Position numbers and translations under genes: made by a program
Notes under the pieces: model-generated
What the model saw: the letters and a program-made list of their open reading frames with translations, nothing else
Databases searched by the model: none
Told to the model about the DNA's origin: nothing
Shown: piece after piece, positions 1 through 64,000 of the stretch
Layout of the letters: the number at the start of each line of letters is the position of its first letter
How positions within the stretch are numbered: the first letter of the stretch is position 1
Source: Bacteroidia bacterium
Lineage (GTDB): Bacteria > Bacteroidota > Bacteroidia > Cytophagales > JAAEPT01
DNA length: 64,000 nucleotides
Assembly: GCA_030431525.1 (NCBI GenBank)
Contig: JAUIJC010000018.1
Location: 1 to 64,000, forward strand
Direction: 5' to 3'

Positions 1-124
1 TACGCAGGTACATGAACAGGCAATACGACACCATCAGGAACAAACCGCCCAGATAGCCCCCTTCTATCGTACCGTCCAAATAACCTCTCTCCGCCACCAT
101 TTGGCTTAAGATTTTGACAATCAT
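1..124 (-). CDS. N-terminal fragment of a membrane protein, cut by the window edge
   Basis: An open frame starts at ATG 124 and runs off the left edge of the window. The visible 41 codons begin MIVKILSQMV and end in a hydrophobic stretch (GGLFLMVSYCLFMYL) that looks like a membrane helix. The same frame stays open upstream to about position 172 before a stop, so an earlier non-ATG start cannot be excluded. The ERGYLDG-then-hydrophobic pattern resembles the tail of some GT2 glycosyltransferases, but too little is visible to name a family. It is divergent from the universal stress gene at 329. Confidence 0.4.
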   Translation of the reverse strand, partial: MIVKILSQMVAERGYLDGTIEGGYLGGLFLMVSYCLFMYLR

Positions 125-328
125 CCCATCACGAATTGAGATTCTTTTAAGAAAAAAACAGTTCCATAAGCTTTACCCCTAACATTCGCCCATCTGGAAA
201 CATCCTTTAAAAATATCTGACTCTCCCCAACGTTCCTAATTTACAAGGGGTTAAAGCCCCGCGAGAAACATAAAAAGCCACCGCGGAGGTTCCATCGGAG
301 AACAAAACTCCGCCAAAACCATAGGATC
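125..328. other. Divergent intergenic region, no gene
   Basis: About 200 bases between the left-edge gene and the universal stress gene. It is AT-rich in the left half and should hold both promoters. I could not assign a clear TAnnTTTG box. A purine-rich AGGA lies at about 323-326, just ahead of the downstream ATG. Confidence 0.4.
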
Positions 329-1198
329 ATGAGCACGAAACGAATTTTGGTGCCGACCGACTTCTCCATTGAGGCAGACAGCGCCCTGCAAACTGCCTGC
401 CTTATCGGCCGGACCATGAACCGGCCCGTCACCCTGCTCCACGTTATGGAGCCTGTAAAACGGGAAACCGCACATTACCGCATTAATTCCGAGGAAGGAC
501 TCCGCCATTATTCCGAGGTGCTGGAACAACATGTGCTCGACAGGATGCACAAGGTGGCCAACCACCCTAAGTTTGAAGACCTCTCCATGGAATGCTTGGT
601 GCTTCGTCGTCAAGACAGGCAGACCGTAGCACAGTGCATCAGCGACCACGCCAATGAACTGGATTACCACCTGATCGTAATGGGTACTACGGGCGCCGAG
701 GGATTGAAATCGCAACTGGAAGGAACCCGAACCACTCATGTGGCCCGACTGGCTGACTGCCCAGTGATTTCGGTAAGCAGTTATGACACTGAGGCCCAAA
801 TGAGCAATGTGGTCTACGCTTCAGACTTCCAACATCAGGACATCAACCACGAGGCCTTTGAGCAAGTGCTTGAACTTTCCAACGTCTTTGGAGCCACCGT
901 CCACCTCTTGCAGGTTGACACCCATGACTTCTCCGATTCAGAAATGGACTTTATCATCGAAAAGTCCATGAAGCACTTTGCGGATCAATGGAGCCTTGAT
1001 AATTACACCCTGAACATCGAGAATACCAACTCTGTGGAACAGGGCATCCTGCGATTTGCCACTGGCACTCACGCCGACCTCATTATTATGAATACCCGAC
1101 AACATAAGGGCATTCGTAAGCTCTTCGAGGGAAGCCTTGCCGAGAGCCTCATTCAACACAGCCCAATCCCAGTTTGTACCTTCCGAAAAGCGGGTTAA
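329..1198 (+). CDS. Universal stress protein, two tandem Usp domains
   Basis: A 289-residue cytoplasmic protein made of two UspA-like domains (about residues 3-150 and 155-287). The first domain begins KRILVPTDFS and keeps the nucleotide-binding pattern G-2x-G-9x-G-T in MGTTGAEG...LEGT near residues 119-133, so it probably binds ATP. The second has MNTRQHKG...FEGS at the equivalent place and has lost the first glycine, so binding there is doubtful. Family members support survival under starvation or stress; no specific partner can be read here. The start ATG at 329 has AGGA a few bases upstream. A strong terminator follows, so the gene is monocistronic. Confidence 0.9.
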   Translation: MSTKRILVPTDFSIEADSALQTACLIGRTMNRPVTLLHVMEPVKRETAHYRINSEEGLRHYSEVLEQHVLDRMHKVANHPKFEDLSMECLVLRRQDRQTVAQCISDHANELDYHLIVMGTTGAEGLKSQLEGTRTTHVARLADCPVISVSSYDTEAQMSNVVYASDFQHQDINHEAFEQVLELSNVFGATVHLLQVDTHDFSDSEMDFIIEKSMKHFADQWSLDNYTLNIENTNSVEQGILRFATGTHADLIIMNTRQHKGIRKLFEGSLAESLIQHSPIPVCTFRKAG

Positions 1199-1206
1199 CA
1201 TTAGAC

Positions 1207-1266
1207 AAGTAGCCAACAATTAGGTCATCACTTTGAAAGTTGTGCCCCTTTGTTGGCTACTTTTTT
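1207..1266 (+). terminator. Rho-independent terminator after the usp gene
   Basis: Arms 1207-1219 and 1250-1262 (AAGTAGCCAACAA and its complement) are a perfect 13-bp stem around a 30-base loop, followed by a run of T. Confidence 0.85.
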
Positions 1267-1341
1267 ATCCAAAAAAATATTTTCTACTTCCTAAAAGATG
1301 AAATATTAATCAAAATCCTTAGTGAGTAATTTCACTGGGGC

Positions 1342-1371
1342 TTTGTTTTTTCTGAAAAGTCCGTACTTTCG
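1342..1371 (+). promoter_or_regulatory. Bacteroidota-type promoter for the TraB/GumN gene
   Basis: TTTG at 1342-1345, an 18-base gap, then TACTTTCG at 1364-1371. This matches the phylum's -33 TTTG / -7 TAnnTTTG pattern with one mismatch. The ATG at 1423 would follow a leader of about 45 bases. Confidence 0.5.
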
Positions 1372-1422
1372 GGTCAGATTCTGGTCAAGACTGGCATGCA
1401 CCGGACACCATAGCCGACGCTG

Positions 1423-2310
1423 ATGACGATAAAAAAGCTGTTCGCACCGTTGTTTGCCCTACTTCTGGCAACCATTGCCCCGCTCAGGGCACAGTTGCTT
1501 TGGGAAATTTCTGGTGAAGGCTTGGAACAACCCTCCTACCTCTTCGGAACCATTCATATCCAAGACGGGCGGGTATTCCAGTTCAGCGATTCCGTCTTCA
1601 TCGCTATGAACTCCTGCGAGGTCTTCGCCTCAGAAATCGAACTGGGAAACAGCAATGCACTTGCCCTTTCCCAACACTTCCTCCTCCCTGCTGACAGCAC
1701 CCTACGGGACATTTACACCCCAGAGGAATACATGCAAATCAAGGAGGCCGTGGAGGAACACACGAACCAGAGTATGGCCATCGTGGACCACTTAAAACCA
1801 ATTGCGGTCATTGGTCTGCTCACCATTTCTGACTCCGTGGCGGGAAACGCCCCACCAGTGGCCATGGACATCTTCCTATTTCAGGAGGCATCCAAACGCG
1901 ATAAACTGACCGTGGGGATTGAAACTGTGGAAGAACAAATGGCCGTGTTGGACCTGATGCCTAAGGAGGCATTGCTCGACCACATTGACCAATTGGGAGA
2001 GGCCGACCCGCTGTATGACCGTCTGATAAACGCCTATCGGCATGAGGAGCTGGACACGCTCCATCAACTCATCGCCTCGGAAATGGATAGTGCCCCAGAC
2101 TCCACTGCTAATGCATTCTACGACGCGCTCATGCCGTTGAGGAACCATAAAATGGCAACACGCATTGCCAAACTGATTGAACAGCGAAGTGCCTTTGTGG
2201 CCATTGGAGCTGGACATTTGGCAGGAAATGACGGTGTAGTGAACCTTCTTCGTGAAAATGGGTTTACTGTTAAGCCGATTATGGGAATGAAACATCCGAA
2301 GAACGATTGA
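1423..2310 (+). CDS. TraB/GumN family protein, exported
   Basis: A 295-residue protein with a short basic N-terminus and hydrophobic signal (about residues 5-23, ending near LRAQ), so it is probably exported to the periplasm or anchored in the envelope. The mature part has the TraB/PrgY/GumN signatures: LFGTIHIQD near residue 40 (GxxH), IETVEEQM near residue 166 (ExxxEQ) and AIGAGHLAG near residue 262 (second GxxH). In related families these conserved Glu and His residues are thought to form a metal-dependent peptidase-like site; substrates are unknown. It has its own promoter-like element and no obvious operon partner. Confidence 0.85.
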   Translation: MTIKKLFAPLFALLLATIAPLRAQLLWEISGEGLEQPSYLFGTIHIQDGRVFQFSDSVFIAMNSCEVFASEIELGNSNALALSQHFLLPADSTLRDIYTPEEYMQIKEAVEEHTNQSMAIVDHLKPIAVIGLLTISDSVAGNAPPVAMDIFLFQEASKRDKLTVGIETVEEQMAVLDLMPKEALLDHIDQLGEADPLYDRLINAYRHEELDTLHQLIASEMDSAPDSTANAFYDALMPLRNHKMATRIAKLIEQRSAFVAIGAGHLAGNDGVVNLLRENGFTVKPIMGMKHPKND

Positions 2311-2332
2311 ACAGCTTCATCCGCAGTTTACA

Positions 2333-2361
2333 CTAAAGCTCGCCCTCAGGGCGTTCTTTAG
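2333..2361. repeat. Short palindrome, REP-like
   Basis: CTAAAG..CGCCCT/CAGGGCG..CTTTAG forms an imperfect hairpin without a T-run. The CGCCCT...AGGGC core resembles part of the repeats at 38757 and 46016. Confidence 0.4.
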
Positions 2362-2444
2362 AAAACAGAAACTGCTTGACGGTGGCCTTCAATGGTTCAT
2401 GATCCAATTGAAATTGACATTTTCACCAAAAGCACACTTTGGGA

Positions 2445-2960
2445 ATGACCAAACAAGAAGCATTACAACTCATTGAAGAAGGTTCCTACCTTGATGGAGG
2501 CATGATTTACATGTGGACCAAAGCCAAAGGCAAAGGTAAACCGCGCCTTTCTAAGGTCATGGCCCTCATGCCGTTCTCCGAGAACGACGCTGACCCTACC
2601 TCCGAGTTTTTCGCCAAAGCCAAAATTCAGGATATCCAGAACCGTAAGGTGTACACGGAATTCCTCGAAAAGGTGATGGACTACAATCCAAAAAAGGACT
2701 ACTTCGCGAAACAGGAGTTGAAACAAAAAATTGTCGACTTCTTGAAGGAATGTGCTGATCAAGGTGAGCCTAAGCAATCCAGCGAGCGTATTGCTGAACT
2801 CATCAAGGATGATGTGGATGAGGAATTCAAGAACGAAAAAGAGTTGATGAAATATACTGACCAAACCTTGTTGGAGCTTTTCTACCAAGCTAAGGTCATT
2901 AAAACAACAATCAGCGACGGCGAGCCTCGCTACCACGCTCGTGTAGTGGCTCAACAATAA
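2445..2960 (+). CDS. Hypothetical protein, cytoplasmic, charged
   Basis: A 171-residue soluble protein I do not recognise. ATG 2445 was chosen over an in-frame TTG six bases upstream. It has no signal peptide or membrane helix. Residues 1-60 are mixed alpha/beta in character; the middle and C-terminal parts are rich in Lys, Glu and Asp (KNEKELMKYTDQ) and probably helical. A strong terminator sits 24 bases after the stop, and the upstream gap holds a small palindrome, so it looks like a single-gene unit. Codon use resembles its neighbours, which supports a real gene. Confidence 0.75.
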   Translation: MTKQEALQLIEEGSYLDGGMIYMWTKAKGKGKPRLSKVMALMPFSENDADPTSEFFAKAKIQDIQNRKVYTEFLEKVMDYNPKKDYFAKQELKQKIVDFLKECADQGEPKQSSERIAELIKDDVDEEFKNEKELMKYTDQTLLELFYQAKVIKTTISDGEPRYHARVVAQQ

Positions 2961-2984
2961 AAGCCTAACCAAGCTGATATTTGA

Positions 2985-3025
2985 TAGGTTGATATGTTCA
3001 GAGGAACACATCAACCTATTTTTTT
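2985..3025 (+). terminator. Rho-independent terminator
   Basis: Arms 2985-2999 and 3004-3018 (TAGGTTGATATGTTC against GAACACATCAACCTA) pair over 15 bp with a 4-base loop, followed by about seven T. Confidence 0.9.
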
Positions 3026-3066
3026 GTTAATTTAACTCATCGCAAAGACCTATTAACGAAACCATC

Positions 3067-3456
3067 GTGTTGAAAGCCCTCAGAAATAGCGCCCTACTGA
3101 ACACCCTTTGGGGCTTGCTCATTCTGCACCTTATCAACATCAGCGTCGATAGCCCCGACCGCCTTCCAAAGCACATCGCTGAAGACCTCAGTTTCAACGA
3201 CCAAGAATCCATCATTGAGATGGTATTGGAGCAAGTGATTGGCATTGAGGATGCCATTCCTGAGCATGATGAAGCGGACGATGAAACTCAGAACAAAAGA
3301 GCCGGAGGACAACTTACTTTCGTAAATCCCACTGCCTTTTATCTGACACCTAATCAAGTGCCATTTTTCCCAACCTCCGAAAAGAGGTTGCTATTGGATG
3401 CCAATCTTTTCAATCAAACCTTCCTAAGCATCCCTTCTCCTCCACCCAAAGCCTGA
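3067..3456 (+). CDS. Small hypothetical protein paired with the HAEPLYID gene
   Basis: A 129-residue protein beginning at GTG 3067 (TTG 3070 is the alternative). One hydrophobic helix lies near residues 9-27 (LLNTLWGLLILHLINISV), followed by an acidic segment (FNDQESIIEMVLEQVIGIEDAIPEHDE) and a proline-rich tail. It is probably anchored in or exported across the inner membrane. From memory, small proteins of this kind precede HAEPLYID-family genes in other Bacteroidota, which fits the order here (stop 3456, next start 3530). Function unknown. Moderately sure it is real; the start is uncertain. Confidence 0.7.
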   Translation: MLKALRNSALLNTLWGLLILHLINISVDSPDRLPKHIAEDLSFNDQESIIEMVLEQVIGIEDAIPEHDEADDETQNKRAGGQLTFVNPTAFYLTPNQVPFFPTSEKRLLLDANLFNQTFLSIPSPPPKA

Positions 3457-3529
3457 TTTGCTCCTGAATTTTCGTGAGCCAACGAAACAATAAGCTGGCT
3501 CCCATCATTTATTCACAAAGCAAATCAAG

Positions 3530-4408
3530 ATGAAAACATCATTGAAATGGGTGCTAATACTCCAATTAGCACTTGCGGTTTCCTATGCCCAAGCACAAGA
3601 GGCAGAAGCCCAAAAAGACAGCCTATTTATCAGCGAAGTGGAAGATGTGCATCTCCCCGAAAAAGTCCTGCACGCCGAACCGCTCTACATTGACCTTATC
3701 CGTGACCTCGGTGCCCGCAAAGGCGAAAAGGAATGGAACGTCGGCTTTGGATTGACTGATCACCTCAAACACGACGCCTACGAGGCCTTAATTGAATATG
3801 AATGGGCGCCTATCGACCGACTGGGCTTGGAGGTGGAATTGCCCTTCACCTTCTATTCAAGACCTTCTGGAGTTGATCGGGATTCCGTACCTGCCAACAG
3901 CCTTGAAAGCATTAAGGTGGCCGGCCAATATTCATTCTTCGTCAACCAACGCATTGCCACTTCCATGGCGATAGGTTACATCAATGAATTCCTGCTCCCT
4001 GACTTCCGCAACTTTAATGCACCAATGATACGAGGGAATGTGTACAATCCCTTCTTGGTGGTAGCAAAGCGTTGGGGAAATAACTTCCATTCGTTGGTCT
4101 ATACCGGTCCCATGATTGAGCAGGACTTTCAAACCAACCATTTCCACACCACCTTCGACATCAATACCAGCTTTCATTACATGATTCCGGGTACCCGCAA
4201 CTTTGTCGGAACAGAGTTCAATAAAACCATGGATCAAGGTGAAATGAAGATGACCATCAGGCCTCAAATGCGACTCGCCATTTCAGACCACCTTATGCTC
4301 GGTATTGTAACGGGAATTCCTATCGGAAAGGAAGATGAACGATTCAGCTACTTCACCCGACTAATATGGGAACCGCCTCATCGGAAAAAAACGAAGCATC
4401 TATTTTAA
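3530..4408 (+). CDS. HAEPLYID family protein, probably outer membrane
   Basis: A 292-residue protein with a clear signal peptide (residues 1-22, cleavage near SYAQAQ). The motif HAEPLYIDLIRDLGARKGEKEW at about residues 48-69 is the hallmark from which the family is named. The rest consists of alternating hydrophobic/polar segments typical of an outer-membrane beta-barrel (for example GLEVELPFTFY, KVAGQYSFFV, LMLGIVTGIPIG), with an aromatic-rich C-terminal strand ahead of a basic tail. The biochemical role is unknown. It follows the small membrane protein at 3067 by 73 bases and is probably co-transcribed with it. Confidence 0.85.
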   Translation: MKTSLKWVLILQLALAVSYAQAQEAEAQKDSLFISEVEDVHLPEKVLHAEPLYIDLIRDLGARKGEKEWNVGFGLTDHLKHDAYEALIEYEWAPIDRLGLEVELPFTFYSRPSGVDRDSVPANSLESIKVAGQYSFFVNQRIATSMAIGYINEFLLPDFRNFNAPMIRGNVYNPFLVVAKRWGNNFHSLVYTGPMIEQDFQTNHFHTTFDINTSFHYMIPGTRNFVGTEFNKTMDQGEMKMTIRPQMRLAISDHLMLGIVTGIPIGKEDERFSYFTRLIWEPPHRKKTKHLF

Positions 4409-4415
4409 AACGAAG

Positions 4416-4457
4416 AAAAATGAGGCTGTCTCAATAATAGAAACAGCCTCATTTTTT
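4416..4457. terminator. Bidirectional terminator between convergent genes
   Basis: AAAAATGAGGCTGT at 4416-4429 pairs with ACAGCCTCATTTTTT at 4443-4457. The flanking A and T runs make it usable by both the HAEPLYID gene and the membrane-protein gene on the other strand. Confidence 0.85.
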
Positions 4458-4476
4458 CACACTTCGCAAAACTCTT

Positions 4477-5064
4477 TTAATCTCCCGAATTATCATTTAG
4501 AGAAGCATCCAATACATTCTCTTCGGATGGCACTACTTGAATCTCTTCTCCAAGAAAAAAGCTCTTCATAAAGATTGAACGATAACAAAAATAAATGGCT
4601 CCGAGAGGAATGCCCCAAATAACTGCTCCAACACCAAGCGGCAATAAAGATTCATCAGGTAGTGATACCCCTTTCATCCATGATCGGTAAAAATTAGCCA
4701 ATTCAGTGACCCACAACCAAGGTAATAACTTCAGTAAACGTAGCCTTCCTTGATCAATTCTTTTCACCATTTGGTACAAAGAATACAAGATGCCTATCAC
4801 AACAATAACATAACCGAGATAAAGGAAAAAGCTGAACTGACTTTCAAGATAACCCACCGTCACATTATACTTATCTATTACTTCTTGGAAGTTGAGAAGC
4901 ATCCAAGGAGTTGCTCGAATAAAGTCAGCATACAAAACAAGGAAACCAATGGCGGTTAGAAAATGAATAACCTTTTGTTTCTTGAATTGACCAGTATCTT
5001 TCTTGAAATCATGAAGCATTAGCATCACCGCTAATCCACAGATAAATAATGTAAACAATGTCAT
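4477..5064 (-). CDS. Hypothetical four-helix membrane protein
   Basis: A 195-residue protein with about four transmembrane segments (near residues 1-16, 32-50, 78-98 and 143-163) and a polar, acidic C-terminal tail of about 30 residues. I do not recognise the family. The sequence is AT-richer than the feoB gene 26 bases downstream in the same direction. No terminator was seen between the two, but the feo operon begins elsewhere (feoA), so the two are not an obvious functional unit. Confidence 0.7.
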   Translation of the reverse strand: MTLFTLFICGLAVMLMLHDFKKDTGQFKKQKVIHFLTAIGFLVLYADFIRATPWMLLNFQEVIDKYNVTVGYLESQFSFFLYLGYVIVVIGILYSLYQMVKRIDQGRLRLLKLLPWLWVTELANFYRSWMKGVSLPDESLLPLGVGAVIWGIPLGAIYFCYRSIFMKSFFLGEEIQVVPSEENVLDASLNDNSGD

Positions 5065-5090
5065 CTCTCAAACAACTACTTGATAGTACC

Positions 5091-7109
5091 TTAACTTAAT
5101 AGCTGATAAGAAACCAAAGCCAACACATATGCAATAATAGTCATCCCGACAAAGGAATACGCCGGCCATGTCCAGCTTCCTGTCTCCTTTTTGATGATCG
5201 CCAAGGTGCTCACGCACTGCATCGCAAACATGTAGAAAACAAGCAGTGACACCGAGGTGGCCAATGTGAAGACGGGATTGCCCGCCATATCCACTTGAGT
5301 AGCCAAATATTCGGAAAAGCTCAGCGTCGTTTCATTCGGATAAAGAATGGAAACCGTACTGACAAAAGCCTCACGAGCGGAGAATGACGTCAAAATGGCG
5401 ATGCTCATTTTCCAGTCATAGCCCAACGGACTCATCACCGGCTCGATCGCCTTACCGATAATTCCCACAAAGGATTCCTCAATGGCAGGCGCATTGGTCG
5501 CCACCTCAAGCTCAGCAGGGTCAGCGATAAAGCCCGATGGACCGAGATGCGCCATCAGCCAAATCACCAAGCTGGAAATGAAAATCACTCTACCAGCATC
5601 CACCAAAAAGGCTTTGGCCTTGTTGTAGGCATTGACACCTGCATCTTTCAAACTCGGCAGAGAATACCTCGGCAATTCCAACACCAAGGACTGACCCTCT
5701 TTTTTGGAAAAGGCGAATTTCAAAATAAATCCTACCAGCAAGGCCATCAGCGTTCCGCCAAGGTACAAGCCCATCATCACAAGAGCCCGCATGTCAATGA
5801 CATTCCAAAGCTTTTCAGCGGGAACCACCAAAGTAACCAACAAGGTGTAAATCGGCAGACGCGCCGAGCAAGTAATAAATGGCGTGGTAAGAATAGTAAT
5901 TAAGCGCTCCTTCTCGTTCGGAATGGTCCGCGCTGACATGATGCCTGGAATAGCGCAGGCCGTACCAGAAATCAAGCTCAGTAAGCTCCGGCCATTCATC
6001 CCGAACTTCCGCATTAACGAATCCGAGAGGTACACGGCACGAGCCATATAACCGCTTGTTTCCAACAAGGAAATCACCAAAAACAAGAGGAAAATCTGTG
6101 GGATAAAAACCAAAATACCAGCCAAGCCACCAATCAATCCTTCGGTGACCAAATTCTTGAACCAGCCGTCGGCCATCATCGCTCCGACCTCATCAGAAAC
6201 AAAACCGATACCCCCATCAATCCAATCCGAAGGATAAGATGCAATGGTGAATACAAGCTGGAAAATCAGAAATAACAACGCCAAAAACACCGTGGAGCCA
6301 ACCACGGGATGCATCAGCCAGCGGTCAAGTTTGGCTGTAAATCCACCTTCCTCCTCCTTGGGTTTGATGGCTTTGGCACAAAGGCCGTCAATTTGTTGAT
6401 AGCGCTCCATGATTTCCTCATGCTGGAGCACGTAGGTATCAAATGATGCGTTTTTTAAATCCTCGCCCAACTTCTGGGTAAGGCCCTCATCCAATGCCAA
6501 ATGCTCTCGGTGGTGAGCCACCAAAATTGCTTCGTACGGCGTGCATTCAGGCATTTTTCGTTGCACAATCTCCGTTACCAGAGCTGGTGGAATGTAGGGT
6601 GATTTCTCTGAAGCCTTTGTTTCAACGCTTCGTTTTCCCAAGTCCTCAATGGCTTTGGCAAAGGCCGAATCATCACCTTTTTCCACAACGGTAACGCCAT
6701 ATTCCTTGGCAATTACCTGGGCATCCCACAAAATGTCACGTCGGGCAACATCCGTTTTGGAGAGCACAAGAATAGTGGGAAAACCAAGGTCGATTATCTG
6801 CGAAAACAGCAGAAGGTTTTGGGCCAGATTAGTAAGGTCTGCCACATAAACCACGGCCTCTGGGTGGTATTTTGAGTCCTTGTCCAACAAGGTCCGCACG
6901 GTAACTTTCTCCTCTGCGGAATTTGGGTAAAGGCTATAAATGCCTGGCAAATCCATCAGTTGATGCTCCTCGGAGAAGATGTCCAGCACACCGCTTTTCA
7001 CTTCCACCGTTACGCCAGGATAGTTTCCCACCGTTTGGCGAAGGCCCGTCAACTCATTAAACAAGGTCGTCTTTCCCGCATTCGGGTTCCCCACTAAGGC
7101 TAACTTCAT
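5091..7109 (-). CDS. feoB: Ferrous iron transporter B
   Basis: A 672-residue FeoB that imports Fe2+ across the inner membrane. The N-terminal G domain (about residues 1-160) has GNPNAGKTT (G1), DLPG (G3, near 53) and LSKTD (G4, near 118). A helical spacer follows, then a membrane domain with about eight or nine helices from near residue 270. The first gate motif is GTACAIPGIMSARTI with the conserved Cys and Pro; the second is FSAREAFVSTVSILYP. A C-terminal pair of helices ends the protein. The length is at the short end for the family, and no FeoC-like tail is seen. Its ATG overlaps the feoA stop in ATGA, so translation is coupled. Confidence 0.97.
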   Translation of the reverse strand: MKLALVGNPNAGKTTLFNELTGLRQTVGNYPGVTVEVKSGVLDIFSEEHQLMDLPGIYSLYPNSAEEKVTVRTLLDKDSKYHPEAVVYVADLTNLAQNLLLFSQIIDLGFPTILVLSKTDVARRDILWDAQVIAKEYGVTVVEKGDDSAFAKAIEDLGKRSVETKASEKSPYIPPALVTEIVQRKMPECTPYEAILVAHHREHLALDEGLTQKLGEDLKNASFDTYVLQHEEIMERYQQIDGLCAKAIKPKEEEGGFTAKLDRWLMHPVVGSTVFLALLFLIFQLVFTIASYPSDWIDGGIGFVSDEVGAMMADGWFKNLVTEGLIGGLAGILVFIPQIFLLFLVISLLETSGYMARAVYLSDSLMRKFGMNGRSLLSLISGTACAIPGIMSARTIPNEKERLITILTTPFITCSARLPIYTLLVTLVVPAEKLWNVIDMRALVMMGLYLGGTLMALLVGFILKFAFSKKEGQSLVLELPRYSLPSLKDAGVNAYNKAKAFLVDAGRVIFISSLVIWLMAHLGPSGFIADPAELEVATNAPAIEESFVGIIGKAIEPVMSPLGYDWKMSIAILTSFSAREAFVSTVSILYPNETTLSFSEYLATQVDMAGNPVFTLATSVSLLVFYMFAMQCVSTLAIIKKETGSWTWPAYSFVGMTIIAYVLALVSYQLLS

Positions 7110-7327
7110 AGTGCTTTCACTGAAACGAACTCCGCCGTTTGTTTATCAAGGATGATTCCCTTGGTCCCAACTTCTACATGCAAAGGCGACCCGAATGGGC
7201 CAACGCGCTTTACGGTCACCGTTTTGCCAGGCAAAACCCCAAGCTCCAGTAGTCGTGCCCCAAACTGGGAAACATCTACCGCCTCAATCACTCCGGTGCG
7301 CCCTTTGGGCAATTTTGATAGTTGCAT
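7106..7327 (-). CDS. feoA: FeoA, SH3-like partner of FeoB
   Basis: A 73-residue single-domain FeoA: basic start (MQLSKLPKGRTGVI), then the small beta-barrel pattern RLLELGVLPGKTVTV...GPLHVEVGTKGIILDKQTAEFVSV. FeoA proteins bind the cytosolic side of FeoB and modulate transport. It is the first gene of a two-gene operon, with its stop codon overlapping the feoB start by four bases. A CTGCAA-N8-TTGCAG inverted repeat lies 24-43 bases ahead of the start. Confidence 0.95.
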   Translation of the reverse strand: MQLSKLPKGRTGVIEAVDVSQFGARLLELGVLPGKTVTVKRVGPFGSPLHVEVGTKGIILDKQTAEFVSVKAL

Positions 7328-7350
7328 TTATTTAGAACTCTTTCAAATAA

Positions 7351-7370
7351 CTGCAAGTTAACATTTGCAG
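7351..7370. promoter_or_regulatory. Inverted repeat ahead of feoAB
   Basis: CTGCAA at 7351-7356 and TTGCAG at 7365-7370 form a perfect 6-8-6 inverted repeat between the ZIP terminator and the feoA start. It could be an operator. It matches neither the Fur nor the DtxR consensus as I know them, so its use is conjecture. Confidence 0.35.
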
Positions 7371-7373
7371 TGG

Positions 7374-7432
7374 TCGAAAAAAACCTGCCCAACAAGGTGC
7401 TGGACATTGTAGCAACATTGTTTGGCAGGTTT
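7374..7432 (-). terminator. Terminator of the ZIP transporter gene
   Basis: AAACCTGCC at 7381-7389 pairs with GGCAGGTTT at 7424-7432. On the minus strand the stem is followed by a T-run (the A-run at 7380-7374 on the plus strand). It separates the ZIP gene from feoAB. Confidence 0.7.
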
Positions 7433-7482
7433 CAATTCTCTGAGAGCCACATTTGTTTTCTGAGGTTTGGGGAAACCTAGCG

Positions 7483-7512
7483 GTCGAGACAAGGCGGTGC
7501 CTTTGTCTCTAC
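7483..7512. repeat. GTAGAGACAAGG palindrome, copy 1
   Basis: An imperfect palindrome of GTAGAGACAAGGC-type arms. On the minus strand it runs directly out of the ZIP gene, whose TAG stop (7511-7509) lies inside the repeat. Copy 2 is at 61432-61460. Confidence 0.7.
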
Positions 7513-8261
7513 AGCCAAAACTGGGTGGCCAAGGCCAGCATTACCCCCAACAGGGTAACCGTGAGTTTACCGCCATCAAAACGATGCTCAGGATTTGATT
7601 CGAAGAAAATCGTCGTGGCAATGTGCAGGAGGTTCCCCGCCACCACTGCGTAAAGAAGGGTGAAGAACTTTTGGGAGAAGAACTGTTCGAGGTAGAAATA
7701 TTCGCACAACATCAAGCCAGCAGGCGATGCCAAGGCGAATAATATCAATAACAAAAAGGCTTTGCGCTTCTTCCCCGTCTCAGCAAGCAGAATACTGGTC
7801 AACACAAAGGAAGCGGGCATCTTGTGGAGAATGATACCTATCAACATGGTGAAGTGGTTGTCGCCATGGTCATGTCCTGTATGGTCGTGGGTGAGCACCG
7901 TGCCCTCCAAAAAGGCATGCAGGCTCAAGGAAAGGACGATTATCCAAGGCACAAACGAATGTCCCTCGTGGCGGTGCCAATGACCGTGCTCCACCCCAGC
8001 CGAGAAATATTCCAGCACCTTTTGGATGAAGAACCCCACCAACATAAAGGCCCCAACTTCCACGGCGCTCACCTCACCATGGCCGTGCTCAATCATCTCA
8101 AACAACTCTGGTAAGAGGTGAACGATGGTGATACTCAGCAAATAGGCTCCGCTGAAAGTAAGCACCAAGCGAAACTTCAATGGCTCAATGTTTTTGAACC
8201 GAAAGGCCACCAAACCACCCAAAAGGGCAAATACAAACAGGGAAAGGGCTTCCAAGGGCAT
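7509..8261 (-). CDS. ZIP family divalent metal transporter
   Basis: A 250-residue inner-membrane protein of the ZIP (Zrt/Irt-like) family, which moves zinc, iron or related ions into the cytoplasm. About eight hydrophobic helices are visible. A histidine-rich loop (GVEHGHWHRHEGH) lies between helices 3 and 4, a second His/Asp cluster (HDHTGHDHGDNH) follows helix 4, and the family's metal-site motifs appear as SLHAFLEG (helix 4) and LHKMPASF (helix 5). ATG 8261 was chosen because the 17 codons upstream in frame are a translated intergenic repeat. The stop codon is supplied by a dispersed palindrome. It lies upstream of feoAB but is separated from it by a terminator. Confidence 0.9.
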   Translation of the reverse strand: MPLEALSLFVFALLGGLVAFRFKNIEPLKFRLVLTFSGAYLLSITIVHLLPELFEMIEHGHGEVSAVEVGAFMLVGFFIQKVLEYFSAGVEHGHWHRHEGHSFVPWIIVLSLSLHAFLEGTVLTHDHTGHDHGDNHFTMLIGIILHKMPASFVLTSILLAETGKKRKAFLLLILFALASPAGLMLCEYFYLEQFFSQKFFTLLYAVVAGNLLHIATTIFFESNPEHRFDGGKLTVTLLGVMLALATQFWL

Positions 8262-8270
8262 TCTATTTTT

Positions 8271-8347
8271 GAGTACGGAGTACTGAGTACAGAGTACCAA
8301 GCTTTCAGCCATTACGGGAAAGCTCCGTACTCAGTACTCAATACTCC
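8271..8347. repeat. Heptamer inverted array, GAGTACN class, copy 1
   Basis: Four 7-bp units GAGTACG GAGTACT GAGTACA GAGTACC (8271-8298), a central hairpin AGCTTTC...GAAAGCT, then the complementary units CCGTACT CAGTACT CAATACT. The whole is an inverted array of about 77 bases, immediately upstream of the ZIP start and downstream of the methyltransferase stop. The core is nearly identical to the copy at 12116. Confidence 0.8.
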
Positions 8348-8351
8348 CTCC

Positions 8352-9089
8352 TTATTTATCCAACACAAATATCATTCGGTCCGACGACTGCTCATCGTAA
8401 TCATTCAAGGCATAATTGCCGAACACCTTGCGGAGTTTCAGGCCTGCATGTTCGAAGTAGCCTTTGAAATCATCCATGGAAAAGGCTTGAACGCGCTCCT
8501 GAAAACGATAGGATTTTCCTTTGTCCTCGAAGGCAATATCCTTTACGATAAAGCCGTCAATCACTTGGCGCTTCAACTTGAAGGTCACATCCCCCACCGT
8601 TTTCTCTTCTTCGGGAACCAAATTGGCCACCACTTTCGGGACATTCATAAAGTCCATCACGAAAACACCACCGTCCTTCAAATTGGTCGCCATGGCATCA
8701 ATCGCACGGAAATTATCTTGGTCGTCCTCGAAATAGCCAAAACTGGTGAACAGGTTGAAAACGGCATCAAATCCATCCTTTTCCAACGGCTTGCGCATAT
8801 CATGCACAGCAAAGGAAAGGTGCTCATTGGCATAAACCTGTGCCTTCTCAATGCTTTGTGGCGCCAAGTCAGCACCCACTGTCTCAAAACCAAGGGCATT
8901 CAAATGCACAGCATGTCGCCCTTTGCCACAAGGCAAATCCAACACGCGGTCATTCTTTTCCAAATCCAAGTATTCAACCAATCGATTGATAAAGGCTTTG
9001 GCCTCCTCTTCGTCCCTGTTTTGGTACAACAGGTGGTAATAGGCTGAATCAAACCAGTCAGCAAACCATTCTGTGGCCATGGTGTTCAT
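8352..9089 (-). CDS. Class I SAM-dependent methyltransferase
   Basis: A 245-residue Rossmann-fold methyltransferase. Motif I is RVLDLPCGKGRH near residues 48-59 (the SAM-binding glycine loop), motif II acid GADLAPQSI near residue 73, and FDAVFNLFTSFGYF near residues 108-121 corresponds to motif IV with the downstream loop. The substrate is not readable: it could act on a small molecule, lipid or protein. ATG 9089 and ATG 9080 are both possible starts. The gene stands alone, with repeats on both sides (heptamer array downstream, paired mini-hairpins upstream). Confidence 0.85.
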   Translation of the reverse strand: MNTMATEWFADWFDSAYYHLLYQNRDEEEAKAFINRLVEYLDLEKNDRVLDLPCGKGRHAVHLNALGFETVGADLAPQSIEKAQVYANEHLSFAVHDMRKPLEKDGFDAVFNLFTSFGYFEDDQDNFRAIDAMATNLKDGGVFVMDFMNVPKVVANLVPEEEKTVGDVTFKLKRQVIDGFIVKDIAFEDKGKSYRFQERVQAFSMDDFKGYFEHAGLKLRKVFGNYALNDYDEQSSDRMIFVLDK

Positions 9090-9102
9090 ATTTTTTCTTA
9101 AT

Positions 9103-9200
9103 CCTTCGAAAACGTCGGGTATGAAACCCGACGCTATGGAGACAGCCTACGTAGACCATGCACCGTCCATAGCGGTAGGTTTTATACCTACCGACGAAAT
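9103..9200. repeat. Paired mini-hairpin repeat (CGGGTAT/CCTACC), copy 1
   Basis: A hairpin GTCGGGTATGAAACCCGAC (9114-9132) and a second GGTAGGTTTTATACCTACC (9175-9193) flank a spacer of about 40 bases that can itself pair (CTATGGA with TCCATAG). The flanks TTCGAAAACGT and the two hairpins recur at 57689-57780. Confidence 0.8.
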
Positions 9201-9207
9201 ATCCCCC

Positions 9208-10263
9208 CTATTGGGCACGATACGCGTTTACGCCCTTCGATTCCCAAACCTGATACTTCCCATCCTCATCATAAATGAAAAGGGCATCCAACTCAGGATG
9301 TTGCTCCAAGACCTTCTTCGACTCCTCCATGCCCAAGACCATAAAGGCCGTGGCATAGGCGTCTGCTGTCATGCAATCCTTTGCGAATACAGTAGCACTC
9401 AAAAGTTCGTGCTGAACAGGTCTGCCGAGTACAGGGTCGATGGTATGGCCGTAGCGTTTGCCATCCCGCTCCACATAATTGCGGTAGTTTCCTGAGGTAG
9501 CGATGGCTACATTCTCCAAGTTCAACACCTGTTGAACGGCTTGGCCGTCCCTTTTTGGTTGCTCAATGCCAATCGCCCATTTCTTGCCGTTTGGTTTTGG
9601 CGACCCACAAAGGATTTCGCCACCAATTTCAACCTTATAGGAAGTGATGCCTTTGCTTTTCAAAAACTCGGCAACCACATCAACGCCGTAACCCTTGGCA
9701 ATAGCCGAAAAGTCAAGACGAAGCCCCTTGACATCTTTCGTCAAAAGGGTGTCATTGAAGTGAACCTTATTGTATCCAACCAAGTTTTTGATGGAGTCCA
9801 AGGCTTCAGGAGTTGGCTCCTCCTCATTCTTCTTCATCCCAAATCCCCAAGCATTGTACAAAGGCAAAACGGTGGGGTCAAAAGCGCCACTCGTAGCCTC
9901 GTAAACCTCTTTGCTGGATTTTAGGACGGGAAGGAAAAATGGCGAGAAATGCTGAAGCGAATCGCCTTGGTTAAACTGGGAAATCTCTGAGTCGTCGCGA
10001 TAAGTGGAAAGGGCCTTGTCGAAATCCTTCAACACGGAGTCAATCTCATGCTGGTAGTTTACAGTGTCCGCATAAGCGATGCTGTAATAGGTGCCCATGG
10101 TTTTTCCCTCCAACCAAGTCAGGTCCTTGCGTTCTTGCTGGGCAACCTCCCATTGTTTCTCGGCTTTCTGCTTTCGGCATTCATACACGATGAACATGGA
10201 GAGCAGAAGTACGACAAAGTAAATTTGTCCTTTTCGTTTGAGTAGAGCCTCTTTCCAATTCAT
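9208..10263 (-). CDS. apbE: FAD:protein FMN transferase (ApbE family)
   Basis: A 351-residue ApbE-family protein, which attaches FMN covalently to threonine in targets such as the Na+-translocating NADH dehydrogenase or flavin-based transfer proteins. It has a single N-terminal membrane anchor (about residues 14-28) and then a periplasmic domain. Family motifs: KTMGTYYSIAY near the start of the domain, SGAFDPTVLPLYNAWGFG, DFSAIAKGYGVD, EIGGEILCGS, GHTIDPVLGRPV and the metal-binding DCMTADAYATAFMVLG near the C-terminus. ATG 10263 was chosen over an upstream in-frame codon because it gives a compact basic N-terminus ahead of the anchor. Its target is not in this window. Confidence 0.93.
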   Translation of the reverse strand: MNWKEALLKRKGQIYFVVLLLSMFIVYECRKQKAEKQWEVAQQERKDLTWLEGKTMGTYYSIAYADTVNYQHEIDSVLKDFDKALSTYRDDSEISQFNQGDSLQHFSPFFLPVLKSSKEVYEATSGAFDPTVLPLYNAWGFGMKKNEEEPTPEALDSIKNLVGYNKVHFNDTLLTKDVKGLRLDFSAIAKGYGVDVVAEFLKSKGITSYKVEIGGEILCGSPKPNGKKWAIGIEQPKRDGQAVQQVLNLENVAIATSGNYRNYVERDGKRYGHTIDPVLGRPVQHELLSATVFAKDCMTADAYATAFMVLGMEESKKVLEQHPELDALFIYDEDGKYQVWESKGVNAYRAQ

Positions 10264-10343
10264 GGGGCAAAGGTACGAAGCGTGGAGCAAGAAAGGACAG
10301 GAACAGGTTCAGCTAAAGAAAAATTGTTGGATGAGGTGTCACC

Positions 10344-10468
10344 GTAGCGACGCTTTGAAAGCGTAGAAACTAATTTGCCGAAGGCGAAATACAGTTAGCA
10401 TGAAGTCCTCTCCAGATTTTCAAGCCGACTTTGTCGGCTTGGTTCCCACACTTTCAAAGCGTCGCTAC
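10344..10468. repeat. Long inverted repeat, 18-bp perfect arms
   Basis: GTAGCGACGCTTTGAAAG at 10344-10361 is repeated in inverse at 10451-10468. Inside lies a second hairpin AAGCCGAC-TTT-GTCGGCTT (10422-10440). It fills most of the 268-base gap between apbE and the MBOAT gene. Confidence 0.8.
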
Positions 10469-10535
10469 GCAGTGCGTGACTTTCCCACAGCCAACCAAAA
10501 ATCCTTCGAGGTCTTTCTTTGAAGGATTGTATCTT

Positions 10536-10543
10536 TACGTTTG
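10536..10543 (+). promoter_or_regulatory. -7 element TACGTTTG of the MBOAT gene
   Basis: An exact match to TAnnTTTG, 16 bases before the ATG at 10559. A TTTG lies only 14 bases upstream (10518-10521), closer than usual for a -33 element. A start site here would leave a leader of about 10 bases. Confidence 0.5.
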
Positions 10544-10558
10544 GGCTTTTGAAACTTT

Positions 10559-12112
10559 ATGACAGAAATGCAGGAATTGCTTGAATCCATCTTTAGCTAC
10601 CACCCAAAGAATCCTTTGATTTTCAGTAATGGGATTTTCTGGGGATGGCTGGCGCTGATTTTGGTGGCCATGCAATTTATCAAGGAGCGCATCACCCTCA
10701 GAAACATGTTCCTGTTGGTGTTCAGCCTGTTTTTCTATTACAAATCAAGTGGCATATACTTCCTGTTGCTCTTGCTCTCCACGGTCATTGACTACTCCTT
10801 GGGCAAGCGCATCCATGAATCAAACAACCCAAAAGAGCGCAAACGTTATTTGGTGCTCAGCCTGATATCCAACCTTGGGCTGTTGGCTTACTTCAAGTAC
10901 AGCTACTTCCTGATTGGGCACATCAACGAAATTTTCGGCACCGACATCCATGCTGTGGATTTCTTCGCCGTGATGGGCAACGCCATCTTCAATGGCGACT
11001 TTGACATCGACAAGATTTTCCTTCCTGTCGGCATCTCCTTCTTCACCTTCCAAACCATCAGCTATTCGATTGATATTTATCGGAAGGAAATTAAGCCCGT
11101 CAAAAACATCTGGGACTTCGCCTTTTTCGTCAGCTTTTTCCCACAATTGGTGGCTGGACCGATTGTGCGCGCCTCGGACTTTATCGACCAAATCTATCAG
11201 CCTTACAAGCTGACTGAAAAGGATTTTGGCCGTGCGCTATTCCTGATTTTGGGGGGATTGGTGAAAAAGGTTTTGATTTCGGACTACCTCTCTGTCAATT
11301 TGGTGGACCGCGTTTTTGACAGTCCGACCAGCTATACAGGCTTCGAAAACTTGATGGGCGTTTATGGCTATGCCCTCCAAATCTATTGCGACTTTTCGGG
11401 CTACTCCGACATTGCCATCGGTATTGCCTTGCTCTTGGGTTTTAACCTACCCTTAAACTTCAACTCGCCGTATCAGGCGGTTAACATCACTGATTTCTGG
11501 CGTCGCTGGCATATTTCCCTCTCCTCTTGGTTACGTGATTACCTTTACATTCCGCTTGGCGGAAACCGCAAGGGAAAGGTGCGCACCTATATCAACCAAT
11601 TGCTGACCATGCTGTTGGGCGGATTGTGGCATGGCGCTCACATCAAATTCATCATTTGGGGAGGAATGCATGGATTGGCCTTGTCCATCCACAAGTTTTG
11701 GCTTTCCATCCAGCCAAAAGACATGTATGACATCAAGGAAAAAAGCTCGCCATGGAGCAAAAGCCTTTACCGCTTTTCCACCATGTTGCTCACCTTCCAT
11801 TTTGTGTGTTTAGCGTGGATGTATTTCAGGGCCAAAGACGTGCAAACCGTCGTTCAGATGATTGAGCAGATTTTTGCAAACTTCAACCTGACACTTCTCC
11901 CTGAGATTGTGGAAGGCTATTGGAAAGTCTTTGCACTTATGCTGTTTGGATACTTTATCCACTTTATCCCCAAACAATTCAAAATCCGACTGGAAGGCAG
12001 TTTCTCCTCATGGCCTGATTACGCCAAAGCCGTAGCCATCACTGTTTTGATTGTGGTGCTTTATCAAGCCAAAACGGCAGACAGCCAACCGTTTATTTAT
12101 TTCCAGTTTTAA
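10559..12112 (+). CDS. MBOAT family membrane O-acyltransferase
   Basis: A 517-residue polytopic protein of the MBOAT superfamily, AlgI/DltB type, which moves acyl groups (usually acetyl) onto extracytoplasmic polysaccharide or other carriers. About eleven membrane segments are visible. The signature regions are LPVGISFFTFQTISYSID near residue 158, FWRRWHISLSSWLRDYLYIPLGGNR near residues 313-337, and GLWHGAHIKFIIWGGMHG near residue 355, where the His of LWHG is the expected catalytic residue. No AlgJ/AlgX/DltD-like partner lies beside it. The next gene is a small lipoprotein separated by a repeat. The acceptor is unknown. Confidence 0.93.
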   Translation: MTEMQELLESIFSYHPKNPLIFSNGIFWGWLALILVAMQFIKERITLRNMFLLVFSLFFYYKSSGIYFLLLLLSTVIDYSLGKRIHESNNPKERKRYLVLSLISNLGLLAYFKYSYFLIGHINEIFGTDIHAVDFFAVMGNAIFNGDFDIDKIFLPVGISFFTFQTISYSIDIYRKEIKPVKNIWDFAFFVSFFPQLVAGPIVRASDFIDQIYQPYKLTEKDFGRALFLILGGLVKKVLISDYLSVNLVDRVFDSPTSYTGFENLMGVYGYALQIYCDFSGYSDIAIGIALLLGFNLPLNFNSPYQAVNITDFWRRWHISLSSWLRDYLYIPLGGNRKGKVRTYINQLLTMLLGGLWHGAHIKFIIWGGMHGLALSIHKFWLSIQPKDMYDIKEKSSPWSKSLYRFSTMLLTFHFVCLAWMYFRAKDVQTVVQMIEQIFANFNLTLLPEIVEGYWKVFALMLFGYFIHFIPKQFKIRLEGSFSSWPDYAKAVAITVLIVVLYQAKTADSQPFIYFQF

Positions 12113-12115
12113 AAG

Positions 12116-12198
12116 GGGTACGGAGTATTGAGTACAGAGTACCAAGCTTTCAGCCATTTTGGGCAAGCTCAGTACTCTGTACTCCGTACTCCGTACTT
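12116..12198. repeat. Heptamer inverted array, GAGTACN class, copy 2
   Basis: Units TACGGAG TATTGAG TACAGAG TACC lead into the same AAGCTTTCAGCCATT core as at 8271, then four complementary units ending CCGTACTCCGTACT. It begins right after the MBOAT stop and ends about 10 bases before the next gene's start. Confidence 0.8.
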
Positions 12199-12208
12199 CA
12201 TTACCCCT

Positions 12209-12766
12209 ATGACCCGCCTACTCCTCCCCTTTTCCCTTCTCCTCCTCTTTTCCTGCCAAGACAAAAAACCAGCTCCCTGCTGTCCCCCATCTCCTAAAAA
12301 CGATTTGACTTATTTCACGGATTTTGAAGGATTGAAGGGCTTTGTCCCACGTCAAACAATCACTACCATTGACGCCCATTCAGGAAACTATGCTGGGCAG
12401 GTGAATCAATTTGCTGAGTTTGGCCCAACCATGGACATCCACTTTGAGGAAGTCCCCGCCAAGGAAAAAGCCGTGAAGAAAGTTCAGGTTTCCGCTTGGT
12501 TCAAATTCCCCAAGGACACCGCCCAAAAAGCAGAGTTGATTGTGAACGGCTACCGCCGATACAGCGGAGAGAATTTCCTCTATGAAGGAATAAAACTGAA
12601 GGAAGCGAATGAAAAAACAACAGACAAAGGCTGGAAGAAACACACCCAAACCTTTGACTTAGACACCAACTTCAAAGACGGCAATGCCTTAAAAATCTAC
12701 CTCTGGAACCCTGAAAAAAAGGGAACGGCGTGGATGGATGACTTGGAGGTTGAGTTCTTGGAGTGA
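12209..12766 (+). CDS. Hypothetical lipoprotein with a probable jelly-roll domain
   Basis: A 185-residue protein with a lipoprotein signal (MTRLLLPFSLLLLFSC, Cys at residue 16). The rest is predicted to be mostly beta: TYFTDFEGLKGF at the start, paired polar/hydrophobic strands, and a closing GTAWMDDLEVEFLE typical of concanavalin-like jelly-roll carbohydrate-binding folds. That is a structural guess and no enzyme motif is visible. ATG 12209 was chosen because the 27 in-frame codons upstream are a translated repeat. The upstream neighbour is the MBOAT acyltransferase, 96 bases away, which suggests but does not prove an envelope role. Confidence 0.75.
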   Translation: MTRLLLPFSLLLLFSCQDKKPAPCCPPSPKNDLTYFTDFEGLKGFVPRQTITTIDAHSGNYAGQVNQFAEFGPTMDIHFEEVPAKEKAVKKVQVSAWFKFPKDTAQKAELIVNGYRRYSGENFLYEGIKLKEANEKTTDKGWKKHTQTFDLDTNFKDGNALKIYLWNPEKKGTAWMDDLEVEFLE

Positions 12767-12828
12767 AAAGTGTCTAAACCTTGATTACTTTGGATTGAAG
12801 GATGGACAGGATTACCGCCCATCCGTAA

Positions 12829-12849
12829 CGTAGGGCCTTGCGCCCTACG
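12829..12849. repeat. Small palindrome CGTAGGGC/GCCCTACG
   Basis: Perfect 8-bp arms with a 5-base loop between the lipoprotein gene and the dnaK terminator. It is of the REP-like kind scattered through this window. Confidence 0.5.
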
Positions 12850-12853
12850 AACC

Positions 12854-12890
12854 CAAAAAAGGCTCCGTCCCAAACTGGAACGGAGCCTTT
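12854..12890 (-). terminator. Terminator of dnaK
   Basis: AAAGGCTCCGT (12858-12868) pairs with ACGGAGCCTTT (12880-12890). On the minus strand a T-run follows the stem. Confidence 0.85.
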
Positions 12891-12911
12891 ACTTTTATGT
12901 TCTGGAGCGAA

Positions 12912-14837
12912 TTACTTCACTTCCTCGAAGTCTACATCTTCGGCACCACCTTCAGCGCCAGCGCTTGCTCCGGCACCTTGGCCTTGAGCCTGCTCAGCAC
13001 CTGCCTGAGGACCACCAGCTTGAGTGCCATCAGCACCTTGGTACATCTCAGAAGAAGCGGCCTGCCAAGCATTCTGAAGTGCTTCCATGGAAGCGTCAAT
13101 CTTAGCGATGTCCTGAGCCTTGTGAGCTTCTTTCAACTCGTTCAAGGCAGCCTCGATGGTTGACTTGTTGCCGTCAGAAAGCTTTTCGCCGAACTCCTTC
13201 AACTGCTTCTCAGTTTGGAAAACGAGCGAGTCAGCTTGGTTAAGTTTCTCAACTTTCTCCTTAGCCTCCTTATCCGCTTCGGCATTAGCCTCAGCTTCCT
13301 GCTTCATTTTCTCGATTTCCTCGTCGGTCAAACCAGAAGAAGCTTCGATTCGGATTTTCTGCTCTTTGCCAGTAGCCTTGTCCTTTGCGGAAACGTGGAG
13401 GATACCGTTGGCGTCGATGTCGAAAGTTACCTCAATCTGTGGCACACCACGCTGTGCTGGTGGAATGTCAGAAAGGTGGAAACGACCGATCGTTTTGTTT
13501 TGAGCAGCCATTGGACGCTCACCTTGCAAGACGTGGATCTCAACAGAAGTCTGGTTGTCAGCAGCTGTAGAGAAAGTCTCAGATTTCTTGCTTGGGATAG
13601 TTGTGTTCGACTCAATCAACTTGGTCATCACACCGCCCATAGTTTCGATACCCAAAGACAATGGCGTTACGTCCAAAAGAAGAACGTCTTTCACCTCACC
13701 AGTGAGTACACCACCTTGGATCGCAGCACCGATGGCTACAACCTCGTCAGGGTTTACACCTTTAGAAGGCTTCTTGCCGAAGAACTTCTCAACCTCCTCT
13801 TGGATACGTGGGATACGCGTAGAACCACCAACCAAGATCACTTCGTCAATGTCAGAAGTAGAAAGGCCAGCGTCCTGCATCGCTTTCTTACATGGCTCCA
13901 AAGAACGACGAATCAAATCGTCAGCCAATTGCTCGAACTGTGCACGGCTCAAGCTACGCACCAAGTGCTTTGGAATGCCATCAACTGGCATGATGTATGG
14001 CAAGTTGATTTCTGTGGAAGTACCAGCAGACAACTCGATTTTAGCTTTCTCAGCAGCTTCTTTCAAACGCTGAAGGGCCATTGGGTCCTTGCGAAGGTCA
14101 AGGCCTTCATCCTTTAGGAACTCCTCAGCCAACCAGTTGATGATCACTTGGTCGAAGTCATCACCACCCAAGTGAACGTCACCGTTAGTAGAAAGCACCT
14201 CGAATACACCGTCACCCAACTCAAGGATGGAGATATCGAAAGTACCACCACCAAGGTCATAAACGGCGATAGTTTGGTCGCTATCCTTCTTGTCAAGACC
14301 GTAAGCCAAAGCAGCTGCAGTAGGCTCGTTGATGATACGCTTCACCTCCAAACCAGCAATCTGACCAGCTTCTTTCGTAGCCTGACGCTCTGCATCGTTG
14401 AAGTAAGCAGGAACAGTGATTACTGCCTCAGAAACTGTAGTTCCCAAGTAGTCTTCTGCTGTAGACTTCATTTTCTGAAGAATCATAGCAGAAAGCTCTT
14501 GTGGAGAATACGTGCGGTCACCGATAGTTACACGTGGCGTGTCGTTCGGACCTTGCTCAACCTTGTAAGAAACAGTCGAAGCCTCAGAAGAACACTCAGA
14601 GAACTTTTTACCCATGAAACGCTTCACGGAGTTCACAGTGTTGACTGGGTTGGTGATGGCTTGACGCTTTGCAGCGTCACCTACTTTACGCTCACCTTTA
14701 CCTTCGTCCAAAAAACCAATGATAGAAGGCGTCGTGCGGCGGCCTTCGCTGTTAGGGATTACCACTGGCTCGTTACCCTCCATTACGGAGACGCAAGAGT
14801 TGGTTGTTCCCAAGTCAATTCCAATAATTTTTCCCAT
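12912..14837 (-). CDS. dnaK: Chaperone DnaK (Hsp70)
   Basis: A 641-residue Hsp70 that binds unfolded peptides in an ATP-dependent cycle with DnaJ and GrpE. The N-terminal ATPase domain opens [19 protein letters not shown] and contains [16 protein letters not shown] near residue 192 and [12 protein letters not shown] near 337. The substrate-binding domain carries [17 protein letters not shown] near 390 and the lid helices follow. The disordered Gly/Ala/Gln tail ends EDVDFEEVK, the expected terminal motif. It is not in an operon with dnaJ or grpE, and a terminator follows directly. Upstream is an unusual sigma-54-like promoter region (14899-15025). Confidence 0.98.
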
Positions 14838-14898
14838 TGTTCTAACTTATGTTCTAGCCCTTGATTGCTCAAAGGCGCAGATTCAACATGTATTGATG

Positions 14899-15025
14899 TC
14901 TGGGGGATGTCAATGGCCGTGCCAAGGGAATTTTGGCACAAAAAGCTGTCAATCTGGCGCAGGATTCAAAAATCAGTTTTCAGACTTTCCTCAAAAGGGT
15001 GACAAAAACGGCGGAGTGGCTGACA
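14899..15025 (-). promoter_or_regulatory. dnaK control region with sigma-54-like promoter
   Basis: On the minus strand TTGGCACG-GCCA-TTGAC (14925-14909) matches the sigma-54 -24/-12 pattern TGGCACG-N4-TTGC except that the final GC is GA. A start near 14899 would give a leader of about 60 bases to the ATG at 14837. The -24 half overlaps a perfect inverted repeat GTGCCAA-N7-TTGGCAC (14919-14939). Further upstream TGACA occurs twice, 21 bases apart (15000-15004 and 15021-15025), with TGTCA at 14947-14951, which could be activator sites. No CIRCE element is present. Confidence 0.55.
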
Positions 15026-15048
15026 AATCTGCTGATAGTTTGGAAGAA

Positions 15049-15555
15049 CTAAATCTCAGCATCGAGAATTACCTCTACAATGGATGCCGCTTTTCCCCAT
15101 TTTTTACTTTTATCAAAAATCAATGCACCAGAACCATCATAGGTCTTGATCACCAAATCGTCACCGGTTGAGAGTATTATTCTTAAAACATCATAGGGAA
15201 TCTGAACTTCATAGCGAGCCACCCATTTCTTACTCTTCTTCTCCAAATACATTCTCTTGAAATCCCTAATCGTAGCAATTGGTTTCCCATCCTGTTCAAA
15301 CACCAAGCTATCCAAATTACCTGAAGCCACTCTTGAGATAACCGAGAAGCGTAGAGTTACCTCTTTGGGTATTGAATCCGAATGTGTGAAAGTGAAGTCC
15401 ATCTCAAAAGCACCATCCCCTTTCAGGGTAACAGGCTCAATAAAAAATAAATCAAAACCCTCGCGATTCATTTTCTTAATGTAATCAGCACTGTTTTGCG
15501 CCGAAAGCGTTAATGCAGCAGAGAGTAACAATAAAATAATGGACAGGCGTTTCAT
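15049..15555 (-). CDS. Hypothetical exported protein
   Basis: A 168-residue protein with a signal peptide (MKRLSIILLLLSAALTLSAQ, cleavage after about residue 19 or 20). The mature part alternates strands and charged turns (FEMDFTFTHSDSIPKEVTLRF, KKWVARYEVQIPYDVLRII) and looks like an all-beta secreted domain. I do not recognise the family. ATG 15555 was chosen because the signal peptide starts there; the longer frame reads through a terminator hairpin. It lies between dnaK's control region and the TRL-like genes, in the same direction. Confidence 0.7.
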   Translation of the reverse strand: MKRLSIILLLLSAALTLSAQNSADYIKKMNREGFDLFFIEPVTLKGDGAFEMDFTFTHSDSIPKEVTLRFSVISRVASGNLDSLVFEQDGKPIATIRDFKRMYLEKKSKKWVARYEVQIPYDVLRIILSTGDDLVIKTYDGSGALIFDKSKKWGKAASIVEVILDAEI

Positions 15556-15580
15556 TTTTTCTAATCTATTTGAAAACAAT

Positions 15581-15611
15581 AAACCCTGCCGGCCAAGGAC
15601 CAACAGGGTTT
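15581..15611 (-). terminator. Weak terminator after the first TRL-like gene
   Basis: AAACCCTG (15581-15588) pairs with CAGGGTTT (15604-15611), with a short T-rich stretch following on the minus strand. Confidence 0.5.
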
Positions 15612-15633
15612 CTACTTATTGAGTAAATAATAA

Positions 15634-15942
15634 TTACTCGCCGTAAACGTGAATTTTCACAGTAGCAACGATACCCAAGATAGACTTGGTTTCGTAGTCA
15701 ACATGAGAAATTTTAGTGATACCAGCATTCTTAGCAGCTGCATCGATGCTTGCATCTCCAGTACCGATAATTCCCAAGATAGACTTCGCAGAAGAAGTAC
15801 CCACCTTAGAACCTACTGTATTGTCAGTAGCGGCAATAGGGCCTTTAACGTTAGTGTAAACCAAACCAGTTACAGGAGCGATTCCAGCAGCACAGCTTGT
15901 CAAAGCCACCGCCGCAACAGCAGCAACAAAAAACTTTTTCAT
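15634..15942 (-). CDS. TRL-like small lipoprotein, paralogue A
   Basis: A 102-residue protein of the TRL-like family. The lipoprotein signal MKKFFVAAVAAVALTSC puts the acylated Cys at residue 17. The mature domain has the family's repeated small-residue pattern: VTGLVYTNVKGPIAAT, GSKVGTSSAKSILGIIGTGDAS, IDAAAKNAGITKISHVDYETKSILGI. Its function is unknown; TRL proteins are small envelope lipoproteins found in many Gram-negative bacteria. ATG 15942 is the signal-peptide start. It is a tandem paralogue of the gene at 16099 with closely similar sequence along the full length. Confidence 0.88.
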   Translation of the reverse strand: MKKFFVAAVAAVALTSCAAGIAPVTGLVYTNVKGPIAATDNTVGSKVGTSSAKSILGIIGTGDASIDAAAKNAGITKISHVDYETKSILGIVATVKIHVYGE

Positions 15943-16000
15943 TTTCTTAAAATTTACTTTAAAAACCTTCTGCAGCAAATCTAAGTAATAAATGAGCACA

Positions 16001-16034
16001 AAAAAAACTCATACCCAACAAGTAGAGTATGAGT
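16001..16034 (-). terminator. Terminator between the two TRL-like genes
   Basis: ACTCATAC (16007-16014) pairs with GTATGAGT (16027-16034) and a T-run follows on the minus strand. A second hairpin (AACACCC...GGGTGTG, about 16051-16082) lies closer to the stop of paralogue B. Confidence 0.7.
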
Positions 16035-16098
16035 AAGCAGCTTATCTTAAGAACACCCCATCGGGACAAACCGACAGGGTGTGTGAAAAACTCAGAAA

Positions 16099-16407
16099 TC
16101 ACTCACCATACACGTGTACAGTGACTCTGGTATAAATACCAAGAATGGAATAGTTGTGATAATCAACATGGGAAATCTTAGTGATTCCAGCCTTCTTGGC
16201 TGCTGCATCGATGCTGGCATCACCATTACCCACAACACCAACGTAAGAGCGAGCCTCGGCAGTTCCAACTTTTGTTCCAACGGTATTACCCGTTGCAGTC
16301 AGAGGACCTTTGACATTTGAATAGACAAAACCTGTAACAGGACTTAATCCCATTGCACAGCTGGAGAGTGTCGCCGCGGACACCATTGCGATAAACAACT
16401 TCTTCAT
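16099..16407 (-). CDS. TRL-like small lipoprotein, paralogue B
   Basis: A 102-residue protein, the same length as paralogue A and aligned to it without gaps: lipobox LSSC with Cys at residue 17, VTGFVYSNVKGPLTAT, GTKVGTAEARSYVGVVGNGDAS, IDAAAKKAGITKISHVDYHNYSILGI, both ending VHVYGE. A local duplication is the simplest origin. Each copy has its own terminator, so they may be expressed independently. Function unknown. Confidence 0.88.
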   Translation of the reverse strand: MKKLFIAMVSAATLSSCAMGLSPVTGFVYSNVKGPLTATGNTVGTKVGTAEARSYVGVVGNGDASIDAAAKKAGITKISHVDYHNYSILGIYTRVTVHVYGE

Positions 16408-16458
16408 ATTTTTTAGTTTGTTGTCTATTCATTGGTACGCAACTCTCCCCTGAAAGTT

Positions 16459-16492
16459 AAAAAGCCACCTTTCGTCGAAAAAGGTGGCTTTT
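16459..16492 (-). terminator. Terminator of the second FKBP gene
   Basis: AAAAGCCACCTTT (ending 16472) pairs with AAAGGTGGCTTTT (16480-16492), with A and T runs on either side. Confidence 0.85.
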
Positions 16493-16514
16493 CATTTAAC
16501 CTCTAAAAAGGAGT

Positions 16515-17282
16515 TTAGTGCTGGTGATTATGCTCGTCAGCTTTTTCTCCTCCTTCTTGATTCTCAATATCCAATAGCTCTACCTCAAAGATCAAGGTGC
16601 TGAATGGTTTGATGGAAGGACCTGCTTGCTGAGGACCATAAGCCAAATTCTGTGGGATGAAGAGCTTCCACTTGGAACCTACTGGCATCAATTGCAAAGC
16701 CTCTGTCCAACCAGGAATCACTTGACCAACGCCAAATGAAGCAGGCTGACCACGATCAACTGAACTATCGAAAGTAGTACCGTCGATCAACGTTCCATGG
16801 TAATGTACCTTTACCTTGTCTGAAGCAGTTGGTTTTTCACCATTGCCCTCCGTTAGGATTTGATACTGCAAACCACTTGGCAAGGTAACAACGCCTTCCT
16901 TCTTACCATTCTCAACAAGGAAAGTCTCGTTTTCTTGCTTGTAGCTTTCAGACTCCTGCATCGCCTTTTCCTCCAAGCGCTTACCGTAGTTCTGGAGCAC
17001 CATGGTACCAGTCATCTGGTCCATTACAATGCTTGAATCTTTCAACAAAACGCTACGCATTCCTGCAATGAACGTCTCATAGTTGATCGTCGTTGAATCC
17101 AAACCACGGCTCAGCTGCTGCATAGCCATATTCTGACCCAACGCAAAACTTGCAGAATCCCTGTCGTCAGCAAGTGTCACAGCACTTTCACTTCCAGTTT
17201 TGGAAACTCCTTTTCCTCCTTCTTGACAAGCCACCATGCCAAGACCAGCCATTAGGATGGCGCCTTTTACCAAGTATTTCAT
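16515..17282 (-). CDS. FKBP-type peptidyl-prolyl isomerase, lipoprotein (FkpA/Mip-like), copy 2
   Basis: A 255-residue envelope protein that catalyses cis-trans isomerisation of X-Pro bonds in folding periplasmic or outer-membrane proteins. A lipoprotein signal (MKYLVKGAILMAGLGMVAC) is followed by a helical dimerisation region (about residues 30-130, including DSASFALGQNMAMQ) and a C-terminal FKBP domain. Conserved pocket segments are VKVHYHGTLIDGTTFDSS, VIPGWTEALQLMPVGSKWKLFIP and YGPQQAG..IKPFSTLIFEVELLDI. A His-rich tail (DEHNHQH) ends the protein. ATG 17282 is the signal-peptide start. It is a tandem paralogue of the gene at 17363. Confidence 0.93.
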   Translation of the reverse strand: MKYLVKGAILMAGLGMVACQEGGKGVSKTGSESAVTLADDRDSASFALGQNMAMQQLSRGLDSTTINYETFIAGMRSVLLKDSSIVMDQMTGTMVLQNYGKRLEEKAMQESESYKQENETFLVENGKKEGVVTLPSGLQYQILTEGNGEKPTASDKVKVHYHGTLIDGTTFDSSVDRGQPASFGVGQVIPGWTEALQLMPVGSKWKLFIPQNLAYGPQQAGPSIKPFSTLIFEVELLDIENQEGGEKADEHNHQH

Positions 17283-17362
17283 TTCTTCCTTATTTAAGAA
17301 CTGCGAGAATTTGGACCACAATCATCTAAAAGCGTCCCAACCAAGCAGGTTTTGTTTTTTTC

Positions 17363-18073
17363 TTACTTAACAATCTCAAGCAACTCGACCTGGAAAATCA
17401 GTGTGCTATAAGGCTTAATTTTTCCAGCCTGACGCCCGCCATAACCCAATTCCTGAGGAATATACAGCTCCCATTTGGAACCAACAGGCATTAATTGAAG
17501 AGCCTCCTGCCAGCCCATAATCACCTGACCAACTCCCAAAGTAATCGGTTGACCACGTTCAACAGAGCTGTCAAACACTGTCCCGTCGATCATGGTACCA
17601 TGGTAATGAACCAAAACACGGTCTTTAGGTCCTGGCTTTTCTCCTGCACCTTCTTTTAAGACCTTATACTGCAATCCACTTGGGAGCGCGACCACTCCAG
17701 GGTTGGATTTATTCCCTTCCAAAAAGAGGCGGTTTTCCTCAACGTAAAGCTCCTGCTTCTTCCGCTCAAGCTCTTGAAGCTTTTCAGAATAGGTTTGAAG
17801 AACCAAATCCCCCTCTTCTTTATTCAACAAGGTGGAATCTCCATTCAAAACATCAGAAACCCCTTTGGCGAATGAAGCCCTACTGAATTGGACGGTATCA
17901 ATTTTTTCCAAGAAATCACGACGAGCCACCTCTGCCCCCAAGGCGTAGCTGGCTGAATCCTTTTCCGTAGTTAAAGGAGAAACTGTCTCTTGAGGCGCTG
18001 TCTGTCGGCTTTTACAAGCAAACATGCCACAAGCAATGGCAAGCATGCCTACCAAATATTTCGTTTTCAACAT
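17363..18073 (-). CDS. FKBP-type peptidyl-prolyl isomerase, lipoprotein, copy 1
   Basis: A 236-residue FKBP lipoprotein with the same plan as its neighbour: signal MLKTKYLVGMLAIACGMFAC, an N-terminal helical domain starting near KDSASYALGAEVARRD, a charged linker (ELERKKQELYVEENR) and a C-terminal isomerase domain with VLVHYHGTMIDGTVFDSS, VIMGWQEALQLMPVGSKWELYIP and IKPYSTLIFQVELLEI. The gap to copy 2 is 80 bases without an obvious terminator, so the two are probably co-transcribed. The start was moved to ATG 18073, where the signal peptide begins; the longer frame runs through a terminator. Confidence 0.93.
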   Translation of the reverse strand: MLKTKYLVGMLAIACGMFACKSRQTAPQETVSPLTTEKDSASYALGAEVARRDFLEKIDTVQFSRASFAKGVSDVLNGDSTLLNKEEGDLVLQTYSEKLQELERKKQELYVEENRLFLEGNKSNPGVVALPSGLQYKVLKEGAGEKPGPKDRVLVHYHGTMIDGTVFDSSVERGQPITLGVGQVIMGWQEALQLMPVGSKWELYIPQELGYGGRQAGKIKPYSTLIFQVELLEIVK

Positions 18074-18105
18074 AGCCTGCAAACTTGGGCTAATTCCACC
18101 CAAAA

Positions 18106-18145
18106 ACAAAAGCCGAAAGCGGATTTCTCCACTTTCGGCTTTTGT
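18106..18145 (-). terminator. Terminator of the ABC-F gene
   Basis: ACAAAAGCCGAAAG (18106-18119) and CTTTCGGCTTTTGT (18132-18145) form a 14-bp perfect stem. It overlaps the edge of a heptamer array. Confidence 0.8.
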
Positions 18146-18214
18146 GTAGTACAATGTATCAAGTACAAAGATCCTTTTGATGACTTGGTACTTAGTACGC
18201 TATACTTGGTACTC
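18144..18214. repeat. Heptamer inverted array, TATCAAG/TACTTGG class
   Basis: TGTAGTA CAATGTA TCAAGTA CAAAGAT on the left and CTTGGTA CTTAGTA CGCTATA CTTGGTA CTC on the right, around a short spacer. It lies directly downstream of the ABC-F stop (18218). Confidence 0.7.
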
Positions 18215-18217
18215 AAA

Positions 18218-20159
<1,942 letters not shown>

Positions 20160-20168
<9 letters not shown>

Positions 20169-21902
20169 CACAGCTTCTTGCCAAGCCTTCACCTCATCCT
20201 GAGATGGGTTCTGGAGGTCAAGCTTCATTTTCTTTTTCAATCCGCAAATGTCCTGATGCACTTTGGTATGCTTCGTTTCAACCAACTGCTCAAGCTTTAC
20301 ATAACCAGCTTTCTGCAAAACAGGCACCCATTCCAATGGAACACCGATACCCACATAGTCCTGATCAGAGGCAAACACCTCTTTCTTCTCAGGACGCATC
20401 TGTGGGAAGAACAATACGTCTTGGATAGAGCTAGAGTTGGTCATGATCATGGCCAAACGGTCGATACCGATACCCAAACCTGCGGTTGGCGGCATGCCAT
20501 ACTCCAAGGCACGGAGGAAGTCCTCGTCCAACACCATAGCCTCGTCGTCACCCATATCACGAAGACGCAACTGGTCTTCGAAGCGCTCGCGCTGGTCAAT
20601 CGGGTCGTTCAACTCGGAGAAGGCGTTACAGATTTCCTTACCGTTACAGATTGCCTCAAAGCGCTCCACCATTCCTTCTTTGTCGGAATGTTTCTTCGCC
20701 AATGGTGACATCTCCAATGGATAGTCTGTAATGAAAGTCGGCTGAATCAACAACGGCTCACACTTCTCACCGAAAATCTCGTCGATCAACTTGCCCTTAC
20801 CCATAGTGCCATCCACCTCAACGCCCAATTCTTTGGCCGCCTTGCGGAGAGCAGGCTCATCCATTGCAGAAATGTCCACACCTGTGAAATGCTCAATGGC
20901 CTCAAACATGGTGAAACGCTTCCATGGACGCTCGAAGTTGATTTGGTTTTCACCCACCTGAACGGTGGTAGAACCTGTCAAAGCAATGGCACATTTTTCA
21001 ACCATTTCCTCCACGAGGTTCATCATCCACTCGTAGTCACGGTAAGCAGCATACAACTCCACCTGCGTGAACTCAGGGTTGTGGAAACGAGACATTCCCT
21101 CGTTACGGAAATCCTTGGCAAACTCGAACACGCGGTCAAAACCACCAACGATCAAACGCTTGAGATAAAGCTCATTTGCGATTCGCAAATAGAGTGGCAT
21201 GTCCAAAGTATTGTGATGCGTCTTGAACGGACGTGCAGAAGCACCACCATAAATAGGCTGTAAGATTGGGGTCTCTACCTCCAAGAAAGAACGGTCGATA
21301 AGGTAATTCCTCATCGTCTGCACCATTTTGGTACGCTTACGGAAAGTGTCCTTCACATGAGGGTTCACAATCATATCCGCATAACGCTGACGATAGCGTT
21401 GCTCAGGATCCGTAAAGGCATCCCAAACTTTCACCTCACCAGTTTCCTCATCCTTCTTTTCCTTAGGCAAAGGAAGTGGCTTAAGCGACTTGGACAACAA
21501 GGTCAACTCCTTTACGTGAATGGTCGTCTCACCAACCTGTGTGGTGAACACATAACCCTTCACGCCAATGATGTCACCGATGTCAAGCAACTTCTTGAAG
21601 ACAGTGTTATACAAGGTCTTGTCCTCCCCCTCGCAAATCTCATCACGATTTACATAAATCTGGATACGCCCGTTGGCGTCCTGAATCTCAGCGAAGGAGG
21701 CCTTTCCCTGAATACGGCGGCTCATCAATCGGCCAGCCATGGAAATCTCCTGATAGTCGTTCGGACGCTTCTCAAAGTTCTTGAGGATGTCCTTCGAGTT
21801 AGTGTTTATCTCAAAGCTCTTTGACGGATACGGGTTTATTCCCATTCTCATCAGCTCCTCGCGTTCCTCGCGACGGTGGATCTCCTGTTCGCTCAAGTGC
21901 AT
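20160..21902 (-). CDS. lysS: Lysyl-tRNA synthetase, class II
   Basis: A 580-residue class II LysRS that charges tRNA-Lys. It has an N-terminal OB-fold anticodon-binding domain (about residues 60-150, [20 protein letters not shown]). The catalytic domain shows motif 2 [18 protein letters not shown] near residue 262 and motif 3 [14 protein letters not shown] near 490, followed by [10 protein letters not shown] where most LysRS end. A further tail of about 70 residues ([17 protein letters not shown]...) looks helical, possibly helix-hairpin-helix; similar tails occur in Bacteroidota homologues as I recall. The last codons and TAA lie in a heptamer repeat. Confidence 0.97.
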
Positions 21903-21916
21903 GCCTGTGGACTTTA

Positions 21917-21967
21917 GGTATTGTGTATCATATACAGTGTATTCTTCTCGCGAAACAAATACACCCT
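21917..21967. repeat. Degenerate heptamer array upstream of lysS
   Basis: GGTATTG TGTATCA TATACAG TGTATTC, a TTCTCGCGAA core, then AAATACACCCTACA in inverse. It is a weaker copy of the TATCA-class arrays and lies within the presumed lysS leader. Confidence 0.4.
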
Positions 21968-21992
21968 ACATAATGGTTCTCGAATTAAAGGG

Positions 21993-22000
21993 CAAATATA
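21993..22000 (-). promoter_or_regulatory. -7 element TATATTTG of lysS
   Basis: On the minus strand TATATTTG is an exact TAnnTTTG match about 90 bases ahead of the lysS ATG. No good -33 element is visible. Confidence 0.45.
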
Positions 22001-22141
22001 AGGAGTTGGCGGGGAAGGGGGAATAGAATTATTGAAAAGGGAGAGGAAGTAGGAGTTTTTGTAACTTTTTCGCGACATCATCCACTCTAAACTCAATTGA
22101 GATTTTTTTAAAAAATGATCACCGTCTCCATAAACTAGAAC

Positions 22142-23041
22142 ATGAAGTACTTTGACATCATTAAACCATCACATTCATTTGTGACAAATTATTTAGCTCC
22201 ACTCCTAATACTCATTGGTCAGAGCTCATGTAACAAAGAACAACCTCTCCCTACAAAGCCAATGATTTCATCTCAATCCAAACCTTCCGCAACAAAAGAA
22301 TTAGTTGTATTTCCAAATTACAATACCCTACCTGACGCCAAACTCTGGGCACACAGAACTAATGACATCAGCTCAGCGAATGAAGCTCTTAAACAATTTC
22401 AAGGCATTGAATTCGATGTTGTTTTTGGTGTAAACACGGCTTACTTTGACGTTAGACACGATATTAGCGACACTCCCAAAAACTTAGACCTTCTTTCATT
22501 TTTTGAAGGAATAGACAACCCAAGTGAAAGTTTCTACTGGATTGATTTTAAGAATTGTACTGATTTGAATGTTGAAGAAGCCATTCTCCGACTGAATTTT
22601 GTTTTAGACTCCACTAATCTCAGAAATAGGGTCATCATTGAATCCAGCAATCCATCAGCACTTTCAAAAATTGGAGAAGCTGGATTCTATACAAGTTATT
22701 GGATACCACATTTTATATACAATGAAAACTTTGAGACCACAGAAATGGACGCAAAAAACACATTGCACGAAAATCTGGGCCTATTTCGATTCAACGCCAT
22801 TTCTGCACATTACCCAATGTATAACTACTTAAACCATTTCTTCCCAAAACAAAACATTCACTTATGGACTAATGGTTTGGAAGGAGAACAGGACAAACCC
22901 ATCATTGGTGATTTGGCCCAGAAAGATAACATCCATGTTATCTTGGTGGACTACAAAACAAATTTCCTAAAAGACACATCTCTAGTATTGGGTTTGGAAC
23001 AACCAACAACGACAAGAAAAGCTGCGCTTGAAAATTTTTAG
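22142..23041 (+). CDS. Possible GDPD/PLC-like phosphodiesterase lipoprotein
   Basis: A 299-residue exported protein. Residues 1-30 include a hydrophobic stretch ending GQSSC, an imperfect lipobox. The mature part shows a TIM-barrel-like series: LWAHRTND near residue 69, GIEFDVVF near 87, YFDVRHDI near 99, FYWIDFKN near 126, VIIESSNPSAL near 164, HLWTNGL near 241 and VILVDYKT near 260. The HR, E-x-D and second H match the catalytic layout of glycerophosphodiester phosphodiesterases and PI-PLC relatives. This is by eye, so the family call is tentative. Codon use is AT-rich, like the following genes. Confidence 0.6.
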   Translation: MKYFDIIKPSHSFVTNYLAPLLILIGQSSCNKEQPLPTKPMISSQSKPSATKELVVFPNYNTLPDAKLWAHRTNDISSANEALKQFQGIEFDVVFGVNTAYFDVRHDISDTPKNLDLLSFFEGIDNPSESFYWIDFKNCTDLNVEEAILRLNFVLDSTNLRNRVIIESSNPSALSKIGEAGFYTSYWIPHFIYNENFETTEMDAKNTLHENLGLFRFNAISAHYPMYNYLNHFFPKQNIHLWTNGLEGEQDKPIIGDLAQKDNIHVILVDYKTNFLKDTSLVLGLEQPTTTRKAALENF

Positions 23042-23070
23042 TGCATTCTACGCTACCAAATAGTAGAAGT

Positions 23071-23109
23071 AAAAAGGCTGTTTCAAATCAACATTGAAAC
23101 AGCCTCTTT
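23071..23109. terminator. Bidirectional terminator between convergent genes
   Basis: AGGCTGTTTCAA (23075-23086) pairs with TTGAAACAGCCT (23094-23105), with A and T runs outside. Confidence 0.85.
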
Positions 23110-23140
23110 GCTTAAAAAGAAATTTGTCCTTGCACAGCGA

Positions 23141-24319
23141 TCAAGTCCCTACCTCTATTTTTTTTGTAGAAAAGCTTTTTTGTTCACCCACTATCCAGGT
23201 TTCGAACCTCATAACCCCCTTAGCAAACAGCGTTGCCACCAACACAAAACAAAAGCTGAATACGAATGTCCAAAATGTACTTTCATAGGTTTTTGACAAG
23301 TTGACGAAGGGTCCGCGAAGAAAGCCGTGGATGGCAAATAGGGTCATGGAAATCCCACCGTAAAAGACAACCAAGCTCCATCCAGCTTGGAATTTATTCC
23401 TCAAGAACCGTTCTGCCCATAATCCTCCAATCAACAATACAATTGCACTCCCCAAGAAGGACACGTGCCAAGCCCACTCAAACCAGTTACCCAGCCCCAT
23501 TAGAACTATGCCTCCACAAAAAGCCCAACGGCCCCAAAGCCACCTCACCTTTTCACCAGAACAGGCCAAGAAAATCCCTAGACAAAATTGAGGTAGGTGA
23601 ATGGGAAACAGAGCATAATAATCCAGCCCAAGTCCTTTGGCCATATCCAGCCCATTAGTCAGACCAAAAACAATACTCGCCAATGTAACGATAGCCATTC
23701 CAAATCGAGGGAATTTCTTGTGAATTCCCAATAGTATTGGAAAAAGAACATAGAGTTGAACGATTAGAGAATAGAACCACCATGGGCCGTTGACTGAAAG
23801 AGATTCTTTTGGAATGAAAGCATGTATAAACAATAGTTTCCAGAGCAACGCACGGAAATAGGCCAGATCAGGAACAGTTTCTTTCCTAAACAAAATTAGC
23901 AATAACAACAGACCTATTGCTAGCAAAAAAGTAGGGTAAAGCTTAGACAATCTTTTGACCAAAAAAGATAACCAAGAGTACTTCTTATCCTGATACCCCC
24001 TTGCTAGTCCATAGGCACTCAAAAGCACAAAGAGAGGAACCCCATAATGACCAAAAAAAGAAGATAATGCATTAATCACTAGCCAAGGTTCACTAAAGGT
24101 CTCAAAAACACTGAGAACCTTTTGCCAAAAGGTCTCTCCTTTGTCATAATTAGCTGTTTCCCAACCCAAAAGATGAAAAAGATTTATAGTCTTTTGTCGA
24201 CTAAAATCAAACTCATTTTCTCCTGGCGAAGGATGTACCCAGTGAAAGTAATTATGAAAGGCAATCAATAGAATGCCAAGTCCCTTTAAAAAAATAGTAT
24301 TCTCTCTTGTGACCTGCAT
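23141..24319 (-). CDS. Membrane O-acyltransferase (acyltransferase_3 / OafA-like)
   Basis: A 392-residue protein with about ten membrane helices. The N-terminus FLKGLGILLIAFHNYFHW carries the family's early His, and VPLFVLLSAYGLARGY followed by LVKRLSKLYPTFLLAI is the conserved helix 3 / R-x-x-K-x-Y-P region. The GPWWFYSLIVQLYVLFPIL segment matches the W-F-...-Y-x-x-P motif. Such enzymes acetylate or acylate sugars of surface polymers from the cytoplasmic side. ATG 24319 was preferred to a GTG nine codons upstream. It is convergent with the phosphodiesterase-like gene and divergent from the LtaS-like gene. The substrate is unknown. Confidence 0.88.
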   Translation of the reverse strand: MQVTRENTIFLKGLGILLIAFHNYFHWVHPSPGENEFDFSRQKTINLFHLLGWETANYDKGETFWQKVLSVFETFSEPWLVINALSSFFGHYGVPLFVLLSAYGLARGYQDKKYSWLSFLVKRLSKLYPTFLLAIGLLLLLILFRKETVPDLAYFRALLWKLLFIHAFIPKESLSVNGPWWFYSLIVQLYVLFPILLGIHKKFPRFGMAIVTLASIVFGLTNGLDMAKGLGLDYYALFPIHLPQFCLGIFLACSGEKVRWLWGRWAFCGGIVLMGLGNWFEWAWHVSFLGSAIVLLIGGLWAERFLRNKFQAGWSLVVFYGGISMTLFAIHGFLRGPFVNLSKTYESTFWTFVFSFCFVLVATLFAKGVMRFETWIVGEQKSFSTKKIEVGT

Positions 24320-24392
24320 GAGTTCTAAATATATATCCTTCTTCACCCAGAATAGGGTAATCCCATAACAAACAAATTTCGCTGAATTCCGC

Positions 24393-24400
24393 TATTTTTG
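24393..24400 (+). promoter_or_regulatory. -7 element TATTTTTG of the LtaS-like gene
   Basis: An exact TAnnTTTG match. The ATG at 24467 would follow a leader of about 60 bases. The -33 region is poor (ATTTC near 24375). Confidence 0.5.
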
Positions 24401-24466
24401 CAATATGTTTTCAAAGACAACACACCGCTAACTTACATAAAACCAAGCCTTTTCAGCGCCAGAAAA

Positions 24467-26389
24467 ATGATTTCAAGCCTAAAAAAAAATATCCCATTCT
24501 TTGTATCTATTTTTTTAGCCATCACCACTACCCTCTTTTTCACAAGAGTCTGGGAGTGGTTTTCGCTAAACAACAGGTTCTCTCTATCTCCAGATGAAAG
24601 CCACTTCATTCTTTATGGATTTTCTCATGACCTACTTCTATTTGCCAGCATTGGTGGAGGACTTTTTATAACCTATCTGCTTATTGAAACATTCAACCAC
24701 ACCTTAGCTAAAGGCTTTCTTACGTTTAGCTTTTTAATGGCCTTACTCCTTCATCTGTCCCTATCTCGATATTTTCTGGAAGGCTTGATCCCGTTGGATA
24801 GTGTTGTTTTTTCCTATTCACCAAGCGAACTGTTTGACATCACCACAAAATTTGGAACACTTTCATGGATGGATGGCTTACTCTTCTTCACAACCATTGC
24901 ATTGTTTTTTCTACTTCAAAAGATTTTTGCCAAACGCTCACAGGAAAAACTCTCTCTTGGCATTACTGTCACTTGCCTTTTCCTTCTTTTGGCATCGCCT
25001 TTTTATTCTATTCCTTCCTCTGAATTCGATTCAGAGCGTGAATATCAACTTTACACAAACAAGCTATCCTATTTCACTGCTTCGGTTGGAAATAGCCTAT
25101 TCGAGGAGGATGTTATTAATAAAGAGGATTCGAAAGCTTATCCCTTCTTAAAAAGAGGGGCTCCAAAAAATGTTCTCGGACCCTATTTTCAGTTAGACGA
25201 AAAGACTCCTCCCAACTTGGTCTTTGTGATTGTGGAGAGCCTTTCCCGCACTTTTTCTGGACCAAACGCAAAAATTGGAAGCTTTACACCTTTTTTAGAT
25301 TCTTTGGCTGACCACAGTCTTTACTGGGAAAACTTTCTGAGTAATGCTGAACGAACATTTGGGGTACTCCCAAATAGTTTTGCCTCGCTTCCTGATGGTG
25401 GGAGCCAAGGATTCATGGCCATGGGCGAGAACATGCCTAAACACCATAGCCTATTCACCTTGGCACAGAAAAATTTGGGTTACCACACTGCTTTCTATTA
25501 TGGAAGTTGGAAGACTTTTGATGATATGCACCTCTTCCTGGAACGACAGGAAATGGACCTCATCATGGACTGGAACTACTTTGGGAATAGGTATCAGAAA
25601 ACACCTGGAGATCAAGAAAGTGGATTTACTTGGGGCTTCCCAGACAAGGCCTTGTTTGGTATGTCTTTCATTATGAAAGATTCTCTTCAGCCCAAGACAC
25701 CCTATCTAGATGTTTACCTCACGTTATCCATGCACGGTCCTTTCATGATCCCAGAAGAAAAATATCACCATGCATTTGATGTACACCTAAGCAAACTTGC
25801 AAAAGGGTCCAATGAAGAGGTCTATGATAAAAACCGTAAGCCCTTAACCTGTGTGCTATATACGGATGATGCCTTGAGGTCTTACTTCAAGGAATTCCAA
25901 CAACGAGAGGAATACAAGAACACGATCTTTGTCATCATGGGTGACCATAATATGGGCAACGACATGGTGAAAAGTCCTATTGATCGCTATCATGTCCCTT
26001 TCCTTATTTACAGCCCAATGTTGAAAAAGGCAAAGCGTTTCCCGAACGTCAGTTGCCACAGGGACATCACTCCAACATTCACTGCACTTCTGGAACCATT
26101 CGGCATCAAGAGTCCCAAAAAAGTTTCATGGGTAGGGCAAGAATTGGACACCTCAAGTACTTTCTCCCTAACAAGGGAAATGGCCTTTACACGCACTAAT
26201 CGATCAGTGACAGATTATCTCAAGGGGGAATACTTCCTCTTTGGCGAAAGGCTCTACAAAGTAGGGAATGACTTGGCCTTGGAAAAATCAGAGGTTGACA
26301 GCATTAAAACATCTCTTAATGAGGCGTTGGCAGATTACAAAATGAAGAATACATCTGTTTCTAACTCAATGAGTTTATTTCCAGACTAA
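24467..26389 (+). CDS. LtaS-like phosphoglycerol transferase (sulfatase superfamily)
   Basis: A 640-residue inner-membrane protein with five N-terminal helices (about residues 1-200) and a large extracytoplasmic alkaline-phosphatase/sulfatase-type domain. The catalytic pieces are VIVESLSRTF (metal Glu), NAERTFGVLPNSFASLPDG (the Thr of ERTF as likely nucleophile), TLSMHGPF, YTDDALRSYF and IMGDHNMG (Asp/His metal ligands). Relatives transfer glycerophosphate from phosphatidylglycerol to teichoic acid, or phosphoglycerol to periplasmic glucans. In a Gram-negative the acceptor is probably a surface or periplasmic glycan. ATG 24467 was chosen over an upstream TTG because it follows the promoter. 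A strong terminator ends the unit. Confidence 0.9.
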   Translation: MISSLKKNIPFFVSIFLAITTTLFFTRVWEWFSLNNRFSLSPDESHFILYGFSHDLLLFASIGGGLFITYLLIETFNHTLAKGFLTFSFLMALLLHLSLSRYFLEGLIPLDSVVFSYSPSELFDITTKFGTLSWMDGLLFFTTIALFFLLQKIFAKRSQEKLSLGITVTCLFLLLASPFYSIPSSEFDSEREYQLYTNKLSYFTASVGNSLFEEDVINKEDSKAYPFLKRGAPKNVLGPYFQLDEKTPPNLVFVIVESLSRTFSGPNAKIGSFTPFLDSLADHSLYWENFLSNAERTFGVLPNSFASLPDGGSQGFMAMGENMPKHHSLFTLAQKNLGYHTAFYYGSWKTFDDMHLFLERQEMDLIMDWNYFGNRYQKTPGDQESGFTWGFPDKALFGMSFIMKDSLQPKTPYLDVYLTLSMHGPFMIPEEKYHHAFDVHLSKLAKGSNEEVYDKNRKPLTCVLYTDDALRSYFKEFQQREEYKNTIFVIMGDHNMGNDMVKSPIDRYHVPFLIYSPMLKKAKRFPNVSCHRDITPTFTALLEPFGIKSPKKVSWVGQELDTSSTFSLTREMAFTRTNRSVTDYLKGEYFLFGERLYKVGNDLALEKSEVDSIKTSLNEALADYKMKNTSVSNSMSLFPD

Positions 26390-26402
26390 ATTTTCAAGAA
26401 CC

Positions 26403-26461
26403 CTCAGAAAGCAAAACCCCCATCTATTGTTCTCAAATAGATGGGGGTTTTGCTTTCTGAG
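26403..26461. terminator. Strong bidirectional terminator
   Basis: Perfect 26-bp arms (26403-26428 and 26436-26461) with a 7-base loop contain AAAACCCCCATCTATT and its complement. It lies between the convergent LtaS-like and membrane-protein genes. Confidence 0.9.
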
Positions 26462-26472
26462 CTAATGTAACC

Positions 26473-28071
26473 TTACAGAAATCCCTCTCTTTCTTTTTTC
26501 AGCATATACTCGGCATCTCTCCTCACCATTTCCTCCACCGGAATACCTTCCTTACTGGCCTTCTCCTTAATATTATTCATCCAATTAGCATCTCCCCTAA
26601 TTAAACGCTCATAATCCCTCACTCCTCTATAACCTTTTGGAGAAGGGTGATTCAACTTAGAATAACTTTCTTTCTTCAATCTGAAATACTTTGTATTAAT
26701 CTTCCCTTCCCCCCATGCATTCAACCACCAGGGGACAGATAGAAACTGCCTTTCCGACACATTAATTCCTTCTAATTCATCGTGGTTTTCCACATAAAGT
26801 GTCTGCGTGTTATTTGGACTCCACAGAGACGTCATCATAGTTGTCTCCAATGCAATTCCCCAAGGCACAAGTAAAGTTGATCGATCAAGACTATCTGCAT
26901 GCACATACACTTTGTTAGCACCACTAACAGTACCCTCATGCAACAAGGCTCCAATATAACGTTGGCGCTTAGTATAGGTTCGCTTCGTAATCTTGGCAAT
27001 CCGAACGTAGCCTGAAATAATTAAGACCAATACCAAAATAATTTTAGGTAACTGAAACGACTCTCTACAGACAACTTCCAAAACAAACGGTAAACCTACA
27101 GTTAAGATCAATGGCATATATCGGCTATACATTGCTAAATATGAATCTCCCTGTTTAAAAGCTATACTGGTAATAAACCAAAAAAGAAAATTTGCCACCA
27201 AAATAAACCCAGCCTTAAGGTATTCTCTTCTGAGAATCAGAATTATTAATACGACAATCAGTAAGGCAATAATCACAAAATACTCTCCTCTGCAAAAAAA
27301 CTTGACCGAATTCAACTCTCCAAGCCTAAAGATATCAGTCCCCAACTCCTTGAAGTTATCATAGAACTTCCCTTCTCGGCTTCCTGATTTAGTCATCATC
27401 ATCTTGATGAAGAAAGGAAGAAAAGAGATACCAGCCAGCAAATAATAACGTAGACTTTTAAAGGCTTTCTTATCGAAATACTGAAGGCCAAAAACGAAGA
27501 GAATCAAAAGAATAGAGCCAGGATGAAGCCCAAACAATATGGCAATCAACAATGTAGCAACACCATAGAATACAGGGACATTCACCTTTTTCTCATTGGA
27601 TTCACCGAATTCAGTCCATGCATACAGCAATGAGGAAAAAACAATTACCTGCCAGGTTTCTGAAATACCATGGACAAAGGCATCCGCAACCAAGAAAACA
27701 ATAAGATTGATGACGATACCTGCCCCAACATTCTTTAGACGATAGACACAAATCCACCATGCCAAATAGAACATCAGGAAAAAGGACAGGGAATAGCTTA
27801 CCAGCACAACCCACAGAGGAAGCCCTAACTTAATCGCTGCCAAAGGCAAAAGTTGAGAAAGGAACATACTATAACGCCCATCAAAAATCTCAAACCCCTC
27901 CTTGTTCACCATGGCAAACAACTGGTAGGCCGAGTCAATGTATAAGGTCCGCTCCATAAAGAAGATCAACCCATACACCAATAACACCGCAAACGAAGCG
28001 TGCCCAATTAGACGGTAAATTTTCTCTGTAGAAGCAGATAAACGCTGGGAAACCTGAGCCTGACCAACCAT
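26473..28071 (-). CDS. Polytopic membrane protein, GT-C-like
   Basis: A 532-residue protein with about eleven membrane helices (residues 20-360) and a soluble C-terminal domain of about 170 residues. The first loop holds ERTLYIDSAYQLFAMVNKEGFEIFDGRY, the position where GT-C glycosyltransferases carry their acidic catalytic residues, so a lipid-linked-sugar transferase is plausible. I cannot assign a named family. It lies 22 bases downstream of a GT2 gene in the same direction and ends a cluster of five genes (33014 to 26473) that probably builds or exports one glycan. Confidence 0.75.
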   Translation of the reverse strand: MVGQAQVSQRLSASTEKIYRLIGHASFAVLLVYGLIFFMERTLYIDSAYQLFAMVNKEGFEIFDGRYSMFLSQLLPLAAIKLGLPLWVVLVSYSLSFFLMFYLAWWICVYRLKNVGAGIVINLIVFLVADAFVHGISETWQVIVFSSLLYAWTEFGESNEKKVNVPVFYGVATLLIAILFGLHPGSILLILFVFGLQYFDKKAFKSLRYYLLAGISFLPFFIKMMMTKSGSREGKFYDNFKELGTDIFRLGELNSVKFFCRGEYFVIIALLIVVLIILILRREYLKAGFILVANFLFWFITSIAFKQGDSYLAMYSRYMPLILTVGLPFVLEVVCRESFQLPKIILVLVLIISGYVRIAKITKRTYTKRQRYIGALLHEGTVSGANKVYVHADSLDRSTLLVPWGIALETTMMTSLWSPNNTQTLYVENHDELEGINVSERQFLSVPWWLNAWGEGKINTKYFRLKKESYSKLNHPSPKGYRGVRDYERLIRGDANWMNNIKEKASKEGIPVEEMVRRDAEYMLKKEREGFL

Positions 28072-28093
28072 AACAATTCTAATTCCCTGTGAT

Positions 28094-29056
28094 TTATGAG
28101 CGTGTAAAGCCCCCTTTCTTCAACAATGGTTTCTTTGGGATGCTTTGCACATCATAGTTCAAGAAGAACAACAACATCTGAACACCCAAAATAATTGGCA
28201 ACGCAGAAAGCATTACCGAACCGCTGGAGGTATAAACTTCCTCCAAAGAATTCTTTACCCAAAAATACCCTCCCAAGGCAATGCCAAAAAAAGTCAGCAT
28301 CAACCCCAAAGTAAGATGGATACTACCTAGGTTAAAATCCCTGAGAAAATAGTTATAGAATATCCGTTTATTAAAACGGTTGATATACTTTGGCGGGAAC
28401 TCGAATAACACTTTTCGAACACTTAGACCACTTTCCTCATCCTCATATTTGGCATGCATCGGCACGTCCTGTACCACTGCACCGATCGTCCCCAAACGGA
28501 ACAGCATATCACTCTCGAAGAAATAACGATTAGCAATTTTTGGAAGGGGCAATCGCTCCAAGGCCGCTCGATGAACTGCCGTGTAGCCATTTGTTGGATC
28601 CATGACATTCCAATAGCCATTCACCATTTTATTAATGAATGAAAGAGCACTGTTGCCGAATAATCGAATACCAGGCATCCGACTCAAGGACTCCAAAAAA
28701 TAAAAGCGGTTGCCCTTAGTGTAGTCAGCGTCTCCGTTGAGAATTGGAGTAATGAACTTGCTAATCAACTTGGGATCCATCTGGCCATCACCATCCAACT
28801 TCACCATCAAGTCGATTTCATGATCAACCGCATATTGATAGCCAGTCTTCACAGCACCTCCAACACCTTGATTTTCCTTGTGATATAGGACTGTCACCCT
28901 TGGATCCTGACAGTTCTCCTCTACAAACTTCCCGCTTTGCTCAGGACAGCAATCATCAACGACAATAATGCGTTGGACTTCTGACCCGATCTCAGGAATC
29001 AACCCCAAGATATGTTTCTTAACCTTATAGGAAGGAATAACTACCGCTACTACCAT
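28094..29056 (-). CDS. GT2 family glycosyltransferase with C-terminal membrane helices
   Basis: A 320-residue enzyme. The GT-A domain starts VAVVIPSYKVKKHI, has the nucleotide-binding IIVVDDCCPEQS near residue 30, the DGDGQMDPK metal-binding DxD near residue 90 and GYTAVHRAALERL near 158. Two membrane helices follow (near residues 245-265 and 283-303). This is the plan of polyprenyl-phosphate hexose synthases of the DPM1/GtrB kind, which load a sugar onto undecaprenyl phosphate at the cytoplasmic face. It is 4 bases from the DUF2079 gene upstream and 22 bases from the GT-C-like gene downstream. Confidence 0.9.
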   Translation of the reverse strand: MVVAVVIPSYKVKKHILGLIPEIGSEVQRIIVVDDCCPEQSGKFVEENCQDPRVTVLYHKENQGVGGAVKTGYQYAVDHEIDLMVKLDGDGQMDPKLISKFITPILNGDADYTKGNRFYFLESLSRMPGIRLFGNSALSFINKMVNGYWNVMDPTNGYTAVHRAALERLPLPKIANRYFFESDMLFRLGTIGAVVQDVPMHAKYEDEESGLSVRKVLFEFPPKYINRFNKRIFYNYFLRDFNLGSIHLTLGLMLTFFGIALGGYFWVKNSLEEVYTSSGSVMLSALPIILGVQMLLFFLNYDVQSIPKKPLLKKGGFTRS

Positions 29057-29060
29057 AACA

Positions 29061-30539
29061 TTAAAAAGAGCTGGTCACTCTTTTAAACATAAGAAACCCA
29101 CCTTGATCAGCCTTAATTTCCCAATCTTTTGAATCCCTAAGTTTCCGAATTTCACTTTCGTATGCCTTTCTAGACAAAGGGTACGTTCCTCTAACAGCTG
29201 GTGCTAGAACAATATAATCGGCATCCTTCACATGAGGATAGTGATAGATAAATTCACGGAAAGCCACATGTGGCGCAAGAAAACTCTGAGCACTTACTTT
29301 AGCATCAACAGGAATTTCATCCAAGGCTTGGTGAACATAACTTACATCAAACTCTCGTTCATAATGCTTCTTGGAATAAAAAGCGACCCCCACTGAATTG
29401 TACCATGAAGGAATTCGCTTCTCCATCACAACACCAGTAGTTATTAAAGTCATGAAAGCAAATGCTAAAGCAAAACCCTTTTTGAGTTTATCCCTACGAA
29501 ATTGTTCATCCAACCACAAATACAATCCAATAGCTAAAATAGGAGCATATTCTATTGAATACTGAGCTCCTAAGCCCCACTTCCCTGATGAATCATTAAA
29601 TAGCTTCTGAGCAAAAATCGGGAGTAACATCACTAAATACTGAGGTCTAAAAAGAAGTACAACCCCTCCCGAAAATAAAATAACTAAATGGGTTTGAAGC
29701 TTAAGCAGATCCAATGATGAATCATTGGAATGATTGACAAACAATAACTTGATAGTATACCATGGGCGCGTAACCATAGTCATAAGTACCTCGGAAAAGC
29801 TTGCCCCAAGAGCAGAGTACTTCAAATGAAGATACTCCCTACCAGCATTCCCCAAACCTGGTATCACCAATTTTACTACCACTATAAAGTAGAGACCGCT
29901 TATAACACTTATAACCAAAGCATTACGTAAAGCTATACGATCTTTAAAGTTTAACCACGCCAACCCTAAACCAATAAAAATAGCCCAAAGAGCCATGTTT
30001 TCCTTACTAATCAAAATAAGGACAAAATACACCCCAATACCCCACCAGTTTTTTCGATTAAAATAATACAGGAACCAAGGCACAAAAGTAGCTGCCATTA
30101 CATTATCATGATAATCAAACGATAATGCTGAATAGACCCCCCAAATCGCATAAAAATGAAACTGACCACAAAGGGCAAGAAACTCCTTCTCTGTTTTATC
30201 AAGAATAACCCTATACACGCCTATCCCTCCCCAAATCAAACCTACAATTTGGAAAATCAACATCGTATAGGAACCAAACAACCAATAAAAAGGAGAAACT
30301 ATAAGAGGCAAAACAGTGAAATGATCACTAAGGATATTCTCAAATTGAGGATCTCCCATTATCGTACAATCATTCCACCTAAAATGAGCATAATCAAAAA
30401 TTGCATTATTGTTAATCCCCAAATCCCAACCATATGTCCTGAAATTATAGTGATTAACCAAGGAAATCAACCCATAAACCAAACCAAAGAGTGCTACAAA
30501 ACAATAAAACGTTATGGGGTATTTTTTAGACTGCCTCAT
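29061..30539 (-). CDS. DUF2079 family membrane protein
   Basis: A 492-residue protein with about ten membrane helices. The N-terminal extracytoplasmic loop has the DUF2079 pattern: FRTYGWDLGINNNAIFDYAHFRW near residues 33-55, then ILSDHFTVLPLIVSPFYWLFGSY near residues 68-90. DUF2079 proteins are predicted GT-C-like transferases of unknown substrate. The C-terminal 130 residues are soluble (VSYVHQALDEIPVDAKVSAQSFLAPH). Its start overlaps the end of the upstream GT2 gene by 14 bases, so the two are co-translated. Confidence 0.85.
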   Translation of the reverse strand: MRQSKKYPITFYCFVALFGLVYGLISLVNHYNFRTYGWDLGINNNAIFDYAHFRWNDCTIMGDPQFENILSDHFTVLPLIVSPFYWLFGSYTMLIFQIVGLIWGGIGVYRVILDKTEKEFLALCGQFHFYAIWGVYSALSFDYHDNVMAATFVPWFLYYFNRKNWWGIGVYFVLILISKENMALWAIFIGLGLAWLNFKDRIALRNALVISVISGLYFIVVVKLVIPGLGNAGREYLHLKYSALGASFSEVLMTMVTRPWYTIKLLFVNHSNDSSLDLLKLQTHLVILFSGGVVLLFRPQYLVMLLPIFAQKLFNDSSGKWGLGAQYSIEYAPILAIGLYLWLDEQFRRDKLKKGFALAFAFMTLITTGVVMEKRIPSWYNSVGVAFYSKKHYEREFDVSYVHQALDEIPVDAKVSAQSFLAPHVAFREFIYHYPHVKDADYIVLAPAVRGTYPLSRKAYESEIRKLRDSKDWEIKADQGGFLMFKRVTSSF

Positions 30540-31491
30540 CCTCGATCAACACTTTTTCTTTGGAAACATTACTATCACGGACTACAAACAATGGTCTATT
30601 CCTAATATTTGCTGCCATTCGACTTATGTACTCTCCAATAATTCCAATACTTATCAACTGTATCCCACCCAAAAACAAAATACTCACCATTAGAGAGGGC
30701 CACCCAGGCTCATAGTTTTTGAATATAAATCGTTGTATTAACGTATAGAGTATCACTAAGAATGAAATTCCTGACACCACAAATCCTGATGCTGTAGCAA
30801 ATTTTAGTGGGAAATTTGAAAAAGCAGTGATTCCGTCAAGAGCAAACTTGAACATCTTCTTGTAGGTATAACCTGTCTCACCAGCATGCCGACCATCCCT
30901 ATCATATTCTAAATAGGTTTGTCTAAACCCAGCCCATGAAATTTGCCCACGAATAAACTTGTTCTGCTCAGGCATCCTATTAAGGATATCCACCAGTTTG
31001 CGATCCATTATGCGAAAATCCCCTGTATCCACTGGGATTTCGACAGACGTAATACTTGCCAATGTCCTGTAAAACCACTTAGCCGTCCATTTCTTCAAGA
31101 CTGTCTCATTTGCACGTTTACGGCGCTTAGCATAAACAACCTCATACCCCTCATCCATCTTTTCCCACATGTCCACAATCAGCTCTGGGGGATCTTGGAG
31201 ATCTGCATCAATAATAACTACACGTCGACCTTTTACATACTCCAAGCCTGCACTCACTGCAATCTGGTGACCAAAATTCCGACTAAAATCAATGTACTTC
31301 ACCTCTTCCTGAACTTCCGCTAGCTGACGGATCAATTCCATGGAAGAGTCCTTACTGCCATCATTAACAAAGAGAAATTCCTTGCGGACATCCAATGGCT
31401 TCAAGGCCGAAGTTAATCGCTCATATAGCAAGGAGATATTTTCCTCCTCATTATAAATTGGAATAATTACACTTAAATCAATGATAGACAT
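30526..31491 (-). CDS. GT2 glycosyltransferase, GtrB/DPM type
   Basis: A 321-residue enzyme: IDLSVIIPIYNEEENI at the start, EFLFVNDGSKDSS near residue 39, DFSRNFGHQIAVSAGLEY near 71, the DADLQDPPEL metal motif near 95 and VDTGDFRIMDRKLVDIL near 152. Two C-terminal membrane helices lie near residues 235-257 and 270-293. This matches bactoprenol-phosphate glucosyl/mannosyl transferases (GtrB, CsbB, YfdH), which flank membrane GT-C proteins. The paired DUF2079 gene overlaps it by 14 bases, which supports a carrier-loading and transfer pair. Confidence 0.92.
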   Translation of the reverse strand: MSIIDLSVIIPIYNEEENISLLYERLTSALKPLDVRKEFLFVNDGSKDSSMELIRQLAEVQEEVKYIDFSRNFGHQIAVSAGLEYVKGRRVVIIDADLQDPPELIVDMWEKMDEGYEVVYAKRRKRANETVLKKWTAKWFYRTLASITSVEIPVDTGDFRIMDRKLVDILNRMPEQNKFIRGQISWAGFRQTYLEYDRDGRHAGETGYTYKKMFKFALDGITAFSNFPLKFATASGFVVSGISFLVILYTLIQRFIFKNYEPGWPSLMVSILFLGGIQLISIGIIGEYISRMAANIRNRPLFVVRDSNVSKEKVLIEDEAV

Positions 31492-31565
31492 ATAGTTACA
31501 TTTTATTCAGAAAGACAAAATTACTTACTTCGACAGAGAAGCTGAAAAAAAATGCAGCCTTTCCC

Positions 31566-33014
31566 CTATTCTTGATAAAATAATTTTTCGTCTTTAAGAA
31601 CTCTCCATCTCCTCAAAAGCTCAACCTTAACCCTTGAGTCTTCCTTATTTTTAACTTTTCCCCAAGAAAGTAATGAACACCACCCAGGAACTTTGACCAC
31701 ATCACCAGGCGTATCCCTTAACTGCCTCATAGACTCCTGCTCACAATTACAAAGAACCGCTCGCCATTCTATCGCCTTACTCGTCCATGGTGTTTCAGCA
31801 AAAACAAACACACCCAACACCAAAGACAAGAACAACCAATAAAGCTTATCAAGATGAGACCGACCCGTTTCAATCAAAAAACTGGTGGACACAGCAAAAA
31901 GAAACAGGGAAACAACCGTCACAGGCAAATAAGTATCTGACCTGATGATCAACGGACGATAGTCACGGTATCCCCCAAGAGGTAATAATAAGGTGTACAA
32001 AAGGGAAAATATCCCCAACCAGAAAAATAAGCCCAAGTACCTTCCTGTCTCCTCCTTCTTGTTTGAGAAATAAAGGAGAAGGCCATTAACAACCACAGCA
32101 AGAAACAACAGAGCAGAACTCCAAGTCGAGGACACCGTTTTCCAAAACCCCTGAGGTAATCGCCCATAGCGTTCCGATATGGGAATGCTCGCCCACTGAT
32201 TCTCACTGTTGCTTCTTCCCACATAAAGGGAGTACAATGAAAGAAAAATGAGAACCATGAAATAAAACAGAAGTCCCTTGGGTATTTCTTGCCACACCTT
32301 TCGAAGGCCAAACCATGAAAACCCATTTTTTTGAAGCCCGCTCCAAGCCAAATAACATAGACCCATAGGCATTGCCAACAACACTACAGCTGGAACTAAG
32401 GGCCCATTCAAAGCCAAAAAGAAAGTCCCTGGAACCAATATAAAATGCAGCCACCACGGAAAGCCTAAGGCTGAATCATCGATAAAGGCTTCTCGAAATG
32501 GACATAAGAACAATAGCAAAAAACCAATGGGCACCGCATAAAAAAAAGTATAAGTAATAGAAGGATCAATTAGACCGATAGGCCCAAATGATAACACACA
32601 GGGAACCAATAACGCCCAAATAACTAACCCTTGAAAAGAAAAGAACTTTTGCTTCCCTACAATTAGATAGACCAATGGCCCCAACAACAAAAACACTCCT
32701 AACATTTTCCCCAAGCCAACTGACAGATAAATGCTTTTAATAGGAGATACAAAGACCTGAAGAGTTACCGGAACATGATCAAAATATTGTTTTGTGAACC
32801 AGTGCGCAAAAAATCGGTTAGGTGCGGGATAAATATCACCATTAAAAAGAACCCCAAAGGCCAATGGATCAGTTAAGACACGTCTGTAGGCTTCAGCTGG
32901 CACTACAATATTTGGCAAATCTCCATCTAGAGGAGTATTACAAAACATGTAAAACAAGAGCCCAAGCTCGAACAGCACAAAACCGATCAAACCAAGTTTA
33001 ACCAAGGCCTTCAT
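31566..33014 (-). CDS. Polytopic membrane protein of the glycan cluster
   Basis: A 482-residue protein with about eleven membrane helices and a short soluble tail. The first extracytoplasmic loop (CNTPLDGDLPNIVVPAEAYRRVL, residues 26-48) has an acidic PLDGD cluster near the membrane, in keeping with a GT-C fold, but no family signature is clear to me. It is upstream of, and in line with, the GT2/DUF2079 genes (74-base gap) and 45 bases downstream of proline dehydrogenase. It is AT-rich like its cluster neighbours. Confidence 0.72.
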   Translation of the reverse strand: MKALVKLGLIGFVLFELGLLFYMFCNTPLDGDLPNIVVPAEAYRRVLTDPLAFGVLFNGDIYPAPNRFFAHWFTKQYFDHVPVTLQVFVSPIKSIYLSVGLGKMLGVFLLLGPLVYLIVGKQKFFSFQGLVIWALLVPCVLSFGPIGLIDPSITYTFFYAVPIGFLLLFLCPFREAFIDDSALGFPWWLHFILVPGTFFLALNGPLVPAVVLLAMPMGLCYLAWSGLQKNGFSWFGLRKVWQEIPKGLLFYFMVLIFLSLYSLYVGRSNSENQWASIPISERYGRLPQGFWKTVSSTWSSALLFLAVVVNGLLLYFSNKKEETGRYLGLFFWLGIFSLLYTLLLPLGGYRDYRPLIIRSDTYLPVTVVSLFLFAVSTSFLIETGRSHLDKLYWLFLSLVLGVFVFAETPWTSKAIEWRAVLCNCEQESMRQLRDTPGDVVKVPGWCSLLSWGKVKNKEDSRVKVELLRRWRVLKDEKLFYQE

Positions 33015-33059
33015 AATGAAATCTACATTTTTATTGCAAATCTCTTCAAAAACTGACGC

Positions 33060-34139
33060 TTACCCAAACACCCCACTATTTTCCTCAACCCTCCTCAACA
33101 AATAAGGCATCAAGTCCTCCACAGGACCATAAGGCAGGTATTTCACAACATTAAACCCTTGAGAAACCAGAGAGGCACTAAGCTCATCAGCCATCCCAAA
33201 AAGCTGAGAGAACCAAAAACGGGCATCATCAGAGCGAATGCCGTTTTCTCGCAAAAAATCTGAAAAAAGGACACAACTCCCTTGATTGTGGGAGGCCAGA
33301 CAGAGATTTGCACCTTGACGGAAACAAAGCATGGCACCTTGATTAAAGGCGGTATCCGTTTCCATCTTAGTTTCATGGATGGGAGAAACTTCACCGGCCT
33401 GCAAGGCGATTCGACGTTCGGTTTCCATATAAGCACCGCGGACAAGCTTGACGCCAAGAGTAAAATCAGCTTGGTCGGCCTTTCGCAGGTCCTCATCCAA
33501 TTCCGACAACGCCTGCTTGCGATACATTTGATAGGTGGAAAAAACGGTGACCGCCTCCTTGTTGAATCTCTCCATCATTCCCATGGCGATTCCCCGAATC
33601 TCTTGTTGAATCCAACTTTCCTCAGCATCGATAAAAAGTCGGACTTCATTTTCAGAAGCAGTTCGACAGACTTCCTCAATTCGAGCCATTCCCGAAAGCC
33701 AAACATCACTTTCCTGCTCAGAAAGGATTTCACCACCTTGTCGTTTTTCCAGAAGTTTTTTGGGCAACAGCGCTGTCACCTTAAATACCACAAAAGGCAC
33801 CTGTGGATTATTGTGAGCGAAAGCAATACAATGTAGAAGCTCCTCTTTGGCCCGATTCATCTGAGCGTCTTCTCCGGAACCTTCCAGTCCAAAATCGAGG
33901 GCAACACCTATATTTTGGAGCGCCAGCTCATTCATCACTGGCAAGCAATCCTCCAAGGATTCTCCTCCACAAAATCGGCCATAGATTGTTTTTCGAATCA
34001 AGGTTTTGGCAAAAGGAACTTTCCCGATGGACCAAGTTGCCAAACGCATCCCAGCTTTCACCGCCGTCGGAAAGCGCATCAAATTGTAAAAAAACCAGTC
34101 TCCAAGCGTTTTCCCTATGGATTTTACTACGTTGCCCAT
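33060..34139 (-). CDS. Proline dehydrogenase
   Basis: A 359-residue single-function proline dehydrogenase, which oxidises proline to pyrroline-5-carboxylate with FAD. The beta/alpha-barrel signatures are VKLVRGAYMETER near residue 239 and the C-terminal NVVKYLPYGPVEDLMPYLLRRVEENSG, the strongly conserved substrate-binding motif with its two arginines. The SQLFGMADELS segment matches the flavin-binding region. ATG 34139 (MGNVVKSIGKTL) was chosen; the 42 codons upstream in frame do not resemble the family. No P5C dehydrogenase lies nearby. Confidence 0.93.
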   Translation of the reverse strand: MGNVVKSIGKTLGDWFFYNLMRFPTAVKAGMRLATWSIGKVPFAKTLIRKTIYGRFCGGESLEDCLPVMNELALQNIGVALDFGLEGSGEDAQMNRAKEELLHCIAFAHNNPQVPFVVFKVTALLPKKLLEKRQGGEILSEQESDVWLSGMARIEEVCRTASENEVRLFIDAEESWIQQEIRGIAMGMMERFNKEAVTVFSTYQMYRKQALSELDEDLRKADQADFTLGVKLVRGAYMETERRIALQAGEVSPIHETKMETDTAFNQGAMLCFRQGANLCLASHNQGSCVLFSDFLRENGIRSDDARFWFSQLFGMADELSASLVSQGFNVVKYLPYGPVEDLMPYLLRRVEENSGVFG

Positions 34140-34305
34140 AAGTCCTCTCCTCCCTTTTTCCAACAAAGACAAAAGCCAACAAATGTAAATGGAGAACGTT
34201 TTTGGACACCCCATTGTTGAGCCATGGAGGCTGTTTCTTAGTGGAGGCAAGAAATTCCTAACCAAGATTTAATAGTTCCTTTACCCTCAAAGGGACTCAC
34301 CAACA

Positions 34306-34334
34306 GGTTTTCTAAGAAAAAAGGAATATATTTG
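34306..34334 (+). promoter_or_regulatory. Promoter of the aro operon
   Basis: TATATTTG at 34327-34334 is an exact -7 match, with TTTT about 16 bases upstream as a weak -33. It leaves a leader of about 95 bases before the aroG ATG. The rest of the ~300-base gap (34140-34436) shows no gene and no obvious attenuator. Confidence 0.55.
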
Positions 34335-34436
34335 CATCCATAAAGTAATTGTCCCTCAGTCCTTTTGTAAAAGATTCCATTTTTCACTGATAATCAGTCG
34401 ATTGGACAAAGAGACACTGAAGCAGAATTTAAGACT

Positions 34437-35534
34437 ATGAGCAAACTGAATATAACTCCGATGGAGGAGTGGTCTGGAGCAAAAGACCGCCCCTTGATTA
34501 TCGCCGGCCCTTGTAGCGCCGAGACGGAAGAGCAGGTAATGGCCATTGCTGAACAGCTTTCTAAGCAATCCATTGACTATTATCGTGCTGGTATTTGGAA
34601 ACCACGTACCCGTCCAGGCTCTTTTGAAGGCATTGGCGAGGAGGGTCTACGTTGGCTCAAGAACATTAAAGAGACCTACGGTTTGAAAGTAGGTACTGAG
34701 GTGGCTACCCCACAGCACGTTGAGTTGGCATTGAAATATGGCATCGACGCTTTGTGGATTGGCGCCCGTACTACGGTAAACCCATTCTCTGTTCAGGATA
34801 TTGCTGACGCCCTTCAAGGTGCTGACGTTCCTGTTTTGATTAAAAACCCAATCAACCCAGACAACGGTCTTTGGGTTGGGGCTATCGAGCGTATCGCTGC
34901 TGCTGGCATCACTAAAATTGCTGCCATCCACCGCGGTTACTCTACTCACGAAAAAACTCGTTTCCGCAACAAGCCAATGTGGCAACTTGCTATCGAGTTG
35001 AAGCGTGCTTTCCCTGAAATTCCAATCATCAACGACCCAAGCCACATCGCTGGTACGCGTGACCTTATCCAAGAGGTATCGCAGAGCGCCATGGACATCG
35101 GCTTGAACGGTTTGATGATCGAGACCCACTGCAACCCAGATGAGGCTTGGTCTGACGCTAAACAGCAGGTTACTCCTGACCGTTTGCAAGAGATCCTTGC
35201 CAGCCTTAAGATCCGCAACGTTTCTTCTGACAACATCGAGTTCAACACTTCTTTGGAGGACTTGCGTGAGCAGATTGACGCTAAGGACAAGGAAATCATC
35301 GACGTACTTGCTAGCCGTATGAACATCGCCAAGCAGATTGGTGAGTACAAGCGCGAGAACAACGTGACTACCCTTCAGATGAACCGTTGGGAGTACTTGT
35401 TGCAAGACCGTGTGAACAAGGCGTCTTCTCTTGATTTGAATGACGACTTCATCCGTGAGGTGTTCCAAACCATCCACAAGGAGTCCATCAAATTGCAGAA
35501 CGAAATCATGAACAACGATAAGGTCAATGCTTAA
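34437..35534 (+). CDS. Bifunctional DAHP synthase / chorismate mutase
   Basis: A 365-residue fusion. Residues 1-265 are a short (type I-beta) 3-deoxy-7-phosphoheptulonate synthase: IIAGPCSAETEEQ near 21, GIWKPRTRPGSFEGIG near 49, AAIHRGYSTHEKTRFRN near 163, PIINDPSHIAGTRDLI near 198. Residues 275-360 are an AroQ-type chorismate mutase: LEDLREQIDAKDKEIIDVLASRM...IGEYKRENNV. It therefore performs both the entry step of the shikimate pathway and the step from chorismate to prephenate. The mutase is at the C-terminus, as in other Bacteroidota. Its stop overlaps the aroB start by 8 bases. Feedback by prephenate is known in such fusions but is not readable here. Confidence 0.95.
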   Translation: MSKLNITPMEEWSGAKDRPLIIAGPCSAETEEQVMAIAEQLSKQSIDYYRAGIWKPRTRPGSFEGIGEEGLRWLKNIKETYGLKVGTEVATPQHVELALKYGIDALWIGARTTVNPFSVQDIADALQGADVPVLIKNPINPDNGLWVGAIERIAAAGITKIAAIHRGYSTHEKTRFRNKPMWQLAIELKRAFPEIPIINDPSHIAGTRDLIQEVSQSAMDIGLNGLMIETHCNPDEAWSDAKQQVTPDRLQEILASLKIRNVSSDNIEFNTSLEDLREQIDAKDKEIIDVLASRMNIAKQIGEYKRENNVTTLQMNRWEYLLQDRVNKASSLDLNDDFIREVFQTIHKESIKLQNEIMNNDKVNA

Positions 35535-36576
35535 AATTCAGGAACACAACATCTACATTTCGCACAATCTTAAAGCGTCCTTAGATGATGTCCTGAATGC
35601 CTCCAACTATTCAAAAATCGCCGTTATCGTTGATGAGAATACGGAGGAACATTGCCTACCAATACTTCAGCCCCTGCTCCCCTCCGGAACAGGGGTTGTT
35701 CGCATTAAAAGCGGTGAGGAAAACAAGACCCTCGCCACTTGCGGACACATCTGGCAAGAACTGACGGACATGGCCTTCGACCGCAAGGCATTGGTCATCA
35801 ACCTTGGCGGTGGCGTCATTGGCGACATGGGCGGATTCTGCGCCTCCACCTACAAACGTGGGATTGATTTCATCCAGATTCCAACCACTTTGCTTTCTCA
35901 GGTAGATGCCAGTGTGGGCGGAAAGTTGGGCGTGGATTTCAACGAGTTGAAAAACCACATCGGCGTATTTCGTCGCCCAAATGCCGTGTTGATCAACACC
36001 GAATTCCTCAAAACCCTTGACCCGCGCGAGGTGCGCTCCGGTTATGCTGAGGTGATCAAGCATTGCTTGATTGCCGACAAGGACCGCTGGGACCGCCTCA
36101 AGCAGAAAGGCTTGGAGGAACAGGACTTTGACGAGTTGGTGGAACATTCCATCAAGGTCAAGGCTGATATCACCACTGCTGACCCTTTAGAAAAAGGGCT
36201 TCGGAAGATTCTCAACTTCGGCCACACCATTGGTCACGCCGTCGAAAGCTTCTACCTTCCTACGGAAAAGAAATTGCTTCATGGTGAGGCCATCGCCGTT
36301 GGCATGATTGCCGAGGCTTACCTCTCCTTCCAACGCGGATTCATCACCGAGGAGGACTGCCAAGAAATCACGGATTACATCCTATCCATTTATGGAAAAG
36401 TTGAAATCCCTGTGGCAGACTACGAACACATCGTTCCATTGACCTTGCAGGACAAAAAGAACGAAGGTGGCACCGTACTCGCCTCCCTGTTGGATGAGAT
36501 TGGCAAAGCCAACTTCAACCAAGCGATCGGTAAGGAGGACATTGAGGCGGGACTAAATTATTACCGTAGGCAATAA
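35527..36576 (+). CDS. aroB: 3-dehydroquinate synthase
   Basis: A 349-residue enzyme, step 2 of the shikimate pathway, NAD- and metal-dependent. Visible family motifs: SGEENKTLATCGHIW near 59, NLGGGVIGDMGGFCASTYKRGIDFIQIPT near residues 91-120, QVDASVGGKLGVDF near 124, RSGYAEVIKHCLI near 172, NFGHTIGHAVESF near 234 and LLHGEAIAVGM near 252 (metal-binding His and Glu). Its ATG lies inside the 3' end of the DAHP synthase gene, so translation is coupled. A 38-base gap separates it from the KilA-N gene. Confidence 0.96.
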   Translation: MLKIQEHNIYISHNLKASLDDVLNASNYSKIAVIVDENTEEHCLPILQPLLPSGTGVVRIKSGEENKTLATCGHIWQELTDMAFDRKALVINLGGGVIGDMGGFCASTYKRGIDFIQIPTTLLSQVDASVGGKLGVDFNELKNHIGVFRRPNAVLINTEFLKTLDPREVRSGYAEVIKHCLIADKDRWDRLKQKGLEEQDFDELVEHSIKVKADITTADPLEKGLRKILNFGHTIGHAVESFYLPTEKKLLHGEAIAVGMIAEAYLSFQRGFITEEDCQEITDYILSIYGKVEIPVADYEHIVPLTLQDKKNEGGTVLASLLDEIGKANFNQAIGKEDIEAGLNYYRRQ

Positions 36577-36614
36577 TTGCCATTTTGTATTCACGCATTT
36601 TCCGTTGAATCACG

Positions 36615-37427
36615 ATGGGGAAGAAAAACAAACAAATCACCGTACTTGGACAGGATATCACCGTTAGTCAAGATGATTTCATCTCACTAACCGATATGCT
36701 CAAAGCCAAGGATGGTGATTTTTTTATTTCAGACTGGTTACGCAACCGGAACACCGTCGAATACTTGGGCATTTGGGAACGCATCCATAACCCAGATTTT
36801 AATTATGGCGAATTCGCCACAATTAAAAGTCAGGCTGGATTGAACAGCTATAAAATCAGTGTCAAAGAATGGGTTGAGAAAACCAACGCTATTGGACTTC
36901 GTGCCAAAGCAGGACGTTATGGAGGTACTTATGCCCACAAGGATATCGCCTTTGAATTTGGCATGTGGATTAGTGCCGAATTCAAAATATACCTTGTTAA
37001 AGAATTCCAACGACTTGTTGAAGCGGAGAACAACCGTCAACAACTTGATTGGAATCTCCAAAGAACATTAGCCAAAGTGAATTACAGCATCCATACGGAT
37101 GCCATCAAGGAAAAGCTGGTTCCCAAACAACTTTCTTCCAAACAAATTGCCTTCGTCTACGCCTCCGAAGCGGACCTTTTGAATGTTGCCTTATTTGGGA
37201 AAACAGCTTCCGAATGGAGAAATGACCACCCGAATGAAAAGGGCAATATGAGAGATTCGGCGACCCTTGAACAACTTGTTGTCTTGTCAAATCTGGAAAG
37301 TATCAATGCCTTACTCATCCAACAAGGCATTTCCCAAAAGGAAAGATTGATTCAACTTAACCAGATCGCAATTTCTCAATTGCAGTCACTAATAGACCAT
37401 CAAGCAATTAAGAAACTCAAGTCATAG
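36615..37427 (+). CDS. KilA-N domain protein lodged in the aro operon
   Basis: A 270-residue protein. Residues 20-137 fit a KilA-N DNA-binding domain: ISLTDMLKAKDG, FISDWLRNRNTVEYLGIWERIHNP, KISVKEWVEKTNAIGLRAKAGRYGGTYAHKDIAFEFGMWIS and FKIYLVKEFQRL. The C-terminal half is helical with no named domain (LEQLVVLSNLESINALLIQQG). KilA-N occurs in phage and virus regulators and in scattered chromosomal proteins. Here it sits between aroB and aroA in the same direction, 38 and 32 bases from them, with no other phage gene. It is probably an insertion that kept the operon open, perhaps with a regulatory or defence role. Confidence 0.85.
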   Translation: MGKKNKQITVLGQDITVSQDDFISLTDMLKAKDGDFFISDWLRNRNTVEYLGIWERIHNPDFNYGEFATIKSQAGLNSYKISVKEWVEKTNAIGLRAKAGRYGGTYAHKDIAFEFGMWISAEFKIYLVKEFQRLVEAENNRQQLDWNLQRTLAKVNYSIHTDAIKEKLVPKQLSSKQIAFVYASEADLLNVALFGKTASEWRNDHPNEKGNMRDSATLEQLVVLSNLESINALLIQQGISQKERLIQLNQIAISQLQSLIDHQAIKKLKS

Positions 37428-37459
37428 GCTTGTAAATTGTGCCCTACTATCAAATCAAT

Positions 37460-38695
37460 ATGATTAAGCTTTTTCGAGATAAATCACCAATCAAGGCCAC
37501 CATCGACCTCGCTTCCTCCAAGAGCGAGAGCAACCGCGCCTTGATCATCAACGCCTTGAGTGGAGGCCAGCACGAGTTGCAAAACTTGGCCAACGCCCGC
37601 GATACGGAGACCATGATTCGCCTCCTCAAGGAGGACCCAGAAGTATTGGACGTGTTGGACGCCGGAACAACCATGCGTTTCCTTACAGCTTACTCCGCTG
37701 TTCGTGGCATCAAAAAGGTGATGACTGGCTCCAAGCGTATGCAGGAGCGACCAATCGGTTTGTTGGTTGACGCCCTTCGAAGCATTGGCGCTGACATCAG
37801 CTACGACAAAAATGATGGTTATCCACCAATGACCATCAACGGCTTTGACAAGAACTGCGAGAACAACAAAATCACCATCCGTGGTGATGTTTCCAGCCAG
37901 TACATCTCGGCCTTGTTGATGGTAGCCCCTACCCTTCCAAACGGTTTGGAGCTGGAATTGACAGGAAAAATCGGTTCCCGTCCATACATCGAAATGACTC
38001 TCAACTTGATGCGTCATTTTGGTGCTGAATCCGCTTGGGAAGGCAACACCATCAAAGTTGCTCACCAAACTTATCAGCCAAACCGCTACACCATCGAAGG
38101 TGACTGGTCTGGTGCCAGCTACTGGTACAGCATCGTTGCCTTGGCCGATGACGCCGAGGTTGAATTGCTTGGCTTGCGCAAGGATTCCAACCAAGGCGAC
38201 AGCGTTTTGGTGGAATTGATGGACAAATTGGGTGTGAAATCCACCTTTACCGACAAAGGCGTGTTGCTCCAAAAGAAAGAAGCCGAGGCTTCCATCGATT
38301 GGGATTTCACCCACTGCCCTGACATTGCCCAAACCATCGCAGTCATTTGTGGTGCGAAAAAGATTGATGCCAAGCTCTCTGGTTTGGAAAGCCTCCGCAT
38401 CAAGGAGACTGACCGCATCGACGCCATCAAAAACGAATTGGCCAAGTTTAATGTAACGGTAGACGTATTCGGTGACGAGGCGATTGAAATCAAGAACTCA
38501 CAGTTCCAGATTCAGTCGGAGAATGCTGTAGCCACTTACAAGGACCACCGCATGGCTATGGCTTTTGCCCCATTGGCCTTGATTGGCGATATCCACATCG
38601 AAAACCCGAGCGTGGTTGCCAAGTCCTATCCCGACTTCTGGCGAGACCTCAAATCCGTGGGATTTGTGGTTGAGGAAGAAACACAGACGGTTTAA
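37460..38695 (+). CDS. aroA: 3-phosphoshikimate 1-carboxyvinyltransferase (EPSP synthase)
   Basis: A 411-residue enzyme that joins phosphoenolpyruvate and shikimate-3-phosphate, step 6 of the pathway. Motifs: LASSKSESNRALIINAL near residue 20 (the usual PGSKS is ASSKS here), DAGTTMRFLTAYSAV near 70, MQERPIGLLVDAL near 92, GDVSSQYISALLMVAP near 145, EGDWSGASYWYSI near 213, LRIKETDRI near 312, and KDHRMAMAFAPLAL near 360. It is a two-domain inverted-barrel enzyme of normal length. ATG 37460 was chosen over a GTG seven codons upstream. It is the last gene of the operon and is followed by a strong terminator. Confidence 0.95.
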   Translation: MIKLFRDKSPIKATIDLASSKSESNRALIINALSGGQHELQNLANARDTETMIRLLKEDPEVLDVLDAGTTMRFLTAYSAVRGIKKVMTGSKRMQERPIGLLVDALRSIGADISYDKNDGYPPMTINGFDKNCENNKITIRGDVSSQYISALLMVAPTLPNGLELELTGKIGSRPYIEMTLNLMRHFGAESAWEGNTIKVAHQTYQPNRYTIEGDWSGASYWYSIVALADDAEVELLGLRKDSNQGDSVLVELMDKLGVKSTFTDKGVLLQKKEAEASIDWDFTHCPDIAQTIAVICGAKKIDAKLSGLESLRIKETDRIDAIKNELAKFNVTVDVFGDEAIEIKNSQFQIQSENAVATYKDHRMAMAFAPLALIGDIHIENPSVVAKSYPDFWRDLKSVGFVVEEETQTV

Positions 38696-38702
38696 AATAT
38701 TT

Positions 38703-38740
38703 CACCCCCGATAATGAGAATTATCGGGGGTGTTTTTTTT
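38703..38740 (+). terminator. Terminator of the aro operon
   Basis: CACCCCCGATAAT (38703-38715) pairs with ATTATCGGGGGTG (38720-38732), 4-base loop, eight T. Confidence 0.93.
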
Positions 38741-38756
38741 GATTTCAATGCTCTAC

Positions 38757-38830
38757 AACAAAGGACTAAAGTCCTTTGCTATGAAGAAACGCCCTTACAG
38801 AGCTACCACTGTGTAGCCCTGTAAGGGCGA
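38757..38830. repeat. AAAGGACTAAAGTCCTTT repeat, copy 1
   Basis: A small hairpin AAAGGACTAAAGTCCTTT is followed by GCTATGAAGAAACGCCCTTACAG and, further on, an inverse CTGTAAGGGCG that closes a second stem. The first ~47 bases recur at 46016-46066. Confidence 0.75.
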
Positions 38831-38870
38831 TTTTCATTAACGATGGTTGCCAATCCATCGACACAACAAC

Positions 38871-39440
38871 TTAGCCCTTCACCTGCTCTAACACCCGCTC
38901 TATCTGAAACAGGTGCCGCTCATCATGTGCCAGCATAAACTCAATAGCCTCCGCCAAATTGAAGCGGACCAAAGGCCCCAAGGCCGAATTCACTTTTTTC
39001 CGTTTAACATCCAATCCACGACAAGCAGCAATCGCAGTTTTAGACACCTCCAGTTGACTATAAAAATCATTGAATGCCTTTTCCACTTCCTGTTCCGTCA
39101 AGTTGGACAACTGAGGCTGAAACGGCCCAAAGGTTTTCATTTTGAAGCGCACCTTCCCCTCCTTAGGCCTAAACCCGTTCACCAAAAAATTGGTCAACCA
39201 CGAAGGCTTAATGGTAGATACAGGCTGCTGCGATTTGGGCAAGGTCTCCATCAGCCGTTTTAGTTTTGGCTCATAAAACATGTGAGCCTGCGTCATGTGT
39301 AGAATTACTTCGACCACAGACCATTTCTTAGGCGCTGGCTTGGTCACCAGTTTTTGGAAAGCATCTTCTTGAATGGCTTTCAGACGATTCGTTAACTGTT
39401 CAATGCGCTGGAGCTGATGATCAAAATCGATGAAACACAT
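38871..39440 (-). CDS. DinB-like four-helix protein
   Basis: A 189-residue protein of the DinB/YfiT type by pattern: KKWSVVEVILHMTQAH near residue 40 (first helix with His) and AIEFMLAHDERHLFQIERVLEQ at the C-terminus (HDERH). In the family these histidines bind a divalent metal, and some members are thiol transferases; the present role is unknown. ATG 39440 was chosen; upstream codons in the frame are unlike the family. It is the last gene of a probable three-gene run LpxR-like, Crp-like, DinB-like. Confidence 0.75.
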   Translation of the reverse strand: MCFIDFDHQLQRIEQLTNRLKAIQEDAFQKLVTKPAPKKWSVVEVILHMTQAHMFYEPKLKRLMETLPKSQQPVSTIKPSWLTNFLVNGFRPKEGKVRFKMKTFGPFQPQLSNLTEQEVEKAFNDFYSQLEVSKTAIAACRGLDVKRKKVNSALGPLVRFNLAEAIEFMLAHDERHLFQIERVLEQVKG

Positions 39441-39505
39441 AGTACCTGAGGTTGAATGGTGCTGACAAAGGAAGGGCAGGCAACTCAGAAAAAAATTGAC
39501 CCAGA

Positions 39506-40105
39506 TCAATATTTCACTGTCGCCCGCAAACGGCTGAAGGTTTCGGGAGTCATGTTCAAATACGAAGCGAGGTACTTCTGAGGTATGGTTTTCAGCTGAG
39601 GCGGGCAACGTTTCATAAAGGAGATATAGCGCGTTTTGGCATCAGCGGTCAATAATTCCACCTCACGAGATAGTCTGCCCAATAAAATCTGCTGATGCAT
39701 TAAACGTCCCCAGCGTTCAAACTCGGGGTATTGTTCAAAGAGAGAATGGTATTGCCTGTAATCAATGGAGAGTACAAGGGATTCGGTTAGGACCTCCACA
39801 TAAAGCTCTGTGGGCTTCTTACCCAGAAACGACGCATAATCGCCTGAAAAACTTCCCTTAAACGAAAAGCCCAAGACCACCTTTTTTCCTTTTGTATCAA
39901 TCACATACAGGGCCTGAACCCCCGAGACGACAATACAAAAATGCTTAGCCACTGAACCCGCCTCCGACAAATATTGGTGCTTATCAAAAGGCCTTTCCTT
40001 CCACATTTGAAAAAAATCGTGGTGCTGTTTCGCGCAAAGGGGAATCTCTGAGAAAGCTTGCTGAAGAATAGTGACTCTTTCTTCGAATAGAAGGTATGGT
40101 TTCAT
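39506..40105 (-). CDS. Crp/Fnr family transcription regulator
   Basis: A 199-residue regulator. The N-terminal cyclic-nucleotide-binding-like beta-roll (about residues 20-130, AGSVAKHFCIVVSGVQALYVIDTKGKKVVLGF...FSGDYASFL) is followed by a dimer helix and a short C-terminal helix-turn-helix ending IPQKYLASYLNMTPETFSRLRA. There is no Cys pattern for an iron-sulfur cluster, so it is not FNR itself, and the ligand is unknown. ATG 40105 was taken because MKPYLLFEERV fits the family. It is 25 bases downstream of the LpxR-like gene and 65 bases upstream of the DinB-like gene, in the same direction. Confidence 0.9.
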   Translation of the reverse strand: MKPYLLFEERVTILQQAFSEIPLCAKQHHDFFQMWKERPFDKHQYLSEAGSVAKHFCIVVSGVQALYVIDTKGKKVVLGFSFKGSFSGDYASFLGKKPTELYVEVLTESLVLSIDYRQYHSLFEQYPEFERWGRLMHQQILLGRLSREVELLTADAKTRYISFMKRCPPQLKTIPQKYLASYLNMTPETFSRLRATVKY

Positions 40106-40130
40106 GCTTAAAAATAAGAAACATCCGCTA

Positions 40131-41084
40131 CTACAATGCAAGTCCGACATGCACACCCGTCCACTGATGCACTTTCCCGCCTTTTAGCTCAGGACTCAAG
40201 AAATTATAGGAAAGCCCAAACGCCCAAGGACCAAAAGTTTTGGTATATCGAGCAGAGAAATTCCCAATTACCTTTTGCATCTCAGATGATCTCAACACAT
40301 AAGGGTTTTCCCTATTAAGTACAGAACCTTGAAGCGTAGCGTCATAAAAGGATCCTACCCCCCTTCCTGTTAAAGTTAAATAGGACTCACCCTTTGAAGC
40401 AGTTGAAGAATAATCATAAACGGAATTGAAACGACCAATTTTTAGGCTGGTCTCCCCCAAAAGGTTTCCATAAAGGGTCCCGATCATCCCTTGTCCTGCA
40501 ACCTCCCATTCCAGCTTTTCGGTCCGAAGCAATTGTTTTCCCACTTTTAGTCGATAATTGACCACAGGCGCATTTCCAATCTGGTATTGCCAACCGTTTG
40601 GTTGCGTGGCGTCAATCATTTTGTGCAAGCCTGACTGTATCGGATGCCCTCCAGCCAAGGGACCAATAAGACCAACTGTCCACTCGCTTTCTTTTCGGAT
40701 ACCAATTTGGCGGAAGGCTGTCTCATCATTCATATGAAAAAGCAAGGAGGCGGCATAGGGTCTGTCTCCATATTGGATTTCAGCGCTGGAAATATCTTCC
40801 GGAGTGAAGCCATTATAGCTAAACCCAAAGGTAGACCTCCTGAAAACATGTTCTGAAGCAGGGCGCCTGCTAAATAACAAGGGTACTTTTTGAAGTTTGG
40901 GACTAGCCAAAAACAGATCAAACCCAAAGGTGTAGTTGCGGTCAGACAAGCCAAAAAGGACATCATTGTCATAATTCACCCCTATATATTCCGTGGAAGC
41001 CCCGATGGACTGCCCTCCTTTATAGAACTGGGCAAAAAGATTTTGGGCTACAAACAGAAATAAGACGACGAAAACTGACTTCAT
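40131..41084 (-). CDS. LpxR-like outer-membrane lipid A deacylase
   Basis: A 317-residue outer-membrane barrel with a signal peptide (MKSVFVVLFLFVAQNLFAQ). Near the N-terminus NYDNDVLFGLSDRNYTFGFDLFL matches the N-D...T/S-D-R-x-Y-T motif of LpxR. IQYGDRPYAASLLFH near residue 102, GLIGPLAGGHPIQSGLHKMI near 137 with the expected catalytic His, and GWQYQIGNAPVVNY near 162 follow. The Salmonella enzyme removes the 3'-acyloxyacyl group from lipid A in a Ca2+-dependent way; activity here is inferred. The C-terminus ends in an alternating strand (HVGLAL). It leads the run with the Crp-like gene. Confidence 0.88.
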   Translation of the reverse strand: MKSVFVVLFLFVAQNLFAQFYKGGQSIGASTEYIGVNYDNDVLFGLSDRNYTFGFDLFLASPKLQKVPLLFSRRPASEHVFRRSTFGFSYNGFTPEDISSAEIQYGDRPYAASLLFHMNDETAFRQIGIRKESEWTVGLIGPLAGGHPIQSGLHKMIDATQPNGWQYQIGNAPVVNYRLKVGKQLLRTEKLEWEVAGQGMIGTLYGNLLGETSLKIGRFNSVYDYSSTASKGESYLTLTGRGVGSFYDATLQGSVLNRENPYVLRSSEMQKVIGNFSARYTKTFGPWAFGLSYNFLSPELKGGKVHQWTGVHVGLAL

Positions 41085-41181
41085 GCCTTATAGACAACAA
41101 TAAAAGTGGAATTGGTTCCCACACGAAACCAGTCCACCAAATCGTTTTCTATTAAGGAGGTACGCTAAAAACACAATCGCC

Positions 41182-41376
41182 ATGAAGATCATAAAAGAAG
41201 ATCCGCACAAAGCCATGCTCTGGGACGGGACCGAGATCACCTACCATGGACCTTTCCAAAAAGGCGGCCCAAAGCGACCTGATCCCTTCCACGCTCCACC
41301 AAAAGGGCATGAAGTAACATTCCGCTACAACAAACGGAAACATCTCGACAAATTTTGGTCACACAGACACTGGTAA
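41182..41376 (+). CDS. Small hypothetical protein
   Basis: A 64-residue basic protein (MKIIKEDPHKAMLWDGTEIT...) rich in His, Pro, Lys and aromatics, ending FWSHRHW. No known family. It has its own ATG, normal codon use for the region and a terminator right after the stop. An AGGAGG at 41155-41160 is too far upstream (21 bases) to be a standard ribosome site. The reading frame on the opposite strand is also open, so coding is likely but not certain. Confidence 0.55.
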   Translation: MKIIKEDPHKAMLWDGTEITYHGPFQKGGPKRPDPFHAPPKGHEVTFRYNKRKHLDKFWSHRHW

Positions 41377-41378
41377 AC

Positions 41379-41413
41379 AAAAAGGCCTTGACGCAATGCA
41401 TCAAGGCCTTTTT
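41379..41413. terminator. Bidirectional terminator
   Basis: AAAAAGGCCTTGA (41379-41391) pairs with TCAAGGCCTTTTT (41401-41413), between the small gene and the M42 peptidase gene. Confidence 0.88.
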
Positions 41414-41431
41414 CACTAAATGGAGTTTCAA

Positions 41432-42502
41432 TTACTTGATGTAACGGAAATCGTGTCCGCTTTTCAGTTGCACCAAGAACTCGTAAATCATTTTAATAAC
41501 GTTATCCACATCCGACTTGGAGGCAGTCTCCACCGTGGTGTGCATGTATTTCAACGGCAGAGAAATCAATGCTGAGGCCACTCCATTATTGGAATAGGCA
41601 AAGGCATCCGTATCCGTACCCGTTGAACGTGAAGCCGCCGCGCGTTGGAATGGAATCTCCTTTTTCTGCGCCGATTGAATCACCATTTTCAAAAGGTTGT
41701 TCTGCACTGCCGGACCGAAAGTAAGCACAGGTCCTTTTCCACAAGCCAAATCACCTTCCTCCTTCTTATTGTACATCGGAGATTGGGTATCATGACAAAC
41801 ATCCGTCACAATGGCTACATCCGGCTTGATGCGGTTGGCAATCATCTGCGCGCCACGAAGACCAATTTCCTCCTGAACGGCATTCACGATATAAAGACCA
41901 AAATCCAAAGACTTCCCTTTTTCCTTTAAGAGGCGAGCGACCTCGGCAATCATGAATCCACCGATGCGGTTATCCAAGGCACGACCAACATAATATTTGT
42001 CGTTCAACACCATGAACTCATCCTCAAAGGTGATGACTGTTCCAGGATGGATACCCATTTCCTCCACCTCTTCTTTGGAATCCGCCCCAACGTCGATAAA
42101 AATGTTCTTCAAGGAAGGCCCCTCCTCTTTTTGCTTGTTTCGAACGTGAATGGCAGGCCATCCAAAAACACCTTTGACAATGCCTTTTTCCGTGTGAATA
42201 TTCACGCGTTTAGAAGGAGCGATTTGGTGGTCAGAACCGCCGTTGCGAACCACATAGATATATCCGTCAGATGTGATGTAGTTCACAAACCATGAAATCT
42301 CATCAGCATGTGCCTCAATCACCACCTTGTATTTGGCTTTGGGATTGACAACGCCTACTGCTGTGCCATAGGTATCTGTGAAAGTTTCATCCACAAAAGG
42401 CTTAATGTAATCCAACCAAATCTGCTGGCCAGAACTCTCATAGCCCGTTGGCGAAGGATTGTTCAAATATTCCTCAAGAAATTTTTGTGACTTCTTTTTC
42501 AT
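41432..42502 (-). CDS. M42 family metallopeptidase (glutamyl aminopeptidase-like)
   Basis: A 356-residue cytoplasmic peptidase with two metal ions. Ligands are seen in VVIEAHADEISWFV (His and Asp, near residue 64), VGRALDNRIGGFM (bridging Asp, near 174), AVQEEIGLRGAQ (catalytic Glu and ligand Glu, near 213), VTDVCHDT (Asp, near 236) and PLKYMHTTVETAS (His, near 322). This is the full M42 set, with the dimerisation/PDZ-like insert between about residues 75 and 165. The family trims N-terminal residues from short peptides, forming large tetrahedral complexes. It is a single-gene unit. Confidence 0.94.
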   Translation of the reverse strand: MKKKSQKFLEEYLNNPSPTGYESSGQQIWLDYIKPFVDETFTDTYGTAVGVVNPKAKYKVVIEAHADEISWFVNYITSDGYIYVVRNGGSDHQIAPSKRVNIHTEKGIVKGVFGWPAIHVRNKQKEEGPSLKNIFIDVGADSKEEVEEMGIHPGTVITFEDEFMVLNDKYYVGRALDNRIGGFMIAEVARLLKEKGKSLDFGLYIVNAVQEEIGLRGAQMIANRIKPDVAIVTDVCHDTQSPMYNKKEEGDLACGKGPVLTFGPAVQNNLLKMVIQSAQKKEIPFQRAAASRSTGTDTDAFAYSNNGVASALISLPLKYMHTTVETASKSDVDNVIKMIYEFLVQLKSGHDFRYIK

Positions 42503-42617
42503 ATCGGGGGGAAATTTAGACTAAAACATCAAGGTACAAACTAAAGCGTAATTCATGTGGGTGCTTTTCAAGATTGTAAAGCCACTAATAAAAAAGCAGA
42601 AGCTGCCTGTTTATCCT

Positions 42618-42625
42618 TATTTTTG
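42618..42625 (+). promoter_or_regulatory. -7 element TATTTTTG of the terC gene
   Basis: An exact TAnnTTTG match 29 bases before the ATG at 42655. No clear -33 element. Confidence 0.45.
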
Positions 42626-42654
42626 TCCTTTCATCAACTTAGAATACTTTTATC

Positions 42655-43446
42655 ATGTTTGATTTCAGTGTTTTTCTAACATTTGACGGCATCGTTGCCC
42701 TACTCACCCTTACCATTTTGGAAATTGTCTTGGGGGTGGACAACATCATTTTCATTTCGATTGTATCAGGAAAACTTCCCGCGGAACAACAGCCAAAAGC
42801 AAGAAATATTGGCTTGGTGGCGGCCCTTCTTTTCCGCTTAGGCCTGCTTAGCGGCATTAGCTACATTGTTGGGCTTACGGAACCCATCCTTACAGTTCCC
42901 TTGGATATCATCGGAAAAGACCCATTTGCATTTAGCGGAAGGGACTTGATTCTTCTGATTGGTGGATTGTTCCTCATTTATAAAAGTACCACCGAAATCC
43001 ACCATAAAATGGAACAGAAGGAAGAGGAATCCGAAACAGGAAAAGTTGCCCGTGGAATGGCTGGCGTAATCGCTCAAATCATTATGCTGGATATCATCTT
43101 CTCCTTCGACTCTATCCTTACAGCTGTGGGCCTCACCGAGCACATTGTACTGATGATGGCTGCGGTTATCATTTCATTAGTCGTTATGATGGCGTTCGCT
43201 GGGAAAATCAGCGACTTCATCAACCGTCACCCAACGCTACAAATCTTAGCGTTATCCTTCCTCATTCTCATTGGCTGTATGTTGTTGATGGAAGGCCTTC
43301 ACCAACATGTACCTAAGGGCTACATCTATTTCGCAGTTGCCTTCTCCCTCATTGTTGAGGTGTTGAACATTCGTATGAGAAAGAACAATGCACCAGTAAA
43401 ATTGAACAAGCGTATCACTGAGGACAACGTCTTGGAAACCAAATAA
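42655..43446 (+). CDS. TerC family membrane protein
   Basis: A 263-residue protein with about seven membrane helices. Family hallmarks are [21 protein letters not shown] near residue 22 and [19 protein letters not shown] near 142, each with the intramembrane Asp-Asn or Asp-Ser pair thought to bind a metal. TerC proteins have been linked to Mn2+ efflux, metalation of exported enzymes and tellurite resistance. Without ter neighbours the metal-homeostasis role is the more likely. The gene stands alone, with its own promoter element and terminator. Confidence 0.92.
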
Positions 43447-43463
43447 AAGACAGCTTTCTATCC

Positions 43464-43505
43464 AAAAACCCGTCATTTCTTACCTCCGAAATGGCGGGTT
43501 TTTAT
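43464..43505 (+). terminator. Terminator of terC
   Basis: AAAAACCCGTCATTTC (43464-43479) pairs with GAAATGGCGGGTTTTT (43488-43503) with one G-T pair. The end of its T-run abuts the -7 box of the next gene. Confidence 0.85.
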
Positions 43506-43513
43506 TATTTTTG
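43506..43513 (+). promoter_or_regulatory. -7 element TATTTTTG of the Wzz-like gene
   Basis: An exact TAnnTTTG match 31 bases before the ATG. Any -33 element would have to lie within the terC terminator stem, so termination and initiation overlap here. Confidence 0.45.
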
Positions 43514-43544
43514 AAGAATTCATATCCATCTGAAAATCAAGTTC

Positions 43545-44447
43545 ATGGACGCTATTCCGTTTTGGCCAACCATCTCCCGCAACTGGAAATTACTACTTAC
43601 CGTTTCGGGCATTGTAGGTATCGCTACCATCGTATGTGTCAAGCTTTTCATCCCAAAAGAATATGCTTCGTCAGCAACGATTTATGCGGCAAGTACTTAT
43701 GACGTCAACAAGATTGTTCCGGACCAGAAATTTGGTGGCGACGAAGAAACTCAAAGTTTGATTCAGACTTTGAAATCCAAAATTGTCCAAGACTCCATCA
43801 TCAAAAAGTATGACTTGGTAAGCCACTATGAAATTGACACCAATAAAAAGGAGTGGAAAACCAAACTGGCCAAAGAATATGATGGTAGAATTGATATTGG
43901 CACAAACCAATATGACGCCATCGACATAACCGTTCAAGACACGGATCCAGAATTAGCAGCCAAAATTGCCAACGACATTGTTTTGATTGGTGGTACTACA
44001 AAAGAAAAAATCCTTAAGGATAACGTTGGAGCCATTGTCCAAGACTGGAAAGCCGAATACACTGAAAAACAGAAGGAAATCTCAGAATTACAGGCATCCC
44101 TCCATGATGCAGGTAGCAAATCTACAAAAGGTGACTACCTCTCCATGGAAAACTTGGAAGCAGAAAAACTGAGAAAACAATTCGTTAGAGAAATTAATAA
44201 ACTTGGCTACCTCAAGGACGTTTACGAAAAGTCCAAAACTTTCCATGAGGCAAATACTCCAGCCTACTACTTAATCAGTAAAGCAGAACCAAATTACAAG
44301 AAGGTTTACCCTAAAGGGTCAATTTTTGGACTCTTGGCAAGCTTTGCGGCGGCCGCACTACTTACTGTGCTGCTGGCAATCAAAGAGCAATTAGCTAAAA
44401 AGGAAGAAGAGCAAATCACCATCAGTTCTGATGAGCTAGTGGGTTAA
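43545..44447 (+). CDS. Wzz-like polysaccharide co-polymerase / chain-length protein
   Basis: A 300-residue protein with an N-terminal membrane helix (about residues 16-34, LLLTVSGIVGIATIVCVKLF), a large periplasmic region with coiled-coil character (DWKAEYTEKQKEISELQASL) and a C-terminal membrane helix (about residues 257-277). The early IPKEYASSATIYA is the typical Wzz N-terminal strand. There is no tyrosine-kinase domain. These proteins set the length of O-antigen or exopolysaccharide chains. The O-antigen-ligase-like gene follows 48 bases after the stop, which supports a surface-polysaccharide role. Confidence 0.85.
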   Translation: MDAIPFWPTISRNWKLLLTVSGIVGIATIVCVKLFIPKEYASSATIYAASTYDVNKIVPDQKFGGDEETQSLIQTLKSKIVQDSIIKKYDLVSHYEIDTNKKEWKTKLAKEYDGRIDIGTNQYDAIDITVQDTDPELAAKIANDIVLIGGTTKEKILKDNVGAIVQDWKAEYTEKQKEISELQASLHDAGSKSTKGDYLSMENLEAEKLRKQFVREINKLGYLKDVYEKSKTFHEANTPAYYLISKAEPNYKKVYPKGSIFGLLASFAAAALLTVLLAIKEQLAKKEEEQITISSDELVG

Positions 44448-44495
44448 CCACAGTTCTTCTCCCAAAAATTCTTGTTGAAATTGCTCCCTTCATCC

Positions 44496-45950
44496 ATGAA
44501 AGCCTCTTCCCATTCCATATCCAATACCTATTTGGTAGCCATTGTTCTACTTTTTGGAGCAGGATTATTGGGAACCCTCGTTCTGGATGAAAAAATGTTC
44601 TTTCTGGTGGCCCTACTTCCTTTCGGGTTAGTAGTGGCCTACCTGTTTGCCTTTCGTCTGAACGCACTTTTTCTACTTACCGCACTTAGTCTTCCCGTCT
44701 CCCTAAACTTCAAAGACATCGGCTTGGGCTTAGGCATCAGCATCCCAGGTGAAGGGTTAACGGCCTTACTGGCAGTGGCTGCAGTGGGCCATATCATGAA
44801 CCGAAAGGATGAATATATTCCAATCCTAAGGCACCCCCTGACACAAGTAATCGGCATTCACCTTATCTGGCTATTCATTACCTCGTTGACCAGTACCATG
44901 CCTTCAGTGTCAATGAAGTTTTTCATTATCCGATTGGTATTTGTTTTGGCCTACTATGTTCTGGCCGTTAAAATCTTCAGTGAGGTCAAAAACGCTGAAC
45001 GGTTTACTTGGGCTTACATGGCAGGACTCACTGTAGTAATTGCCTACACATTTTACATGCATATCCCTCTGGGCCTAACTCAGGAAACTTCTAACAGAAT
45101 TTGCCATCCCTTTTATAATGACCACACTATTTATGCTGCCTGCATACTAATGATGGTGCCGCTATTTATAGCGTTCTATTTCTTGGATAAGGCACCATTA
45201 AAAAGAGGGCTCATCCTAGTGGTTCTAGGCATTCTGATGGTCGCCTTGATTTACTCCTATTCCCGCGCAAGCTGGCTGGGATTTATGGGAGCCATCGTAG
45301 GCTGGCTACTTTTCCGCTTCAAAATAAGCTTTAAACAAATAATTATTGGGGCTCTAGTGGCTGGAAGCATTGGTTACACCTCTTGGACCGCCATCTCCTC
45401 TGTACTCGCTAGAAACGATACGGACTCTGGGGGTAGCGTCGTAGAGCACGCAGCCTCCTCGACCAATATTGAAACGGACGCTTCCAATACCGAACGCATT
45501 AACCGATGGAAATGCGCTTATCGGATGTTCGAAGACAAACCTCTCTTCGGATATGGACCAGGAACCTATATGTTCAAGTACGGCCCATACCAACGAGTCA
45601 GTGAACGAACCATCATTAGTGTGAATGACGGAAGTATTGGTGGTGCACACTCGGAGTATTTTAAACCCTTAGCTGAATCTGGCCTTGTAGGAACCCTTAC
45701 TCTTTTGGCCGTTATGTTTTACACCATCAAGGTAGGCATGGACGTGCTTCACAAATCCAAGGACAAAAAGCACCGTTGGATAGCCGAAGCCGCTACACTT
45801 TCTTTTTTCACCTATCTGGTACACGGTGTTGTAAATTTCTTCTTGGACACCGATAAGTCCTCTGTTTTATTCTGGGGCATGGCTGCAATTATCGTAGCCT
45901 TAGACCTCAAGCGCCGTCAAGACGAGAAAAAGCAGCTTGAAAAGCAGTAA
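44496..45950 (+). CDS. O-antigen ligase family protein
   Basis: A 484-residue polytopic protein (about eleven helices). The family's large periplasmic loop between late helices is present with NRWKCAYRMFEDKPLFGYGPGTYMFKYGPYQ near residues 332-362 and GAHSEYFKPLAESGLVGTL near 384, including the conserved His. YSYSRASWLGFMGAIVGWL near 252 carries the R-x-x-W-L motif. Wzy polymerases look similar, so ligase or polymerase cannot be separated by eye. ATG 44496 was preferred to a TTG eight codons upstream. It is co-directional with the Wzz-like gene. Confidence 0.88.
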   Translation: MKASSHSISNTYLVAIVLLFGAGLLGTLVLDEKMFFLVALLPFGLVVAYLFAFRLNALFLLTALSLPVSLNFKDIGLGLGISIPGEGLTALLAVAAVGHIMNRKDEYIPILRHPLTQVIGIHLIWLFITSLTSTMPSVSMKFFIIRLVFVLAYYVLAVKIFSEVKNAERFTWAYMAGLTVVIAYTFYMHIPLGLTQETSNRICHPFYNDHTIYAACILMMVPLFIAFYFLDKAPLKRGLILVVLGILMVALIYSYSRASWLGFMGAIVGWLLFRFKISFKQIIIGALVAGSIGYTSWTAISSVLARNDTDSGGSVVEHAASSTNIETDASNTERINRWKCAYRMFEDKPLFGYGPGTYMFKYGPYQRVSERTIISVNDGSIGGAHSEYFKPLAESGLVGTLTLLAVMFYTIKVGMDVLHKSKDKKHRWIAEAATLSFFTYLVHGVVNFFLDTDKSSVLFWGMAAIIVALDLKRRQDEKKQLEKQ

Positions 45951-46130
45951 GTTTTTCTGGGAGCCATTAAAGTTTACCTATAAAAAATAATTTAGAGGTG
46001 AATTTTCCTTGAAGAGCAAAGGACTAAAGTCCTTTGCTGTGGAGAAACGCCCTTTCAGGGCTACTCTTCTTAGTGATTGGATTTAAACCCATCCCTCGAT
46101 CTTCTCCACTTTGCAGTATTCCCAATACAC
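45951..46130. other. Gap after the O-antigen ligase gene, repeat-bearing
   Basis: No gene. The left part is AT-rich. The AAAGGACTAAAGTCC repeat lies at 46016-46066 and the shared terminator follows. Confidence 0.5.
46016..46066. repeat. AAAGGACTAAAGTCCTTT repeat, copy 2
   Basis: The same hairpin and following GAAACGCCCTT.CAGGGCTA as at 38757, over about 47 bases with few differences. Here the second stem is short (GCCCTTTCAGGGC). Confidence 0.75.
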
Positions 46131-46165
46131 AAAAAAGCCCCACCCGATTACTCGGGTGGGGCTTT
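46131..46165. terminator. Bidirectional terminator between ligase gene and rho
   Basis: AAAGCCCCACCCGA (46134-46147) pairs with TCGGGTGGGGCTTT (46152-46165), 4-base loop, A and T runs outside. Confidence 0.9.
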
Positions 46166-46183
46166 ATATTTTTTGAATCGGAA

Positions 46184-47899
46184 TTAACCGTTCATTGAGA
46201 ACAAGAACTCAGCATTATCCTGAGTGCCTTTCATTTGCTGCTTGATAAACTCAACCGCCTCGGTAGAGTTCATATCAGACATCATCTTGCGGAGAATCCA
46301 AATACGCTTCAACTCATCGGATTCCATCAGCAAGTCCTCACGACGAGTACCCGAAGCAGGAATGTCAATCGCAGGATAGATACGACGGTTAGACAACTTA
46401 CGATCCAACTGAAGCTCCATATTACCTGTACCCTTGAACTCCTCGAAAATAACCTCGTCCATTTTGGAACCAGTCTCGATCAAGGCAGTAGCGATGATGG
46501 TCAAAGAACCACCGTTCTCTACATTACGGGCAGCACCAAAGAAGCGCTTAGGCTTATGCAATGCGTTAGCATCAACACCACCAGAAAGAATCTTACCTGA
46601 AGAAGGAACAACCGTGTTGTAAGCGCGAGCCAAACGAGTAATGGAATCCAAAAGGATAACTACATCGTGACCGCACTCAACCATACGCTTGGCTTTCTCC
46701 AATACCATGTTACTTACTTTCACATGGTTATCGGCTTGCTCATCAAAGGTAGAAGCAATCACTTCACCGTTCACACTGCGAGCCATGTCAGTTACTTCCT
46801 CAGGACGTTCGTCGATTAGGAGAACAATCAAATAGCACTCAGGGTGATTCTTAGCGATGGAGTTTGCAATCTGCTTCAAAAGAACAGTCTTACCTGTTTT
46901 TGGCTGTGCCACGATCATACCACGCTGCCCTTTACCAATTGGGGCAAACAGGTCAATCACACGAGTAGAAAGTTCTTTTGGATTGTCTGAGAGCTTGAGG
47001 CGCTCCTCAGGGAAAAGTGGGGTGAGGTGCTCAAACGGAACGCGATCGCGGATTTCATCCGTTGTCTTTCCGTTTACGCTATCGATGCGCAGTAGCGCAA
47101 AGTATTTTTCGCCGTCTTTCGGTGGGCGAATATGGCCTTTGATTGTATCACCAGTTTTCAAGCCAAACAGCTTGATTTGTGAAGGCGATACATAAATATC
47201 GTCTGGACTGGCCAAGTAGTTATAGTCTGGGGAGCGAAGGAAGCCGTAGCCATCCTGCATGATCTCCAACACACCATAGTTTTCAATTAGGCCATCAAAA
47301 TCTTTCACTTCGAATTGTTGTGTGCCTGATTGAGGTTGTACCTCTTGGCGACGTGGTCGAGCCGCTACATCCTGACGTGGAGAAGGTGCCGACTGAGGAG
47401 CTGCGGCAGTTGGTTGCTCAGTAGGAGCAGCAACATTTCTACGCTGACGAACTGGGCGTTCAGCGCGATCTGTCCTTGGAGCCCTTTCTGGACGATCCTG
47501 CCTTTCTGGACGATCCTGACGATCTTGGCGAGGACGAGCTGGTGACTCTTGAGTAGGCGCGCCCCCAACGCGGCCACCACCATTAGCTGGACCCCCAGCT
47601 GAAACATTTTCTCGACGCATTCTAGATCTACGTGGTCGGTCGTTTTCTTCTGTGGATTCCTCCTTGCTTGGGACTGGTTCAGCCTCAACAGGTTTTTCCT
47701 CAGCTTGAACCGTTTGTTGGGTTTCAAGCTCTTTCTTTTTCAATTCTTGCGCCTTTTGCGGTGCGATGGCTTGCTGATCAAGAATCTTATAGATAAGATC
47801 CTGCTTAGGGAGGGATTTGTACTTCTGAATGTCTAATTCATCAGCAAGCTCCTTGAGCTCAGAGAGCAATTTGAGCTCTAGTTCATCGATACTGTACAT
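46184..47899 (-). CDS. rho: Transcription termination factor Rho
   Basis: A 571-residue Rho helicase. Residues 1-50 are the Rho_N helical domain ([37 protein letters not shown]). Residues ~55-200 are a disordered insertion rich in Arg, Asp, Pro, Glu and Gln with DRPERQ-type repeats. The cold-shock RNA-binding domain begins near [17 protein letters not shown]. The ATPase core has the P-loop [12 protein letters not shown] near 335, the Q-loop/R-loop region and [21 protein letters not shown] near 440. Similar insertions are found in several phyla, and in some they promote phase separation or RNA binding. A leader of about 200 bases is predicted. Confidence 0.97.
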
Positions 47900-48102
47900 A
47901 AAAAATACAGATTAGGAAATTGTGTGTGTAGATGTTTTACCAAGATGTAGGTAGTGAACTTTAAGGCCAATACTTTGGCCAGTGGTTTACGCCTGAAACA
48001 GAGAGGGAATACCAAGAAACAGTCCCGAACAGAAGGCTTGGATATGAAAGAATCAGGAGTGGGATTGAACGTACTGATTTGTAAAGAAAGTGCCGTTCAA
48101 TG
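47900..48102 (-). promoter_or_regulatory. Long 5' leader of rho
   Basis: About 200 bases lie between the best rho promoter and the ATG, without a credible gene. It contains a small stem (GGCCAATACTTTGGCC near 47970-47985). Rho is autoregulated through its leader in enterobacteria; the same here is an inference. Confidence 0.4.
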
Positions 48103-48133
48103 CAAACTTAATTCTACTTCACGGATTTAGCAA
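48103..48133 (-). promoter_or_regulatory. Promoter of rho
   Basis: On the minus strand ATTG at 48134-48131, a 20-base gap, and TAAGTTTG at 48110-48103: a good -33/-7 pair of Bacteroidota type. Confidence 0.55.
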
Positions 48134-48342
48134 TAGCACGGGAATTTTTCTATTTCGGACAAAAACATTTGGGATTTGCTACTCCGAACGTCGTTTGAAG
48201 GGCAAAAAATCAGGATAAAGGAGACCCTTAATAATACCTATCCCCTATTTCCGATTTTTTTTATTCCAATCCAACCACGGAGTTCCACAAAAGGTACAGC
48301 CTATTGTCTGTTTTCCGTTCGTCTTCTTTTGACGGGACTTTG

Positions 48343-48350
48343 TACATTTG
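48343..48350 (+). promoter_or_regulatory. -7 element TACATTTG of serS
   Basis: An exact TAnnTTTG match 36 bases before ATG 48386. It supports the short form of SerS over the longer open frame starting at 48176. Confidence 0.5.
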
Positions 48351-48385
48351 CCCGAATATCTTCACAAACGAAGTTCCTTTCACGA

Positions 48386-49657
48386 ATGTTACAACTTTCC
48401 TATATAAACCAGCACCCTGAAGAAGTCATCAAAGGGCTGGAAAGAAAACTTGTTCCCAATGCCGCTGAAATTGTAAACAGCATCATTGAGGTTGACGCTA
48501 AACGTCGGGCCACTCAAACGCAACTCGATGAAACCCTTGCAGAGTCAAACTCCATTTCTAAACAGATTGGAATGTTGATGAAACAGGGAAAAAAAGAGGA
48601 GGCGGAAGCAGCTAAACAAGCCACAGGAAACTTGAAGGACAAGTCCCAAGAGCTTAAAGAGGAACTTCGTCTTGCAGAAGAAAAGGCAAAGGAGCTTCTC
48701 GTTCAGCTACCTAACATTCCCTCTGAGAAGGTGCCTGACGGCAAGACGCCAGAGGATAATGCGATTGTCTTTAGCACAGAGAACAACATCACGTTGCCAG
48801 AAGGTTCCCTCCCACACTGGGAATTAATTAAAAAGTACGACATCATCGACTTTGACCTCGGCAGCAAAATTACTGGCGCAGGTTTCCCTGTATATAAAGG
48901 TAAGGGCGCTCGCCTTCAGCGTGCCTTGATCAACTTCTTTTTGGACCAAGCCATTGAGGCTGGCTATGGAGAAATCCAGCCGCCAATCATGATTAACGAG
49001 GATTCTGCCTTTGCCACTGGCCAATTGCCAGACAAAGAAGGTCAGATGTATCATGATCCAAACGAGAATCTCTACTTGATTCCAACAGCAGAGGTTCCAT
49101 TGACCAACATCTACCGCAATGAAATGGTAGATGCCAACAAGTTGCCAATCAAAATCACGGGCTATACACCATGTTTCCGTCGCGAGGCTGGTTCTTGGGG
49201 TGCGCACGTACGTGGGCTGAACCGTTTGCACCAGTTTGACAAAGTAGAGTTGGTACAAATCGTGAAGCCAGAAAACTCCTATGATATCTTGGAGGAAATG
49301 ACGGCTCACGTTGAAGGCTTGTTGAAAAAATTGGAGTTGCCTTACCGCAAGCTCAACCTATGCGGTGGCGACCTTGGTTTCACTGCCGCCATGACCTACG
49401 ACTTGGAAACCTACTCCGCTGCTCAGGACCGTTGGTTGGAGGTTAGCTCTGTTTCCAACTTTGAAACCTATCAGGCCAACCGCCTGAAGCTTCGCTACAA
49501 GGACGGCAAACAGAAAGGACTCTGCCACACATTGAACGGCAGTGCACTCGCCCTTCCGCGCATCTTGGCGACTATCCTCGAAAACAATCAAACCGAAGAT
49601 GGAATCAACATTCCGAAGGTGCTACAGTCTTACTGCGGATTTGATAAAATCTCCTAA
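48386..49657 (+). CDS. serS: Seryl-tRNA synthetase
   Basis: A 423-residue class II SerRS. It has an N-terminal antiparallel coiled coil that grips the long arm of tRNA-Ser (about residues 27-105, with KQGKKEEAEAAKQATGNLKDKSQ). The catalytic domain has motif 2 TPCFRREAGSWGAHVRGLNRLHQFDKVE near residue 260 and motif 3 NGSALALPRILATILENNQ near 382. ATG 48386 was chosen because the family N-terminus (MLQLSYINQHPEEVI) begins there and a -7 element lies just upstream. The 70 codons before it are non-coding leader. A terminator follows. Confidence 0.97.
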   Translation: MLQLSYINQHPEEVIKGLERKLVPNAAEIVNSIIEVDAKRRATQTQLDETLAESNSISKQIGMLMKQGKKEEAEAAKQATGNLKDKSQELKEELRLAEEKAKELLVQLPNIPSEKVPDGKTPEDNAIVFSTENNITLPEGSLPHWELIKKYDIIDFDLGSKITGAGFPVYKGKGARLQRALINFFLDQAIEAGYGEIQPPIMINEDSAFATGQLPDKEGQMYHDPNENLYLIPTAEVPLTNIYRNEMVDANKLPIKITGYTPCFRREAGSWGAHVRGLNRLHQFDKVELVQIVKPENSYDILEEMTAHVEGLLKKLELPYRKLNLCGGDLGFTAAMTYDLETYSAAQDRWLEVSSVSNFETYQANRLKLRYKDGKQKGLCHTLNGSALALPRILATILENNQTEDGINIPKVLQSYCGFDKIS

Positions 49658-49666
49658 CAAACATCC

Positions 49667-49694
49667 AAAGGCCGTGTCAATGACACGGCCTTTT
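49667..49694 (+). terminator. Terminator of serS
   Basis: AAAGGCCGTGTCA (49667-49679) pairs with TGACACGGCCTTTT (49681-49694), a perfect stem with almost no loop. Confidence 0.85.
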
Positions 49695-49708
49695 ATCTTT
49701 TAATAAAG

Positions 49709-50218
49709 ATGACACTATCATTTGAACTCTCTCCTGATGACCTTTATGCTTTAAGCACCTTCCATGACAGTCATCTGAAACAAAACAAAAAAAGACTTTT
49801 TGCTGGCAGATTTTTAGGGCCTCTAGTTGCCCTATATGTTCTTTTTCAAGAATTAGACTCAGAAGAACCTAGCAATCTCTTTATAGGATTTCTGGCAATT
49901 TTCTCAATTGGTTGGGTCATCCTCTATCCAACACTTTTTAAAAAACAGATAGAACGAGCAGCAAAACATAATGCACACCATATTTTCAACCAAGTCCTTT
50001 TGGGACCAACCTCAATCAACCTTTCGAGTACTGGAATTCATTATACGCGACCAGGTGCGGAACATGATTTTGTGTGGAATACTATCGTCAAGCAAGAGCA
50101 GACTCATGAACATATATTTCTATATACTTCGCTTAACTCAGCCATTATCATCCCCAAAAATAAAATTGACGTTGACCTATTAGAACTGGAAGAACTACTT
50201 GAAAAGTATAACGTCTAA
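49709..50218 (+). CDS. YcxB-like membrane protein
   Basis: A 169-residue protein with two membrane helices (near residues 31-48 and 57-74) followed by a soluble C-terminal domain of the YcxB-like kind: GIHYTRPGAEHDFVWNTIVKQEQTHEHIFLYTSLNSAIIIPKNKI. Function is unknown in the family. The gene is AT-richer than serS and clcA-like neighbours, and it lies 15 bases after the serS terminator. Confidence 0.7.
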   Translation: MTLSFELSPDDLYALSTFHDSHLKQNKKRLFAGRFLGPLVALYVLFQELDSEEPSNLFIGFLAIFSIGWVILYPTLFKKQIERAAKHNAHHIFNQVLLGPTSINLSSTGIHYTRPGAEHDFVWNTIVKQEQTHEHIFLYTSLNSAIIIPKNKIDVDLLELEELLEKYNV

Positions 50219-50239
50219 AACAACCCAAATTTCCATTTA

Positions 50240-50266
50240 GCCCTGCATCAACAGGGCATTTTTTAT
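50240..50266 (+). terminator. Terminator after the YcxB-like gene
   Basis: GCCCTG (50240-50245) pairs with CAGGGC (50252-50257), followed by ATTTTTTATT. Confidence 0.7.
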
Positions 50267-50272
50267 TCTCCG

Positions 50273-50280
50273 TATCTTTG
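50273..50280 (+). promoter_or_regulatory. -7 element TATCTTTG directly before the CLC start
   Basis: An exact TAnnTTTG match ending 4 bases before the ATG at 50285. With the usual start distance, the mRNA would begin at or just within the first codon, so a leaderless message is likely unless the true start codon is further in. Confidence 0.5.
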
Positions 50281-50284
50281 CGGA

Positions 50285-51583
50285 ATGAAATATTACTCCG
50301 ACCAAGTCCCTATCTCCAAACACATCCTAAAATGGCTGTTAATCAGCATCATTGTGGGACCATTGGTGGGCTTGGCATCCGCAGGTTTCTTGTGGTCATT
50401 ACAGTGGGCAACGGGCTGGCGAGAGGCGCATGCTTGGATTATTTGGCTGCTTCCTTTGGGCGGACTATCTGTGGGATTGATTTATCACTATTTGGGGAAC
50501 AGCGAAGTTGATGCTGGCAACAACTTGATTCTGGAACGCATCCACAATCCAAAACGGATGATTCCTTTCCGTATGGCGCCAATGGTTTTATTGGGTACTG
50601 TGGCCACTCACCTTTTTGGCGGATCGGCAGGACGGGAGGGAACTGCCGTGCAAATGGGTGGCACAATCGCCGACCAGTTCAGCAAAATATTTGGCTTACG
50701 CCCTCGAGACAAAAAACTATTAATTATTGCGGGTGTCAGCGCTGGTTTTGCCTCCGTATTTGGAACACCGTTGGCGGGCGCCATTTTCGGGCTGGAGGTT
50801 TTCCTAATGGGACGGATGAATTATAAGGCCATCGTTCCAAGCTTTCTGTCTGCCATTATTGCCGACCAAACCACACGCTGGCTCGGACATCACTGGGGCA
50901 TCCATCACAGCCATTACATCATTGATAGCATCCCAGCATTCGAACCACAAAACATTCTCTACGCCCTATTAGCTGGAGCACTATTCGGTTTAGCGGGAAT
51001 GAGCTTTGCCAAGGCCACTCACTTCTTTGGCGCTCAATTCAAAAAACACCTCAAATACCCTCCGTTACGTCCATTTGTTGGAGGCATCATCGTAGCTGTG
51101 GCCGTTTGGCTATTGGGCACCACTAAGTATATTGGTCTGGGAGTTCCTACCATTGAAGCTGCATTCCACGAACAACTTCCCTCTTATGACTTCATTGCCA
51201 AACTGCTCTTCACAGCCTTAACGCTTGGTGCAGGATATAAGGGCGGCGAAGTCACTCCTTTGTTCTTTATAGGAGCTACCTTGGGCAATGCACTTTCCAA
51301 TTTCATTCCCCTTCCAATGGCCTTGATGGCAGGAATGGGCTTTGTCGCGGTATTCTCTGGAGCGGCCAACACCCCTATCGCCACCATCTTTATGGCCATC
51401 GAACTATTCGGTGCCGAATCAGGTATCTATGTCGCCTTGGCTTGTGTTACAGCCTACCTGTTCTCTGGTCATGTGGGCATCTACAAATCCCAAAAAATTG
51501 GCGCAAGCAAGCACCTAATCTTCGGTCGCGAGGAAGGAGAACTTCTGGGCGATATCCGCAAGGAAGAAAAGGAAAATGCCTGA
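50285..51583 (+). CDS. CLC family anion antiporter, probable fluoride (CLC-F) type
   Basis: A 432-residue CLC transporter with about eleven hydrophobic segments. The selectivity regions read AGNNLILERIHNP near residue 77, FGGSAGREGTAVQMGG near 111 (gating Glu in GREGT) and GYKGGEVTPLFFIGA near 318. Chloride-type CLCs have GSGIP and GREGPxxQ at the first two places. The GNN and GREGTAVQM versions agree with the fluoride/proton antiporters (CLC-F), as I recall that family. It would export fluoride and protect the cell. No fluoride riboswitch fits in the 66-base gap upstream. No C-terminal CBS domains. Confidence 0.88.
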   Translation: MKYYSDQVPISKHILKWLLISIIVGPLVGLASAGFLWSLQWATGWREAHAWIIWLLPLGGLSVGLIYHYLGNSEVDAGNNLILERIHNPKRMIPFRMAPMVLLGTVATHLFGGSAGREGTAVQMGGTIADQFSKIFGLRPRDKKLLIIAGVSAGFASVFGTPLAGAIFGLEVFLMGRMNYKAIVPSFLSAIIADQTTRWLGHHWGIHHSHYIIDSIPAFEPQNILYALLAGALFGLAGMSFAKATHFFGAQFKKHLKYPPLRPFVGGIIVAVAVWLLGTTKYIGLGVPTIEAAFHEQLPSYDFIAKLLFTALTLGAGYKGGEVTPLFFIGATLGNALSNFIPLPMALMAGMGFVAVFSGAANTPIATIFMAIELFGAESGIYVALACVTAYLFSGHVGIYKSQKIGASKHLIFGREEGELLGDIRKEEKENA

Positions 51584-51631
51584 TTACCCTGAAACCATTG
51601 CTTCCTTTTGTATTATAGAAGAAATTAAGAA

Positions 51632-51711
51632 TGAGTACAATGTATGGTGTATTATGTACAATGATTGCTCACTGACTGAGATCATTGTACATAATACATT
51701 GTACTTAATAC
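51632..51711. repeat. Heptamer inverted array, GTACAAT class
   Basis: Units GAGTACA ATGTATG GTGTATT ATGTACA ATG lead into a perfect 12-bp stem (ATGTACAATGAT at 51654-51665, complement at 51681-51692) with a 15-base loop. Inverse units ATAATAC ATTGTAC TTAATAC follow. It fills most of the gap between the CLC and DnaJ-TPR genes. Confidence 0.8.
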
Positions 51712-51755
51712 AAAATTCTTACCTCTAAAATCTATCACCACCTCAATTGTTGCTT

Positions 51756-52952
51756 ATGAGCCTTTATGATGTACTCGGAGTATCTGCCAATGCAGACCAA
51801 AGTCAAATCAAAAGGCAATTTCGTAAGCTGGCTCTTCAGCTCCACCCTGATAAAACAAGGGGCAACAAGGTGTTGGAGGAGCGCTTCAAACGCGTTAATG
51901 AGGCCTACCAAGTTCTCTCCGACCCTGTTAGGCGTAGGAATTACGATTTCCGCCTAAGCTATACCAATTATCAGACAAGACCGCAGCCCTCAAAAAAGAG
52001 GGAGTCCAAACAAAAAAAGCAGGAACCAAAACCCAACGCACCCCACCAAACCCAATACACCGAGGAACAAAAGCGCCAATGGGAACAGCGCAGGGCAAGA
52101 AACATCAAGCGACAAGACCGCAAATTCATCCGTAACCTGAGCGTTACTGTGGGTAGTGTGCTTTTCTTGGCCATGATTGGTGTTGTCAATGGGGAGATTC
52201 ACAACAGGGAGGAAGAAGAACGTGAAATGCGTTTTACCAAAGCCCAATGGACTGCTGATAGTCTACAATTGGCAGGAAACTATGAAGACGCCTATTACAT
52301 TCTTGACACGCTTCCAAGGGGCTATAGCCATTTCGAAACCAAACGTCTTGACAAAAGAATTTTAGATTTGGCAACTGCTGAATATCATAATGAAGAGTAT
52401 TCGACAGCAAGAAAACTATTTGAGGTATTAATTGGACGCCCTGAACTCAAACTTGACAATGAGCACATTGAAATGCTTTCCACCTGTTACGAAAAGACTG
52501 GAGACTATCAACGTGCCATGCATTGCTTCTGGAGGCTCATCATGGAAAAAGGTGATGAATACCAATACTATTACCACCTTGCTCGCCTAACCCGACTCCA
52601 TTCACAAGACTTGGAACAAGCTTCAGAACATTACCAAAAGGCCTCTGAGCTTTTGGACAAACTTTATATCGCTCGTTTTGGTCGAGGTTATTTGTCCTTC
52701 AGTAACAAACATATTCCACTAATTGAGCACCAAGTCTTTTTTGAAAAGGGAAAAACCCTCTACGATTTGGGAAATTATGCTGATGCCAAAGAAGCTTTGG
52801 TCTGGGCAAAAATCACTTTCAAAGGCGACCACGCTCCCACCCTTCACTACTTGGGCCTTTGCCATCAAAAACTTGGCAATAGAGCCAAAGGCGACCAGCT
52901 CATAAAAAAAGCCTCCCAATTGGGAGGCCTCGAAACTGTTAATGCGTTGTAA
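51756..52952 (+). CDS. Membrane-anchored DnaJ-domain protein with TPR repeats
   Basis: A 398-residue protein. Residues 1-63 are a J domain ([21 protein letters not shown]...[11 protein letters not shown] with the HPD tripeptide, then [17 protein letters not shown]). A Lys/Gln-rich linker leads to one membrane helix near residues 132-148 ([19 protein letters not shown]). The C-terminal 240 residues form TPR-like helical pairs (for example [53 protein letters not shown]). By the family's logic it recruits DnaK to the membrane, with clients bound by the TPR part. ATG 51756 was preferred to TTG 51747. Its last codons hold the trpA terminator. Confidence 0.9.
52904..52928 (-). terminator. Terminator of trpA, inside the DnaJ-TPR coding sequence
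   Basis: On the minus strand GCCTCCCAATTGGGAGGC (52928-52911) is a perfect palindrome followed by seven T (52910-52904). It lies 31 bases past the trpA stop and within the last codons of the convergent gene. Confidence 0.85.
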
Positions 52953-52958
52953 GGAAAC

Positions 52959-53735
52959 TTAGCCACGCACCTTCTTGACAAAGCCGTCAATCACTTCCTC
53001 CAAATTCTCTTGACCTTCAATGGCCTTGATGAAAGCGGAACCGATGATGGCACCGTTGGCGAATTTTGAGGCATTCAGAAAGGTGCTGTTGTCCTTGATG
53101 TTGAAACCAATCAAAGTCGGATTTTTCAGGCCAGCAGACTTGATGCGTTCGAAGTAAGCCGTATTGTCCTCAGTAGACTTGGTTTCATTACCCGTAGTAC
53201 TGTTTGTAGACACTACGTAGATAAATCCGTCCGACAAAGCATCAATCCTTTTCAGACGCTCATTGGAGGTCTGCGGGGTCACCAAGAAGACGTTGGAAAG
53301 GCTGTACTCCTCAAACTTTTGCTTGTAGAGCTCCTCGTACTCATCCATTGGCAAGTCAGGCAAGATCAAGCCATCCACTCCCAACTCAGAGGCCTTTTTC
53401 AAGAAATTGTCCATGCCGTACTGCAAGACAGGGTTGATGTAACCCATCAAGCAAATTGGAATGGAAACCTTCTCACGGACACCCTCCAATTGTTCGAACA
53501 ACTTGCGGATGCTCATGCCGTTGTTCAAGGCCACCTGACCGCTTTGCTGAATGGTCGGTCCGTCCGCCAATGGATCAGAATACGGCATTCCGATTTCAAG
53601 GATGTCAGCGCCAGCCTTCTCCAAAGCCTCAGCGATGCGTACAGTATCCTCCAACTTCGGGAAGCCCGCCGTGAAGTAAATATTCAGAACCTCTTGGTCC
53701 TTCTTTTTAAAGAGTTCGGTAAGTCGGTTGTTCAT
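52959..53735 (-). CDS. trpA: Tryptophan synthase alpha chain
   Basis: A 258-residue alpha subunit that cleaves indole-3-glycerol phosphate and passes indole to TrpB. ILEIGMPYSDPLADGPTIQQS near residue 45 carries the catalytic Glu, LILPDLPMDEY near 126 the catalytic Asp, and VSTNSTTGNETK near 178 and IGFNIKDNSTFLN near 211 the phosphate-binding loops. It is of normal length. It is separated from trpB by a secreted-protein gene and a 31-bp perfect palindrome, which is unusual because trpB and trpA are normally adjacent and often overlap. Confidence 0.97.
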   Translation of the reverse strand: MNNRLTELFKKKDQEVLNIYFTAGFPKLEDTVRIAEALEKAGADILEIGMPYSDPLADGPTIQQSGQVALNNGMSIRKLFEQLEGVREKVSIPICLMGYINPVLQYGMDNFLKKASELGVDGLILPDLPMDEYEELYKQKFEEYSLSNVFLVTPQTSNERLKRIDALSDGFIYVVSTNSTTGNETKSTEDNTAYFERIKSAGLKNPTLIGFNIKDNSTFLNASKFANGAIIGSAFIKAIEGQENLEEVIDGFVKKVRG

Positions 53736-53755
53736 CTTGCTAATATGGTCGTAGC

Positions 53756-53818
53756 AAAAACAGAATTGATAGACCTGACAGGTTTCAGAAACCTGTCAGG
53801 TCTATCAATTCTGTTTTT
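53756..53818. repeat. Perfect 63-base palindrome
   Basis: Arms 53756-53786 and 53788-53818 are perfect over 31 bp with a single central base. The core ACCTGACAGGTTTC/GAAACCTGTCAGGT is flanked by A and T runs. It lies after the T9SS gene and before trpA on the minus strand and could act as a terminator for the former. Confidence 0.9.
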
Positions 53819-53837
53819 GAATCTGGCGAATCGCCTA

Positions 53838-54788
53838 TTATTCCTTCATCAGGACCTGCGTTACACGCTTGCCTTGGTCCGTTTCAACAAAGATAAAATA
53901 CATCCCCTTACCGAGCGAACTTAAATCCAAGGAGCCTTCCGCCACCCCTGAAAAATCCTGTGCCATCATCACTCTTCCTTGGCCGTCCAACACTTGCACG
54001 TTCGCAGAAACCTGCATTTCTCCAAAGTCGATGGTTGTTTGTGCTGAGGCTGGATTTGGGTAAAGTAACATGCCGTGCTCTTCAAACTTCTCAGAGGTTG
54101 AAAGAATCCTATACTCGGGATAACTGCAGTCGCCGTAGAGTTGGATGGAGTCTTTGGAAACGCAATTGATATAAACCTGCTCATCCCAACCACTTAGCCC
54201 TGGATAATACAAACGTTCAATCAGTCCTTGTTCAGCACCAAAACCTTCAATGAAAGCTTGACCAACGTACCAATACTGCTTCCTTTGTTCTCCATTTGGA
54301 AGATTGACAATCGTAATACTATCCAATCGAACATCTCCATAGGCGTATAAGCCACCATAATTCGATTCACTACGCAATGTATCACCAACTTTTAAGGAGA
54401 AATCATATAACAAATACTCATCTCCACTTATCCCCTCAAGCCTGTTTCCAACAGCATACACCCTCTTAGTGATGGTATCTTCTCTCATTAATACATATGG
54501 TATTGCCTTACGAAGCGTATCATCCATCAAATGGATATTCCCGTTATCTCTCCACCCTTCGAGATAGAATCGCTGACTCCACAGAATTTTATACTCCTTT
54601 CCCTGATAAGTTGAGTCGCCATCTAAAAAAAGGAAATTCATCTCTTCATCATCTGGTGGAAGCTTACCCAATTCTTTGAGAGAATAGGACTCCACCCAAA
54701 CCTTCCCTTCCTCTATAAACTTGTGGTACTGCCCAAAACTCAAATTGACTGAAAAAAGGCTGAGCAAAAGAATCAATAGTCGCTTCAT
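53838..54788 (-). CDS. Secreted protein with T9SS type A sorting domain
   Basis: A 316-residue protein with a signal peptide (MKRLLILLLSLFSVNLSFGQ) and a C-terminal type IX secretion sorting domain from near residue 240: LLYPNPASAQTTIDFGE, NVQVLDGQGRVMMAQDFSG, LDLSSLGKGMYFIFVETDQG, KRVTQVLMKE. The middle (about residues 25-230) has strand-rich segments such as GKEYKILWSQRFYLEG and DEYLLYDFSLKVGDTL, typical of T9SS cargo of unknown function. It lies between trpB and trpA in the same direction, bounded by perfect palindromes. ATG 54788 is the signal start; the longer frame reads through one palindrome. Confidence 0.88.
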   Translation of the reverse strand: MKRLLILLLSLFSVNLSFGQYHKFIEEGKVWVESYSLKELGKLPPDDEEMNFLFLDGDSTYQGKEYKILWSQRFYLEGWRDNGNIHLMDDTLRKAIPYVLMREDTITKRVYAVGNRLEGISGDEYLLYDFSLKVGDTLRSESNYGGLYAYGDVRLDSITIVNLPNGEQRKQYWYVGQAFIEGFGAEQGLIERLYYPGLSGWDEQVYINCVSKDSIQLYGDCSYPEYRILSTSEKFEEHGMLLYPNPASAQTTIDFGEMQVSANVQVLDGQGRVMMAQDFSGVAEGSLDLSSLGKGMYFIFVETDQGKRVTQVLMKE

Positions 54789-54826
54789 AAAAAGATGTTT
54801 AGAAAATGAATGTTCTCCCAAAATAG

Positions 54827-54863
54827 AAAGCCCCGATAGGTTTTGAAAACCTATCGGGGCTTT
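54827..54863. terminator. Perfect palindrome / terminator after trpB
   Basis: AAAGCCCCGATAGGTTTT (54827-54844) and its exact complement (54846-54863) share a one-base centre. On the minus strand a T-rich stretch follows. It would end the trpC-trpF-trpB message before the T9SS gene. Confidence 0.75.
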
Positions 54864-54885
54864 GCTGTCCAATTAGGACTTATTT

Positions 54886-56067
54886 TTAGTACCCTCCACG
54901 GGCAATGTAAGTCTGCAAATCTTTGTCGCCACGACCAGAGAGGTTGATCACCACAATGTCGTCTGGCTTGAACTGCTTCTTGTCCAATACGGCTAAGGCA
55001 TGAGAAGATTCCAAGGCTGGGATGATGCCCTCCAAACGGCATAACTGCACACCTGAAGCATAAGCATCATCATCAGTGATACTGAAGAATTCCGCACGTT
55101 TTGAGTCAAACAAATGGGCGTGTATTGGACCAATGCCAGGGTAATCCAATCCTGCGGAAATGGAATGTGGTTCCACAATCTGACCGTCCTCAGTTTGCAT
55201 CAACAAGGTACGGCTACCGTGAATCACGCCTTCTGTTCCCAAAGCCGTAGTCGCTGCAGTCTTCCCTGAATCCACCCCAAAACCAGCAGCTTCAGATGCA
55301 ATAAGCTTCACATTTTCACTGTCCAAGAAATGGTAGAAAGCGCCGGCGGCGTTACTTCCACCACCCACACAGGCGATAACATAATCAGGCTCTTCCGTGC
55401 CCTCATGCTCCTTCAACTGCCAACGGATTTCTTCACTAATCACAGCCTGAAAGCGAGCCACCATATCTGGATATGGATGCGGACCTACCACAGAACCGAT
55501 GATGTAATGTGTATCTACAGGATTGTTGATCCAATCACGGATGGCCTCGTTAGTGGCATCCTTCAAGGTTTTGGAACCGCTGGTCGCAGGGCGAACCTCA
55601 GCACCCAACAACTTCATGCGTTCAACGTTTGGCTTTTGGCGCTCAATATCCACCTCGCCCATGTACACGATGCACTGAAGTCCCATCAACGCACAAGCCG
55701 TGGCAGTAGCAACACCATGCTGACCAGCACCTGTTTCAGCGATAATACGCTTTTTGCCCAAACGTTTGGCCACCAAAATCTGACCGATGGTGTTGTTCAC
55801 TTTGTGCGCACCCGTATGGTTGAGGTCTTCTCGCTTGAGGTAAACCTTGGTGTTATACTTTTCAGACAGGCGCTTGGCGAAGTACAATGGCGTCGGACGA
55901 CCCACGTAATCTTTGAGCAAAGCCCTGAATTCCTCTTGGAAGTCAGGCTCTGCCATAATCTTGAGGTAGTTTTCCACCAACTCCTCCACGTTTGGATGAA
56001 GCATTTCTGGAATATAGGCACCACCAAACTTTCCGTAATATCCTTTATCGTCTACTGAGTAGTTCAT
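54886..56067 (-). CDS. trpB: Tryptophan synthase beta chain
   Basis: A 393-residue PLP enzyme that joins indole and serine. Motifs: [15 protein letters not shown] at the start, [20 protein letters not shown] near residue 77 with the PLP lysine, [22 protein letters not shown] near 104, [19 protein letters not shown] near 224 (phosphate loop), and [21 protein letters not shown] near 295. This is TrpB1 type, the normal partner of TrpA. ATG 56067 was chosen because the seven codons upstream lie in a heptamer repeat. Upstream in the cluster are trpF and trpC. Confidence 0.97.
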
Positions 56068-56073
56068 TGTTTT

Positions 56074-56149
56074 TGTATCAAGTATCATGTATCAAGTATC
56101 AGGAACTCAAATGGCTGGCATCTTGTGTCTTGTTACTTGATACTCGAAA
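56074..56149. repeat. Heptamer inverted array, TATCAAG class, between trpB and trpF
   Basis: TGTATCA AGTATCA TGTATCA AGTATCA on the left (56074-56101) and CTTGTGT CTTGTTA CTTGATA CTCGAAA on the right (56122-56149). The right half encodes the last residues and TAA stop of trpF. Confidence 0.8.
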
Positions 56150-56756
56150 ACACACTTTCTTTCAACAACTCCACATTCTTTAAGCCTGGTTCCTGCTCAA
56201 ACTTGCTGTTCAGATCGAGGGCGTGAATGTTTAGCCAATTTAAGTCTTTTACAGAAGCCACGTTGTCGGGGCCCAAACCTCCGCTCATGAAAATCGGCAA
56301 TTCATTGTCGTAGCCTTTCAACACCGACCAGTCAAAGGTCTTTCCGCTACCGCCGTAACCCTCGCATTTGGTATCGAAGAGGAAAAAATCACAAACGGTT
56401 TTGTAAGGTTCCAAGACTCCAAAATCAAAACTTTCCCCAACGGAGAAGGCCTTGATAATTTTGTATCCCTTGGATTTCAACTCCCTGCATTGCTCCGGCG
56501 ACTCATTTCCGTGCAACTGCACCAAATCAAGGCCGTAAGTCTGCATGATGTCCGCCACCTCGTCGGTGTCGGTATTCACGAAAACCCCCACTTTTTGGAT
56601 GGATGCCGGCAAAGCCTCCAAGGCTTCCTTTTTCAACACCCCTTCGGCATAGCGCTTTGATTTAGAGTAGAAAATGAAACCCAAATAATCAGGTTTTAGT
56701 TTCGCCAAGGACTCGATATTGTTCGAGTCACGCATGCCACAGACTTTGATTTTCAT
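56133..56756 (-). CDS. trpF: Phosphoribosylanthranilate isomerase
   Basis: A 207-residue beta/alpha-barrel enzyme for the third step of tryptophan synthesis. MKIKVCGMRDSNNIESL at the start holds the catalytic Cys, GVFVNTDTDEVADIM follows near residue 72, VQLHGNESPEQC near 91, and FLFDTKCEGYGGSGKTFDWSVL near 130 carries the catalytic Asp; PIFMSGGLGPDNV near 159 is the phosphate loop. ATG 56756 was chosen; the longer frame starts in a repeat. The last four codons and the stop lie in a heptamer repeat. It lies between trpC and trpB. Confidence 0.96.
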   Translation of the reverse strand: MKIKVCGMRDSNNIESLAKLKPDYLGFIFYSKSKRYAEGVLKKEALEALPASIQKVGVFVNTDTDEVADIMQTYGLDLVQLHGNESPEQCRELKSKGYKIIKAFSVGESFDFGVLEPYKTVCDFFLFDTKCEGYGGSGKTFDWSVLKGYDNELPIFMSGGLGPDNVASVKDLNWLNIHALDLNSKFEQEPGLKNVELLKESVFSSIK

Positions 56757-56771
56757 TTTGTTTTGGGAAGC

Positions 56772-56832
56772 AAGTAGTAAGACACAGGTATCAAGATTCA
56801 TTTGCAGTCTTGATACCTGTGTCTTGCTACTT
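56772..56832. repeat. 25-bp hairpin between trpC and trpF
   Basis: Arms 56772-56796 and 56808-56832 pair over 25 bp with one mismatch (AAGTAGTAAGACACAGG... against its complement), 11-base loop. The units TATCAAG and TACTTGA place it in the same heptamer class as 56074. Confidence 0.85.
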
Positions 56833-56841
56833 GATACTTTT

Positions 56842-57636
56842 TTATTGATTCACCCCCACTTCAGCCACCAACTGCGCCAAGGCCTGCGGTGGATTCTCTG
56901 TCTTCATAAAGGTTTCCCCGATAAGGAAGCCCTCGAAGCCGTGGGATTTCAATCGTTTGATGGTCTCGGCATCCTTGAGGCCACTCTCGGAAATCTTGCG
57001 GAACTCGTCAGGAATGAATTCTGACAATTCGATGGATGTCTCTACGGAAACATCAAAGGTTTTGAGGTTCCGGTTGTTCACACCTACCACATCAAGAAAT
57101 GGGTTCAAACTACGCTCAAGCTCCTCTTTATCGTGCACCTCCATCAACACTTCAAGATTGATGGACTGAGCGAACTGCGCCAAGCGCTCCAATTCAGCTG
57201 GCTCCAAACAAGCGGCAATCAACAACACAACATCGGCACCAATGGCTTTGGCCTCCAACAACTGGTATTCATCAACGATGAAATCCTTGCGAAGCACCGG
57301 CACGTCCACCAAGCGACGTACAGCTGTCAAGTATTCCATTTTCCCGCCAAAGAACTGTAAGTCTGTCAATACAGAAATCGCTGAAGCTCCTGCCTCGCAA
57401 TAGCCCCTGCCCACTTCCTCCACGGAAACCTTGTCGTTGATCACTCCTTTGGACGGTGACTGTTTTTTCACCTCAGCGATGATGCCCGATTTACCTGGCT
57501 TCACCAAAAACTCCCTCATGGAGTAGGTCTCGCGACCAAAGAACTCGGCAGCCTCCAATTCAGATACCGCTACCTGCGCCTTCCTTTCCGCCACTTCCTT
57601 GCGGGTATTGGCTACAATTTTATCGAGTATGTTCAT
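56842..57636 (-). CDS. trpC: Indole-3-glycerol phosphate synthase
   Basis: A 264-residue single-function TrpC. MNILDKIVANTRKEVAERK at the start, GIIAEVKKQSPSKGVI near residue 53 (catalytic Glu and Lys), SVLTDLQFFGGKMEYL near 86, VLRKDFIVDEYQLLEAKAIGADVVLLIAA near 111 (catalytic Lys), GVNNRNLKTFDV near 184 and SESGLKDAETI near 215. It is the first gene of the partial cluster: trpE, trpG and trpD, which usually precede it in this phylum, are not upstream here, where a 168-base repeat-filled gap and a rhomboid gene lie. Confidence 0.97.
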   Translation of the reverse strand: MNILDKIVANTRKEVAERKAQVAVSELEAAEFFGRETYSMREFLVKPGKSGIIAEVKKQSPSKGVINDKVSVEEVGRGYCEAGASAISVLTDLQFFGGKMEYLTAVRRLVDVPVLRKDFIVDEYQLLEAKAIGADVVLLIAACLEPAELERLAQFAQSINLEVLMEVHDKEELERSLNPFLDVVGVNNRNLKTFDVSVETSIELSEFIPDEFRKISESGLKDAETIKRLKSHGFEGFLIGETFMKTENPPQALAQLVAEVGVNQ

Positions 57637-57645
57637 TGTGTTGTA

Positions 57646-57668
57646 GGGGCAGACCTGTGTGTCTGCCC
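57646..57668. repeat. GGGCAGAC palindrome
   Basis: GGGCAGAC and GTCTGCCC with a 6-base spacer, just upstream of trpC. Confidence 0.6.
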
Positions 57669-57688
57669 AATTGCTGCTGTATTTACAA

Positions 57689-57780
57689 TTTTCGAAAACG
57701 TCGGGTATAAAACCCGACGCTACGGAACAGCACGTTGTAAACTCTCGCTGTCAATAACGGTAGGTTTTATACCTACCGAA
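57689..57780. repeat. Paired mini-hairpin repeat (CGGGTAT/CCTACC), copy 2
   Basis: The same two hairpins as at 9103 (GTCGGGTATAAAACCCGAC, GGTAGGTTTTATACCTACC) with the same TCGAAAAC flank but an unrelated spacer of about 40 bases. It fills the gap between the rhomboid gene and trpC. Confidence 0.8.
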
Positions 57781-57804
57781 ACCGAGCAAAAGCCTAAATG
57801 ATTT

Positions 57805-58473
57805 TTATTCTGGCAAATGCGTTTGTTCAGGCTCATCATCCAAACCCAACGGATCACCCTCAATCGGGCTCAGCGGCTCACGGTCTGGGTTAGGTGGCTC
57901 CTCGTCCTGCTTCACAAAGAAGAACCCGAAGACACCTCCGCAAATTCCTCCGATGATATGGGCGAATTGGGAAATGTTATCCTGATTCAAGGCGCTCAAT
58001 ACTTCTTTTCCGACAAAGAAGCCGAATACCAACAGGAAGGTGAGTGGAATCCGCCCCTGCTTGAAACCTGTCAGGGAACTGAGAATGATGAGCATAAATG
58101 CCACGCCACTACCTCCCATCAAGTTTTCATCCCAGAAGAGGGTAAACAACCCACCTGTGACCAATGCTGTGACAGTCATCATCAGCAATAGCCTGCCGGT
58201 GCCGTATTTTTCCTCAATCATCGGCCCGATAAGCAGAATGATTGTAAAGTTACCAATTAAATGGTCCCAATCCGCGTGGCCCAGCACATGGGAGAAGAGA
58301 CGAAAATAATGGGCTGGAATTGCCGGATTAAAATCTCCAGGGGCAGTAAAAAAATCCAGAATCAAATCACCAGGACTCTCTCCAATTGGATCCATCAATT
58401 TGCTCAAGGCCAATAAGCCCGTACACAAAAAAGTATAGGTCAAAATGACGGGGGCGTTGTAGGTTATTCTCAT
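57805..58473 (-). CDS. Rhomboid family intramembrane serine protease
   Basis: A 222-residue protein with six membrane helices. The catalytic Ser is in NLMGGSGVAFML near residue 118, and the His in FAHIIGGICGGVFGFF near residue 175. HADWDHLIGNFTIILLIGPMIEEKYG near residue 67 supplies the conserved H-x-x-x-N of helix 2 and the following E-x-x-Y-G. The last ~40 residues are an acidic proline-rich cytoplasmic tail. Substrates are unknown. ATG 58473 (MRITYNAP) was preferred to the ATG six codons earlier, which is also possible. Confidence 0.9.
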   Translation of the reverse strand: MRITYNAPVILTYTFLCTGLLALSKLMDPIGESPGDLILDFFTAPGDFNPAIPAHYFRLFSHVLGHADWDHLIGNFTIILLIGPMIEEKYGTGRLLLMMTVTALVTGGLFTLFWDENLMGGSGVAFMLIILSSLTGFKQGRIPLTFLLVFGFFVGKEVLSALNQDNISQFAHIIGGICGGVFGFFFVKQDEEPPNPDREPLSPIEGDPLGLDDEPEQTHLPE

Positions 58474-58494
58474 AGCAGTAATTTTTTTCAAAGA

Positions 58495-58586
58495 CTTTAG
58501 AGTTTAGACCTTAGACATTAGCCTCCCTCAGAATCTGGGAAGGAGCTAAAGTCTAAGGTCTAAAAGCGTAGCGGTCTAAGGTCTTT
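58495..58586. repeat. Heptamer inverted array, TTTAGAC class
   Basis: CTTTAGA GTTTAGA CCTTAGA CATTAGC (left) and GCTAAAG TCTAAGG TCTAAAA...GTCTAAGGTCTTTT (right), with a CTCCC..GGGAG inner stem. It fills the gap between the rhomboid gene and the flavin oxidoreductase and meets the latter's TGA stop. Confidence 0.75.
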
Positions 58587-59516
58587 TCAGACCTCCCTCC
58601 TCCGCTGCTGATACCCTTCCCAAATCTCTTTGAGAATAGCAGCCGCAGGCTTTATGTCATGGATTGATGCAGAAACCTGACCGATTTCCAGCTCTCCAGT
58701 GTCCAAATCCCCCTCAAAGATGCCTTTTTTTGAACGGCCTTTTCCAAGAAGATTCCTGAGTTCTTCTGAGCTAGCGCCACGCTCCTCCGCCTCTTGAACC
58801 TCCTCATAAAAGTGATTCTTTACCAAACGAACGGGAGTGAGTTGTTTGAGGCTCAATTTGGTTCCTCCCTCACCCAAATCAACAATCTTCTGTTTAAAAT
58901 TCTGATGCGCAGAAGACTCCTCGCTGATGGCAAATCGGCTTCCCACCTGAACACCCTCGGCACCTAGGGCCATGGCCGCCAACATCGAACGTCCATCGGA
59001 AATGCCACCAGCAGCGATTACGGGGATATCTAACGCTTCGGATACCATCGGAATCAAACACATGGTGGTGGTCTCCTCCCTTCCGTTATGCCCTCCGGCC
59101 TCAAAGCCTTCGGCAACGACGGCATCCACCCCAGCCTCTTGAGCCTTCAAAGCAAACTTGACACTGGACACCACATGCACCACCGTCAAACCTTTCTCCT
59201 TAAACATGGGCGTCCACTTCTTTGGATTTCCAGCCGAAGTAAATACAATTTTCACCCCCTCCTCAAGAAGGATATTGATATGCTTATCCAAATCAGGATA
59301 CAAGAGAGGCAAATTGACTCCAAAAGGCTTATCGGTTGCCTGCTTGCATTTCTGAACATGCTCACGGAACACCTCGGGATACATGGAGCCCGCCCCAATA
59401 ATCCCCAGACCTCCCGCATTGCTTACCGCCGAGGCCAATCGCCATCCACTGCACCAAACCATGCCTGCCTGGATGATGGGGTATTGAATATTGAAAAGCT
59501 CAGAAATCCTATCCAT
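58587..59516 (-). CDS. FMN-dependent oxidoreductase, nitronate monooxygenase / FabK-like
   Basis: A 309-residue TIM-barrel flavoenzyme. IQAGMVWCSGWRLASAVSNAGGLGIIGAG near residues 15-43, KPFGVNLPLLYP near 63, VAEGFEAGGHNGREETTTMCLIP near 134 (with the catalytic His), and IPVIAAGGISDGRSMLAAMALGAEGVQVGSRF near 164 (FMN phosphate loop). The family covers nitronate monooxygenases and the enoyl-ACP reductase FabK, which cannot be separated here by eye. Its last codon and TGA are part of a heptamer repeat, and another array starts 2 bases upstream of its ATG. Confidence 0.9.
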   Translation of the reverse strand: MDRISELFNIQYPIIQAGMVWCSGWRLASAVSNAGGLGIIGAGSMYPEVFREHVQKCKQATDKPFGVNLPLLYPDLDKHINILLEEGVKIVFTSAGNPKKWTPMFKEKGLTVVHVVSSVKFALKAQEAGVDAVVAEGFEAGGHNGREETTTMCLIPMVSEALDIPVIAAGGISDGRSMLAAMALGAEGVQVGSRFAISEESSAHQNFKQKIVDLGEGGTKLSLKQLTPVRLVKNHFYEEVQEAEERGASSEELRNLLGKGRSKKGIFEGDLDTGELEIGQVSASIHDIKPAAAILKEIWEGYQQRRREV

Positions 59517-59518
59517 TT

Positions 59519-59604
59519 CAGTTATCAGTTAACGGTTATCAGTTATCAATGAGTTGTTCAGACAGCCATCTGTTGTTCACTGATAACTGCTCCCTGATAA
59601 CTGA
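59519..59604. repeat. Heptamer inverted array, TTATCAG/TTAACGG class
   Basis: CAGTTAT CAGTTAA CGGTTAT CAGTTAT CAATGAG (left), inverse units TCACTGA TAACTGC TCCCTGA TAACTGA (right). It is the same class as the array at 19844. Confidence 0.8.
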
Positions 59605-59635
59605 AAAAACCCCTCACAGCAATGCCATGAAGGGT
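59603..59635 (-). terminator. Terminator of the DUF4197 gene
   Basis: ACCCCTCA (59609-59616) pairs with TGAAGGGT (59628-59635), one G-T pair, T-run on the minus strand. Confidence 0.6.
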
Positions 59636-59663
59636 CAAATTACAAACAGTTTTGGAAATCGGC

Positions 59664-60422
59664 TTAGTTATCCAACTCGCCAAACACTTTTTCCAACAAG
59701 TCATTCACACGAGCCAAAGGATCCTCACGAATGTTTTTCTCTTCCTCGGAGACTTTGACGAACAAACCAAAGAGTGCTTTCTCTGTTACATGCTCGTCAA
59801 GTTCGGTGTTGACTGGAGTCAAACCCAAGGTACCTCCAACCAAAGGATTATCAACCACAGAATTATACTTTGATGTCAAAGTTGACCAAGTACTACTAGC
59901 TGATACCCCACCAACAAGTTCCTTACTCAAAGACGCCTTGATTTTAGGTTGGAAAGCTGTTTTCAAGTCTGAGTAAGTTTTAGATTTTAAGTAATGAGTG
60001 GCTGCTGTATCCTCACCAAATAAAATATCCTTTGCATCAGTAATCGTCATGGAAGTAACCGCATCCACAAAAATTGGTTTAGCCTCAGTCGCCGCATCCT
60101 CAGCTGAACGGTTAATCTGGAGAATCAAATCATCCAACAATTTCTGACCACCTGGTACTACACCAATATTATCAACAATAATATCCGCCTCTTCTGGCAA
60201 AAAAATCTTCAAGGCCTCATTGCCATAATAACCATCCACAGCACTCAAAGTGGCTACTGAAGTATCAGTCCCTACCTTCAAAGCTTCTTTAAGGCCGTTT
60301 GCCATGTCCTCTTCGGAAAGTTCACCATCCTTGAGAAGGCTATCCAAATCAACCTCATCACAGGAGGTCATTAAACCCATAAGGGCAAAAATTAGCGTCA
60401 GTGGAAGAAATCGCTTCAACAT
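59664..60422 (-). CDS. DUF4197 family lipoprotein
   Basis: A 252-residue protein with a lipoprotein signal (MLKRFLPLTLIFALMGLMTSC, Cys at residue 21). The mature part matches the DUF4197 pattern: ANGLKEALKVGTDTSVATLSAVDGYYGNEALKIFLPEE near residue 41, then long helices and VNTELDEHVTEKALFGLFVKVSEEEKNIREDP near the C-terminus. Function is unknown in the family. ATG 60422 was chosen; the codon two earlier is TTG. Confidence 0.88.
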   Translation of the reverse strand: MLKRFLPLTLIFALMGLMTSCDEVDLDSLLKDGELSEEDMANGLKEALKVGTDTSVATLSAVDGYYGNEALKIFLPEEADIIVDNIGVVPGGQKLLDDLILQINRSAEDAATEAKPIFVDAVTSMTITDAKDILFGEDTAATHYLKSKTYSDLKTAFQPKIKASLSKELVGGVSASSTWSTLTSKYNSVVDNPLVGGTLGLTPVNTELDEHVTEKALFGLFVKVSEEEKNIREDPLARVNDLLEKVFGELDN

Positions 60423-60441
60423 ATTCAATGTGATTTTAGTG

Positions 60442-61143
60442 TCAGAGTTGTGGGCTATTCAAAAGCTTTGCCCAATTTCCTTTCATTGTCTGGTTTTTCA
60501 AACCTTTTTCCAAAAGCTGGAGAAATTCTTCTCTTGGAATCTCACGAGCGCCCAAACTTTCCAAATGGGAATTATGCACTTGGCAATCAATCAGGGAAAA
60601 GCCTCTGTCCTGTAAAGTCCGCACCATGGTGATAAATCCAGCCTTGGAGGCATTGCTTTCCTTGGAGAACATTGACTCCCCAAAGAAACAGCTTCCCATG
60701 GACAACCCGTAAAGCCCACCAACAAGTTCCTCATCCCTCCAAACCTCTACACTGTGGGCAAAACCCAAGGCATGAAGCTCGCAATAAGCCTCCACCATTT
60801 CTTCGGTAATCCAAGTGCCGTCCTGTCCACGGCGGGGCATTTCACTACAAGCGGTCATCACCTCTTGAAAGGCTTGATCAAAGGAGATGCGGAACATGCC
60901 ACGGTTCAGGACGTTCCGCATGCTTTTGGAAACCTTTAATTCCTCGGGGAAAATCACACTCCTTGGGTCGGGTGACCACCACAACAACGGCTCCCCCTCT
61001 GAAAACCAAGGAAAGATGCCTTGGCTATAGGCCAGCAATAACCTACTTGGTGACAAATCACCGCCGATGGCCAACAACCCGTCTGGCTCACTCATTTCAA
61101 CGGGAGGAAAAACCAATTGTTCGGGAAGTTGATAAATCGGCAT
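60442..61143 (-). CDS. aat: Leucyl/phenylalanyl-tRNA-protein transferase
   Basis: A 233-residue enzyme that adds Leu or Phe from charged tRNA to proteins with N-terminal Arg or Lys, marking them for ClpAP in the N-degron pathway. Motifs: DGLLAIGGDLSPSRLLLAYSQGIFPWF near residue 21, WWSPDPRSVIFPEEL near 55, GGLYGLSMGSCFFGESMFSKESNASKAGF near residues 141-169, and LIDCQVHNSHLESLGAREIPREEFL near 183. It has full family length. It lies 19 bases upstream of the DUF4197 gene, on the same strand. Confidence 0.96.
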   Translation of the reverse strand: MPIYQLPEQLVFPPVEMSEPDGLLAIGGDLSPSRLLLAYSQGIFPWFSEGEPLLWWSPDPRSVIFPEELKVSKSMRNVLNRGMFRISFDQAFQEVMTACSEMPRRGQDGTWITEEMVEAYCELHALGFAHSVEVWRDEELVGGLYGLSMGSCFFGESMFSKESNASKAGFITMVRTLQDRGFSLIDCQVHNSHLESLGAREIPREEFLQLLEKGLKNQTMKGNWAKLLNSPQL

Positions 61144-61265
61144 GAGGAAGTTATAGATAGCTGGATTTTAATCATTTATGGAACCACAAAGATACAACCA
61201 CCCCACACTTTTCCCCGTTATCACGCTCCAAACGCAATTTTTTATCAAAAAATCACACCCACTTT

Positions 61266-61296
61266 TTTGCACTTTTAAATTATGTCCTTACTTTTG
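61266..61296 (+). promoter_or_regulatory. Promoter of tRNA-Tyr
   Basis: TTTG (61266-61269), a 19-base gap, TACTTTTG (61289-61296): a full match to the -33/-7 consensus, placing the start a few bases ahead of the tRNA. It is the clearest promoter in the window. Confidence 0.75.
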
Positions 61297-61307
61297 CATC
61301 ACTATTC

Positions 61308-61390
61308 GGGGAGATTCCAGAGCGGCCAAATGGGACGGACTGTAACTCCGTTGTCTTACGACTTCGCAGGTTCGAATCCTGCTCTCCCCA
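61308..61390 (+). tRNA. tRNA-Tyr (anticodon GUA)
   Basis: An 83-base class II tRNA. The acceptor stem GGGGAGA pairs with TCTCCCC, followed by discriminator A. The anticodon GTA is at 61342-61344 within ACGGA-CTGTAAC-TCCGT. A long variable arm and the T arm GCAGG-TTCGAAT-CCTGC are present. CCA is not encoded. Confidence 0.97.
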
Positions 61391-61394
61391 CACC

Positions 61395-61426
61395 AAGCCT
61401 TTCGAAGCAATTCGGAAGGCTTTTTT
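61395..61426 (+). terminator. Terminator of tRNA-Tyr
   Basis: AAGCCTTTCGAA / TTCGGAAGGCTT stem with one mismatch, then six T. Confidence 0.8.
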
Positions 61427-61431
61427 GTGCC

Positions 61432-61460
61432 GTAGAGACAAGGCATTGCCTTGTCTCTAC
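61432..61460. repeat. GTAGAGACAAGG palindrome, copy 2
   Basis: Arms GTAGAGACAAGGCA (61432-61445) and its exact complement (61447-61460) around one base. It holds the TAG stop of the minus-strand membrane protein, as copy 1 does for the ZIP gene. Confidence 0.85.
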
Positions 61461-62923
61461 CTGCCCTTCAACAAATACATCGGCCGAACCTCATACGGAT
61501 TCCGCCAAGAACGCACCTCCGAATAAAACACATCACCCTCCCCCATTTTTGAAATCACCTCCTGATAGACATCCTCACGTATCCAGACATAATTCACGGA
61601 AAGCCGTTTGAGCTTGTCCCTGTTTTCTGGTCCAGCTTGATTTTTCAGCCACGTCCAATCCACACCATTGGTAATGCGCCAAAGCTTGTCCTTTTCCAAA
61701 GGATATTCGGGCAACCAAGGTAGCGCATCAACTCCCGTTTTGAAGGTAAAGTACTCAGCCAAGGCTTTGTGGGCAATCACCAACTCCACCTTATCCACAG
61801 GACTTTTTTCACTCACCTTTTGATACAGGGCATAAGGCGGGTCATGCTTTAAAGGCTGATATGACTTCCATGAAAGACTTGCTACAATCAGGAACAAGGC
61901 GCTCAGCCCAATGGACACAAAACAGTTCAATCGAATTGACACAAACGCAAGTGGCCACAACAAAGGAACAACCAAAAACAGCCTGTATCCCATTCCATCA
62001 AAGGAGAATTTCCAAAGTGGAAACAGCAGGAGAAACTGCAAGGCCAACAGACAGCCCAAAACCACGTTGGGTTTTCTTAAAAACTGGATACTAATCCAAA
62101 GTAATATCAGGTGCCCTAAGATGAACTCCACCCTCCAAAACCACGACATTTTTTCAACTCCAAAGGCTTGATAAAACGTCCACGGCATCCAGTGAATTTC
62201 AGCACTTAGCATTCCCCGAAACCGCTCTAAATCATACAGGCTCAACAATCCCCGCACAAAAAAACCAGCGATAAAAACCACAACCACCAATCCAATTCCA
62301 GCCTTTACCGCCCAATGTTTCCACGGCAATTTTGCGCTGGCCACCACCAACAGACTGATTACTCCCAAGCCAAAAGCCATGCGGTGTCCAAAAAAGCAGA
62401 GCACCAAAAAGACAAGCGTTTCCATCCACCGTTCTTCGAACAAAAAGATTAACATCCCCACAAAGAAGACCAAGCCCAACAGGTTTTTGGGGTATTGGGA
62501 GGCGAAATAGGTCAAGTGCGGACTGAAACAAAGAAAGGCACAAACAAGTAATATGGCACTCACGGAAGCCGTCCTTCGCCAAATAAAAATACTGGACACC
62601 AAGGTAAAGAGTCCCGCCAACAGTGCTGAACCCAACTTAAAACTCCATTCGTAATCCCCCACCAACCACTGGAGCCCAATGAAAAATGGATAAATGAACG
62701 AACGGTCTGTGGAGTGCATTTGCCCCTCTTCGAGGAAGGACTTGACCTGAATGATATAGAAATAACTGTCCCAGCCATTGGCAAATGCCGTCTGCGAAAA
62801 AGCCTGTAATCGGAGTAGAAAGGACAGCACAGACAAGCCCACAATGCCTGCAACAAACAAAAGCCTTGATGGGCGCTTCTCCCACCAAGGCTGATTTATG
62901 CTATGACTCAAATTCACGTCCAT
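61457..62923 (-). CDS. GT-C-like polytopic membrane protein
   Basis: A 488-residue protein with about ten or eleven membrane helices and a soluble C-terminal domain of about 120 residues. The first loop, FANGWDSYFYIIQVKSFLEEGQMH near residues 48-71, has the acidic residue expected in GT-C enzymes that use lipid-linked sugars. FFGHRMAFGLGVISL and SLYDLERFRGML follow. A specific family is not clear. The ATG (62923) overlaps the stop of the upstream dipeptidase gene in TGATG, so the two are translationally coupled. The stop codon comes from a palindromic repeat. Confidence 0.75.
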   Translation of the reverse strand: MDVNLSHSINQPWWEKRPSRLLFVAGIVGLSVLSFLLRLQAFSQTAFANGWDSYFYIIQVKSFLEEGQMHSTDRSFIYPFFIGLQWLVGDYEWSFKLGSALLAGLFTLVSSIFIWRRTASVSAILLVCAFLCFSPHLTYFASQYPKNLLGLVFFVGMLIFLFEERWMETLVFLVLCFFGHRMAFGLGVISLLVVASAKLPWKHWAVKAGIGLVVVVFIAGFFVRGLLSLYDLERFRGMLSAEIHWMPWTFYQAFGVEKMSWFWRVEFILGHLILLWISIQFLRKPNVVLGCLLALQFLLLFPLWKFSFDGMGYRLFLVVPLLWPLAFVSIRLNCFVSIGLSALFLIVASLSWKSYQPLKHDPPYALYQKVSEKSPVDKVELVIAHKALAEYFTFKTGVDALPWLPEYPLEKDKLWRITNGVDWTWLKNQAGPENRDKLKRLSVNYVWIREDVYQEVISKMGEGDVFYSEVRSWRNPYEVRPMYLLKGR

Positions 62924-64000
62924 CAATCACACACGGAAATATCCAACGGCTCCCAATCCTCCGAGCCCACATAGGAATAATGCCACCACTCGGTTTCCAA
63001 GGCCTTGAAACCAGCTTCTTCCATGGCTGTGCGCAACAGTTTCCGATTCGCCTTTACCTCATCCGAAAGATTCGCATAAGAATGATGCGCCTCCTCGCCA
63101 AAATGGTCGAATGGCGTTCCCATGTATAACTCAACGCCTGTTCTTGCATTCACTAAAGTTATGTCCACAGCACCTCCACGATTATGGGAAGAAGCTTTCC
63201 CTGCTGGATTGGCCACATAGCGTGGGTCCGAGTTGATTTTCCACATGGCACGTTGAACGCTGAGCGGGCGGTAGCAGTCAAAAAACTTAATGGCATAGCC
63301 TTTTTCCTTTAAAGCGTCCATTGCGATTTTAAGACCATCCTTCACCTCCATCCTCACCACGCAAGAGGCACACGGATAAACCGCCTCCCCCAAGAAATTA
63401 TCCTTTGTCGCATACTTTACATCAAGGTGAATTGGCGTAAAATACCCTAATCGTTCCAAGCCCCGACCCGACAATCCATAGACAATGCGTTTCAAAAATT
63501 GCTTACCCCGCAATTCATTTTTTGTGATGGTCAGCTCATCCTTGAAAATCTGTACCGCCTTATTTGAGCTTGTCCCTTTGTACAATTCTGACAGTTCATT
63601 CAGACGCACCAACTTCCCAAACACCTTTACAACAACCTCCTGCTCCGTTTCCTTCAGCACTGTCCAACTTCCATCAGCCACGACATTCATCCGCTCAGTC
63701 TTGCCCTCACCATAAGTCAATTCCTTGGCATAGTAAACAAAGGTGTTGTTCGGACGAAGTACAATAGATGTTTCCTCAAAATAATCGCCAATTTCATCCT
63801 GTGCCTTATTGACCAAAGGCTTGCCCAACAGCTTACCCAAAAGGCCATTTTCAAATTGCTTTCTATTTTTCGCTACCAACTCCTCGTCATGGACTGGCAA
63901 CTTAAACACGCCCTCATCATTGATAAACGACAACTCACTGATGACCAAATCTTGATACTTTTCCCCTTCAAAGACCTCTTCCACTTTGAAATCAAAAGAT
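62923..64000 (-). CDS. VanX-like D-Ala-D-Ala dipeptidase (M15), 5' end outside the window
   Basis: The frame is open to the right edge, so the N-terminus is missing. About 359 residues are visible. The C-terminal half is a VanX/DdpX-type zinc dipeptidase: FFDCYRPLSVQRAMWKI (Arg of the active site), SSHNRGGAVDITLV (zinc His and Asp in HxxGxAxD), FDHFGEEAHH, and the closing TEWWHYSYVG (catalytic Glu and zinc His). The N-terminal ~170 residues are strand-rich and of no family I recognise. It probably acts on D-Ala-D-Ala or peptidoglycan peptides in the periplasm. It is coupled to the GT-C-like gene. Confidence 0.88.
   Translation of the reverse strand, partial: SFDFKVEEVFEGEKYQDLVISELSFINDEGVFKLPVHDEELVAKNRKQFENGLLGKLLGKPLVNKAQDEIGDYFEETSIVLRPNNTFVYYAKELTYGEGKTERMNVVADGSWTVLKETEQEVVVKVFGKLVRLNELSELYKGTSSNKAVQIFKDELTITKNELRGKQFLKRIVYGLSGRGLERLGYFTPIHLDVKYATKDNFLGEAVYPCASCVVRMEVKDGLKIAMDALKEKGYAIKFFDCYRPLSVQRAMWKINSDPRYVANPAGKASSHNRGGAVDITLVNARTGVELYMGTPFDHFGEEAHHSYANLSDEVKANRKLLRTAMEEAGFKALETEWWHYSYVGSEDWEPLDISVCD

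Follow-up and report, generated by a model that had tools for sequence, protein, structure and literature searches.

In Flavobacterium psychrophilum, which offers the closest described system, mapping of transcription start sites places a sigma-54 motif at dnaK, groESL, grpE-dnaJ, htpG, lon and clpB (PMC9723704). These SM4 promoters resemble the case described below in that dnaK, groESL, grpE-dnaJ, htpG and lon all lie behind -24/-12 promoters, and in F. psychrophilum, too, an activator gene adjoins lptE and lies near groESL (THC0290_0733-0732 and 0729-0728). However, F. psychrophilum belongs to a different class of the phylum, and the accessible part of the paper names no activator or site for the chaperone group and includes no small genomes. 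Known inducers in F. psychrophilum include no heat but blood agar, osmolarity, plasma and fresh water, and no report of heat induction was seen in the sections consulted. Additionally, a survey based on scoring matrices (PSSMs) predicts sigma-54 control of DnaK, DnaJ, GrpE, GroEL and GroES in Bacteroidota, including Cytophagia; this survey differs from the present work in using position matrices only, and a search of its text by terms turned up neither an activator nor an upstream site or a spacing (PMC12316311). Another paper finds it unusual that flavobacterial insect symbionts retain rpoN and links this, tentatively, to nitrogen (PMC3971599). Elsewhere, the same chaperone genes are the targets of HrcA/CIRCE and sigma-32 heat-shock control, from which the present case differs in that CIRCE and HrcA were not found and sigma-54 with an ATPase activator appears to stand in their place.

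The locus under study comes from a member of the Cytophagales (assembly GCA_030431525.1, contig JAUIJC010000018.1, positions 1 to 64,000); that whole stretch of 64,000 nucleotides is referred to as the window. The features that matter for the argument are as follows.

12912..14837, minus strand: dnaK, an ORF of 641 aa (Pfam HSP70, 870 bits)
14838..14898, minus strand: predicted 61-base leader, with +1 at ~14898 placed by geometry only
14909..14925, minus strand: sigma-54-type promoter, -24 box TTGGCACG, N4 GCCA and -12 box TTGAC, recognized by conservation
14919..14939, no strand: inverted repeat GTGCCAA-N7-TTGGCAC, the 3' arm being the -24 box and the 5' arm not conserved
14947..14959, minus strand: proposed activator site (UAS), CGCCAGATTGACA, i.e. 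CGCCA-GAT-TGACA, with 7 of the 8 informative bases of TGNCA-N3-TGNCA
15000..15025, no strand: two TGACA words 21 bases apart (15000-15004 and 15021-15025), arrangement not conserved

Upstream of dnaK, the window also contains two tandem, similar genes for small secreted or lipoprotein-like products (MKK..AALTSCAAGIAPVTG...; 15634-15999 and 16099-16407, minus strand), followed by two tandem genes resembling FKBP-type peptidyl-prolyl isomerases (16515-17321 and 17363-18154). Further on, a match to the Rfam small RNA family Acido-Lenti-1 (19993-20038, plus strand; 52.8 bits against a gathering score of 37) sits just downstream of a lysyl-tRNA-synthetase-like ORF (20160-21902, minus strand). Dispersed palindromic repeats of the GTACAATGTAT / AGTACTCTGTACTCCGTACT type occur between genes of this genome, among other places directly upstream of rpoN and grpE (L244, ~6130-6380, and L297), and a stretch similar to them lies at 12120-12200 of the window.

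Besides dnaK, no full-length Hsp70 gene was detected in the genome, where the other match to the HSP70 profile is a short stretch of 39 bits. A sequence-only reading of this DNA had proposed a -24/-12 match on the minus strand with one -12 base off, as well as a leader of about 60 bases, and both are borne out: TTGGCACG-N4-TTGAC is present at 14925-14909, and a +1 set at the usual distance, 12 bases past the -12 base at 14910, leaves 61 bases before the dnaK ATG at 14837. The -24 box (14925-14918) has its GG at -24 within TGGCAY, and the G of the -12 box comes ten bases after that GG, with the C of the consensus GC replaced by A. The missing C strictly weakens the standing of this promoter as a canonical sigma-54 promoter, although it would still be expected to work like one. 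Taken as a single sequence, the match does not rise above chance. With as many as 3 mismatches allowed, the sigma-54 consensus has 30 matches in the window against 36 expected from shuffles, and TGGCAY-N5-TTG occurs 32 times in the whole genome against 52 for the reversed pattern; with no enrichment, it is too unspecific to serve as a genome-wide promoter finder in this organism.

The match owes its significance to conservation across relatives only. About 150 relatives were compared. Among 127 distinct regions upstream of dnaK, taken from Cytophagales and from further Bacteroidia, TGG(C/T)A(C/T)-N5-TTG was found within 200 bases of the dnaK start in 122, against 0.4 % of dinucleotide shuffles, and most of the regions without the exact motif hold one- or two-base variants in the same place. 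A second batch of 20 further genomes, which had no part in the definition of the motif, carries it exactly in 17. The base that follows TTG is T in 61 cases, A in 54 and C in 7; since the relatives mostly have T or A there, the absent -12 C of the window is a rule of the group and not a local defect. In some lineages, including several small genomes, the full sigma-54 consensus does stand at this position (CTGGCACAGCACTTGCA/T, CTGGCATAATAGTTGCA, ATGGCATAAAATTTGCT), and the other Flavobacterium dnaK promoters in the comparison set have the same TTGGCACA-N4-TTG(A/T). Being conserved across the whole order and beyond it within Bacteroidia, the motif gives good support to the proposal that dnaK lies behind a sigma-54 promoter.

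The sigma factor itself is available, in that rpoN is intact and complete in the genome, with an RpoN box (ARRTVAKYRE) and, on alignment to E. coli sigma-54 structures, a helix (STVSRV) like that of E. coli, whose arginine presumably contacts the -12 region. Of 148 Cytophagales genomes, 143 gave an rpoN match, among them every one of 0.7-1.8 Mb. The genomes of one family, 1.1-1.6 Mb in size, have rpoN and dnaK on one strand at a distance of 2-3 kb (G008, G056, G070, G097, G111, G124 and G136; loci L200, L203, L204 and L206-L209). Counting against a strict dependence, two genomes (G092 and G122) keep the dnaK motif with rpoN not detected; both are fragmented, and the absence may be one of missing sequence. 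The five genomes without a match, mostly fragmented and including these two, were considered as natural knock-outs and permit no conclusion. As for the classical alternative, a search of 59 genomes of the order, among them the present one, detected no HrcA, and CIRCE, already reported missing by the earlier reading, does not occur in the window even with 3 mismatches allowed, so that dnaK has neither mark of the HrcA/CIRCE regulon. The sigma-54 idea for dnaK stands because the promoter is conserved, rpoN is intact, and HrcA and CIRCE were not found, and the case that sigma-54 transcribes dnaK in this organism, built from comparison of genomes, may be called strong.

Other chaperone genes of the genome share the arrangement, i.e. 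the promoter together with the upstream site described below, as expected of the Bacteroidetes sigma-54 chaperone regulon. The pair is found at htpG (UAS 8/8 at 12 bp, CTGGAATGGAACTTGA) and at groES (7/8 at 12 bp, CTGGCACAAGATGTGT), and these two and dnaK fell beyond a null of 1500 random pieces. It is weaker at lon (7/8 at 11 bp, GTGGCTTGGTTGTTGC; p about 0.01) and at grpE (7/8 at 23 bp, TTGGCTGGTGGTCTGC), the latter found only by eye, and clpB, which the earlier reading had listed with groESL, htpG and grpE, has no convincing site in this genome. In five larger relatives, the promoters of htpG and nearly all of those of grpE and groES lay beyond or near 1500 random pieces. The circuit had been described as an unusual one for heat shock, which it is beside E. 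coli or Bacillus, but sigma-54 chaperone promoters have already been reported for Bacteroidetes in two studies (PMC9723704, PMC12316311), which makes the dnaK promoter here a further member of a regulon already described. Of the findings that the earlier reading had named as telling against it, neither a motif unshared by other chaperone genes nor one unconserved ahead of dnaK in relatives was obtained.

What the comparison adds is an upstream element. The TGACA pair had been put forward as a pair of activator sites; the two words are present, but their arrangement is not conserved, and the conserved element lies nearer the promoter, at 14947-14959, where it had been overlooked. In the window it carries one mismatch, and its distance upstream of the TGG in the -24 box is 22 bp. 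A full TGNCA-N3-TGNCA within 70 nt of the -24 box is present in 80 of 122 relatives, against 0.5 % of shuffles, and its distance to the TGG is 11-13, 22-24, 33-34 or 54 bp, with two exceptions at 15. For 33 nonredundant sites the phasing gives R = 0.89, the highest value in 5000 random sets being 0.52, where the null is uniform spacing and is generous to the test. In the new batch, whose data lay outside the finding of the rule, all 15 sites fall at 12-13, 22-24 or 33 bp. When promoter and site are combined, TGTCA-N9-39-TGGCAYR-N4-TTG matches 20 times across 20 small genomes, and 17 of these matches fall at dnaK; its reversed control has 0. Counting against the reading as an activator site, a spacing of 11-24 bp is closer than that of usual enhancers.

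The best candidate for the protein that would bind there is encoded close to groESL.

G000:C43, L242:6647-7918: candidate activator of 423 aa, with an AAA+ domain (PF00158, 232 bits) and a Fis-type HTH (PF02954, 56 bits)

Sigma54_activat AAA+ and Fis-type HTH together are what is expected of a sigma-54 enhancer-binding protein. The 423-aa activator has no N-terminal sensor domain but does have an extra region between AAA+ and HTH, and its gene is followed downstream by lptE, by a gene for a TPR protein, by secG and by groES-groEL, a linkage that is conserved. In lacking an N-terminal sensor domain and in combining the AAA+ and HTH domains, it is like the PspF-type proteins, from which it differs by its linkage to lptE-secG-groESL in place of psp genes, by the extra AAA+-HTH region, and by proposed sites only 11-35 bp from the -24 box. 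Orthologues occur in 55 of 59 genomes. The genome encodes three full sigma-54 activators, the other two without a Pfam-recognised HTH. A receiver-AAA+ sigma-54 activator (L241:7235-8386) stops directly behind the AAA+ lid and has no domain for DNA binding. No complete sigma-54 activator was detected in G008, G111 and G124, and G056 gave only a diverged match; G008, G111 and G124 nevertheless keep the dnaK promoter and the upstream site. By association across genomes, and with moderate confidence, the groESL-linked activator may be paired with the UAS. Neither this assignment nor the site and its phasing were found in the openly searchable literature, although they may be known elsewhere.

The explanation that we favour, with a probability of roughly 85 %, is a sigma-54 chaperone regulon in which the dnaK promoter, the UAS and the groESL-linked activator belong together. 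In this model, sigma-54 RNA polymerase would transcribe dnaK from the -24/-12 promoter on the minus strand (14909-14925), and dnaK would belong to a regulon common to Bacteroidia, with htpG and groESL, and probably also lon and grpE-dnaJ, as its other members here. At the dnaK promoter, the holoenzyme would remain a closed complex until opened by an AAA+ enhancer-binding protein; this protein would sit on TGNCA-N3-TGNCA, one, two or three turns upstream and always on the same face of the helix, and the 423-aa activator of the lptE-secG-groES-groEL cluster would be the best candidate for that opener. As to the switch, our guess is negative feedback, with DnaK or GroEL holding the activator, a guess prompted by the lack of a sensor domain in the activator itself. 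Induction by stress or heat, like such feedback by chaperones, is suggested only weakly.

Other explanations divide over which part of this model they replace. It is unlikely, but worth weighing, that sigma-54 acts at dnaK as proposed and the UAS binds something else, be it another activator, a repressor or a bending protein. The site is close and helically phased, as with many ordinary activators or repressors, two further activators are encoded in the genome, and about a third of the relatives lack the exact site. Against this, those two activators are the ones without a Pfam-recognised HTH, and small genomes keep the UAS together with only the groESL-linked activator: all full activators of the small genomes compared are its orthologue, which is the sole full-length one detected in most of the smallest. 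Moreover, in ten genomes the only UAS is distant, at 65-134 bp, and unphased, which is allowed for an enhancer. The 0.7 Mb genome G093 (L245:4185-5231 and L195) is also instructive, in that its single activator is without the HTH end and no UAS precedes its dnaK promoter, where the -12 is full (TTTGCT); loss of both HTH and UAS is what an activator-site pair predicts, here in one case.

A more radical alternative, that TTGGCAYA-N4-TTG is the site of an unknown regulator and that dnaK is read from a nearby -33/-7 promoter of the housekeeping sigma factor, is quite improbable. It would account for the -12 C being missing in most relatives, and a loose TAcATgTTG does lie downstream in the window; yet the GG-N10-G spacing and the full consensus of some lineages are those of sigma-54, the dnaK upstream regions of the relatives showed no conserved TAnnTTTG, and sigma-54-class start sites have been mapped at the same genes in F. 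psychrophilum (PMC9723704). A search of the dnaK upstream region for a sigma-70-like promoter or a terminator found neither.

Scarcely credible is the proposal that the dyad GTGCCAA-N7-TTGGCAC over the -24 half, which is indeed present as first read (14919-14939), an exact 7+7 and the genome's only copy with fewer than 2 mismatches, is a lineage-specific operator from which a repressor blocks sigma-54 polymerase, given that its 3' arm is nothing other than the -24 box, conserved as such, that its 5' arm is absent from relatives (at least 5 of 7 bases kept at the exact place in 6 of 121, neighbouring places giving no fewer), and that it was not seen at the other chaperone promoters of the genome; being specific to this genome, it is treated as incidental.

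In most Bacteroidetes, the control of chaperones without sigma-32 or HrcA has been little studied, and the comparison offers for it a testable wiring of one sigma factor, one activator, one site and one spacing rule. On balance, we incline to the broader view that sigma-54 with a sensorless activator from the groESL cluster may be the ancestral master switch for chaperones in Bacteroidia, standing where sigma-32 or HrcA stands elsewhere, with a promoter class of its own that has TTG(A/T) at -12 and with a close, helically phased TGNCA-N3-TGNCA enhancer, and that the need for chaperone expression would explain why Bacteroidetes symbionts with tiny genomes hold on to rpoN and one activator. A link between chaperones and rpoN retention in reduced genomes was not found in the openly searchable literature. 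Because the composite pattern in small genomes picks out dnaK almost alone, chaperone expression would be a more direct reason than nitrogen for the puzzling retention of rpoN in symbionts (PMC3971599).
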